A stretch of 38,352 nt of DNA from Lachnospiraceae bacterium (GTDB lineage Bacteria; Bacillota; Clostridia; Lachnospirales; Lachnospiraceae). Position numbers and translations under genes: made by a program. The stretch lies in contig JAGBEV010000059.1 in NCBI GenBank assembly GCA_017936785.1, positions 1 to 38,352 on the forward strand, written 5' to 3'. Positions 1 to 38,352 of the stretch are shown piece after piece (the first letter of the stretch is position 1; the number at the start of each line of letters is the position of its first letter). The notes under the pieces were generated by a model that made no database searches, was not told the origin of the DNA, and was given only the letters and a program-made list of their open reading frames with translations.

Positions 1-56
1 AACAGCCATGGATGGCTGTTTTAGTCTTCGTGCGGCATGGATGCCGCTTGAAGACG
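1..56 (+). repeat. Two-hairpin structured repeat, copy 1
   Basis: Two adjacent hairpins joined by TTAG. The first (1-20) has arms AACAGCC and GGCTGTT around ATGGAT. The second (24-55) has an outer stem GTCTTC/GAAGAC and an inner stem GCGGC/GCCGC that also closes on ATGGAT. The same architecture occurs, in the opposite orientation, at 18228-18284 in the middle of the long inverted repeat next to vanG. The inner stem is identical but the outer stems differ by compensated changes. It lies beyond the terminator of the NlpC/P60 gene, and its left flank is cut by the window edge. No function is assigned. Confidence 0.75.
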
Positions 57-182
57 ACTCGTCCGTTATCCTTACCTCCATCCATTCTGTTAGAAAAATT
101 CGTTTTCCAGCTCCGCTCCTTAAAATACCTTATACCCTCCCCTCCACTTCCCCCTCCTGCCTGCCCTGTCTTTGGCTGCACC

Positions 183-213
183 AAAAAAGGCTTCAGCCAA
201 TGGCTGAAGCCTT
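183..213 (-). terminator. Terminator of the NlpC/P60 gene
   Basis: On the minus strand, arms AAGGCTTCAGCC and GGCTGAAGCCTT around a 3-nt loop run into TTTTTT. It starts 18 bases after the stop of the NlpC/P60 hydrolase. The region 57-182 to its left is pyrimidine-rich on the plus strand and I see no gene in it. Confidence 0.9.
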
Positions 214-230
214 AAAATGATCAATTTTTA

Positions 231-1505
231 TTAGAAGATACGTCTTACGGAAAGTACCTGTCTGTAGTTTGCGTTGGAAACTTTGATTCCTGTTGCTGCT
301 GTAGATGCATGGACGATCTGACCGCCGCCGATGTAAATACCAACATGACCGGAGTAACATACGATATCACCGGGCTGTGCATTTGCAAGACCGCCTACAT
401 CATATCCGCATCCTCTCTGGGCACCGGAGGAATGTGGTAAGCCTACACCGAAGTGTGCATATACACTCATGACAAAACCGGAGCAGTCTGTTCCGTTTGT
501 TAAACTGGAACCGCCGTATACATATGGATTACCTACAAACTGCAATGCATAGCTTGCTACAGATCCACCTGTTCCCGAACCGCCGCTGACTGTTGCACCG
601 GATTTGGATGCTGCGGAATTGCTTGCTGCTGCATTGGCTTTCTTTCTCTCAGCTTCTTCTGCCGCAAGTCTTGCTTCCTCTTCTGCTTTGGATTCTGCTT
701 TTACAAATTCAGTGGAAAGTGTAACGAAATCGGTAGAAACATATCCTTCGCCTTCCTCCACAGATACCTTGATCCATCCTTCCGTTACGTCTTCTTCCGT
801 AACAGTTAACTCATCTTCAATAGGAACCATTCCAATAACAGGAGATTCTGTTGTGGGTTCCTGTCTTACAAACAATGTAGTGGTGGTAACTGTTGCGATC
901 CTCTTTCCGACTTCCTTGGCAAGGGCAACTGCCGCTTCACCGGTCACTACGTATTCTGCTTTTACAAATCCCTGAACGCTTCCGGATTTGATTTCATACC
1001 AGCCATCCTGCTCAGAAATAAATTCACCTACGGAATCGTCATACAGCTTACCGAGGATCTCGCCTTCCTCACTGGGTATGCTTCTGACATTTACATAATC
1101 ATTTACCTGTGCTATTACCAGATTGGAAAAGTCTTCTGCGTCATTTTCAGAAACTGTTTCCTCTTCAGGAACAACAAGTACGGTATCTTCCACAACGCCT
1201 TCAACCGGCACTGTCTGCTGCTGTGCCTGTGTCTGTGCTGTGTGTACTGTAGTATATACATCGCTGCTGGCTTCTCCTACTGCAAGCTCAACACCGGAAG
1301 TGTTATTTTGTACAGGTGCCTTTGAGGCTGTCTTCAATGCTGCTGTTGCACTTGCCTGTTCGCTGGTTGATGTAGCCTCAAGAGCCGGGGCTGCACCTAC
1401 TGCCGGCATTCCTGTTGTACCTGCTTCAACGGGCACGGATGTGGATGCCATGACTACAACTGCTGCACAAATTCCTGCTATCACTTTAATATGTTTATAA
1501 AACAT
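231..1505 (-). CDS. Secreted SH3/NlpC-P60 peptidoglycan hydrolase
   Basis: 424-residue exported cell-wall hydrolase. An N-terminal signal peptide (about residues 1-28, ending near VEA) precedes a Thr/Ala/Val-rich linker to about 125. Two bacterial SH3 domains follow, one from about 130 (VNVRSIPSEEGEILG) and one from about 205 (LFVRQEPTTESPVIG). An Ala/Glu/Lys-rich helix and a Gly/Ser-rich linker lead to a C-terminal NlpC/P60 domain (about 315-424). Its catalytic residues are visible: C341 in GTDCSGF, H387 in SGHVGIYI and H399 in IVHAS. The family cleaves stem-peptide bonds, often gamma-D-Glu to diamino acid; the exact bond is inferred. It is a single-gene unit with its own promoter (1573-1601), RBS GGAGG and terminator. 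Confidence 0.95.
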   Translation of the reverse strand: MFYKHIKVIAGICAAVVVMASTSVPVEAGTTGMPAVGAAPALEATSTSEQASATAALKTASKAPVQNNTSGVELAVGEASSDVYTTVHTAQTQAQQQTVPVEGVVEDTVLVVPEEETVSENDAEDFSNLVIAQVNDYVNVRSIPSEEGEILGKLYDDSVGEFISEQDGWYEIKSGSVQGFVKAEYVVTGEAAVALAKEVGKRIATVTTTTLFVRQEPTTESPVIGMVPIEDELTVTEEDVTEGWIKVSVEEGEGYVSTDFVTLSTEFVKAESKAEEEARLAAEEAERKKANAAASNSAASKSGATVSGGSGTGGSVASYALQFVGNPYVYGGSSLTNGTDCSGFVMSVYAHFGVGLPHSSGAQRGCGYDVGGLANAQPGDIVCYSGHVGIYIGGGQIVHASTAATGIKVSNANYRQVLSVRRIF

Positions 1506-1572
1506 AATTCCTCCATAATCAGTTCTTTAACAATTTTTAAAATTTGTTACAAATTTATTACATCTGTTTCAT

Positions 1573-1601
1573 AATATAGCATTATATATTAGCTTTGTCA
1601 A
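1573..1601 (-). promoter_or_regulatory. Promoter of the NlpC/P60 gene
   Basis: Minus-strand -35 TTGACA (1596-1601), 17-bp spacer, -10 TATATT (1573-1578). This is a near-consensus vegetative promoter about 70 bases upstream of the ATG. Confidence 0.75.
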
Positions 1602-1700
1602 CTGTTTCCCCATTTTTCCACATTTTTCCTTCCATATATTTTGTCGAATCTGCTTTTACTCTATCATCAGACATTGTTCATTTATTGCCAGCGTCAAATC

Positions 1701-1729
1701 TCGACCACAGACTGTGCTTGTGATATAAT
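1701..1729 (+). promoter_or_regulatory. Promoter of the SDR gene
   Basis: A perfect -10 TATAAT (1724-1729) is preceded by the extended -10 TG (1721-1722). A weak -35 TCGACC (1701-1706) sits at 17-bp spacing. It reads toward the SDR gene and diverges from the NlpC/P60 promoter in the same 270-bp gap. Confidence 0.65.
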
Positions 1730-1781
1730 ATATATAAGAAAGAAAAGAATGTCTTTATATAAGTAGGAAGGAGGTATGCTT

Positions 1782-2501
1782 ATGAGACGCACCGCTTTTA
1801 TTACAGGCGCTTCCCGCGGCATCGGAAAAGCAATCGCCGCAGAACTTGCGGCACATGATTACGATTTGTATCTGGTATGCAAAAATTCGGGGGAGCAATT
1901 ATATCGTTTTAAAATCGAACTGGAGGAAAAGTTTCTCATAAATGTTACATGCTTTGTGGGAGATGTGGCTTCCTATGATTTTCTTAAGCAGTGTTTTGAA
2001 GAAATCGACCATTTAGATGTACTGGTCAATAATGCAGGCATATCCTATATCGGTCTTATTTCAGAAATGACTGTAAAGGATTGGGATTATATTATCAGTA
2101 CCAACCTCTCTTCTGCTTTTTATACCTCCAAATGCGCCATTCCCGGCATGGTACATGCAAAATCCGGCAAGATCATCAACATCTCATCTGTATGGGGAAA
2201 TGTGGGGGCTTCCATGGAAGTTGCTTATTCCGCTTCCAAAGGCGGTCTGAATGCTTTTACCCGGGCACTGGCAAAAGAACTCGCCCCAAGCAATATTCAG
2301 GTAAATGCCATTGCCTGCGGCGTCATTGATACCGATATGAATAAATGTTTTAGTATGGAAGATATTGAAATTTTAAAAGGCGAGATTCCTGCTGACCGCA
2401 TGGGCACCATTGACGAAGTGGCAAGGCTGGTTATGCAGATCATCAACAGTCCTTCCTATTTAACGGGACAGGTCATCACTTTAGACGGAGGCTGGCAATA
2501 A
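1782..2501 (+). CDS. SDR-family oxidoreductase (FabG-like)
   Basis: 239-residue classical short-chain dehydrogenase/reductase of the size expected for FabG (3-oxoacyl-ACP reductase). It shows the nucleotide-binding TGASRGIG near residues 8-15, NNAG at 83-86, and the catalytic Ser136, Tyr149 and Lys153 (YSASK). The end LTGQVITLDGGW is typical of the FabG subfamily. I chose the ATG at 1782 rather than 1776: the RBS AGGAAGGAGG (1765-1774) lies 7 bases from 1782 but only 1 base from 1776. No fatty-acid genes flank it, so the substrate is open; a stand-alone reductase for a ketone, sugar or acyl thioester is equally possible. Confidence 0.9.
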   Translation: MRRTAFITGASRGIGKAIAAELAAHDYDLYLVCKNSGEQLYRFKIELEEKFLINVTCFVGDVASYDFLKQCFEEIDHLDVLVNNAGISYIGLISEMTVKDWDYIISTNLSSAFYTSKCAIPGMVHAKSGKIINISSVWGNVGASMEVAYSASKGGLNAFTRALAKELAPSNIQVNAIACGVIDTDMNKCFSMEDIEILKGEIPADRMGTIDEVARLVMQIINSPSYLTGQVITLDGGWQ

Positions 2502-2516
2502 ACCAGCCTCCTTTTT
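2487..2516 (+). terminator. Terminator of the SDR gene
   Basis: Arms GGAGGCTGG and CCAGCCTCC around a 7-nt loop, followed by TTTTT. The stem overlaps the end of the coding sequence, and the stop codon lies in the loop. Confidence 0.9.
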
Positions 2517-2517
2517 A

Positions 2518-2826
2518 TCACATAAAAGTAAAAACCAGATAAACCACAATGACGATTGCCCATGCCAGCAGATTTCCGCCCAGCTGAACTGTTCCCGGAA
2601 TTGTTTTACCTCTTCCTTCTGAAAATACCCGGCATAATATCCGATTTGCAAAATGAATCAGGACCAGCAGAATAAACACCGCTATAGCTAATGCTCCATA
2701 AACAATACCGGGATTATCTCCTGCATTAGCCAATCCGATAATGTAGCCAATACCCAAAAAAACATATCCGCCTGCTCCCATGATCAGATTAACTATGATC
2801 CATATAGCCCAATATTTCTTATTCAT
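2518..2826 (-). CDS. Small three-helix membrane protein
   Basis: 102-residue hydrophobic protein with three likely membrane helices (about residues 6-29, 40-62 and 82-101) and a short basic loop (RVFSEGRGK) between the last two. I do not recognise a family. Its start overlaps the end of the AI-2E-family permease gene by 8 bases, so the two are probably translated together and may act together. This is inference from position only. No terminator is evident on its own strand; the hairpin just downstream belongs to the convergent SDR gene. Confidence 0.75.
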   Translation of the reverse strand: MNKKYWAIWIIVNLIMGAGGYVFLGIGYIIGLANAGDNPGIVYGALAIAVFILLVLIHFANRILCRVFSEGRGKTIPGTVQLGGNLLAWAIVIVVYLVFTFM

Positions 2827-4045
2827 CCATTACACCGCTTTCTTGTTTTTCTTCTTCTACGATTCTATCATCCGGAATTTTTCCAATTACTTCCTGCTCA
2901 TTTTCACTTTCTTCCGATCCGCATTCATCAGGAACCTTTTGATTCACATCATTTTTAATCAGCTTATAAAAAGTTGCCGCCAAAGGAACTCCTAACAGCA
3001 TTCCTCCAATACCCGAAAGACCGCCGCCTATGGTAACAGCTGCCAGTACCCACATACCGGGAAGTCCGATAGAGGAACCCACAACTCTCGGATATATAAT
3101 GTTTCCCTCCAGTTGCTGCAGCACTACAATAAAGACTATGAATAAAACTGCTTTCACAGGGCTGATTGTTAAGATCATCACAAATCCTACTGCTGCTCCC
3201 AAATATGCTCCTACAACGGGAACTAACGCTGTAGCTCCTATAAATGTACCGACCATGGGGGCATAGGGAAACCGGAATATTTTCATGCCCACAACACAAA
3301 GAATTCCCAAAATAACCGCTTCCGTACACTGTCCTATAATAAAGCTGGAAAAGGTTTCGTCAGCAACCTTCAAAATTCCCTGCGCTTTTTCTATAATGGC
3401 AGGTTTGCAATAAGCTGCTGCCAATCTGGTGGTCTGTCTTTTCAACTTTTCTTTATTGGCAAGAATATAAATAGCAAAGATTAAACCGATGACAAAATTT
3501 GTAATTCCCACACCTACAATTCCTACGAATGTAATGGTAGAACCCACAATATCGCCTACACCTGATGTCAGATATTGAAACAGCTTTTGTGCCGTACCTT
3601 CCCAATTAAACTGAATACTGTTGATCCACTTCTCCAGTTCCGGAATCTGGTCCGAATGATCTGCCAGAAAATCCTGCAATCTGGCTAACCCAATAGGAAT
3701 CCATTTTCCCAGCAAAGTTATGGTATCCTCCAGTTCAGGAATGACCATCCTGAATATGAGAAATACGATCACAAGGATCAAAAAGATCGAAAGAAAGATA
3801 CATACAAATCTCTTTGTAGCCTTTACAATTTTATTTTGACTTTTGGGAAAATAATATTTCTCCAGTTTGCTCATGATAATATTCAAAATGTATGCCATGA
3901 CCGCTCCCAATACAAGCGGAAATGCTATGCCCCAGATTTTGGCTGCAAATGTTGTCAATAAACTGAATCTGGTTACCACAAGCACCAGAACTGCTGCAAG
4001 CAAAAAGTATTTTACAATTTTTTTATCCATTTTTCCCTGTTTCAT
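2819..4045 (-). CDS. AI-2E family transporter (TqsA/PerM type)
   Basis: 408-residue integral membrane protein of the AI-2 exporter/PerM family (PF01594). The segment order is typical: two N-terminal membrane helices, a third near 80-105, a soluble loop (about 110-160), then the conserved C-terminal block. That block contains FIIGQCTEAVILGILC, the PYAPMVGTFIGATALVPVVGAYLGA region, a VLQQLEGNIIYPRVVG motif and the GIGGMLLGVPLAATFY end. The last ~45 residues form an acidic cytosolic tail. Members export signalling molecules, organic compounds or ions; the substrate here is unknown. It overlaps the small membrane protein downstream by 8 bases. Confidence 0.92.
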   Translation of the reverse strand: MKQGKMDKKIVKYFLLAAVLVLVVTRFSLLTTFAAKIWGIAFPLVLGAVMAYILNIIMSKLEKYYFPKSQNKIVKATKRFVCIFLSIFLILVIVFLIFRMVIPELEDTITLLGKWIPIGLARLQDFLADHSDQIPELEKWINSIQFNWEGTAQKLFQYLTSGVGDIVGSTITFVGIVGVGITNFVIGLIFAIYILANKEKLKRQTTRLAAAYCKPAIIEKAQGILKVADETFSSFIIGQCTEAVILGILCVVGMKIFRFPYAPMVGTFIGATALVPVVGAYLGAAVGFVMILTISPVKAVLFIVFIVVLQQLEGNIIYPRVVGSSIGLPGMWVLAAVTIGGGLSGIGGMLLGVPLAATFYKLIKNDVNQKVPDECGSEESENEQEVIGKIPDDRIVEEEKQESGVMDE

Positions 4046-4129
4046 TTTTATCTCGCTTTCCTGACTATCATTTCGGCGACTTCTTTGCCTGATAAGTAAA
4101 AACTTATGTTCATTTGGCAGCTGCCGGCA

Positions 4130-4154
4130 ATAGTAGACGCCCTTTCTCTACTAT
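4130..4154. promoter_or_regulatory. Inverted repeat in a divergent promoter region
   Basis: Perfect 8-bp arms ATAGTAGA and TCTACTAT around a 9-nt loop. It lies in the 257-bp gap between the AI-2E permease (-) and the DHH phosphoesterase (+). It overlaps a possible minus-strand -10 (TATAGT), so it could be an operator or a 5'-leader hairpin. Confidence 0.4.
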
Positions 4155-4302
4155 ATCATATTTTTTTCTTAATGTAACTATGGAAACTTCGTTGCTGTTG
4201 CCTGCAATAATGTGATAAAATGTTTTATGTGTAAGAAAAGAGACTGTTTGTCTTCTTTCTATAATTTAGATTACCGCTGTTTGCGGATGATAAGGAGAAT
4301 TT

Positions 4303-5304
4303 ATGGAACTGCTGGATTTTATCAGACAATTTGAAAATAAACACATTTTTATTCAAACTCACAATTTTCCTGACCCTGATGCCCTGGGAAGCGCCTTTGG
4401 TCTGTCCCGCCTTCTGGAACATTTCCAGGTCCGGTCTACCCTGTGTTATGACGGCAAGATCGACACACTGAGCACCCGGCGTATCTTACAGGAATTTGAT
4501 ATAGAGATTTATTCCAAGAACCAATTAAGGGAAATGACTGCAGAAAGTCCTATCATTCTGGTGGATACTCAAAAGGAAGCAGGAAACGTTACGGATTTGA
4601 TCGGCGATGAAATTGCCTGTATTGACCACCATCCTACCGTTATAGAAATCGAATATCAATTTAAAGATGTCCGTATGGTGGGTGCATGCTGTACGATCAT
4701 TGCCGAGTACTTTCAAAAATTGAATATCATTCCCGATAAGCCTACAGCTACAGCACTTTTATATGGCATAAAAATGGATACAAACCAGTTTACCCGGGGT
4801 GTTACGGAACCCGATATTGAAATGTATGCTTTTTTAAATCCCTATATTGATGAAGCTTCTTTAAGAATTGTTTCCAGCAATACTTTGGAATTTTCCGACC
4901 TGTCCGCCTTTGGTGCAGTTTTCCAGACCATCCGCGTTTTTGAAAAGGTGGGAATCGCATATATTCCTTTTTCCTGTCCGGACGCTTTGATCGCTATGAT
5001 TTCTGATTTTATCCTCACTTTGAACGAAGTGGATTTTGTCATCGTTTATTCCAAGCGGGATACAGGCTGGAAGTTTTCTGTCAGAAGTGAAGATGAAAAC
5101 CTGGATGCCGGTGAGATCATTCATGAAGCTCTTCTGGGCATCGGCAGCGGCGGCGGACATGCCTGTATGGCAGGCGGTATGATACCCATTGAAACGGTAA
5201 AGGAGATGGGGCGCGGAGCCGATACCAAGATCTGCGAATTGTTTTTAGATACCATAAAGAGAATCGGGGACGAACCGGCTTATCCCGATTCTATCCCCGA
5301 CTGA
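4303..5304 (+). CDS. DHH-family phosphoesterase (NrnA-like)
   Basis: 333-residue cytosolic metal-dependent phosphoesterase. The N-terminal DHH domain carries H20/D24/D26 in THNFPDPDALGS, D88 in ILVDTQ and the family-naming D108-H109-H110 in IDHHP. These are expected to bind two divalent ions. The C-terminal DHHA1-like domain ends with the glycine-rich substrate loop GSGGGHACMAGG (about 282-293). Relatives degrade nano-RNA, pAp or cyclic-dinucleotide products (NrnA, GdpP C-terminus); the sequence alone does not decide the substrate. RBS AAGGAG lies 5 bases before the ATG. It is a single gene ending in a two-way terminator. Confidence 0.92.
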   Translation: MELLDFIRQFENKHIFIQTHNFPDPDALGSAFGLSRLLEHFQVRSTLCYDGKIDTLSTRRILQEFDIEIYSKNQLREMTAESPIILVDTQKEAGNVTDLIGDEIACIDHHPTVIEIEYQFKDVRMVGACCTIIAEYFQKLNIIPDKPTATALLYGIKMDTNQFTRGVTEPDIEMYAFLNPYIDEASLRIVSSNTLEFSDLSAFGAVFQTIRVFEKVGIAYIPFSCPDALIAMISDFILTLNEVDFVIVYSKRDTGWKFSVRSEDENLDAGEIIHEALLGIGSGGGHACMAGGMIPIETVKEMGRGADTKICELFLDTIKRIGDEPAYPDSIPD

Positions 5305-5329
5305 TCACTTTACATCATAATTTTAGTTT

Positions 5330-5357
5330 AAAAGGCGGAACTTATCTGCCTTTTTTT
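5330..5357. terminator. Two-way terminator between convergent genes
   Basis: Arms AAAAGGCGGA and TCTGCC plus a run of seven T, loop ACTTA. It can end the DHH gene on the plus strand and, with TTTT on the other side, the membrane-protein gene on the minus strand. The minus gene's stop codon is inside it. Confidence 0.8.
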
Positions 5358-5857
5358 ATTGCTTCCAATTCCTTTTCCACATCCACAACTGAAGAACAGG
5401 AACTGTTCTTGTAGGAATTGCTGCTTTGTCTGCGTTTGCTCTTTCTTGCCCGGTATCCGCTGCGTTCTTCCTCTTCATCTTTATAATCCCCTACCAGAAG
5501 AACCTTTGCAACCAGCCCTGCACCGCCAAAGATCATTACCAATAACAGCACCCACTCATAAAGTGTCATGGATGTCAAATGAATATTGGTAGATGCAATG
5601 ACACCTGCAAGGATCAGCAGCACACCTACTCCGGTCATGACCTTTGAAGGAAATGACGCTCCACTGACAAACATCCAGACAATTCCTGCGATCAAAGGTA
5701 TGATTATCAATCCCGAAGTCATCCGCATGCCTCCGAGGGAAAAACCTCCCATAAAGGACGAATAGACTACTACTTTCTGGGAAAAGATAAACAACCCTAC
5801 AATCAACATGACAAGTCCTGCCACAAACTGTAACAACTCATTTTTTGCACTTTTCAT
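5342..5857 (-). CDS. Four-helix membrane protein with basic tail
   Basis: 171 residues. Four hydrophobic segments are visible (about 10-28, 43-65, 70-90 and 97-118), followed by a charged cytosolic tail with EEEERSGYRARKSKRR and a Ser/Asn-rich stretch. I do not recognise a family. RBS AGGAGG sits 7 bases before the ATG. A promoter (5881-5909) lies just upstream, so it is probably transcribed alone. Confidence 0.8.
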   Translation of the reverse strand: MKSAKNELLQFVAGLVMLIVGLFIFSQKVVVYSSFMGGFSLGGMRMTSGLIIIPLIAGIVWMFVSGASFPSKVMTGVGVLLILAGVIASTNIHLTSMTLYEWVLLLVMIFGGAGLVAKVLLVGDYKDEEEERSGYRARKSKRRQSSNSYKNSSCSSVVDVEKELEAIKKGR

Positions 5858-5880
5858 CTCATACCCTCCTAAGTAATTCC

Positions 5881-5909
5881 ATTATGACCAAAAGAGATGA
5901 AAAAATCAA
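5881..5909 (-). promoter_or_regulatory. Promoter of the four-helix membrane protein
   Basis: Minus-strand -35 TTGATT (5904-5909), 17-bp spacer, -10 CATAAT (5881-5886), about 24 bases before the start codon. Confidence 0.55.
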
Positions 5910-5925
5910 TGTTTTTTTGCTGCCA

Positions 5926-6819
5926 TTACTTCCAATACACCCATAAATTTCTGATCTGATATTGCAATTCTTCAAAACTCCATGTCTTTTCAGAATTGAT
6001 ACGGCTGTTAGGATCGTTAAGGGTAAATCCTCCGTCCCTGTATCCGGTCAGAACAATAAAGTGTCCGGAATTCGTAAAGTCTCCCGGTCCTAAAATACAA
6101 ATAATAGGATTACCTGCCTGCAGATTATCGATCATCCTTTCTTTATCCAAAGGAATCTCTTTTGAATTTAACCCCAAAATGGCAGCTCCTTCACTCATAA
6201 GCGCCCATCTGGTACCGTTTCCTTCTTCATAGAAATCATGCTGGGTTGAAAAATCTGCCATCCATTTGGGATTCATCGTATCATTTCCTGTCAGATAAAT
6301 GGCAACCATGGACAGGCATGTGGGACCACATCCGGTTAATCCCAATACATCTCCTGCATATTCTCCATAACCCCAGCGCTCATCCCACTGCATCAGTAAA
6401 GGAACAAAATCCGCATTTTTATATTCGCTCAGATCAATATCGTATTCTATATCCTTCTTGAAAGGATAATCCAATACAAACTGTCTTGCTTCCTGATTTT
6501 TCTCATATAATTCTACAAGCTTATCCGTATAATCCCTGATATAATAGCCCTTTGCATTGGCATATTCTGCAATTTCCCTCTCTGAATCAGAAAGTGCTGA
6601 CAGATCCTCCTCTACAGCATCCTTTACCATTGCCTCCATTTCAGCTTCTTCTTCCCGGCTGTCTTCCTCATGATTTTTCTCCGCAGCCTGAGAAAAGGTC
6701 ATCTGGCTCAGCCAGGCTATTCCTATAATGATCGCCATAATGGACACCGTCATGCGCCATAACAAGTAATAGGTTCTTCTTCTGATCTTTTTACTCCGTT
6801 TTCTTCTTTTGTCTGCCAT
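5926..6819 (-). CDS. Membrane-anchored C39-like cysteine peptidase
   Basis: 297 residues. A basic N-terminus (KRRKRSKKIRRR) and one membrane helix (about 19-40) act as an anchor or uncleaved signal. An acidic Glu-rich linker leads to a C-terminal peptidase_C39_2-type domain: MQWDERWGYG, the catalytic-Cys block TGCGPTCLSM, then GHFIVLTGY (His) and LNDPNS (Asp/Asn). It likely cleaves a peptide or wall protein outside the cell; it lacks the ABC transporter domains of bacteriocin-processing C39 enzymes. I chose ATG 6819; an in-frame TTG at 6828 would add three residues. It has its own promoter and a palindrome over the predicted transcription start. Confidence 0.85.
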   Translation of the reverse strand: MADKRRKRSKKIRRRTYYLLWRMTVSIMAIIIGIAWLSQMTFSQAAEKNHEEDSREEEAEMEAMVKDAVEEDLSALSDSEREIAEYANAKGYYIRDYTDKLVELYEKNQEARQFVLDYPFKKDIEYDIDLSEYKNADFVPLLMQWDERWGYGEYAGDVLGLTGCGPTCLSMVAIYLTGNDTMNPKWMADFSTQHDFYEEGNGTRWALMSEGAAILGLNSKEIPLDKERMIDNLQAGNPIICILGPGDFTNSGHFIVLTGYRDGGFTLNDPNSRINSEKTWSFEELQYQIRNLWVYWK

Positions 6820-6838
6820 ACACCCCAACGCCCCTTTT

Positions 6839-6861
6839 GTGTACTATCCGTGTTAGTACAC
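6839..6861. promoter_or_regulatory. Palindromic operator candidate
   Basis: Perfect 8-bp arms GTGTACTA and TAGTACAC with a 7-bp centre. It lies immediately downstream of the -10 of the C39-peptidase promoter, over the expected transcription start. That position suits a dimeric repressor. No regulator gene adjoins it. Confidence 0.6.
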
Positions 6862-6865
6862 TCAG

Positions 6866-6893
6866 ATTATCATATAACGGTAATGTTTGTCAA
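6866..6893 (-). promoter_or_regulatory. Promoter of the C39-like peptidase
   Basis: Minus-strand -35 TTGACA (6888-6893), 16-bp spacer, -10 GATAAT (6866-6871). Confidence 0.65.
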
Positions 6894-6910
6894 TAAACTA
6901 ATATGCGCAA

Positions 6911-6942
6911 AAATAAAAGCAGCCCTATGAATGACTGCTTTT
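6911..6942 (-). terminator. Terminator of the sigma-factor operon
   Basis: On the minus strand, arms AAAAGCAG and CTGCTTTT around a 12-nt loop, then ATTTTT. It overlaps the stop codon of the metalloprotease gene, the last gene of the presumed five-gene operon. Confidence 0.8.
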
Positions 6943-8017
6943 ACTGTAAATATTCTTCTATGACTTCTTCAATGGCTTTTGCCCCATCGGAGGCATTTTC
7001 TCCATTTAAATATATATCTGCAAGGGCTTCTGCAAAGGTTTCCGAAGCAGAATAAGTACTTTCTTTTTCATCCTTCAGGGCATACAGGGAAATTCCTGCT
7101 GCAAAATCCTCATAGGTCCCCTGATTACCATAATCTGTCTGCCATCTTCTGTATGCTTTCTGCATGATTTCTTCAGTAACATTATCCGTTCTCTTGAGCC
7201 TGTCCATATCATACAGGCAAAATGCATCTCCATTTTCTTCTGTAATATAATAAGGACATTCCAAACCATACTTTTTTTGGACGATCACATTTTGAAGCTG
7301 ATGTCCCAGTTCATGGACGATTACAGAGGAAACATTTGCACCCTGAGACCAGTAGCCATGTTTTCCCTGGCTGGCACAGACTTTTGTCAGTTCTTCATCA
7401 TTCAGAAATATTCTTGCATTTAATACGATCCGGTATTTTTCCACAAAGGGATATTGTCCGTATTCACCATTGACGATAAAAAATGTCCGGTCTGTCAGAG
7501 CCACAGTTCCGCCGGTGCGGTTTCCCATGTTGCCAAGTGTCAGATTGGTCAGACTTCCGTAGAGACAGGGATATCTGTCATACATATAGCGAAATGCCTC
7601 ATAAATTGCATAAGCTGTTTCTTCGCTGATTTCTCCCAGATTTACAGCAAAAATCCCAAATTCCTCTTCCATCTGCAGCTCCAGCTTCTTAACTGACGGA
7701 TTATCATAGCCGCTCCGCTGCCGCTGTCCTTCCTCCCTGATGGCAGCAGCAGCCATTTCTGCTGAAGTTATTTCCATATTATAAACGATCTGATAATTAA
7801 TGCTTGTTTCTAAAAGTTTCTCTGCAGTTTTATCTTGTTCCTTATCTTTTTCTGTATCTTCATCTTTTTCCGCATCCTGTTCTGCCACGGTCGTTACGTT
7901 TTTTCTTTCATCCACAGGATTTTTCCGTTCTTCCTTTATAAACAGAAATGCCACAAATACTGCAGCCGTCAAAATGCACAAAAGAACAGTAAAGATCTTT
8001 TTCAATTTATTTCTCAT
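6941..8017 (-). CDS. Membrane-anchored HELGH zinc metalloprotease
   Basis: 358 residues. An N-terminal membrane helix (about 9-27) is followed by a charged Asp/Glu/Lys linker (about 30-68), placing the rest outside the membrane. HELGH at 235-239 gives two zinc-ligand histidines and the general-base Glu. The downstream helix ETFAEALADIY (326-336) offers a third Glu ligand, as in gluzincin-type metallopeptidases. I cannot name the peptidase family. It starts 8 bases after the lipoprotein gene with a weak RBS, so it is probably translated by coupling. As the last gene of the sigma-factor operon it could be an envelope protease; its target is unknown. Confidence 0.8.
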   Translation of the reverse strand: MRNKLKKIFTVLLCILTAAVFVAFLFIKEERKNPVDERKNVTTVAEQDAEKDEDTEKDKEQDKTAEKLLETSINYQIVYNMEITSAEMAAAAIREEGQRQRSGYDNPSVKKLELQMEEEFGIFAVNLGEISEETAYAIYEAFRYMYDRYPCLYGSLTNLTLGNMGNRTGGTVALTDRTFFIVNGEYGQYPFVEKYRIVLNARIFLNDEELTKVCASQGKHGYWSQGANVSSVIVHELGHQLQNVIVQKKYGLECPYYITEENGDAFCLYDMDRLKRTDNVTEEIMQKAYRRWQTDYGNQGTYEDFAAGISLYALKDEKESTYSASETFAEALADIYLNGENASDGAKAIEEVIEEYLQ

Positions 8018-8025
8018 AACTGAAA

Positions 8026-9189
8026 CTATTTTTCTTTAACGGACAAAAAAGTCTTTATATCATCCAGATGTAATTCCTTTTCATAATCAATGGCGCAAAG
8101 TGATATCTGGTAAATATAGCCGTCTCCTATATCACATGCCGCTTCTATGCGCTGAAATTCATCACCATCACTTGTATAGCGTTCTTCGATATAGAAAAAG
8201 GTATGATCTGCCACTTTAACAGAACTGACAACTGCATTGTCATCCCTGGTATTGTCAGCTTCTATCTGAATATAATGCTCTGCACCTTCTCCATATGTAT
8301 CCGGTTTCAGATAACAGCTTATATCTACATCAAGTCCGGAATCCAGAAAGCTTTCCATCGTCCATATTTCATCTGCATCTTCATAGGTTGAATAAAATCC
8401 CGGTTCCACTTTAAATGCAACAGTTACCCCATCATATTCCAAAGTGCTCTCTTCTTTTTGCTCCCCAATATAAGAAATTCTTCGCAGTTCATCCAGATCC
8501 TCCTGGGTGGTATCAGGCTCACCTGTTTCCTCAGCCGTGGATGCCATCGCTGCCCATCGTTCTAAAATTTCTTTGTCGGATACCTCATCAGATTTTATTA
8601 GTATCTGTGCACACAATCTTTTATCACTGTCTGCAGCCGCCGTATATACTACAATAAAATCATTCTCTTCATTACTATATGTAAAATAAGCATAGGGCTT
8701 TCCATCTATGGTAATTTCTTCAATTTCTTTTGTGATCGTTCCGCCGCTGTCCTTTGCTCCTTTCATCAGGGCATCCGGTTCTTTTATCTTTTCATCATAG
8801 GAACCGTCTCTTACAAGAAACATCAGTACAAAAAGATCATCCCGGTAAACAATGGGACCTCTGGTATCATCAATAAAATAGCCGTATTCTCCGGGAACCT
8901 GTACCCTGAATCCTCCTATGGCAATTCCTACTGTCGGTCCATTCTGATCTTCCGATTCACTGCCGTCTTCCAAAACTTCCGCATCATCTAAAATACTTCC
9001 TTCTGATGCTTCTTCATCCTCTTTTTGCGCCGGTTTCTGATCCTTCTTCTCTTTTTCTTCTTCCTCCGGCTCTTCTTCCATACGCTGGACTACCCCGGCA
9101 GTTATCTTCTCCTCTTCTTTTTTGCCGCATCCTGTAAGCATGCCCAAAGCCAAAGCTCCTATTAAAAAACGAATTGCTGTCTTTTTCAT
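8026..9189 (-). CDS. Lipoprotein with two similar domains
   Basis: 387 residues. The signal peptide ends in the lipobox LTGC (Cys21), so the protein should be lipid-anchored outside the membrane. A strongly acidic, disordered-looking linker (about 24-85) is followed by two beta-rich segments of similar layout. One is about 90-215 (IGGFRVQVPGEYGYFIDD...) and the other about 245-387 (YDGVTVAFKVEPGFYSTYED...), suggesting an internal duplication. No enzyme motif is visible. It stands between the transglutaminase-like gene (71-bp gap) and the metalloprotease (8-bp gap). RBS GGAGGAG precedes the ATG. A ligand-binding or scaffolding role is only inferred. Confidence 0.8.
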   Translation of the reverse strand: MKKTAIRFLIGALALGMLTGCGKKEEEKITAGVVQRMEEEPEEEEKEKKDQKPAQKEDEEASEGSILDDAEVLEDGSESEDQNGPTVGIAIGGFRVQVPGEYGYFIDDTRGPIVYRDDLFVLMFLVRDGSYDEKIKEPDALMKGAKDSGGTITKEIEEITIDGKPYAYFTYSNEENDFIVVYTAAADSDKRLCAQILIKSDEVSDKEILERWAAMASTAEETGEPDTTQEDLDELRRISYIGEQKEESTLEYDGVTVAFKVEPGFYSTYEDADEIWTMESFLDSGLDVDISCYLKPDTYGEGAEHYIQIEADNTRDDNAVVSSVKVADHTFFYIEERYTSDGDEFQRIEAACDIGDGYIYQISLCAIDYEKELHLDDIKTFLSVKEK

Positions 9190-9260
9190 ATTGCACTCTC
9201 CTCCCTTTCATCTATAACACAAAAAAGAGCAGGGAAAGGTTGCAATAAACAGCTTCATTT

Positions 9261-11654
9261 TTACCAATCTTTGTCATAAATTATCACATAATCATTGATG
9301 CGGCTGTATTGAAGACTGTCTAACCGCTTATCTTCACCATTCATCAAGAATATTTTTCTCACCAATTGAATCAGCATTGTTTCATCAAAACCATAATCAG
9401 TATATCGAAATGCTATAACATCCTGATGAACTTTTTCTGCCAGGATTTCTTCCACTTCCTCCATACTGTCAGCAGTCAGATCATGATAATTATAATATTC
9501 CTTGAAATAGTCCTGATTTTTCTCCTCCAGCCATTCCTTTTCCTCATTTAATGTAAAATCATTTCCCCAGACATACCCATTTTCTTCTGCAAATTCCATG
9601 TCTGTGTTATATAAGTAAAAAGGAACCCCAACGGTATTTCTATTGCTGCTGCAGTCAATCTGATACCAATTGCCGTCCAGTTCAATCACATTCCATGCAT
9701 GAGGAATATTCCCGTTTAAATACCCGCTTACTGTTTTTACATGCAGCCCTGCCATATGGGAAAGAAGCTGGAATGCAGAAGCATAGCCCTGACAAAGCGC
9801 TTCCTGCTCCACCAATGCCCCATAAGCATTAACGGCATTTTCCATATAAACATTTCCTTCTGATTTCATAAAATTCTGCTTTTTTGCCTGCTCCCATTCT
9901 ACAGAAGCATAGCTGCAGTTTTCTTCCAGCCAAAGATAAATCTCCATCTCTTTTTCTTCATCGGTCATCTCTTCCCTGATCAGTTCTTTTATCAGCTTTT
10001 CAGCATACTGACAGATCTTTTTCTGCTTGCGGGAAATTTCCCATTTGTTATAAGAATATCCCACCCTCAGGCAGGCGTTGTCATAATCATAAGAATAAGA
10101 GCTCACCCCAAGGATATAGGGATTTTGCTGGCAGACTTTCAAAAATACTGCTTCCAGTGTATATGGATTCTGCAATTTAGGAAATGCCTTTAAAGAAATT
10201 TCCTCATCACCTGCCATCAGTCCGTATGCAAGCCATGCCTCTTCAGCGCTGTCAGCAAAAACCGCAAGCCTCTCATCCGGTTTCTTTACAGTCTCTTTAT
10301 CCCCTTCTTCGATCCACCGCCGGGTCTGCTCCTTTACTGCCCTGTAAAGATTAGGACCTCCGTCGGCATTCCCCTCCTGCGCCAGAATACTTTTTACTGC
10401 CATGGAAGGAACCTTGTTCAATTGAGAATTCATATTCAGATAGATCACATTCACATTATGATCGATCACTACGGGACAATCAGTAACGTTCTCTGCATCA
10501 ATATATACTGTTCCTCCCAGAAGTGTTCCCTTTACCTGAAAATCATAAAGAATGCTTACATCGCCTTTTTTTCGCAAACGGTAATAAACCGGTCTCTGCA
10601 TAATGCTGCCGTCAATATTCAGCACTGCCAGTTTTTCCGGCAAATCCTCTATACTGTCAAACCACGTATAGCTGATCGTATCATAGGCAAATTTGTAAGG
10701 TAATTTCAAATTTGCCGTATCTACCGGAGCGGAAAGGTTACTCTCCTTTCCCTCTACTGTTGCCGTCACAAAAAAGCACCCATAAGCCCCTCTGTTCTGA
10801 TAACTCCGGCAGCTCAATGGCGTACCTATATATCCGGCGTCTTCATTTTCATCATGGTCTTCTTCATCCCCGCCTTCCCCTGTAAGATCTGAAAAATGGG
10901 TATCCTTTGTCCTTCCTATAGAGAAGAGAGTGCCTTTTCTGTAACCATTCTCCATTCCTTTGTTTACTTCATCATTACCGCCGCTCCAGAAAGTAATTGG
11001 CACATATTGATAAACCGTATAATATTCCGCCCCTTCTACCGGCTCCCAGGAAAGTGTCAGGTTCCCATAATTATCAATGATTCCCTCAACATCAGGCACT
11101 TCACTTTCCGATGCAACTGTAAAAGGAATGATCTGGGGAGCCTCCAGTTTGACCGGGGATTCTTCCCCTGTATCATAATGAATGCAGATATAGTAAATCG
11201 GTGCGCATCCCCATAATGTCTTATAATCCAACGGGCTTTCTGCGTTCCTGTTATATTCATAACGTTTGTCATCCTCTTCATCCAGAAAATCATTTGCTAA
11301 AACCGGATCAATAGGAGAAAGATACAATCTGGTTTTTCCGTCCCATTCCTCATCCCATGCATAACACATAATCTCACTTTCCTTACTGCAGGAAGCATCC
11401 GTATGTACTGTAGCCAGATCATGACCGTTCAGACCATCATACATATATTGATAATCCATTTCAAAATCAAGAATCACTTTCTGTTCCTGCCCCACATTAT
11501 ATACAGGAACCAGATTGCCTTCTTCATAAGGAAACTGCTCCTTGATCTCTTTTGCACTTATTTTTTTCTGCCCATAAGCAAATTGGCAGAATACCATTCC
11601 GCCAATTATCAATATTCCTGCCGCTACAGCAAGAATTTTTCCATATTTATTCAT
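9261..11654 (-). CDS. Large exported transglutaminase-like protein
   Basis: 797 residues. An N-terminal hydrophobic segment (about 8-28) serves as signal or anchor. A fibronectin-III-like stretch (about 190-310; LTLSWEPVEGAEYYTVYQY) precedes a middle region of unknown fold. The C-terminal transglutaminase-core domain has a complete Cys-His-Asp triad: C621 in ALCQGYA, H652 in PHAWN and D667 in QIDCS. Bacterial proteins with this domain are usually peptidases, cross-linkers or binding modules acting outside the cell. It lies 16 bases downstream of the anti-sigma gene, third in the operon. Cell-wall attachment signals such as LPxTG are absent. Confidence 0.85.
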   Translation of the reverse strand: MNKYGKILAVAAGILIIGGMVFCQFAYGQKKISAKEIKEQFPYEEGNLVPVYNVGQEQKVILDFEMDYQYMYDGLNGHDLATVHTDASCSKESEIMCYAWDEEWDGKTRLYLSPIDPVLANDFLDEEDDKRYEYNRNAESPLDYKTLWGCAPIYYICIHYDTGEESPVKLEAPQIIPFTVASESEVPDVEGIIDNYGNLTLSWEPVEGAEYYTVYQYVPITFWSGGNDEVNKGMENGYRKGTLFSIGRTKDTHFSDLTGEGGDEEDHDENEDAGYIGTPLSCRSYQNRGAYGCFFVTATVEGKESNLSAPVDTANLKLPYKFAYDTISYTWFDSIEDLPEKLAVLNIDGSIMQRPVYYRLRKKGDVSILYDFQVKGTLLGGTVYIDAENVTDCPVVIDHNVNVIYLNMNSQLNKVPSMAVKSILAQEGNADGGPNLYRAVKEQTRRWIEEGDKETVKKPDERLAVFADSAEEAWLAYGLMAGDEEISLKAFPKLQNPYTLEAVFLKVCQQNPYILGVSSYSYDYDNACLRVGYSYNKWEISRKQKKICQYAEKLIKELIREEMTDEEKEMEIYLWLEENCSYASVEWEQAKKQNFMKSEGNVYMENAVNAYGALVEQEALCQGYASAFQLLSHMAGLHVKTVSGYLNGNIPHAWNVIELDGNWYQIDCSSNRNTVGVPFYLYNTDMEFAEENGYVWGNDFTLNEEKEWLEEKNQDYFKEYYNYHDLTADSMEEVEEILAEKVHQDVIAFRYTDYGFDETMLIQLVRKIFLMNGEDKRLDSLQYSRINDYVIIYDKDW

Positions 11655-11670
11655 GTTCTTTGCTTTCCGA

Positions 11671-12324
11671 TCATTCTTTTAATTCAAAAACGCCATCTAT
11701 TTCGCTGCAGAAAAAGTATTTTTCCCCGTAAATGGTAAATTTAATTACCGTTCCATCCTGAAACTCAGCCAGATAATAAACCGGCGATTGTACCAGTAAA
11801 TCTTTTGCATCCTTATAGTTTCCCATGATCTGACCTTCTGCCAGTCTTTCCACCAGATCTGCTGTATTCTTCGAGGACATTTCTTCGGCATTCTGAAAAT
11901 TTTCTTTTGTGGAAACGGTAATCTTAAGCCCTTTATCTCCAGTCATCTTATCCACTAATATTCCAAAGATTTCTTCGGGCTTTGTCTCATCACCGTACCA
12001 GGAACTTCCGTCAAAAACCCCTTCCGAAGCATTTGTATGTTCCAACAGACCACCGGCATTCTGCTTCATAAAATTATCGTTAGCATTTGCTAACCCATTT
12101 GTTCCTTTCCACCGGATGCCGATTCCGATACAGATCAATGCTGCTGCCGCAGCCGTAGACCATATAAGTGCTTTCCTTCCGGCTTTTTTTCTCTTACCGT
12201 TTATATTTGCTCTTTCCTGCCGGGAACTCTCCGCTTCCTGCTCCATTTTAACTGCAAGTTCCTGCAGAAAGGAGGAATCCGGTGCAATCTTCTGCATTTC
12301 TTTTCGATAATCTTCTTTAAACAT
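11671..12324 (-). CDS. Single-pass membrane anti-sigma factor (putative)
   Basis: 217 residues. The cytosolic helical N-terminus (MFKEDYRKEMQKIAPDSSF..., about 1-48) ends in a basic patch. One membrane helix follows (about 51-72, WSTAAAAALICIGIGIRW), then an extracytoplasmic domain with no motif I recognise. Gene order and topology match anti-sigma factors paired with ECF sigma factors: the start overlaps the sigma gene stop by 8 bases, with RBS AGGAGG inside the sigma gene. By analogy the N-terminus would hold the sigma factor and the outer domain would sense a signal. There is no zinc-binding HxxxCxxC motif, so it is not a classical ZAS protein. Confidence 0.75.
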   Translation of the reverse strand: MFKEDYRKEMQKIAPDSSFLQELAVKMEQEAESSRQERANINGKRKKAGRKALIWSTAAAAALICIGIGIRWKGTNGLANANDNFMKQNAGGLLEHTNASEGVFDGSSWYGDETKPEEIFGILVDKMTGDKGLKITVSTKENFQNAEEMSSKNTADLVERLAEGQIMGNYKDAKDLLVQSPVYYLAEFQDGTVIKFTIYGEKYFFCSEIDGVFELKE

Positions 12325-12856
12325 CGAAATCCTCCTCTCTTAAATTTTTCTTCAATATCTCTCTTGCCCTGAATAAATGGGATTTTACCGTTGCTTCTTT
12401 CATTCCCACAGTGGAGCTGATTTCTTTTACAGACAAATCTTCAAAATAAAACAGATGAACGATCACTCTGTATTTTTCAGGCAGTTTTGCCACTTCATAC
12501 AACAATCCGTTATCAAAATCCTTTTCCAGCCCTGAGCTTCCTTCGAGAATGCCTTCTACCTCGTCCATTGACACCCGCTTCCTGTTCCATGCAGAAGTCA
12601 ACAGAGACTTGGTTGCATTAATGGTCACTCTGATCAGCCATGCCTTACGGTATTCTTCCTCTGAAAATTCATGCTGATGTTTTATATATTTCATAAAAAC
12701 ATCCTGTGTAATATCTTCCGCATCACATTTATTCATAGTCCTGGCATAAGCAAGCCTGTAGACCATGCCGGAATATTTAGCAAGTACTTCCTCAACGGTC
12801 ATATATTCAATTGTATCGGCACTTCTATGTGTATTTCCTTTGATCGATACTTCCAT
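12317..12856 (-). CDS. ECF-type RNA polymerase sigma factor
   Basis: 179 residues, the usual ECF length, with regions 2 and 4 only. Region 2 (about 25-90) contains YRLAYARTMNKCDAEDITQDVFMKYI. Region 4 (about 115-172) contains LPEKYRVIVHLFYFEDLSVKEISSTVGMKEATVKSHLFRAREIL with its helix-turn-helix. It heads a five-gene operon with a membrane anti-sigma partner and exported proteins, which suggests control of an envelope response. The upstream promoter (12908-12936) looks vegetative; I do not see a clear separate ECF-type promoter, so self-activation is not shown. Confidence 0.93.
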   Translation of the reverse strand: MEVSIKGNTHRSADTIEYMTVEEVLAKYSGMVYRLAYARTMNKCDAEDITQDVFMKYIKHQHEFSEEEYRKAWLIRVTINATKSLLTSAWNRKRVSMDEVEGILEGSSGLEKDFDNGLLYEVAKLPEKYRVIVHLFYFEDLSVKEISSTVGMKEATVKSHLFRAREILKKNLREEDFDV

Positions 12857-12907
12857 TTTATCCTGTTGTTTATCCCCCAGCTAATTTCATCAAACTATCT
12901 GATTACT

Positions 12908-12936
12908 ATTTTAACCGCCCATCTTCCAAGATTCAA
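12908..12936 (-). promoter_or_regulatory. Promoter of the sigma-factor operon
   Basis: Minus-strand -35 TTGAAT (12931-12936), 17-bp spacer, -10 TAAAAT (12908-12913), about 50 bases upstream of the sigma-factor ATG. Confidence 0.65.
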
Positions 12937-12965
12937 CGAAAAAATGAAAAATACCAAATATTCTC

Positions 12966-13841
12966 TTACTTACTTTTTACAGGAATCCAGATTGCACTTT
13001 CATAATCATAAGCTTTTGTATCTCCCATACAGGAATACCACTCAATATCAATTCCTTCTGCCACTTCCCAATGGGGATTGCCGGGAATCCATTCTTTATA
13101 AATCTGAGTATTCAGAGATTGGAGCGCCCCGGGCAGCGGACCTGTGCAGGGGAACTTTGCCCATTCCATTGGCGGAATCTCAAATACCTTCATTCCCTCA
13201 GGCACTTTTCCTGCATACATTCCCGCAATCATATAATGAAAACTGTTTTCTCCCGGCATATCATCAATACAGATGCCATACATACCTACCACAGCTTCCT
13301 TTAACACTCTCATGGTCTCCTGATCATATGCGCCCTTTTGGCAGTTTTCTACAAACTCATCCCAGAACCTGGGGATTTCCTGATAGGAATTCTCATAGGA
13401 AAACACCCTTTCAAATCCCACCATTCTCATGTTTTCCATCTTCTCAACCTTAAAATCCATTTTATTTCCTCCTTTAATTGAAACTGTTATCTTAAGAGGA
13501 AGGAAAGTTCTGATCCTGGATGGATCTTTTTTCAGCTGCATGGGCGATACTCCATGAAACCGGCTGAATGCCTTGGTAAAGCTCTCAGGGGTGTCATATC
13601 CGTATTCATAGGCGAGGTCGATGACCTTATCTTTGCCTGCTAAAACATCCAATGCCGCCAGATACAGCCTGCGGCATCTGATATATTCCCCTATGGAAAA
13701 GCCTGTCATGATCTTAAATCCCTTTTGAAAATAATAGGGCGACATATGCACTTCATCTGCCACTTCTTCGGCGCCGGTCTCTTCCAGCAGATGTGCTTCC
13801 ATATAATCAATTGCCTTTCTAAAACATTCCGTCCATTCCAT
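12966..13841 (-). CDS. AraC-type regulator with GyrI-like domain
   Basis: 291 residues. The N-terminal AraC-type double helix-turn-helix (about 5-105) has EEVADEVHMSPYYFQKGFKIMTG and the signature YGYDTPESFTKAFSRFHGVSPMQLKKDP. The C-terminal GyrI/effector-binding domain (about 125-291) includes the end WIPVKSK typical of the fold. Proteins of this build sense small hydrophobic or drug-like ligands and activate nearby genes. I take the ATG at 13841 because relatives begin MEW; an in-frame GTG at 13850 would add three residues. It follows vanT by about 90 bases on the same strand, so weak read-through from the van operon is possible. Confidence 0.9.
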   Translation of the reverse strand: MEWTECFRKAIDYMEAHLLEETGAEEVADEVHMSPYYFQKGFKIMTGFSIGEYIRCRRLYLAALDVLAGKDKVIDLAYEYGYDTPESFTKAFSRFHGVSPMQLKKDPSRIRTFLPLKITVSIKGGNKMDFKVEKMENMRMVGFERVFSYENSYQEIPRFWDEFVENCQKGAYDQETMRVLKEAVVGMYGICIDDMPGENSFHYMIAGMYAGKVPEGMKVFEIPPMEWAKFPCTGPLPGALQSLNTQIYKEWIPGNPHWEVAEGIDIEWYSCMGDTKAYDYESAIWIPVKSK

Positions 13842-13932
13842 TTTTCTCACATATCATCCAATCATCTCAAATGATGGCTGGATTTCTTCCTTTCTTCCGA
13901 CCTCTTAAAATCAGTTTAACTTGGGAGAAAAT

Positions 13933-16191
13933 TTAAATCCTGTCATTTTGTGCCACAATATGTCCCAGCCGGCTTCCCATTCTGCAAAGGAGCTCATTGG
14001 TAATGGTTCCCGCCGCCGCTGCCACTTCTTCGGCACTGATACCTGCTCTTCCCGCTTCTCCGATCAGAATAACTTCATCCCCGGGTTTTACATCTTCAAT
14101 CCCCGTCAGATCCACTGTCAGCTGGTCCATACAGATTCTGCCGATGATGGGCGCCTTTTTCCCTCCGATCAGAACCCAGCCTTTTCCATTGGACAGATTT
14201 CTGGGATATCCGTCTCCATACCCGATGGTTACCGCTGCTATCATCATATCATAAGGCGCCCTAAAGGTACATCCGTATCCGACACACTCCCCTTTGTTCA
14301 GTTTTCTGACCAGCGCCACCCTTGCCTTTAAGGTCAGGACAGGTTTTAAAGAAAGCTCCCTTTTTACTTCATCATCCGGACTGCTTAAGCATCCGTACAT
14401 CATGATTCCCATGCGCACATAACTGCACTGAAGCTCCGGATAGTTTACTGTGCCATAGCTGCTTTGCAGATGGGTCTTTAATCCTGTATATCCTGCTGTT
14501 TCTATTTTATCTAAAACCTGCTCAAAATTCCTGATCTGCTTTCTTGTATACAGGACCGCTTCATCCTCTCCTCTGTCAGACACACACAGATGGGAAAAAA
14601 TACCCTCTATCTGCAAATTGGGATACTGGAAAATGTTGAGAATTTTATCCCCATTGCGCCAGTCTTCTCCCAACCGGTGCATTCCCGTATCCACTTTTAC
14701 GTGTACCTTCACAGGAATTCCCTGTTCATTTAACTGTCCGGCATAGTTTTCATCCAAAACAGTCTGCACCAGATGATACTTTGCAAGATATCCAGCATTT
14801 TCCGGTGAAGTGTAACCTAAGATCAGTATCTTTCCTTTTAAGCCATTTTTCCTTAAATGAACAGCCTCTTCCAATGTGGCTGTTGCAAAGGCTTTCACTC
14901 CCATACCATAAAGGAATTTTGCCACCTCCACATCTCCATGACCGTAGGCATTTGCCTTTACAACTGCCATAAACTTACATCCCTTTGGGAGATTTGCTTT
15001 GATTTGCTCCACATTCCACTTTAAATGCTCCAGATCGATTTCAATCCACGCCCTGTCAGTCTGCAGCTCCGGAAGGATGCTTTTCTTTTTCTTTTTTCCT
15101 ACGCCCAATAAATGATATATTGCCAATAATATCCATGCGGCAAATGCGCTTAATAAAGATACTGCCAGATAGCAGACCAGCGTATTTTCCACCAGAATGT
15201 CATAAAGCCCTAAGGGTTTGGACACACCTCGCAATGCTACCAGTACGAAGGGATGGATGATATAAATGAGCATCGCTCCATTTCCCATATCTTTCCTTCC
15301 GGCTCCGATACTTTTTCTATTTTTTCTTTCCCTTTTTTGGCTGTTTATTCCACAGGAGAGACGGCTGATCCATAGAAACAGGAAATACATCAACGGCACC
15401 AGTAAAATATACATACTGTCATGCCTCTGCCACCGTAGCTTGTGTAAAAGCAAGCCTTCCCCAGCCATCAGTAAAAAGAAAATAACCGCTTCCATCCCCG
15501 TTATCAGCTGACTGTACTCCTTTTTTCTCTCATTTGTTTTTGCAGCAAGACAGCCCAGCATCAAAAATGCCGGTGCAAAGAAAATTCCGTTTCTTGTATA
15601 AGAAGATATTTTAAATATCTCATCATAAACTTTTCCCAAAAGGGGCAGTATTTTGGTCAATCCATAATAGCTGTCACCCACCAGTCCCAACACATATAAG
15701 ACCAGAGAAATTGCGAAAGCCGCCTTTTCTCCTATGGCACGGATCAGCATAAGACAGATGAGCATTCCCAGCATGACTGCCGGCAGATACCACAGATGAT
15801 AAAAAGTGCCATCAAAGAAAACGTCCCTGCATACTTGTCCCAATGAAATATCTTTGAAATTGCCTGCATAAATATTGACGGGCAGATAGAGCAGGGTTGC
15901 CGCCAGATACAATATGCAGGTTTTCTTTAAGAATCTAAGAGCCTTTCCATTATGCTTTTTACAATCTGAAAGGACAAAATATCCCGATACCATAAAGAAG
16001 AAAGGAACAGCTATCCTTGCTATGATCCGGGTGAACACAAAATCAGCCGTCTCATTGATGCTTTGCAGTGGCGATACATGAATCGCCACTACCAGAAAGG
16101 CACACAAAAGCTTCATGTACTCTATGGAAATATTTCTGCCGCCTTTTCCGTCATTTGTTCTTCTCTGTTTTGAAAGCACCTGCCCGCTCAT
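13933..16191 (-). CDS. vanT: VanT membrane-bound serine/alanine racemase
   Basis: 752 residues, the two-part architecture of VanT. The N-terminal acyltransferase-3-like membrane domain (about 18-365) has about ten helices. The C-terminal PLP-dependent alanine-racemase-fold domain (about 380-752) carries the PLP-binding lysine K412 in VVKANAYGHG and the catalytic Tyr639 in VGYGCTF. In VanC/E/G-type resistance this enzyme makes D-serine for the ligase. It is last in vanG-vanXY-vanT; its ATG overlaps the vanXY stop (ATGA), with RBS GGGAGG inside vanXY. No frameshift or missing catalytic residue is seen. Confidence 0.95.
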   Translation of the reverse strand: MSGQVLSKQRRTNDGKGGRNISIEYMKLLCAFLVVAIHVSPLQSINETADFVFTRIIARIAVPFFFMVSGYFVLSDCKKHNGKALRFLKKTCILYLAATLLYLPVNIYAGNFKDISLGQVCRDVFFDGTFYHLWYLPAVMLGMLICLMLIRAIGEKAAFAISLVLYVLGLVGDSYYGLTKILPLLGKVYDEIFKISSYTRNGIFFAPAFLMLGCLAAKTNERKKEYSQLITGMEAVIFFLLMAGEGLLLHKLRWQRHDSMYILLVPLMYFLFLWISRLSCGINSQKRERKNRKSIGAGRKDMGNGAMLIYIIHPFVLVALRGVSKPLGLYDILVENTLVCYLAVSLLSAFAAWILLAIYHLLGVGKKKKKSILPELQTDRAWIEIDLEHLKWNVEQIKANLPKGCKFMAVVKANAYGHGDVEVAKFLYGMGVKAFATATLEEAVHLRKNGLKGKILILGYTSPENAGYLAKYHLVQTVLDENYAGQLNEQGIPVKVHVKVDTGMHRLGEDWRNGDKILNIFQYPNLQIEGIFSHLCVSDRGEDEAVLYTRKQIRNFEQVLDKIETAGYTGLKTHLQSSYGTVNYPELQCSYVRMGIMMYGCLSSPDDEVKRELSLKPVLTLKARVALVRKLNKGECVGYGCTFRAPYDMMIAAVTIGYGDGYPRNLSNGKGWVLIGGKKAPIIGRICMDQLTVDLTGIEDVKPGDEVILIGEAGRAGISAEEVAAAAGTITNELLCRMGSRLGHIVAQNDRI

Positions 16192-16838
16192 GACACTCCC
16201 TCCCCTCTTTCTGCCATTTCCACCTTGCCGAAGCAGGTCTCCTCTTGGGTTTTCTCTGAATTTTTATCCGTAGCTTTTTTCGTAATCTCTTCCAGATACG
16301 CAATATATTCTTCCAAGGCAAAATCTTTTTCCTTTATGATCCTTGCATGAGGTACTCCCACATAGCGGAAATGCCACTGTTCGGCAGATATGCCCGTGAC
16401 CGCCTCCTTGGATTTCTGATACCTTTCTATAAACCCATAATCTGCGGCTCTTTCCCTGAAGGTCTGGCAGATTCCCTCATAAGGAAATGCCGGGCGGATA
16501 AAATCAATTTCATCTGCCTTTAAGCCCAGGTCTATCGCCAGCCCTGTTTCATGCTCGCTGCATCCCGGTTTTGCCACGTATTTTTTCGTAAACTCCAAAC
16601 CGTTTTCCTTTATGGAGTCATTCCAGATCTCTTCCTGCTCCTTCCTTGTGCGGTAACCGCTGACTAATACGATCTTATCCTCAGGCAGCGTATCCAGCAG
16701 CGTCTGTAAATGTTCTGCCGCTTCCTCTTCCATAAAAATGCCTGTCCCCGGAAATTCCCTCAGCTTCTCCTGCCCTTCTTTCTCATAAGGGTGTGTTGCA
16801 TTTACTAAAATTAAATATTGGTTATCTTCTCTATTCAT
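16188..16838 (-). CDS. vanXY: VanXY D,D-peptidase (M15B)
   Basis: 216-residue zinc peptidase of the VanY/VanXY (M15B) family with no signal peptide, so it should act in the cytoplasm like VanXY. Key motifs are VSGYRTRKEQEEIW, SEHETGLAIDLG (zinc ligands His and Asp) and EQWHFRYVG (catalytic Glu and third ligand His). VanXY enzymes hydrolyse D-Ala-D-Ala and remove the terminal D-Ala from pentapeptide precursors while sparing D-Ser ends. It overlaps vanG by 8 bases and vanT by 4, with little RBS of its own, implying coupled translation. Confidence 0.93.
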   Translation of the reverse strand: MNREDNQYLILVNATHPYEKEGQEKLREFPGTGIFMEEEAAEHLQTLLDTLPEDKIVLVSGYRTRKEQEEIWNDSIKENGLEFTKKYVAKPGCSEHETGLAIDLGLKADEIDFIRPAFPYEGICQTFRERAADYGFIERYQKSKEAVTGISAEQWHFRYVGVPHARIIKEKDFALEEYIAYLEEITKKATDKNSEKTQEETCFGKVEMAERGEGVS

Positions 16839-17913
16839 ATTTCATCGCCAGCCTTATCAATCGGTCTACTATCTGTTCAAAGGTATACCCCTTTGCCTTC
16901 ATCATGGAAGGAAATCTGGAATGGGCGGTAAAGCCCGGTATGGTATTTACCTCATTGAATACGATTTCTCCCTGAGGCGTTAAAAACATATCCACTCTGG
17001 AATAGTCCTTCAGTCCCAGGGCGCGGTATATTTTCATTCCCGTTTCCCTGATCCTTTCCTCCGTCTCTTCCGGTATTCTTGCGGGCATATGAATTTTAGA
17101 TGTTTTTAAGGTATATTTTTCTGTGTAGTCAAAGAAGCCGTCTGCCAGCTCTATTTCATCCACCCTTCCTACAATCAGTTCTTTATTTCCCATAATGGCG
17201 CAGCCTACTTCAAAGCCTTCGATATTTTCTTCGATGATCACTTCCCTGTCATGCTCAAAGGCATGTTCTATTGCATCAGCAAGGTAAAGGGAGCTGTTTA
17301 CCTTTGTAATGCCAAAGGAAGAACCTGCTCTGACCGGTTTTACAAAAACAGGATATTTAAGCCCTGCAACCTTGCCTGCTGCCTGATCTTTACTTTCTCC
17401 CTTCTGCAAAACAACGGAGGCAGGCACTTTGATCCCTGCATCCTCCACCAGCCTGTGCGCCAGATCCTTATCCATACAAATAGCTGACCCCAACATATCC
17501 GGTCCTACGCATGGAATCCCCGCCAGCTGGCAAAGTCCCTGCAGTGTACCATCCTCTCCGTTTTTGCCATGAAGTACAGGGAAAACCACATCGATATAGC
17601 ACAGTTCTATTCCGTTTTCACGCCAGATGGCAATGCCATGTGCCGAGCGGTCAGGCTGCAGACAGGCACGGCTGACCGGTCCTTTCTTCCATGTGTTATT
17701 TTCAATCTGCTCCACTTCCCCTTCATATAAATACCATTCTCCTTCTCTGGTGATTCCCATGGTCAGCACATGAAACTCCTCTCTGTTTATGGCACGGATC
17801 ACCGCCGAAGCCGACTGCAGGGATACATCATATTCCGTAGAACATCCCCCGAATAAAACCAGAATTGTTCTTTTGTCCATACTTTCTTGTCCGTCAATTT
17901 TTCTTTTGCCCAT
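16831..17913 (-). CDS. vanG: D-alanine--D-serine ligase VanG
   Basis: 360-residue ATP-grasp ligase of the Ddl/Van family. Visible are the N-terminal LVLFGGCSTEYDVSLQSASAV, the ATP-binding PVFVKPVRAGSSFGITKV, EENIEGFEVGCAIMG, the loop EKYTLKTSKIHMPARIP and the C-terminal SRVDMFLTPQGEIVFNEVNTIPGFT. The EKY..IHMPARI loop and FNEVNTIPGFT fit the VanC/E/G (D-Ala-D-Ser) branch. The neighbouring VanT and VanXY make D-Ser the expected second substrate. Start chosen at 17913 because AAGGAG lies 7 bases upstream; an internal Met (17880) aligns with common family starts but lacks an RBS. It is the first gene of the effector operon, probably induced through VanR. Confidence 0.93.
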   Translation of the reverse strand: MGKRKIDGQESMDKRTILVLFGGCSTEYDVSLQSASAVIRAINREEFHVLTMGITREGEWYLYEGEVEQIENNTWKKGPVSRACLQPDRSAHGIAIWRENGIELCYIDVVFPVLHGKNGEDGTLQGLCQLAGIPCVGPDMLGSAICMDKDLAHRLVEDAGIKVPASVVLQKGESKDQAAGKVAGLKYPVFVKPVRAGSSFGITKVNSSLYLADAIEHAFEHDREVIIEENIEGFEVGCAIMGNKELIVGRVDEIELADGFFDYTEKYTLKTSKIHMPARIPEETEERIRETGMKIYRALGLKDYSRVDMFLTPQGEIVFNEVNTIPGFTAHSRFPSMMKAKGYTFEQIVDRLIRLAMKYE

Positions 17914-18041
17914 TTTTATTCTCCTTTTCTAAAATATTGTGAAAAAATCCTGCAATTTAATTCATGCAGATTACAAAATTTTCATCCGTAATCTTCACAA
18001 TTTCAGAATAGCAGGGCAAAATCTTATTTTTATTGCCGAAA

Positions 18042-18059
18042 TCTTAAGCCTGTCTTAAG
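18042..18059 (-). promoter_or_regulatory. Candidate VanR box upstream of vanG
   Basis: On the minus strand, two CTTAAGA half-sites start 11 bp apart (CTTAAGA-CAGG-CTTAAGA). That is the tandem arrangement bound by OmpR/PhoB-type regulators. A similar pair lies upstream of vanR. Possible -10 sequences are AAAAAT about 10 bp downstream, or an extended TGCTATTCT (18005-18013) further on; no good -35 is visible, as expected for an activated promoter. Confidence 0.55.
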
Positions 18060-18087
18060 ATTTTCTTATTTTTAAACATAAAAAAAG

Positions 18088-18418
18088 AACTGCCGCAAAA
18101 GGACAGTCCGTCCCGGGGCGGTATGCGGTTTGGGCAGCAGAGGGAAAGCATTTTATTTTTCATGATTGAGCTGTAAATCGGATTTTACTAACAAAATAAT
18201 GATAGGTTAATGGAAAACTTCCGGGTCGCCATCTAATGCGGCATCCATGCCGCAAGATGGCTAAAATTGCCATCCGGGCAATTTCCCCCTGGGTTGTGAA
18301 ATTATTTTGTAAGTAAAATTACCGATTTAGCAGCTAAAATCATGAAAAATAAAATGCTTTCCCTCTGCTTCCCAAACAGCATGCCGCCCTGGGACGGACT
18401 GTCCTTTTGCACCACTTC
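18088..18418. mobile_element. MITE-like long inverted repeat between vanS and vanG
   Basis: Two arms of about 106-110 bases, 18095-18200 and 18301-18410, are imperfect reverse complements with only scattered mismatches (outer ends AAAAGGACAGTCCGTCCC; inner ends CAAAATAAT). Weaker matching extends a few bases outward. The 100-base centre carries the two-hairpin repeat, copy 2. It contains no transposase or open frame of interest. It ends within about 20 bases of the vanS stop and begins just upstream of the candidate VanR box. No clear target-site duplication is seen. Because the arms fold fully in RNA, it may also end or weaken vanRS read-through into vanG. Confidence 0.75.
18228..18284 (-). 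repeat. Two-hairpin structured repeat, copy 2
   Basis: Read on the minus strand: hairpin one has AAATTGCC/GGCAATTT arms around CGGAT (18264-18284). TTTTAG follows, then hairpin two (18228-18261) with outer stem GCCATC/GATGGC and the same inner stem GCGGC-ATGGAT-GCCGC as copy 1 (1-56). The differences between copies preserve pairing. It reads in the same direction as vanRS. Confidence 0.75.
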
Positions 18419-18427
18419 CTATATACC

Positions 18428-19576
18428 CTACTTAGGCAATATAACGGTAAACACCGTCTGTTCTACACTGCTTGTAACAAGTATTTCCCCTTCATGCGCC
18501 GTGACGATTTCCTTTGCAATGGCAAGTCCCAGACCTGCACCTCCCGTTGCACTGGATCTGGAATTATCGAGACGGTAAAACTTTTCAAATATAACATTTA
18601 ATTTATGCTCCGGAATAGGATCTCCGTGGTTGATGAACTGAATCCATGTTTTTTCCTCAGAATCCGTCACCTTCACCTGGATAGTGGAATTCCTTTCGCT
18701 GTACGCAATGGCATTCTTTAGGATATTGTTAAATACCCGGGCGATCTTATCCGCATCTGCATAAATGAATATGCCCTCTTCCGATTCCACTACAGCTTCT
18801 TTTCCCTGTGCTTCCAAAATGGGATAAAATTCATCGGCCATCTGCTGCAGCATATAAGAAAGGTTGATCTTCCTCTTATTTAATATAAGGGTCTGAAGAT
18901 TGAACCGGGTAATCTCAAAGAACTCATTGATCAAATCTTCCAAACGCTCTGCTTTTTCCAGGGCAATTCCCACGTATTTCGCCTTCTGCTCCGGCGGCAT
19001 ATCCGGCGCTTCATGAAGAAGGCTCAGATATCCGATCACCGAGGATAACGGCGTTTTCAGATCATGTGCCAGATAAGTGATCAGATCATTCTTGCGGACA
19101 TTTTCCATTTCCGCTTCCATTTTGCGCTGTTCCATATCCCGTTTTGCTGCATTCATTTTCTTTTCCAAAGAATGTAGCTCCTGAGGCAGCTCCACATCCT
19201 GGTGATCTTCTAACAGCATCAGATCCAATCCCCGGTCTATCATCTTAAAATACCGGATGACGATCCGCAGCAGGACAAACCAGCTTATGATCAGAAACAA
19301 TACCATCAAGCCCAAAAACATCAGCAGTCCCCAGTTTTCCCGGAAGGTATATTGGTATATGTTCCTTGCATCATAATAATCCAGATGAAACTTTTTCTGT
19401 AAGAAACTTACCACCAGATTTCCTAAATTGCCATATACCACATACTGGTACAACAAATAAAGCACTATCCCAGATACGATCAGGATTCCAGCCATCATGA
19501 GGAAAATCTTAAGCTTCAGCCTTGTATAATTTTCTTTTTTCCTATTCTGTTCTTTATTTTTTTCATTAGCCTTCAA
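18428..19576 (-). CDS. vanS: VanS sensor histidine kinase
   Basis: 382-residue membrane kinase. Two membrane helices (about 24-46 and 82-107) flank a short external loop of about 35 residues. A HAMP-like linker and coiled coil (about 108-162) lead to the HisKA motif LAHDLKTPLSSVIGYLSLLHE with phospho-acceptor H171. The HATPase domain follows, with NNILKNAIAYS (N box) and GGAGLGLAIAKEIV (G2 box). The start is a TTG: no in-frame ATG lies before the first membrane helix, and AGGA is 7 bases upstream. It overlaps vanR by 11 bases. Position and type make it the VanS partner that phosphorylates or dephosphorylates VanR in response to glycopeptides. Confidence 0.92.
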   Translation of the reverse strand: MKANEKNKEQNRKKENYTRLKLKIFLMMAGILIVSGIVLYLLYQYVVYGNLGNLVVSFLQKKFHLDYYDARNIYQYTFRENWGLLMFLGLMVLFLIISWFVLLRIVIRYFKMIDRGLDLMLLEDHQDVELPQELHSLEKKMNAAKRDMEQRKMEAEMENVRKNDLITYLAHDLKTPLSSVIGYLSLLHEAPDMPPEQKAKYVGIALEKAERLEDLINEFFEITRFNLQTLILNKRKINLSYMLQQMADEFYPILEAQGKEAVVESEEGIFIYADADKIARVFNNILKNAIAYSERNSTIQVKVTDSEEKTWIQFINHGDPIPEHKLNVIFEKFYRLDNSRSSATGGAGLGLAIAKEIVTAHEGEILVTSSVEQTVFTVILPK

Positions 19577-20264
19577 TGGTATATCCTACTCCCCATACCG
19601 TTTTGATATATTTGGGATTCTCTGCCGAATCCTTCATTTTTTCCCTTAAATGTCTGATATGTACCATAATAGTATTATTGCTGTTGGTAAAATATTTATT
19701 GCCCCAGACCCGGTAAAACAGATCATCGGAGGAAACAACCTGTCCCCTGTTTTCACAAAGAACCCACAGGATCTCAAATTCCGTAGGCGTTAGAGAAATC
19801 TCTTTTTCATTTAAACTGCATTTGCGGGTATTTTTATCAATGATCAGACCGCCGATCATGATCTCTCCGCTGTCCTCAGGCTTTGTCTGCGCATTGTATC
19901 TGGTTGCCCTTCTAAGCTGCGCCTTTACCCGGGCGATCAGTTCCAATGGCTGAAAAGGCTTTGTCATATAATCATCCGCCCCAAGGGTCAAGCCTGTGAT
20001 CTTGTCAATTTCCGCTTCCTTTGCCGTCAGCATGATAATGGGGAAATTTTTTGTCTTTCTGATTTCCCTGCATATTTCAAAACCGTCCATATCCGGCAGC
20101 ATCACATCTAAGATCGCCAGATCTATTTTTTCACTGACAGCATATGCCAGCGCTTCCTTCCCGGTATAAAACTTACATACTTCATAATTTTCATTTTGTA
20201 GAAAAACTTCGATCAGATCGGCAATTTCCGTCTCGTCATCCACAACTAAGATTTTGGTCTGCAT
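19566..20264 (-). CDS. vanR: VanR response regulator (OmpR family)
   Basis: 232 residues. The receiver domain (about 1-118) has acidic D9/D10, phospho-acceptor D53 in AILDVMLPD and K102 in TKPF. The OmpR-type winged-helix DNA-binding domain (about 130-232) has SLTPTEFEILWVLCENRGQVVSSDDLF and the end RHLREKM...VWGVGYTI. I chose the ATG at 20264 (RBS AGGAG, 6 bases) over an upstream in-frame ATG at 20300, which adds twelve residues before the usual KILVVDDE start and lacks a clear RBS. It heads the vanRS operon and should activate vanG-vanXY-vanT and possibly itself. Confidence 0.94.
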   Translation of the reverse strand: MQTKILVVDDETEIADLIEVFLQNENYEVCKFYTGKEALAYAVSEKIDLAILDVMLPDMDGFEICREIRKTKNFPIIMLTAKEAEIDKITGLTLGADDYMTKPFQPLELIARVKAQLRRATRYNAQTKPEDSGEIMIGGLIIDKNTRKCSLNEKEISLTPTEFEILWVLCENRGQVVSSDDLFYRVWGNKYFTNSNNTIMVHIRHLREKMKDSAENPKYIKTVWGVGYTIEG

Positions 20265-20412
20265 AAAAATCTCCTGATAAATTCCGGGCGCTTTATCCAT
20301 ACATGCCCTTAATAAAAATATTTTATCATTACCTGCATGCTATTTACAAGGGAATAATATTTCCCTTTTGTGTTTTAAATAAAATAAACTATTGAACGTT
20401 TTAACGAAATAT

Positions 20413-20447
20413 GTTATATTCTTATCAAAGCATAAGATTTCTTTAAG
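20413..20447 (-). promoter_or_regulatory. Candidate VanR-dependent promoter of vanRS
   Basis: On the minus strand, CTTAAAG-AAAT-CTTATGC (20430-20447) are half-sites starting 11 bp apart, resembling the CTTAAGA pair upstream of vanG. They are followed after 11 bp by a good -10, TATAAC (20413-20418). The hexamer at the -35 position (GAAATC) is poor, consistent with an activator replacing it. The remaining gap (20448-20642) holds short GC-rich hairpins (GGCAGC/GGCTGC; GGAC/GTCC) of unknown meaning. Confidence 0.5.
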
Positions 20448-20642
20448 CGAAAGCTTACCTGGCAGCCCGGCTGCATCTGTTTGGACGTTCGTCCGTATAT
20501 TCTTGAAATCCTGCTTGATCATTCACAAACAAATTTATAAAGCGGGAAATGAAAGAACGAACTTGCTTAGTGCACCGGTTGCTGCATGATTGAGGAATTT
20601 TCCTCTTTTTGTCTTGATTTTCCTGCAAAAAGGAGGAAAATT

Positions 20643-21569
20643 ATGACACAAAAAATTGTAACAGCATTGGATGAATTGAATCTGGTTGACCGTTTCCTTT
20701 TTTCGGAAACCATGGAAAACCCGGAGGCATATCAGGCTGCCGTGGAGATCATTACAGAAAATGAAATGGAGTTTCTGACCAGACCTATGACGGAAAAGGA
20801 ACTGCGCATATCTCCACAGCTTCGCGCAGTCCGGCTGGATGTGGTCAATATGGGAACAGACAAAACAATCTACGAAGTGGAGATGCAGCAGAAGAATACC
20901 TACAATCTCCCCAAAAGAAGCAGATACTATCAGGCGCAGCTGGATGTATCCCTGTTAGAGCCAGGATGCACGGATTTTAATAGGCTCAATGACACCTGTT
21001 TCATTTTGATCGCACCTTTTGATATCTTTGGAAAAGGATTATACCGCTACACCTTTGAGGGTGTCTGTAAGGAATGCCCTGATCTGACCATTAAAGATGG
21101 AGCAAAGAGGATGTTTATTAACACCAAGGGCACGAACAGGGAAGATTTCTCCCAGGAATTCTTAGACTTTATGGAATATATCAATTCCACCACCGATGAA
21201 ACAGCAGCAAAATCTAAAAGTGAGCGGATTCACAAAATACACAAAAATGTGCAAAAGATCCGGAAATCAGAAAAGACAGGAGTGAAATTTATGCAGTTAT
21301 GGGAAGAATTTGCCTATGCAAGGCAGGAAGGACTTCAACAGGGCAGGGAAGAAGGTTTAGAACAGGGCTTAGAAGAAGGTTTAGAACAGGGTATCAGGGA
21401 AGGAATAAAACAAGCCGAAGAAAAATCTTTTATCCAAAGGATCAGGGATCTCATTGAAGATCATCAGGAAGAAAATATTCCCATGGAACGTACAATAGAA
21501 AAGTTAAAAAAGCGCTTTTCCATGAACGAAAACGAAGCCAGGGAATATTATCAACAGTATGCAAAATAG
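20643..21569 (+). CDS. Rpn/PD-(D/E)XK nuclease family protein
   Basis: 308-residue protein of the Rpn / PD-(D/E)XK 'transposase' family (PF12784-like). The active-site signature is present: D66 in AVRLDVV and the E78-V79-E80-M81-Q82 strand motif. A KRSRYYQAQLD helix follows, with the usual LNDTCFILIAPFD block. The C-terminus has several EGLEQG-type repeats, a hallmark of the family, then a charged helical end. Relatives (RpnA-E) are nucleases that promote recA-independent recombination, or act in phage defence in some cases. The start is ATG 20643 with RBS AAGGAGG at 6 bases; a frame open to 20586 has no RBS. It stands alone and divergent from vanRS. Confidence 0.9.
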   Translation: MTQKIVTALDELNLVDRFLFSETMENPEAYQAAVEIITENEMEFLTRPMTEKELRISPQLRAVRLDVVNMGTDKTIYEVEMQQKNTYNLPKRSRYYQAQLDVSLLEPGCTDFNRLNDTCFILIAPFDIFGKGLYRYTFEGVCKECPDLTIKDGAKRMFINTKGTNREDFSQEFLDFMEYINSTTDETAAKSKSERIHKIHKNVQKIRKSEKTGVKFMQLWEEFAYARQEGLQQGREEGLEQGLEEGLEQGIREGIKQAEEKSFIQRIRDLIEDHQEENIPMERTIEKLKKRFSMNENEAREYYQQYAK

Positions 21570-21597
21570 TTAATTCCTGTTCCCGAAAGAAAGTATG

Positions 21598-22317
21598 CTA
21601 AATCAATACATCTTCGGAAAACACGATAACTGATCTGCCTTCCTGTCCTTCATAGGTACTGACATAAGTTTCAAACCCGATGGTGTTGCATTTTGTTTTT
21701 TGATCCATCTTCAATACAGCTATATTTTTCAAATGAGCATCCACAATGCTCTTGGGCAGTTCACTTTCAAAATGACCGCATAAAAAAGTATCAAAGGGCT
21801 GTTCCTTTAATCTTTCAAGCATTTCTTTTAATCTGCTTATGGGCATTGCCCCATAATTAAACATCCACAAATGGTCATTAATAGCATCTCCCGCCAACAG
21901 TAATCTTTCCTGCTCTATTAACAACCCTATAGAACCTTTTGTATGCCCTTCCATAAATATTACTTTTGCCTGTATTCCCCCGAGGTCAAAAATGTCGCCT
22001 TCTTTCAACTCTTTTAATAAATAATCAGGTGCCTTACCGGTTGTTTCCATGGCAAAATGCTCAATAACATCCCATTCTTCTTTACGGGCATAAATACAGC
22101 CAAAGTGGCTGTTTCCGCCGATATGATCGGGATGTCCATGACTGTTCATGACCATATAATCCGTACTGACATGACCTTCCACAAATTCCTTCAGATCGCT
22201 GTTACCATAGCCCGTATCCCACAGAATTGCCATTCTCTCCCCTTTTACCAAAGTACAGTAAACTCCATGATCATCTGCAATCTGCCAGATATTTTCCCGA
22301 ATCATTTTATAATCCAT
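21598..22317 (-). CDS. Metallo-beta-lactamase-fold hydrolase
   Basis: 239-residue cytosolic MBL-fold enzyme with the metal-binding HGHPDH (H60, H62, D64, H65), GHTKGSIG, AGDAIND and a final LCGHFE. The family (glyoxalase-II-like) hydrolyses esters, thioesters, phosphodiesters or lactams; no feature narrows the substrate. It is 153 bases downstream of a lipoprotein gene on the same strand, and that gap shows no clear terminator. There is no signal peptide, so it is not an exported beta-lactamase. Confidence 0.9.
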   Translation of the reverse strand: MDYKMIRENIWQIADDHGVYCTLVKGERMAILWDTGYGNSDLKEFVEGHVSTDYMVMNSHGHPDHIGGNSHFGCIYARKEEWDVIEHFAMETTGKAPDYLLKELKEGDIFDLGGIQAKVIFMEGHTKGSIGLLIEQERLLLAGDAINDHLWMFNYGAMPISRLKEMLERLKEQPFDTFLCGHFESELPKSIVDAHLKNIAVLKMDQKTKCNTIGFETYVSTYEGQEGRSVIVFSEDVLI

Positions 22318-22470
22318 ACTATCTGCCTCTTTTCCTTCCGTTTATCCGTTAAACAACATATCTTTAATTTTACCATACAATTCATAAACCTGCATATCGT
22401 CTGCAAAAGCCTGCAGCATACAAATAAACGGCCTGATCAATGGTTTCCTGTCACACCATTATATATTTTA

Positions 22471-22992
22471 CTAATTTATCACTTGAATAAGTTGAATTTC
22501 AGAGGCATAAAATTCCTCTCCCTGATACATTCCCTTCATTTCTGCCAATAACCCTTTCGCTAAATCTTGGGATGTTGCTTCTGCATCCTCATAGTCTGCG
22601 CCGCCATCCCGAATAATGCGTTTACTGAATTTTGTATTTTCATCATAGTGTACCTCGATCAGATTCTTCATATCTTCATCTACAACTATGACGGCAACCT
22701 GAGCACCGTTATCCTCCGTCTCAACAACTTCACTTATGACAAATGTTCTGTCTCCTATTTCCTGAATATCTCCTGTAAGTTCTTCCAAGGAAGAACTTTC
22801 CGGTTCTGTTTCCCTGTCCTGACTCTGTTCTTCTACTGGCTTTTCAGCGGACTTTTCCTGTGTCGGTGCCGCTGTTTCTTCTGTCTGCTGCGGCATGTAG
22901 TTTTCCCGGCTGTCTCCGCATCCATAGACCATCAGACTCATCATACATATACACCCGATTCCTGAAATTGTCTTTCTTAATCTGTTTTTCAT
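22471..22992 (-). CDS. Small exported lipoprotein
   Basis: 173 residues with a signal peptide ending in a lipobox (VYGC, Cys25). A Glu/Gln/Thr-rich linker (about 28-70) leads to a compact beta-rich domain (about 72-173) beginning GDIQEIGDRTFVIS and ending in a FYASEIQLIQVI strand. The layout recalls small OB-like DUF5666-type domains, but this is only a resemblance. RBS GGAGGA precedes the ATG. Function unknown. Confidence 0.75.
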   Translation of the reverse strand: MKNRLRKTISGIGCICMMSLMVYGCGDSRENYMPQQTEETAAPTQEKSAEKPVEEQSQDRETEPESSSLEELTGDIQEIGDRTFVISEVVETEDNGAQVAVIVVDEDMKNLIEVHYDENTKFSKRIIRDGGADYEDAEATSQDLAKGLLAEMKGMYQGEEFYASEIQLIQVIN

Positions 22993-23087
22993 ATTTTTCC
23001 TCCTGTTAATATTATGATAGATTTCATCTTAACAGGTCTGTATCTAAATTTTCTCTAAACATAAAAAATCTAAGCATCATTCAATGT

Positions 23088-23119
23088 TAAAAAAAGAAGA
23101 AACACTAAATGCTTCTTCT
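23088..23119 (-). terminator. Terminator of the AGCS symporter gene
   Basis: On the minus strand, arms AGAAGAAGCA and TGTTTCTTCT (one G-U pair) around a 5-nt loop, then a T run. It lies 66 bases past the symporter stop. Confidence 0.8.
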
Positions 23120-23184
23120 CTCTTTTACTTTCATATATAAATCGATTCTGTAATAATCAGCTGAATTACACTCTATTTGGGTTC

Positions 23185-24603
23185 TTATTTCTCAATATGC
23201 TTCTTTGCCTCAAAAAATGCCTTGGTTTCCCTTGCAACAACTCCGCTTAAAGCAAAGAGAGCGATCATATTGGGAAGCGCCATCAGACCGTTAAAGATAT
23301 CGGCAATGGTCCATACTGCGGATACCGTCATATAAGGTCCAATGAATACTGCCAGAATGTAAAGCCATCTGTATACCTTTACCGGTCCCATTTTCCCTCC
23401 GCTTAAATATTCCAGACAGCGTTCAGAATAATAATCCCATCCTAAAATAGTGGTGAATGCAAAGAATATCAGACAAAGCATCAATACAAAAGCCGATACC
23501 CTTGCAGGGAAAGGCAGACCGTTTTCAAAAGCATAGGTAGTAACCTGTACCCCTTCCAGTCCTTCTACCTGCCATGCACCTGTCATAACGATGGAAAGTC
23601 CTGTCATGGTACAGATGACAATGGTATCAATAAAGGTCCCTGTCATGGAAACAAGCCCCTGACGGACCGGCTCTTTGGTCTGTGCCGCTGCTGCCGCAAT
23701 GGGTGCAGAACCCAAGCCCGCTTCGTTGGAGAAAATACCCCTTGCCACGCCTTTCTGCATTGCCACCAGCATACTTCCTACAACACCACCGGTAATCGCC
23801 TGAGGATTAAATGCCGCTTTTACAATGGTCACGATCGCAGCGGGAACCTGGGTAATATTGGTAATGATCAAAGTTAAGGAAAACAGTATGTAGATCATTG
23901 CCATAAAGGGCACGATGATCTGCGCCACATTTGCAATTCTCTGAATGCCGCCGATAACCACCAATGCTACACATACAGCTAAAATGAAAGATGCGATCAC
24001 CACAGTCCATGAATAGGTTCCGATTCCCGGGATCATAACAGTATTGGTCTGGCTTGGATCAAAAAAGTTCATAACCGCAGATGCGATTCCGTTTACCTGG
24101 GTAAAAGTACCGATACCGAACAAACCCACACCTACACCGAAAAACGCGAAAATCTTTGCCAGCCACTTAAACTTCTTTCCCATGCCCTGTTCTATGTAAT
24201 AAAAAGGTCCTCCCAAAGCATGATTGTTTTCATCCACTACACGGTATTTAACTGCTAAAAGCCCTTCGGAATATTTGGTTGCCATTCCGAAAAACGCTGC
24301 CACTATCATCCAGAAGACAGCTCCGGGTCCTCCTGCACATACCGCCGTTGCCACGCCTACGATATTGCCGGTTCCGATGGTTGCGGATAATGCTGTACAT
24401 AAGGCGCCAAAGGAAGAAACCTCTCCTTCTCCGCCTTCCTCATTTTTTACCATCCATTTCAATGCCAGAGGAAGTCTCCTGACCTGCAGACATCTTGTCC
24501 GCAGCGTCAGTAAAAGACCGCCCGTAAGGATCAATACCATAAGCGGTACGCCCCAGACAAAATCATCGATTGCTTTCAGACATTCATTTACTGTTGCCCA
24601 CAT
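23185..24603 (-). CDS. Alanine/glycine:cation symporter (AGCS)
   Basis: 472-residue sodium- or proton-coupled amino-acid carrier of the AGCS (DagA/AlsT) family with about ten or eleven membrane helices. Family signatures include TALSATIGTGNIVGVATA, GGPFYYIEQGMGKKFKWLA, the long IFSNEAGLGSAPIAAAAAQTKEPVRQG region and FTTILGWDYYSERC. The tandem glycine riboswitch in its leader points to glycine as substrate or signal. Start 24603 is chosen for RBS AAGGGAG at 7 bases; the frame stays open 90 bases further upstream, but that part overlaps the leader terminator. It is transcribed alone and ends in a terminator. Confidence 0.95.
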   Translation of the reverse strand: MWATVNECLKAIDDFVWGVPLMVLILTGGLLLTLRTRCLQVRRLPLALKWMVKNEEGGEGEVSSFGALCTALSATIGTGNIVGVATAVCAGGPGAVFWMIVAAFFGMATKYSEGLLAVKYRVVDENNHALGGPFYYIEQGMGKKFKWLAKIFAFFGVGVGLFGIGTFTQVNGIASAVMNFFDPSQTNTVMIPGIGTYSWTVVIASFILAVCVALVVIGGIQRIANVAQIIVPFMAMIYILFSLTLIITNITQVPAAIVTIVKAAFNPQAITGGVVGSMLVAMQKGVARGIFSNEAGLGSAPIAAAAAQTKEPVRQGLVSMTGTFIDTIVICTMTGLSIVMTGAWQVEGLEGVQVTTYAFENGLPFPARVSAFVLMLCLIFFAFTTILGWDYYSERCLEYLSGGKMGPVKVYRWLYILAVFIGPYMTVSAVWTIADIFNGLMALPNMIALFALSGVVARETKAFFEAKKHIEK

Positions 24604-24650
24604 AATTTTTCTCCCTTTCTTATAACAGGAAATACGTGCTCTTTCTTGAG

Positions 24651-24687
24651 AATAATAAAAGGATAGAAATCTTTTGACTCCTATCCT
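24651..24687 (-). terminator. Leader terminator after the glycine riboswitch
   Basis: On the minus strand, a 12-bp stem (AGGATAG plus GAGTC pairing with GATTT-CTATCCT, two G-U pairs) with an AAAA loop, followed by TTTTATTATT. It lies between the aptamers and the symporter RBS, so it is the likely expression platform. Confidence 0.75.
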
Positions 24688-24724
24688 ACTCAATACAGCA
24701 TAAAAAACGTTTTATCCGATTGTT

Positions 24725-24912
24725 TTTCTCCGTCCTTTTGCCTGAGAGATTGAACGAAATTACGATTCCGTCTTGCACCTTCGGCACCCATATATGGGAT
24801 TCTCCAGAGTCACATCCATTTGCAGTCTCTATCCTGACGGATACCTGAGAGTGTTACTCCTTCGGTGCGAAACCCTTTCTTCCACAAAGCTGTTTCCGCT
24901 TTCCTGCAAACT
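24725..24912 (-). ncRNA. Tandem glycine riboswitch
   Basis: On the minus strand, two glycine aptamers lie in a row. The first has CACCGAAGGAGTAAC and ACTCTCAGGT...AGGATAGAG (about 24827-24880). The second has GTGCCGAAGGTGCAAG and ATCTCTCAGGCAAAAGGACGGAG (about 24728-24800). The CCGAAGG loops and CTCAGG...GGA cores are the diagnostic parts. The ends are approximate. It sits in the leader of the AGCS symporter, followed by a terminator hairpin. Confidence 0.92.
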
Positions 24913-24968
24913 TCGCCTGTCTTTATATACTTTAGTTTAACACATAGACTAATTTATTCTTTTTCCCG

Positions 24969-25886
24969 CTATTTGTCAAGGGACATATCACAATAAGGGT
25001 CCATGTGAACCATACAGTGTTTTACTTCCGGGAAATTCTCTTCTATGGATAAATGAATGGTTTCTGCAATCTCATGAGCTTTTTCAAGACTGATTGCCCC
25101 GTCTGCTTGTATTTCCGCGTCTACATAAATTCTGGAACCAAATAACCGGGTATGTAATCCGGTAATCCCTTTTACCCCCTTCTGCTCCATGATCAAAGCT
25201 TTCATTTCTGATTCCATAATACCATCACAGGATTGGTCAATGGTCTTACTGACGGCATCCCTTAAAATCTCCCATGCCGCTTTTAAAACGCAAAAAGAAA
25301 TGACAATACACGCCGCTCCATCCATAACCGGAAATCCCAGCATGGCGCCTCCGATACCTATAAAAGCCGCTAATGAAGCCAACCCGTCCGCCCGGTTATG
25401 CCATGCGTCAGCACGCAACGCCGCCGAATGGATCATATCTGCTGCTTTGGCAGTAAACCGATACATCCACTCCTTAACCAAAATGGCGGTTATTGCAGTT
25501 ACAAGTGCCGCTGTCCTGGGTATTTCCACTTCCCGGCCCCTAGTGACAGCAGCCACCTTTTGAATCCCCTCCCATCCGATCCCTGTACCAGTCATAAAAA
25601 TAATTCCGCCTAAGATCATTGCCGCAATACATTCTAGTCTTTCATGTCCATAGGGATGTTCCCGGTCCGCTTCCTTAGAAGAAAGAATAATGCCTATGAT
25701 CACAATCAGCGTGGCAATCACATCCGATGCAGAGTGAACGGCATCAGATATCAGGGCATCCGAACCCGCCATGATACCTGCTGCCAATTTCATAACCGCT
25801 AAGATCATATTAAAACCCATGCTGACAAAGGAAATCCACATGGCAATGTCCTTTTTCCCGCCCTTTTTAATCCATTTTTGCAACAT
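24969..25886 (-). CDS. Cation diffusion facilitator (CDF) transporter
   Basis: 305-residue CDF-family metal/proton antiporter. Six membrane helices are followed by a cytosolic ferredoxin-like dimer domain (about 215-305). The transport site is visible in helix 2 (SDALISDAVHSASDV) and helix 5 (ADAWHNRADGLAS). The C-terminal domain has HTRLFGSRIYVDAEIQ and KHCMVHMDPY. The family exports Zn, Mn, Fe or Co; the metal is not decidable here. The ATG at 25886 has a poor RBS. An internal ATG at 25841 has AAGGA upstream, but that start would begin right at helix 1, so the start is uncertain. The 167-bp gap upstream holds no gene. Confidence 0.92.
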   Translation of the reverse strand: MLQKWIKKGGKKDIAMWISFVSMGFNMILAVMKLAAGIMAGSDALISDAVHSASDVIATLIVIIGIILSSKEADREHPYGHERLECIAAMILGGIIFMTGTGIGWEGIQKVAAVTRGREVEIPRTAALVTAITAILVKEWMYRFTAKAADMIHSAALRADAWHNRADGLASLAAFIGIGGAMLGFPVMDGAACIVISFCVLKAAWEILRDAVSKTIDQSCDGIMESEMKALIMEQKGVKGITGLHTRLFGSRIYVDAEIQADGAISLEKAHEIAETIHLSIEENFPEVKHCMVHMDPYCDMSLDK

Positions 25887-26053
25887 TCCAGAAGCCGTTT
25901 CCGCTTAATACAAATATTGTAATAATATATGTACTTTTTATACTTTAGTTCCACTTTTAAGAGTAATTCCCAGTACCTTCTTCCTTGTAAAACGATAACA
26001 GCCATATATGATCGTTGCCGGCTCACAGACTTTATGTCCCGGCTTCCCAATGG

Positions 26054-26437
26054 TCAGGATTTGATTCGTGTGCAGACGAATTGGCAGAGATATATCAGAA
26101 GAATGCCCATAAGATAAAAAAAGATATCTAAGAGGTCAAAGGTGGAACCAATGATGATGCGGATGATGGGGTTTTGGATTCCCAAAAGGTCGGCAAGTTG
26201 GATTGCCTGAAGGCATTCTGCGAGGATGCCCAGAAAGAGCAGACCAACCGGCAGATACCGGGTGGTCTGGCTGGTGTTTTGGGGAAATATGATTCTGATC
26301 AGGGTGTAGAGCAGGGGAATAATCAGGATATCTCCGCCGTATGCGCGGATAAAACCGCCTTTTAGAAAAGCTCCGATCAGAATTTCCATCAGTAACAATA
26401 TAAGAAAAAGAACAAAATATTTGAGTCTTGTCTTCAT
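26054..26437 (-). CDS. DUF2809 membrane protein
   Basis: 127 residues with about four membrane helices. The family pattern IRAYGGDILIIPLLYTLIR and the later ILAECLQAIQL with STFDLLDIFFYLMGIL match DUF2809, a family of unknown function in Firmicutes. RBS GGGAG at 6 bases. It lies only 34 bases after the flavodoxin-membrane fusion gene, so it is probably the third gene of the PadR operon. Confidence 0.85.
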   Translation of the reverse strand: MKTRLKYFVLFLILLLMEILIGAFLKGGFIRAYGGDILIIPLLYTLIRIIFPQNTSQTTRYLPVGLLFLGILAECLQAIQLADLLGIQNPIIRIIIGSTFDLLDIFFYLMGILLIYLCQFVCTRIKS

Positions 26438-26471
26438 TTGATTCTCCCATCATAACAGGAAAGCAAACAGG

Positions 26472-28157
26472 CTATCCTCTTGCAATTTTGGCAGGATACC
26501 ATTTCTGAAACCAGGCGGTAAAAACCCCCATAAAAATCGGTAATATGGAGTTAATGGCACTGATCAGGGAACCGACTTTTGTAGCCATGATAAAGTAAGT
26601 CCAGATGGGGGTCAGCAGATACAGGATACCCCACATTAAGGTTAAAATCCAATTGGTTTTCATAAAGAGCGGATTTTGCAACGCGCTTTCACCATTATAA
26701 TTGTTCATGGAATAGTGAGCTGTCAAAGGTATCTTACCAAAGCAGGTTATTGTCCACATAATACCAAAAGCAAGATATGCTAAAGGTACGACGATCCGTT
26801 CAGGAGCACCTGCAAGTACAGCCATGGAAAATCCTGTTACCAGCGTTCCTGATATAATATCATAAAACGTTTTTTTATTCTGATAAAAGAAAACGGGAAC
26901 CAGAACACAAGCAGCAATGCTTATAAGGCTGCCCATAAAACCATCAATGGATACGGCTACCCAGAACACGATCCACGGGATCAGCATGATATTCATATTG
27001 GTCGCCTTTTGAGGAGTATGTATACCTTGGGAACTGCCGTTTCCATTTTCTTCACTCCCTGTATCTCCGTTTTCTTCTCCTTTGCCGGTCTCACTTGTGG
27101 CACTGCCGAAGTATTTATCCCAATTCAGCAACAGGTCAAAATCACCTTTTACTTTATAGAGATGTTTCATCAAAGCTTCATCTCCACGGATTTCTCCCAC
27201 TGCAATAGAATGCCATACGGTAAACGGTGTTTCAATTCTGGTTGTAAAGGTTTGAAAACCGTCTGTAAGGACCCGGCTTCCTTCTTTTCCCAGAACAATC
27301 TGATAACATTCATCTACATCTGTATAATACATTTCCAGCACCTTGTCTTTACCGGAATAACTTTCCTTTTGATAAAGTGCAGCCATCTGTTTGGTAAAAA
27401 TCTGCCCATCAGATGCCTTTTTCCCTGTCTCTTTGTCAATCCCCCAACTTGCATCCGCCAAGCTTTCAAATACTTCCCTGGGATATAACAACTTATCTAA
27501 TTCTGCCTTTGTAGTTTCCGATATGGATCCTTCTGTGAATTCTCTTCCTGCCTCTTTTACATATTCTAAATATTCATCTGTCCTCTGGGAAAGCTCAGGC
27601 ACACGGAACAATTCTCCCTGTCCGCAGAAAATAGCCGTATACCGGTCTTTGCCGCTCATATGGTCAAACAAACTGCGCACACCGTCATAATTTCCTTCTG
27701 CCGTATAAAATCCGCAGGTAGAAATTACTACAGTCTTCTTGCCGCTCATATCATATCTGGTCGGATGGCTTCCGTTTCCCACCTGGTCCTCCCGCTCCAC
27801 CATAAAAGGCAGTATCATGGGTAATTGGCGGTCAATCAGATTTTTTAAGCCTCCCGGCACAGTAAAATAGTAAAGGGGAAAACTCCAGATTGTAACATCT
27901 GCCCATAAAAGCTTTTCAATGACCTGTTTCATGTCATCCTGAATACAGCATTGTCCCGGTGTCTTATTCCAACAGGAAAAGCATCCCAGACAGGGCTTTA
28001 GATCCAGCCTGTTTACTTGAATTTCCTCTACCCAAACCGGGTCCTCTCCTTCCATGCTTCCAACACCCAGCTCCATTCCTTCCAAAAATGCCTTTGTCAG
28101 CTTATAGGAATTACTTCCTTTCCCCTTTGGACTTCCATTGATCACTAAAACTTTCAT
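26472..28157 (-). CDS. Flavodoxin-fold oxidoreductase fused to a membrane domain
   Basis: 561 residues in three parts. The N-terminal flavodoxin-like NAD(P)H-dependent reductase domain (about 1-215) has VLVINGSPKGKGSNS for the flavin phosphate. It also has the cysteine set C56, C59, C62, C70 and C71, resembling iron-sulfur flavoproteins. A middle helical region (about 225-360) with a DVDECYQIVLGKEGSRVLTDG segment is unknown. The C-terminal part (about 395-555) has several membrane helices. It starts 4 bases inside padR (ATGA), so it is translationally coupled and probably controlled by PadR. It may couple cytosolic reduction to the membrane, but this is inference. Confidence 0.82.
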   Translation of the reverse strand: MKVLVINGSPKGKGSNSYKLTKAFLEGMELGVGSMEGEDPVWVEEIQVNRLDLKPCLGCFSCWNKTPGQCCIQDDMKQVIEKLLWADVTIWSFPLYYFTVPGGLKNLIDRQLPMILPFMVEREDQVGNGSHPTRYDMSGKKTVVISTCGFYTAEGNYDGVRSLFDHMSGKDRYTAIFCGQGELFRVPELSQRTDEYLEYVKEAGREFTEGSISETTKAELDKLLYPREVFESLADASWGIDKETGKKASDGQIFTKQMAALYQKESYSGKDKVLEMYYTDVDECYQIVLGKEGSRVLTDGFQTFTTRIETPFTVWHSIAVGEIRGDEALMKHLYKVKGDFDLLLNWDKYFGSATSETGKGEENGDTGSEENGNGSSQGIHTPQKATNMNIMLIPWIVFWVAVSIDGFMGSLISIAACVLVPVFFYQNKKTFYDIISGTLVTGFSMAVLAGAPERIVVPLAYLAFGIMWTITCFGKIPLTAHYSMNNYNGESALQNPLFMKTNWILTLMWGILYLLTPIWTYFIMATKVGSLISAINSILPIFMGVFTAWFQKWYPAKIARG

Positions 28158-28696
28158 TTCTTTCCCTCCAATCGTTCAATACACCTTTGTGCCCATTCCA
28201 GATGCATCTGCATATTCCGCCTGCCATACTCCACTGTCATCTGCCAGTATTCGGATTTTTCCTTTGCACCAATGGCATGGCTGTAGGCTTCTATGTACCC
28301 CGGCACAGGCTCCAGACTTTTTAAAAAGTTTTCACATTCTTCCTTTAACCTTTGAAAATAACAGATATTTTCTTCTTTACTTCTCTCTCCTAAAAAGAAA
28401 ACCTTCATCAGGACGGGAGTTCTGGAATTTAACCCCAAATTCCCATCTGACAGCCATCTGAGCAATTCTGCTTTTCCTTCTTCCGTAATGGAATAGACAT
28501 TTTTATCCGGCTTTCCCTGCTGGGGAACCAAAGTTTTCGTAACCCATTTCTGCTTCTCTAAGCCCTGAAGTTCCCGATAAATCTGGCTTGTCTGGGCATT
28601 CCAGAAAAAATTCAGTGAATCCCTGAATGTTTCCATGATTTCATATCCTGTCAGATCGTGATAATTCAGCAGTCCTAATATTCCATGTTTTAGCAT
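28154..28696 (-). CDS. PadR-family transcriptional regulator
   Basis: 180 residues. The N-terminal winged helix (MLKHGILGLLNYHDLTGYEI..., through TSQIYRELQGLEKQKWV and a VYSITEEGKAELLRWL wing) is followed by a C-terminal coiled-coil dimerisation region (about 105-180). I prefer the ATG at 28696. PadR proteins begin MLKxGxLGLL, GGAG lies upstream, and the promoter at 28760-28788 would leave almost no leader for the earlier in-frame ATG at 28747. PadR proteins usually repress their own gene and a neighbour in response to phenolics or antibiotics. The palindrome in its promoter and the coupled downstream gene fit this. Confidence 0.92.
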   Translation of the reverse strand: MLKHGILGLLNYHDLTGYEIMETFRDSLNFFWNAQTSQIYRELQGLEKQKWVTKTLVPQQGKPDKNVYSITEEGKAELLRWLSDGNLGLNSRTPVLMKVFFLGERSKEENICYFQRLKEECENFLKSLEPVPGYIEAYSHAIGAKEKSEYWQMTVEYGRRNMQMHLEWAQRCIERLEGKK

Positions 28697-28759
28697 CTGG
28701 TCATTTTCTCTCCGTTTTCTATTATTGTTGTCTGAAAACTTTTTCATATATTTTATTTA

Positions 28760-28788
28760 AGTATATTCCACTTGTGGAATATAGTCAA
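28760..28788 (-). promoter_or_regulatory. Promoter of the PadR operon
   Basis: Minus-strand -35 TTGACT (28783-28788), 17-bp spacer, -10 TATACT (28760-28765). Strong match; the palindrome at 28762-28783 occupies the whole spacer. Confidence 0.75.
28762..28783. promoter_or_regulatory. Probable PadR operator
   Basis: Perfect 10-bp arms TATATTCCAC and GTGGAATATA around TT. It lies between and partly over the -35 and -10 hexamers of the padR promoter, where a bound dimer would block RNA polymerase. Confidence 0.75.
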
Positions 28789-28866
28789 TAGGGATATTTG
28801 TTTTTTTATAAAATAAAGATTTAAACTGTTTTTGTCCCATTGCTCACAGATCTGCTATATATCCAT

Positions 28867-28909
28867 ACAAAAAACACTGCATCTGCCGGGTTTCCGGCAA
28901 ATGCAATGT
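28867..28909 (-). terminator. Terminator of the MFS transporter gene
   Basis: On the minus strand, a stem of about 16 bp (ACATTGCATTTGCCGG with its partner, two mismatches) and short loop, then TTTTTTG. It lies just beyond the transporter stop. Confidence 0.85.
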
Positions 28910-28919
28910 TTCTCAAGTT

Positions 28920-30236
28920 TTACCTTATTTTAAATTCATGTTTCTCTTCCAGTTCCCAAATATGGGAAAACCTTCTAAAGTACAGACATACACCAACACC
29001 TGCAAATGCAATGACTAAAAATACTGCTGCAGCTCCTGAACCTTTTCCGCTGCCCAGCAGCAACACCCAGATGCTTTCTTCTGACTGCCCTGCCATAAAG
29101 GGCTCAAATACCCGGTCTACCAGAAATCCTCCCAGAAAATATCCCAACGGGATGGTAAAAAACTGTAATGTATTTCTTGCCGCAAAAACTCTTCCCTGAA
29201 TCTCCACAGGAATTTTAATCCTTAAGATCGCTTCCATATTAGTATTCATAATGGGAATAGCAATCCATCCCAAAAAAGCGCCCACACACCACACAGGCAC
29301 ACTTCTGCCCAAAGCCAATAAGAGATTTTCCGTACTCATGGATAACAACAGGCAGTTGCATATGACGCGAATCCTGCTTTTAGGCTCTTTTAAAAAGGAC
29401 GCAAGCACGCTTCCAACAAGAGTAGTAATGCCTGCTACGGAATTTACGATTCCCATAGCAGCCCTGCTTCCGCCGCCTCTTGACAGCATCATAGCCGGAA
29501 ATACCGCATCATAAATAGATGCCACCAGATTGATCGCCGAAAGGAACAGGATCAGATCCAAAATACCGCGATTTCTCCATAAGTAATCCAAACCGCCTTT
29601 TGCAGACTGCAGCAGGCTTTCCTGCTGCTTACTTTTCAAAATCTCATCCTCCGGTATCCGTACAAAAAATAACAGTACAATAAATGCTACCAAAAAAGTT
29701 CCGAGATCAAACCAGATAATAAACTCCATTCCGGCAAATCCCATAACTGCAGTTGCAATAATGGGTGTTAAAATAGAATTCAGCGCATTGGAAAAATAAC
29801 GCATACCTCCTACTTTTTGGTAATATTCCTTTGGCAGAATACAGGTTGTGGCAACCTCTGAAGCCGGCTGTTGAACAGAATTCATCAATCCGTTTACGGC
29901 ATTTACCACATATAAATGCCAGATCCTCAGATTACCGCTTTCCAGCAAACCCAGCACAACAAGCGTACAGACAGCAGCCGCACTGTCACAGATTAACATA
30001 GTCTTCTTTTTATTCCACTTATCGCTCAATGCTCCTGCAAAAACAGAAAGAAGCACATAGGGCGCATAGGAACACACCATCAAAAGAGAGGTCCAAAGTG
30101 CAGAACCCTTCTGCTCATAGGACCATATAACCAGTGCGTAGCTGGTCATGGCGCTTCCAAGCGCAGAAAAAGACTGGGTTGCCCATAATATTAAAAAGTT
30201 TCTTAATTTTAAAAAATCATTCTTTATTTTATCCAT
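28920..30236 (-). CDS. MFS efflux transporter (MFS_3-like)
   Basis: 438 residues with about twelve membrane helices. It begins FLILWATQSFSALGSAMTSYALVIW and has the MFS loop motif GALSDKWNKKKTM between helices 2 and 3. The second half has LASFLKEPKSRIRVIC and a GRVFAARNTLQFFTIPLGYFLGGFLVD motif. This pattern fits the MFS_3 / macrolide-efflux-like subgroup of Gram-positive bacteria, but the substrate is unknown. RBS AAGGAG lies 9 bases before the ATG. It is transcribed toward the PadR operon, ends in a strong terminator, and shows no partner gene. Confidence 0.9.
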   Translation of the reverse strand: MDKIKNDFLKLRNFLILWATQSFSALGSAMTSYALVIWSYEQKGSALWTSLLMVCSYAPYVLLSVFAGALSDKWNKKKTMLICDSAAAVCTLVVLGLLESGNLRIWHLYVVNAVNGLMNSVQQPASEVATTCILPKEYYQKVGGMRYFSNALNSILTPIIATAVMGFAGMEFIIWFDLGTFLVAFIVLLFFVRIPEDEILKSKQQESLLQSAKGGLDYLWRNRGILDLILFLSAINLVASIYDAVFPAMMLSRGGGSRAAMGIVNSVAGITTLVGSVLASFLKEPKSRIRVICNCLLLSMSTENLLLALGRSVPVWCVGAFLGWIAIPIMNTNMEAILRIKIPVEIQGRVFAARNTLQFFTIPLGYFLGGFLVDRVFEPFMAGQSEESIWVLLLGSGKGSGAAAVFLVIAFAGVGVCLYFRRFSHIWELEEKHEFKIR

Positions 30237-30462
30237 TAGACTTTGCTCCTTATAACAAATATTTTTTATTCGTTACATGCAAAGCCACAAGGGACAGTTC
30301 TATATACTATCCGTTACTCCACACAAATCCTATCCCTAAAAGACTTTGCATGGAGCTTTTGCAATACACAGGATCATCGTATCTTCTCCTTCCATCCTTA
30401 ATTTTTTCACTGCTTTTTGTCGCCATAAGCATTTTTCATCTGCTGCGGCTCAGCTTATTATA

Positions 30463-32187
30463 TCATTTTCCATCAGACTTTATAATCCCCTGCCCTCTAT
30501 ATCTGTTAAAGGAGGCAAATATTTCCTGCGGTCTGGGTCTTGCCATAGCTTTAGCGCTGACGGCTTCCATGCCCTTCTCATCCATAACCTTTTCCAACAG
30601 ATCGACTACATCTTTAAGACTTCTCTTTCCATCGATGAAATGCAGATGGGCATATTTCAACAATTGTCCCAAAGCATTTAACTGCTCTGGATCTGTAAGC
30701 TGCTCTACCAGCCGCAGATCGATATTTTCATGATCAATGGAAATACAATCCGTTCCCATGGTCTTGATCTTCAGACGGGGCTCTTTAAATGCCTTTACCG
30801 GAAGAAGAATCCTTTCCCCGGAAAACTCCATAGGCTTTATCTTGTTAGCTTTTGCTAACTCATTGTTTCCATAGGCTTTTGCTTCTTCCTTTGCACGCTC
30901 TGTAATATCCACCGGCTCATAACGGTCCATTTGTATGATCCGATCTGCCACATAAAAGTAAGAACCGGAGCTTCCTGCAACCAATATGGTAGAAACATCC
31001 TGCTTTTCATATAATTCTCTTACCCTGTCTATAAAGGGAATGATCGGTTCCTGATCGCGCAGGACAACACGCTGCATCAGCTCATCCCTGATCATAAAAT
31101 TGGTGGCGCTGGTATCCTCATCTATCAATAATACCTTTGCCAAAGCCTCAACGCTCTCTGCAACTCCTGCTGCCTGAGATGTGCTTCCGCTGGCATCCTC
31201 CGTTCTAAAAGAAACCGTATCCTTTCCGTTGGGCAGGTCTCCTATAAACATGGAGATGTCCACGCTTTGAATGCTTCTGCCATCCTCGGCGCGGGATTTT
31301 ACCGCTGTTTCATCAGTAATGACAAACTCCCTTCCGTCTCCTGCAATATGATTATATACTCCCAGCTCCAGGGCTTTTAATAAAGTAGATTTTCCGTGAT
31401 AGCCGCCGCCTACAATGAGGGTAATTCCTTTTTTAATCCCCATTCCTTTGATCTTCCCTCTATTAGGCAATTCCATTGTCACCTCCATAGACGGAGGCGC
31501 CATAAATTTCACGGCATCCTTCATGGGTCTGTCCGATGCTCCGCTTTCTCTGGGAAGCACTGCGCCATTTGCCACAAATGCCACAAGTCCCTGTTCTTTT
31601 AACTGCCTGCGGATTTCCATCTGGTCCTCTGCCAGAGCTCTGACCTTTTCTACTTCCTGACGGCATTTTGCCTCATATCTTCCATAATACAAAGTCTCCT
31701 CTACACATTTCGGAAGGAAGTCAAATAATATCCTGATCAATTCCCGGCTGTTAATGGTCCTGCCGTTGGCAGGAAATCCCACTGACAATCTTACAATAAT
31801 ATTTCCGCTCTTCTCATCCACAACACATGCCGAACGCTCCAGTATTTCCTGCCCCGGTCTGGATACGGACAGACTGCCGCTTTTGCCGCTGCCCTTAGCC
31901 ATATGATTATAGGCGGATAATTTCCTGCCGAAGCTGCGGAGCAGATAATCCTGCAATGCGGTCTTTTTCTCTTTCCCGTCATAGCTTTCTGCAGGAAAAG
32001 CAGCCTTATGTCCAGCCACCAATATACTTACATCCGAAGGGCTGGCAAAGGGATCGCCCTGGACATGGTCAATGTACAAACGAAAGTTTCCAAAATCATA
32101 GCAGCCTTTGGTATCCTTATAAGCCGGATAGCTTTTATGGTCGATATTTTGCAATAATACTCTTAGTTCTCTGTCTGTTTTCATCAT
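30463..32187 (-). CDS. ABC-class P-loop ATPase (COG3044/PF09818-like)
   Basis: 574 residues, no membrane segment. An N-terminal unknown domain (about 1-240) precedes the nucleotide-binding region: Walker A VGGGYHGKSTLL (about 254-265), a DISMFIGDLPNGKDTVSF segment, a signature-like ASGSTSQAAGVAESVEA and Walker B ALAKVLLIDEDTSATNFMIRD. This matches the predicted ABC-class ATPase family COG3044, which has no linked transporter subunit and no established function. The C-terminus is basic (RPRPQEIFASFNRYRG). Two ATGs in tandem begin the frame. It stands between the CPBP and MFS genes with 227-254-bp gaps, in which I see no further gene. Confidence 0.88.
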   Translation of the reverse strand: MMKTDRELRVLLQNIDHKSYPAYKDTKGCYDFGNFRLYIDHVQGDPFASPSDVSILVAGHKAAFPAESYDGKEKKTALQDYLLRSFGRKLSAYNHMAKGSGKSGSLSVSRPGQEILERSACVVDEKSGNIIVRLSVGFPANGRTINSRELIRILFDFLPKCVEETLYYGRYEAKCRQEVEKVRALAEDQMEIRRQLKEQGLVAFVANGAVLPRESGASDRPMKDAVKFMAPPSMEVTMELPNRGKIKGMGIKKGITLIVGGGYHGKSTLLKALELGVYNHIAGDGREFVITDETAVKSRAEDGRSIQSVDISMFIGDLPNGKDTVSFRTEDASGSTSQAAGVAESVEALAKVLLIDEDTSATNFMIRDELMQRVVLRDQEPIIPFIDRVRELYEKQDVSTILVAGSSGSYFYVADRIIQMDRYEPVDITERAKEEAKAYGNNELAKANKIKPMEFSGERILLPVKAFKEPRLKIKTMGTDCISIDHENIDLRLVEQLTDPEQLNALGQLLKYAHLHFIDGKRSLKDVVDLLEKVMDEKGMEAVSAKAMARPRPQEIFASFNRYRGQGIIKSDGK

Positions 32188-32441
32188 TCTTTCCTTTCAC
32201 ATTACACCCTGTTCCCGGTGCCGCTTTTATGTCCTTCAGATGTTTCAAAATACGTGGAGCAGACTGCCCTGATCAGTTTATCTTATCACATTTTCCTCTA
32301 TGCTGCCATCCTTTAGCTCCAGCACCACACCTGCACAAACAGGCATTTTACATTCCCTATGAAACTAATCAATCATTATCTCCACATTCGTCTGATCACA
32401 CCTTTCCTTTGACAACGGTCCAGGCAAAGAGCCTGAAAACG

Positions 32442-33359
32442 TCAAGCCTCATTTATTACATCTGCGCTTTTACTTTGTTTGTGCATTTTAGCCAGCAAAA
32501 CTGCAGCCAGCACATAAATGGGAATCCCGGCGATCAATCCTGCCGGTGTAGGTCCAAGAAGATAATGCCGGGGCATTTCTTTCATAAACAAAACCGGCAG
32601 ATTTGCCACCCCGTTAATGGCTCCGTGTATGAGAGCCGGAACCCAGATACTTTTAGTCTTTTCATAAAAGAAGCTGAGTATGATTCCCATACCTGTAGTA
32701 AATACACACATGAGCAGAATTCCCAGAAAAGGAGCTCCCACATATCCTGTTCCGTATTCATAGCCGGCAATGACGATCACGGGTCCGTGCCAGATGCCCC
32801 AGATGATTCCCGATACGATCAATGCAGGCGTCTTTCCCATCCACCTTGTCAAAACAGGGGTCATGTATCCACGCCATCCCGCCTCTTCTCCTATTGCCGC
32901 AAAGGTGTTGATCAAAGGTGCATAGGTTACCGCCGATACCCCTTGTATGATGGCAATGGTCAAAAGCGGTATTCCCTGCAAAGTACCCTCAGAATCTAAC
33001 ATACTGCCATACAGGTCTGAAAGAGTCCCGCATCCTAAATCAAACTTATGAGGCAGCATGGCAAAATAGAGAAGAGCTCCCAGAAATGTCAGAACTGCAG
33101 GCAAAAACCATGCAACAAGAAAGCTTTTCCAATTCTGCTTCCAATGGAAGCTCCAACATATTCCGCTCTTTTCCTTCTTTATGCCTCTCTGTGCGATCAC
33201 CACACCTATAAGCGGGCTGTACATACAAAGAGCGACTAATACCTGATAGACTGCCATCTGTCCCTTTAATGCACAGACAGCACCTGCGATCTGCAGGCAC
33301 CACGCCATTCCAAAGGTCACTGCCATGTAAATGATAAACTTCTTTTTATCCTCTCTCAT
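32442..33359 (-). CDS. CPBP-family intramembrane protease
   Basis: 305-residue CPBP (Rce1-like) intramembrane endopeptidase with about eight membrane helices. The catalytic signature is complete: EEAGWRGYMTP (paired glutamates and Arg), then a GIIWGIWHGPV motif with the second-site His, and a late ALIHGAINGVANLP. Bacterial members cleave membrane peptides, give bacteriocin self-immunity or process prenylated-like substrates. I use the ATG at 33359 (AAAGGA about 10 bases upstream); the frame is open to 33473, with in-frame ATGs at 33371 and 33395 that have poorer sites. Confidence 0.88.
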   Translation of the reverse strand: MREDKKKFIIYMAVTFGMAWCLQIAGAVCALKGQMAVYQVLVALCMYSPLIGVVIAQRGIKKEKSGICWSFHWKQNWKSFLVAWFLPAVLTFLGALLYFAMLPHKFDLGCGTLSDLYGSMLDSEGTLQGIPLLTIAIIQGVSAVTYAPLINTFAAIGEEAGWRGYMTPVLTRWMGKTPALIVSGIIWGIWHGPVIVIAGYEYGTGYVGAPFLGILLMCVFTTGMGIILSFFYEKTKSIWVPALIHGAINGVANLPVLFMKEMPRHYLLGPTPAGLIAGIPIYVLAAVLLAKMHKQSKSADVINEA

Positions 33360-33554
33360 ATTTTTTCTCATCCTTTCACTTTTATGATCCGTCATAATCC
33401 GTTTGTCGGAAGCCTTCTTACTAAACTTTATAATGCTTCCACCGGGTGGAAGGTCAACTTTTTTCCTGCACATTTCATCACTTTTTCTACTATTATCCTA
33501 TCATTAAATATGTTATAGTACTATTTGAAATATGACTAAGGAGAAGTTTTTGTT

Positions 33555-34928
33555 ATGGAACAACGTGAAAAATTAAGCTCACGCCTGGGATTTATCTTAC
33601 TGTCCGCAGGCTGCGCCATCGGTATTGGGAATGTGTGGAAGTTTCCCTATATTACCGGTCAATATGGCGGCGGCGCTTTCGTTCTGATCTATTTGTTCTT
33701 TCTGATCATTATGGGTGTTCCCATGATGACCATGGAATTTGCCATCGGACGTGCCAGCCGCAAAAGCCCCCTTCTTGCCTGTAAGGTACTGGAAAAGCCC
33801 GGTCAGAAATGGCATTTGCAAGGTTATCTTGCTATGGCAGGAAATTATCTGTTAATGATGTTTTACACCACTGTTACCGGCTGGATGCTGCATTATTTCT
33901 ATCTGACGGCAACAGGCTCTTTTGTGGATGCGTCCGTATCCGAAGTGGAAGGGATCTTTACACAGATGCTTTCACAGCCTCTGGTTATGACTTTATGGAT
34001 GATATTCGTGGTCATTGCCGGATTTTCCATCTGTTCCATGGGCGTTCAGAAGGGCGTGGAAAAAATAACAAAATTTATGATGCTGGCACTTCTGGCACTG
34101 ATCGTAATTCTTGCCATCAACAGCATGACATTAGAAGGCGGCATGGAAGGTCTGAAATTTTACCTGCTGCCCGATTTCCATCGAATGAAAGACATCGGCA
34201 TCGGAACAACCATCGTAGGTGCCATGAACCAGTCTTTCTTTACTTTAAGTCTGGGTATCGGTGCCATGGCAATTTTCGGAAGCTATATCGGTAAGGAGCA
34301 CACCCTCTTCGGAGAGTCCCTGCGCGTTGCCGTTCTGGATACCTTTGTGGCAATCTTTTCGGGACTGATCATTTTCCCTGCATGTTTTTCCTTTGGTGTC
34401 AGCGCAGACAGCGGTCCCAATCTGATCTTCATTACCCTGCCTAATATCTTCAATCATATGGCAGGCGGCAGACTTTGGGGAAGCCTGTTCTTTATCTTTA
34501 TGGCTTTTGCTGCTTTTTCCACAGTAATTGCTGTTTTTGAGAATATTATTTCCTGCAGCATGGATTTAACCGGATGTACCCGAAAAAAAGCTGCTGCCAT
34601 CAATATTTTTCTTATGATCCTGCTGTCTCTCCCCTGCGTTCTGGGATTTAATGTATTATCCGGTATTCAGCCCTTTGGTGCCGGTTCCAACATTATGGAT
34701 CTGGAAGACTTTCTGGTAAGCAATATCGCCCTTCCTCTCGGTTCACTGATCTATCTTTTATTCTGTGTATCCCGTTACGGGTGGGGATGGAAAAACTTCA
34801 TCGGAGAAGCCAATACAGGCAAAGGCATCAAAATGGCTAACTGGCTGCGGTTCTATATGGCTTATATCTTACCGTTTATCATCATTTTGATCTTCCTGCT
34901 GGGAATGAAGGATAAATTTTTTCATTGA
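33555..34928 (+). CDS. Sodium-dependent NSS/SNF symporter
   Basis: 457-residue neurotransmitter:sodium symporter family protein with eleven likely membrane helices, the usual bacterial (MhsT/TnaT-like) size. Helix 1 has the signature GCAIGIGNVWKFPYITGQYGG, which contributes the sodium and substrate sites. The MNQSFFTLSLGIGAMAIFGSY stretch is helix 6-7 and AAFSTVIAVFENIIS is helix 8. Substrates are typically hydrophobic or aromatic amino acids; it cannot be narrowed here. RBS AAGGAGAAG stands 8-9 bases before the ATG, and TATAGT (33516-33521) is a possible -10. It is a single gene ending in a two-way terminator. Confidence 0.94.
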   Translation: MEQREKLSSRLGFILLSAGCAIGIGNVWKFPYITGQYGGGAFVLIYLFFLIIMGVPMMTMEFAIGRASRKSPLLACKVLEKPGQKWHLQGYLAMAGNYLLMMFYTTVTGWMLHYFYLTATGSFVDASVSEVEGIFTQMLSQPLVMTLWMIFVVIAGFSICSMGVQKGVEKITKFMMLALLALIVILAINSMTLEGGMEGLKFYLLPDFHRMKDIGIGTTIVGAMNQSFFTLSLGIGAMAIFGSYIGKEHTLFGESLRVAVLDTFVAIFSGLIIFPACFSFGVSADSGPNLIFITLPNIFNHMAGGRLWGSLFFIFMAFAAFSTVIAVFENIISCSMDLTGCTRKKAAAINIFLMILLSLPCVLGFNVLSGIQPFGAGSNIMDLEDFLVSNIALPLGSLIYLLFCVSRYGWGWKNFIGEANTGKGIKMANWLRFYMAYILPFIIILIFLLGMKDKFFH

Positions 34929-34974
34929 TATTGCATTTTTTTGAGATCATATTTTAATACAAAACAATATTTAT

Positions 34975-35025
34975 AAAAAGAGAAGTACAAATGCACGTTG
35001 ATACTGCAAATGTACTTCTCTTTTT
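34975..35025. terminator. Two-way terminator
   Basis: Perfect 15-bp arms AAAAAGAGAAGTACA and TGTACTTCTCTTTTT around a 21-base loop with its own short GCA/TGC stem. The A and T ends serve both the NSS gene (+) and the convergent unknown gene (-). Confidence 0.9.
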
Positions 35026-35694
35026 CTATTCGGATACTTTCAACAGCAATGTCTCTTTCAAATTTGTCTCTTTTATAGGAATGCCATCCTCATATCCAAT
35101 AAAAATAAAATCCCGGTCCTCATATAATTCTTTCCATTTTTCATTAAACGCTTCCTCTGATACGGAAACATTATCTATTTCATAAAGATCTGTCAGCCGG
35201 TCATTACAATCCGGATAAGAATGTAAATAAAACAATAATTCTGCTTTCCCATCTTCCATTTTCAGGAAGTCACTGCTTGCATCGCCCTGTCCCATAAAAT
35301 GACTGAAAATCAATCCTTCTTTTTCCACATATTGCATTTTACCAAAAGAACCAAAATCTCCGATTTCTACTACTTCACCATCATAATAACTGTAGACCTT
35401 TACTCCTGCAGCATGACAATCATCTTCCAAAATCAACAGTTCAGGAATGTCATCATTATCAATATATATCAGATCAAATTTAGGAATTTTCTTTGCATCC
35501 GGCAGATTATCTTTAGCATACTCATTTAAAAAATCATAATATGCCCTCACATAGGATACATCCATTTTTTCTTTCTGTACCGAATCCACTCCTTCTGTTC
35601 CCTTTTTTCCTATAAGAAAAATTCCTCCCGTCATGATCCATAAAACCAGGACCCACACCATACGTTTTGCAATAATCATCTTTTGTCCTTCCAT
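35026..35694 (-). CDS. Membrane-anchored or secreted protein of unknown function
   Basis: 222 residues. One N-terminal membrane helix or signal (about 10-28) precedes an external domain. Its FDLIYIDNDDIPELLILEDD segment (about 68-87) resembles the acidic DxDxDGxxEL-type loops seen in FG-GAP/VCBS-like calcium-binding repeats, here as a single copy. The rest is mixed alpha/beta with no motif I know. Start 35694 is chosen for AGAGG at 7 bases; the frame is open 39 bases further. It faces the NSS gene and shares its terminator. Confidence 0.78.
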   Translation of the reverse strand: MEGQKMIIAKRMVWVLVLWIMTGGIFLIGKKGTEGVDSVQKEKMDVSYVRAYYDFLNEYAKDNLPDAKKIPKFDLIYIDNDDIPELLILEDDCHAAGVKVYSYYDGEVVEIGDFGSFGKMQYVEKEGLIFSHFMGQGDASSDFLKMEDGKAELLFYLHSYPDCNDRLTDLYEIDNVSVSEEAFNEKWKELYEDRDFIFIGYEDGIPIKETNLKETLLLKVSE

Positions 35695-35806
35695 GTGTTT
35701 TCCTCTTTTTACACCTGTCTTATAAATCTGCATTAAAGCACCCTAATGCTCTATTCCTTTAATATAAGTCTTACCCTGCAGATTTTTCTTTGAGCATATC
35801 ATAAAA

Positions 35807-37252
35807 TCATGTGACTGAAAACTTTTTTTCTTTCTGTGCCGGACAGTCAAGAAGCTTGCCGTCAACATCATATCTGGAACCGTGGCATGGGCAGTCCCAG
35901 CTTAACTCATCGGGATTCCACTCCAGTTCACAGCCCATATGAGGACATCTTGCCAAAATCCGATGGACATTTCCATGTTCATCCTTATAACATGCAAATC
36001 TTCGGAATCCGATCCTGATGATTCCGCCGTGTCCTTTTGGCAGAGAATCCAGTGTTTTGAAAGGCAGATGAAAAAATCCCTTTGCCAATCCTTTAACGCT
36101 CTTTCCTACATCCTTTAATAATAACTCCAGAGATGCAAAGAAATGAAACCGCTGGGGCTTAAAGAGCCTTTCATAAGGATTATCCCTGCCACAGATCCGG
36201 TCACAGATAATGATTGCTGACAGCATGGAAGAGGTCATTCCCCATTTTTGAAACCCTGTTGCCACATACCAATAGGGTCTGAAAACTGAATATTTCCCGA
36301 TAAAAGGGATGCCATCATGAGGCATACAGTCCTGTGCCGACCATCGGGCTTTTTCCTCATATTGGGGGAAATACTGCTCTGCCGCCTTTACTAACTCCTC
36401 ATATGCGCCGCCTTTTTTATTTTCCCCTGTCCGATGACCACCTCCGCCTAAAAGTAATGCCTCTTCTGTACTTCGGAAAGAAATCCCCTTTTTATCAATG
36501 CCATAATAGATTCCCTCCGGTCTCTTTACTCCCGAAACAGCCAATACATAGCTTCGTTCCTGATGCTGCCGTAAAAAATAAAAACCAGGCAGATTCGTGA
36601 TGGGATAATGGGTTGCAAACACAATATGCTCTGCCGTTACCGTCCCTCCTTCGGTCTCTATTTTATGTCCCCTGACGGAAAGCACCTTAGTTTTCTCATA
36701 GATTGTCAGTTCTTTGGCTATTTCTTTCACAAACAGTAACGGATGAAACTGCGCCTGATCCTGAAAACAGACTGCTCCCTTTACCTCAAAGGGCAGTTCT
36801 GTTTCCCTGGTAAAAAAAGCACGGATTCCCAAAACTTCCGCTGCCTCTGCCTCTTTCTTTAATTTCCGGTCATCTGTCGTAGAATACAAATATGCCGGCA
36901 CCCTTTTAAAATGACAGTCGATCTTTCTCTCCTTCACGATCCACTCAAAAGCATCGATAGCCACTCTGTTTGCCCTGGCATAAACCGACGCCTTCTCCAC
37001 CCCATAACGCCTGATCATCTTATGATAGATCAGCCCATGCTGAGCTGTGATCTTCGCCGTAGTCTTTCCCGTTTGTCCGCTCCCGATCCTATCCGCCTCC
37101 AGTACCACCACATTTTTCCCCTGGCATTTCAGCGCAAAGGCAGTCAATATCCCTGCCATGCCTGCCCCGATCACTGCCACATCCACATCCAGATTCCCTT
37201 CTAAACTTTTCCGCTCCCCAATCTCGACCGCTTCTTCCCAAACAGATTTCAT
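35807..37252 (-). CDS. FAD-dependent oxidoreductase with Rieske domain
   Basis: 481 residues. The N-terminal DAO-type FAD domain has the dinucleotide-binding VDVAVIGAGMAGILTAFAL (about 24-42), a GSGQTGKTTAKITAQHG segment, and a C-terminal FAD-contact motif YVATGFQKWGMTSS. A C-terminal Rieske [2Fe-2S] domain (about 405-470) has C436-P-H438 and C454-P-C456-H457, with C441 and C456 as the usual disulfide pair. Such fusions are predicted amine- or amino-acid-type dehydrogenases passing electrons to the cluster; the physiological substrate is unknown. There is no signal peptide. RBS GGGG precedes the ATG. No partner gene adjoins it. Confidence 0.93.
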   Translation of the reverse strand: MKSVWEEAVEIGERKSLEGNLDVDVAVIGAGMAGILTAFALKCQGKNVVVLEADRIGSGQTGKTTAKITAQHGLIYHKMIRRYGVEKASVYARANRVAIDAFEWIVKERKIDCHFKRVPAYLYSTTDDRKLKKEAEAAEVLGIRAFFTRETELPFEVKGAVCFQDQAQFHPLLFVKEIAKELTIYEKTKVLSVRGHKIETEGGTVTAEHIVFATHYPITNLPGFYFLRQHQERSYVLAVSGVKRPEGIYYGIDKKGISFRSTEEALLLGGGGHRTGENKKGGAYEELVKAAEQYFPQYEEKARWSAQDCMPHDGIPFIGKYSVFRPYWYVATGFQKWGMTSSMLSAIIICDRICGRDNPYERLFKPQRFHFFASLELLLKDVGKSVKGLAKGFFHLPFKTLDSLPKGHGGIIRIGFRRFACYKDEHGNVHRILARCPHMGCELEWNPDELSWDCPCHGSRYDVDGKLLDCPAQKEKKFSVT

Positions 37253-37431
37253 CCCAGATCACCCCTGTTTTAAGCAATTAACATCTCTAACTACATCTAC
37301 AAATTCATGTTAATACATTCTTATAAAATTATATCTTTTCCACTACGCCGCCAATAAAAGCTATGACCTAAAAATAGTCTGTCCTGTTTCCCAAAATAAT
37401 AACCCAACAAATACTATTTTCCTCTCCTGAA

Positions 37432-37460
37432 TTGTGTTCCTATTGAAAAAAGATTATAAT
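37432..37460 (+). promoter_or_regulatory. Promoter of the AT-rich lipoprotein gene
   Basis: Perfect -10 TATAAT (37455-37460) with a weak -35 TTGTGT (37432-37437) at 17-bp spacing, 78 bases before the start codon. Confidence 0.55.
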
Positions 37461-37538
37461 TATGAAAAATCGTTGTTTGTAGAGATGGTAAATTCTTATT
37501 TTGGGAATTATACAAGTGTGAATATGGGAGAATATGAA

Positions 37539-38243
37539 ATGAAAAAAAGTATTACTTTTTATCTTTGTGGAGCATTATGCTTATGTCTTATTGGATGTGG
37601 AAAAGAAGTAGTAGAACCAACAGAAATTGATATTTCAAAAAATATCACAGAAAGCATTTCACAGAATGTAGTATTAGATGATAATTTGAAAGACAATAGT
37701 GAGGATACAATACAAACACCTTCAAAAGAAGATGTTCTTGCCATGAGAGAAACGGTATTGGCAGGTATGTCAAATGAAGATGCTGCCCGGTTGACTGAGA
37801 ATATTAAAGTTGCTAATCTTCAAATGGAGTCGGCTTATTTGAATGATAATATATTCGATAAATTAGCTGATAAGGATAGTGCTTACTGGTTGTACTTCGA
37901 TCAAAAAGGTGATATACAACTTGGCTGGTGGTATAAAGGAGCTATCTGTTCCATGGATGAGATAATGAGTGCAGAAGACATAACTGAGGAAGAATTTTAT
38001 GAAACATATGATGAGCCTGGAATTGTGTATAATAGATTTGATGCCAAAAACTTTGTGGACTTAATCGAAGATATGATGAGTACCGTACATGATGAGAATT
38101 TACGTGCAGACCTTCAGCAGCTAATCGATTTGACTAATTTAGCAGCTGAAACACATGATGTACAGTATGCAAATGAAATATATAAAATTCTTCATGATAT
38201 GGATTATTTTCTTTTGAGCCTGCAAATAAAAAGTCAAGGCTAA
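37539..38243 (+). CDS. AT-rich lipoprotein of unknown function
   Basis: 234 residues. A signal peptide ending in lipobox LIGC (Cys20) precedes a Ser/Asn/Asp-rich linker (about 25-60) and a mainly helical, acidic domain. One part is DVLAMRETVLAGMSNEDAARLTENIKVANLQMESAYL; a later AYWLYFDQKGDIQLGWWYKG could be a beta turn. I do not recognise a family. Start 37539 is supported by GGGAG 8 bases upstream and by the signal peptide; the frame is open to 37434. Codon use is strongly A/T-ending compared with the neighbouring Rieske gene, which suggests separate origin. The region 38244-38352 after it holds no gene I can see. Confidence 0.82.
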   Translation: MKKSITFYLCGALCLCLIGCGKEVVEPTEIDISKNITESISQNVVLDDNLKDNSEDTIQTPSKEDVLAMRETVLAGMSNEDAARLTENIKVANLQMESAYLNDNIFDKLADKDSAYWLYFDQKGDIQLGWWYKGAICSMDEIMSAEDITEEEFYETYDEPGIVYNRFDAKNFVDLIEDMMSTVHDENLRADLQQLIDLTNLAAETHDVQYANEIYKILHDMDYFLLSLQIKSQG

Positions 38244-38352
38244 ATTGCTGAACATTGAAAATTTTATACAGGTTGAAAAACAGGTATCACAATAAAACCA
38301 CCACACCAGTGCTGGTCTGAAAAAAAGCGTTGTGGAATTATTCGGACTCTGG

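Follow-up and report, generated by a model that had tools for sequence, protein, structure and literature searches.

TwoAYGGAY elements of a Lachnospiraceae genome form the tips of long palindromes and may display a CsrA docking site

Introduction

The TwoAYGGAY motif was first published by Weinberg et al. (2010; PMC2864571) and is held in Rfam as RF01731, with the type Cis-reg and a place in clan CL00106 (Csr-Rsm protein binding). In the table of the original report, which was accessible in part, the discoverers rated the motif 'probably' as an RNA and 'probably not' as cis-regulatory. A motif scan of 2014 put forward the sequestration of CsrA by TwoAYGGAY in Clostridia, according to the available portion of that article (PMC4333381). 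In the partly accessible literature under the name TwoAYGGAY or the accession RF01731 no experimental test was found, and paper listings on CsrA RNAs in Lachnospiraceae, MITEs in clostridia and CsrA/FliW sponges gave nothing relevant. The CsrA site has been described as RUACARGGAUGU, mostly situated in hairpin loops, and the CsrA dimer bridges sites 10 to 63 nt apart, with distances above 18 nt being best (available sections of PMC7652899).

Three further described systems are close to the elements studied here. The Csr/Rsm sponges CsrB and RsmZ, members of the same clan, share hairpin-loop GGA motifs at a dimer-bridging distance. They carry many sites in one RNA, whereas the present elements have one GGA pair per copy, many dispersed copies and long arms. 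REP/REPIN elements with their RAYT (Y1) transposases are likewise dispersed intergenic palindromes, often in inverted pairs; the arms found here are far longer and a link to a Y1 transposase is missing. With MITEs the present elements share a short, palindromic and non-coding nature and the occurrence of empty orthologous sites, but no terminal repeat common to all copies, no constant target duplication and no partner transposase was found.

The analysis started from one contig of a Lachnospiraceae bacterium (the window, 38,352 nucleotides in length; contig C40 of the genome), which contains two copies of the element. Three features reported below, namely the co-occurrence of the element with csrA and flagellin, a GGA pair of fixed spacing and copy-specific palindromes that are poor in wobble pairs, make TwoAYGGAY testable and raise the question of whether its working form is RNA or DNA.

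Results and Discussion

Two TwoAYGGAY copies in the window

Both window copies matched the RF01731 covariance model above the gathering cut-off of 43 bits, one at 18168-18333 (-) with 72.4 bits and the other, truncated at the 5' end, at 1-116 (+) with 51.3 bits. By model score, both are members of TwoAYGGAY, i.e., new instances of a known family, which corrects the initial annotation, in which the family had not been recognised as a named one. Besides the score, the likeness to the Rfam family consists in two GGA-loop hairpins and an outer stem. Of the four loops in the window, three read ATGGAT, as expected from AYGGAY; the loop of hairpin one in copy 2 departs from the motif and retains GGA. 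The features of both copies are listed in Table 1.

Table 1. Coordinates of the two TwoAYGGAY copies and of one neighbouring feature in the window. Copy 2 is given in Rfam orientation.
Feature	Positions	Strand	Description
Copy 1 core	1-56	+	Hairpin one, TTAG joint, hairpin two; both loops ATGGAT; left side truncated where the contig ends
Copy 1 right internal loop and right arm	57-166	+	1-166 is 98.8% identical to C41:1-166, divergent beyond
Terminator-like hairpin and T run	183-213	-	Belongs to the NlpC/P60 gene (231-1505, minus strand); outside the element; read from sequence
Copy 2 outer 3' arm	18087-18167	-	Inverted repeat I1; genome matches are itself and its partner only (E < 0.05)
Copy 2 inner 3' stem	18182-18200	-	Inverted repeat I2
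Copy 2 core	18228-18284	-	Loop one CGGAT, TTAG joint, loop two ATGGAT; inside the RF01731 match
Copy 2 inner 5' stem	18301-18319	-	Inverted repeat I2; 19 nt, pairs with 18182-18200 (95% complementary)
Copy 2 outer 5' arm	18338-18418	-	Inverted repeat I1; 81 nt, pairs with 18087-18167 (91% complementary)
Copy 2 whole palindrome	18087-18418	-	332 bp; predicted single hairpin, -203 kcal/mol

The two cores are present where the initial annotation had placed them, and its description of the TTAG joint and of an identical inner stem of hairpin two (GCGGC-ATGGAT-GCCGC) was confirmed. The same holds for the four compensated pair changes, which lie in the arms of hairpin one (CAGCC/GGCTG versus TTGCC/GGCAA) and in the outer stems (GTCTTC/GAAGAC versus GCCATC/GATGGC). 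Those coordinates cover the core only, and both copies belong to larger elements. Each core is predicted to fold into two hairpins, with -31.0 kcal/mol for copy 1 and -29.3 kcal/mol for copy 2. The GGA motifs of copy 1 are located at positions 10-12 and 39-41, 29 nt apart. Its left arm lies beyond the end of the window, and the other side of the site is found on contig C41.

Copy 2 is situated between the sensor kinase and the D-Ala-D-Ala ligase genes of a vanG-type-looking cluster (13933-20300), which by domains comprises a response regulator, a sensor kinase, a D-Ala-D-Ala ligase, a VanY-type carboxypeptidase and an acyltransferase with alanine racemase. A tandem glycine riboswitch was detected at 24720-24916, the second aptamer of which scored 29 bits, just under the cut-off of 32.

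Every analyzed copy is the tip of a long palindrome

A total of 26 RF01731 matches with E values up to 0.001 was identified in this genome, 24 of them above the cut-off. The scattered family of folded elements that had been suspected from the two window copies is thus present. In G005 29 matches were found and in G008 31, and G003 has 24 copies. For the analysis of the arms, 138 copies from seven genomes were used, consisting of 23 of the 26 matches of this genome and 115 listed copies elsewhere; the truncated copy at C31:12070, the contig-end halves on C40 and C41, the copies of G001, G004 and G006 and unlisted matches are outside this set.

All 138 copies form the tip of a long imperfect palindrome, and 131 of them pass a strict arm score, the seven copies with weaker arms all belonging to G012. 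The median span of the 131 strong copies is 232 bp (range 210 to 454 bp) with a median arm identity of 85%, so that the palindromes extend beyond the 168 positions of the Rfam model. The core is better conserved than the outer arms in all seven genomes (medians of 0.63-0.86 versus 0.48-0.72).

The arms are largely specific for the individual copy. All 23 left arms of this genome match only themselves and their own partner (E < 0.05), which at this sensitivity led to the rejection of arms that are copied from, or aimed at, another locus. Arm ends of these 23 copies are unrelated and have no terminal repeat in common, while many copies of the closely related species G003, G005 and G008 (hereafter the trio), not all, start with GTT and end with AAC. 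In this trio the arms are common to orthologous copies and mostly unlike between different copies; in G012 they are partly alike between copies (median outer-arm identity 0.72). For the loci L002 and L003 the cores were found to be 99% identical with outer-arm identities of 0.54 and 0.44, no closer than unrelated arms. Since these two loci combine near-identical cores with unrelated arms, it was considered that arms are made anew at each insertion. This is not needed as a rule, given the shared arms of orthologs and the partial likeness in G012. For L002/L003, conversion of the core or remaking of the arms would be candidate explanations. Where two copies of one genome had a core identity of 95% or more (n = 20), their left arms had a median identity of 0.60, compared to 0.41 for shuffled sequences.

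In the accessible parts of the earlier TwoAYGGAY descriptions, long, copy-specific and wobble-poor palindromes that are gained and lost as units are absent.

Palindromes are present or absent as units

Empty orthologous sites were identified for four elements of this genome, three on contig C10 and that of window copy 1. At the three C10 sites the flanks of the relatives close up with at most 140 bases between them, too short for a full element. Seven relatives were compared at site A, three at site B (a fourth, with flanks 6 kb apart, was left uncounted) and six at site C. The flanks of window copy 1, on contigs C40 and C41, match the two sides of a single intergenic region in locus L189 and end 5 bases apart (4385 and 4391). 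For this site the loci of 20 relatives gave no match above the cut-off; two matches in L201 lie elsewhere. As the whole palindrome is absent at these four sites, palindromes including their arms come and go as units.

Where every relative compared lacks the element, its acquisition in the present lineage would be the more parsimonious explanation. Within the trio, two of the absences are bounded by short direct repeats and resemble deletions. No constant target-site duplication was seen among a 5-bp overlap of matches at site A (G002 and G004), a 2-bp gap at site C (G002 and G006) and about 5 bp at copy 1, the relatives being too diverged for a clear reading.

The absence of whole palindromes in relatives, together with the copy numbers given above, can be read as the behavior of a DNA element, i.e., a MITE-like, non-coding palindrome that is mobilised in trans by a transposase and functions as a cruciform or a single-stranded hairpin. 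We regard this as a possible but rather unlikely alternative to the reading preferred below. That no terminal repeat shared by all copies and no constant target duplication was seen argues against it, and so does the search for a mobilising partner. A Y1 (HUH) transposase was found in 32 of 65 element-bearing genomes and in 187 of 332 others (p = 0.34), and none was found in G008 and G004; mobilisation of the HUH/RAYT kind was therefore rejected for want of an association. A match to a REP family, named at the outset as a possible refutation, is not the case as far as tested. One element searched against plasmids and another searched against phages gave no match. With regard to a cargo transposon, no transposase was recognised by eye in the ORFs of a 2.3-kb insert between two copies (L133) and of a 3.2-kb gap (L141).

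An invertible element was also considered, because the starts of C40 and C41, the two flanks of one site, consist of the same half element pointing outward in the same way. In comparisons between genomes, the orientation was unchanged in 354 copy pairs with matching flanks, and 14 pairs matched only when flipped; in those of the flipped pairs that were inspected, the partner copy seems to be missing or the spacer of the pair to be short. An assembly artefact at the palindrome is a likelier source of the C40 and C41 ends than an inversion.

Covariation and scarcity of wobble pairs

Covariation in the core was analyzed with 130 distinct cores, in which 95 first and 89 second hairpins could be placed. 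At stem pairs 3-6, Watson-Crick pairing was found in 94-95 of the 95 first and 83-89 of the 89 second hairpins. Each of these pairs occurs as three or four pair types, and the observed value was reached in none of 500 shuffles per pair. The closing C-G pair is kept in all placed hairpins. The initial statement that the fold and not the sequence has been kept therefore applies to the stems; it fails for the closing pair and for the loop GGA, which are conserved in sequence.

Covariation extends into the arms. At least one double change was found for 53 of 73 pairs in 16 subtype-1 copies of G008, for 20 of 64 in 14 copies of G012 and, in 23 copies of this genome, for 54 of 61. In these three sets, Watson-Crick pairs made up a share of 0.93, 0.96 and 0.87, compared to shuffled means of 0.71, 0.89 and 0.57. 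G-U pairs account for 1.9%, 1.6% and 2.4% of the pairs, whereas 14.3% was determined by the same steps for 6S RNA (a control made from 30 of 40 listed places in relatives).

Strict arm mismatches are nearly symmetric with 171 G-T and 162 A-C, compared to 8:0 in the 6S control. Against such a symmetry, the balance differs by genome, from 35 G-T to 13 A-C in G005 to 8 G-T to 23 A-C in G002, and with lenient alignments the A-C to G-T counts were 456:276 and 438:255 for the elements and 105:198 and 79:169 for 6S. The scarcity of G-U and the similar numbers of G-T and A-C in the arms are unlike an RNA that is read from one strand. This hints at, but does not prove, a maintenance of the stems at the level of DNA or on both strands. 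Either folded RNA or single-stranded DNA, the two forms named in the initial annotation, may apply, the G-U scarcity being unlike an ordinary RNA.

These values fit the DNA element, in which selection at the DNA level or template switching during replication would preserve the complementarity of the arms and the GGA would be read on one DNA strand. The uneven mismatch balance between genomes argues against it, as does the conservation of GGA on one strand, which fits a strand-specific reader and is simply explained by RNA.

A combined account can be given as well, which we consider doubtful. In this account, a mobile, DNA-level palindrome family would scatter CsrA docking sites over the genomes of flagellated Lachnospiraceae, the arms would change as matched pairs by a DNA process and the GGA tip would be kept by CsrA. 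That the arms change without G-U intermediates would mean here that a DNA process keeps their complementarity. If true, a repeat family would be wired into a global regulator.

The GGA pair and the co-occurrence with csrA and flagellin

The GGA of both loops, on one strand, is the most conserved unpaired feature and was found in 234 of 246 called hairpins. The remaining 12 comprise five hairpins in G016, three of one ortholog set and four that by reading are not apical hairpins; in several G016 copies and one ortholog set of the trio, a loop has lost its GGA. Of the 138 cores, 121 contain the motif C-A(N)-GGA-N-G exactly twice with a spacing of 27 to 31 nt, compared to 3 of 138 shuffled cores with two motifs. 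The spacing falls in the range published for bridging by the CsrA dimer.

This genome contains csrA. In a survey of 397 genomes of the host family, the element was found in 65 and csrA in 210 genomes, and the positives lie in 58 genera. csrA is present in 62 of the 65 element-bearing genomes and in 148 of the 332 others (Fisher p = 4e-16, with genomes treated as independent). Flagellin follows the same pattern (64 of 65 versus 149 of 332, kinship ignored), so that a link to CsrA is inseparable from one to motility. No csrA hit was obtained for the element-bearing genomes G191, G342, G381 and G003, the last with 24 copies. On contig C32 of G003 (L186), flgK is followed by a 307-aa ORF on the other strand and then by fliD-like genes, and flgL-fliW-csrA, present in G008, is absent. 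Part of this contig recurs in C5, and a misassembly is therefore possible.

The reading we prefer, with confidence about evenly balanced, is a dispersed, insertion-like palindrome of flagellated Lachnospiraceae that displays a site for a CsrA dimer when transcribed. Intergenic DNA would gain or lose the long palindrome as a whole. Transcription in Rfam orientation would yield a long hairpin, and at its tip two GGA hairpins with a spacing of about 29 nt would both be bound by one CsrA dimer. The element would then act as a CsrA decoy or, within the transcript of a neighbour, as a segment that responds to CsrA. Counted in favor of this reading were the two model matches above the cut-off, the Rfam clan, the GGA pair and its spacing, the published CsrA site, the co-occurrence with csrA, the csrA gene of the host, the missing Y1 link and the sequestration proposal of 2014; counted against it were the equally strong flagellin link, bearers without csrA, lost GGAs, scarce G-U, symmetric mismatches and the lack of promoter and terminator signals. 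Docking of CsrA at the tip, already proposed in print and here a candidate rather than a proven role, is the best-supported function. If CsrA is bound, Csr control in these gut bacteria would have an RNA branch in addition to FliW, the protein antagonist.

Orientation and transcription signals

Between co-directional genes of the trio, subtype 2 lies in sense orientation in 19 of 26 cases and subtype 1 in antisense orientation in 24 of 34. Such a relation to transcription, like the Rfam type, would suit a cis-acting leader or intergenic operon element that reads another ligand or protein and does not involve CsrA. This explanation is improbable, as no single orientation prevails over all copies with two neighbours (46 sense-sense, 48 antisense-antisense, 26 and 11 mixed), and the discoverers' rating also stands against it.

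No sense promoter stands out; promoter-like scores of at least 10 were obtained for 10 copies, compared to 4 on the other side. A role as transcription terminator or 3'-end stabiliser is the least probable explanation, very unlikely even though in 27 of 34 cases in the trio the right end of subtype 1 is turned toward the 3' end of a gene, since a T run within 20 nt of the 3' end follows in 8 of 137 copies, compared to 24 of 137 on the antisense side. A plain terminator, the other refutation considered at the outset, is accordingly not the case. The NlpC/P60 gene beside window copy 1 has a terminator-like hairpin of its own, so the element is not its only terminator, and a comparable hairpin with T run is located downstream of the same gene in the relatives inspected, also in those without the element.

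Neighbouring copies within 1200 bp, analyzed outside this genome, are arranged minus then plus, pointing apart, in 27 of 28 pairs; one pair in L109 is on the same strand. In L105 (G005) and L127 (G003), imperfect tandem repeats of about 60 bp, recognised by eye, fill most of the 461-bp spacer of an element pair. The pair in L001/L008 (G000:C56, about 40500-41160) encloses two copies of TGTTTCACGTGAAACA, which we take to resemble a parS site. In L192, a Clostridiales-1 RNA (RF01699) was identified at 2644-2796 with 125 bits.
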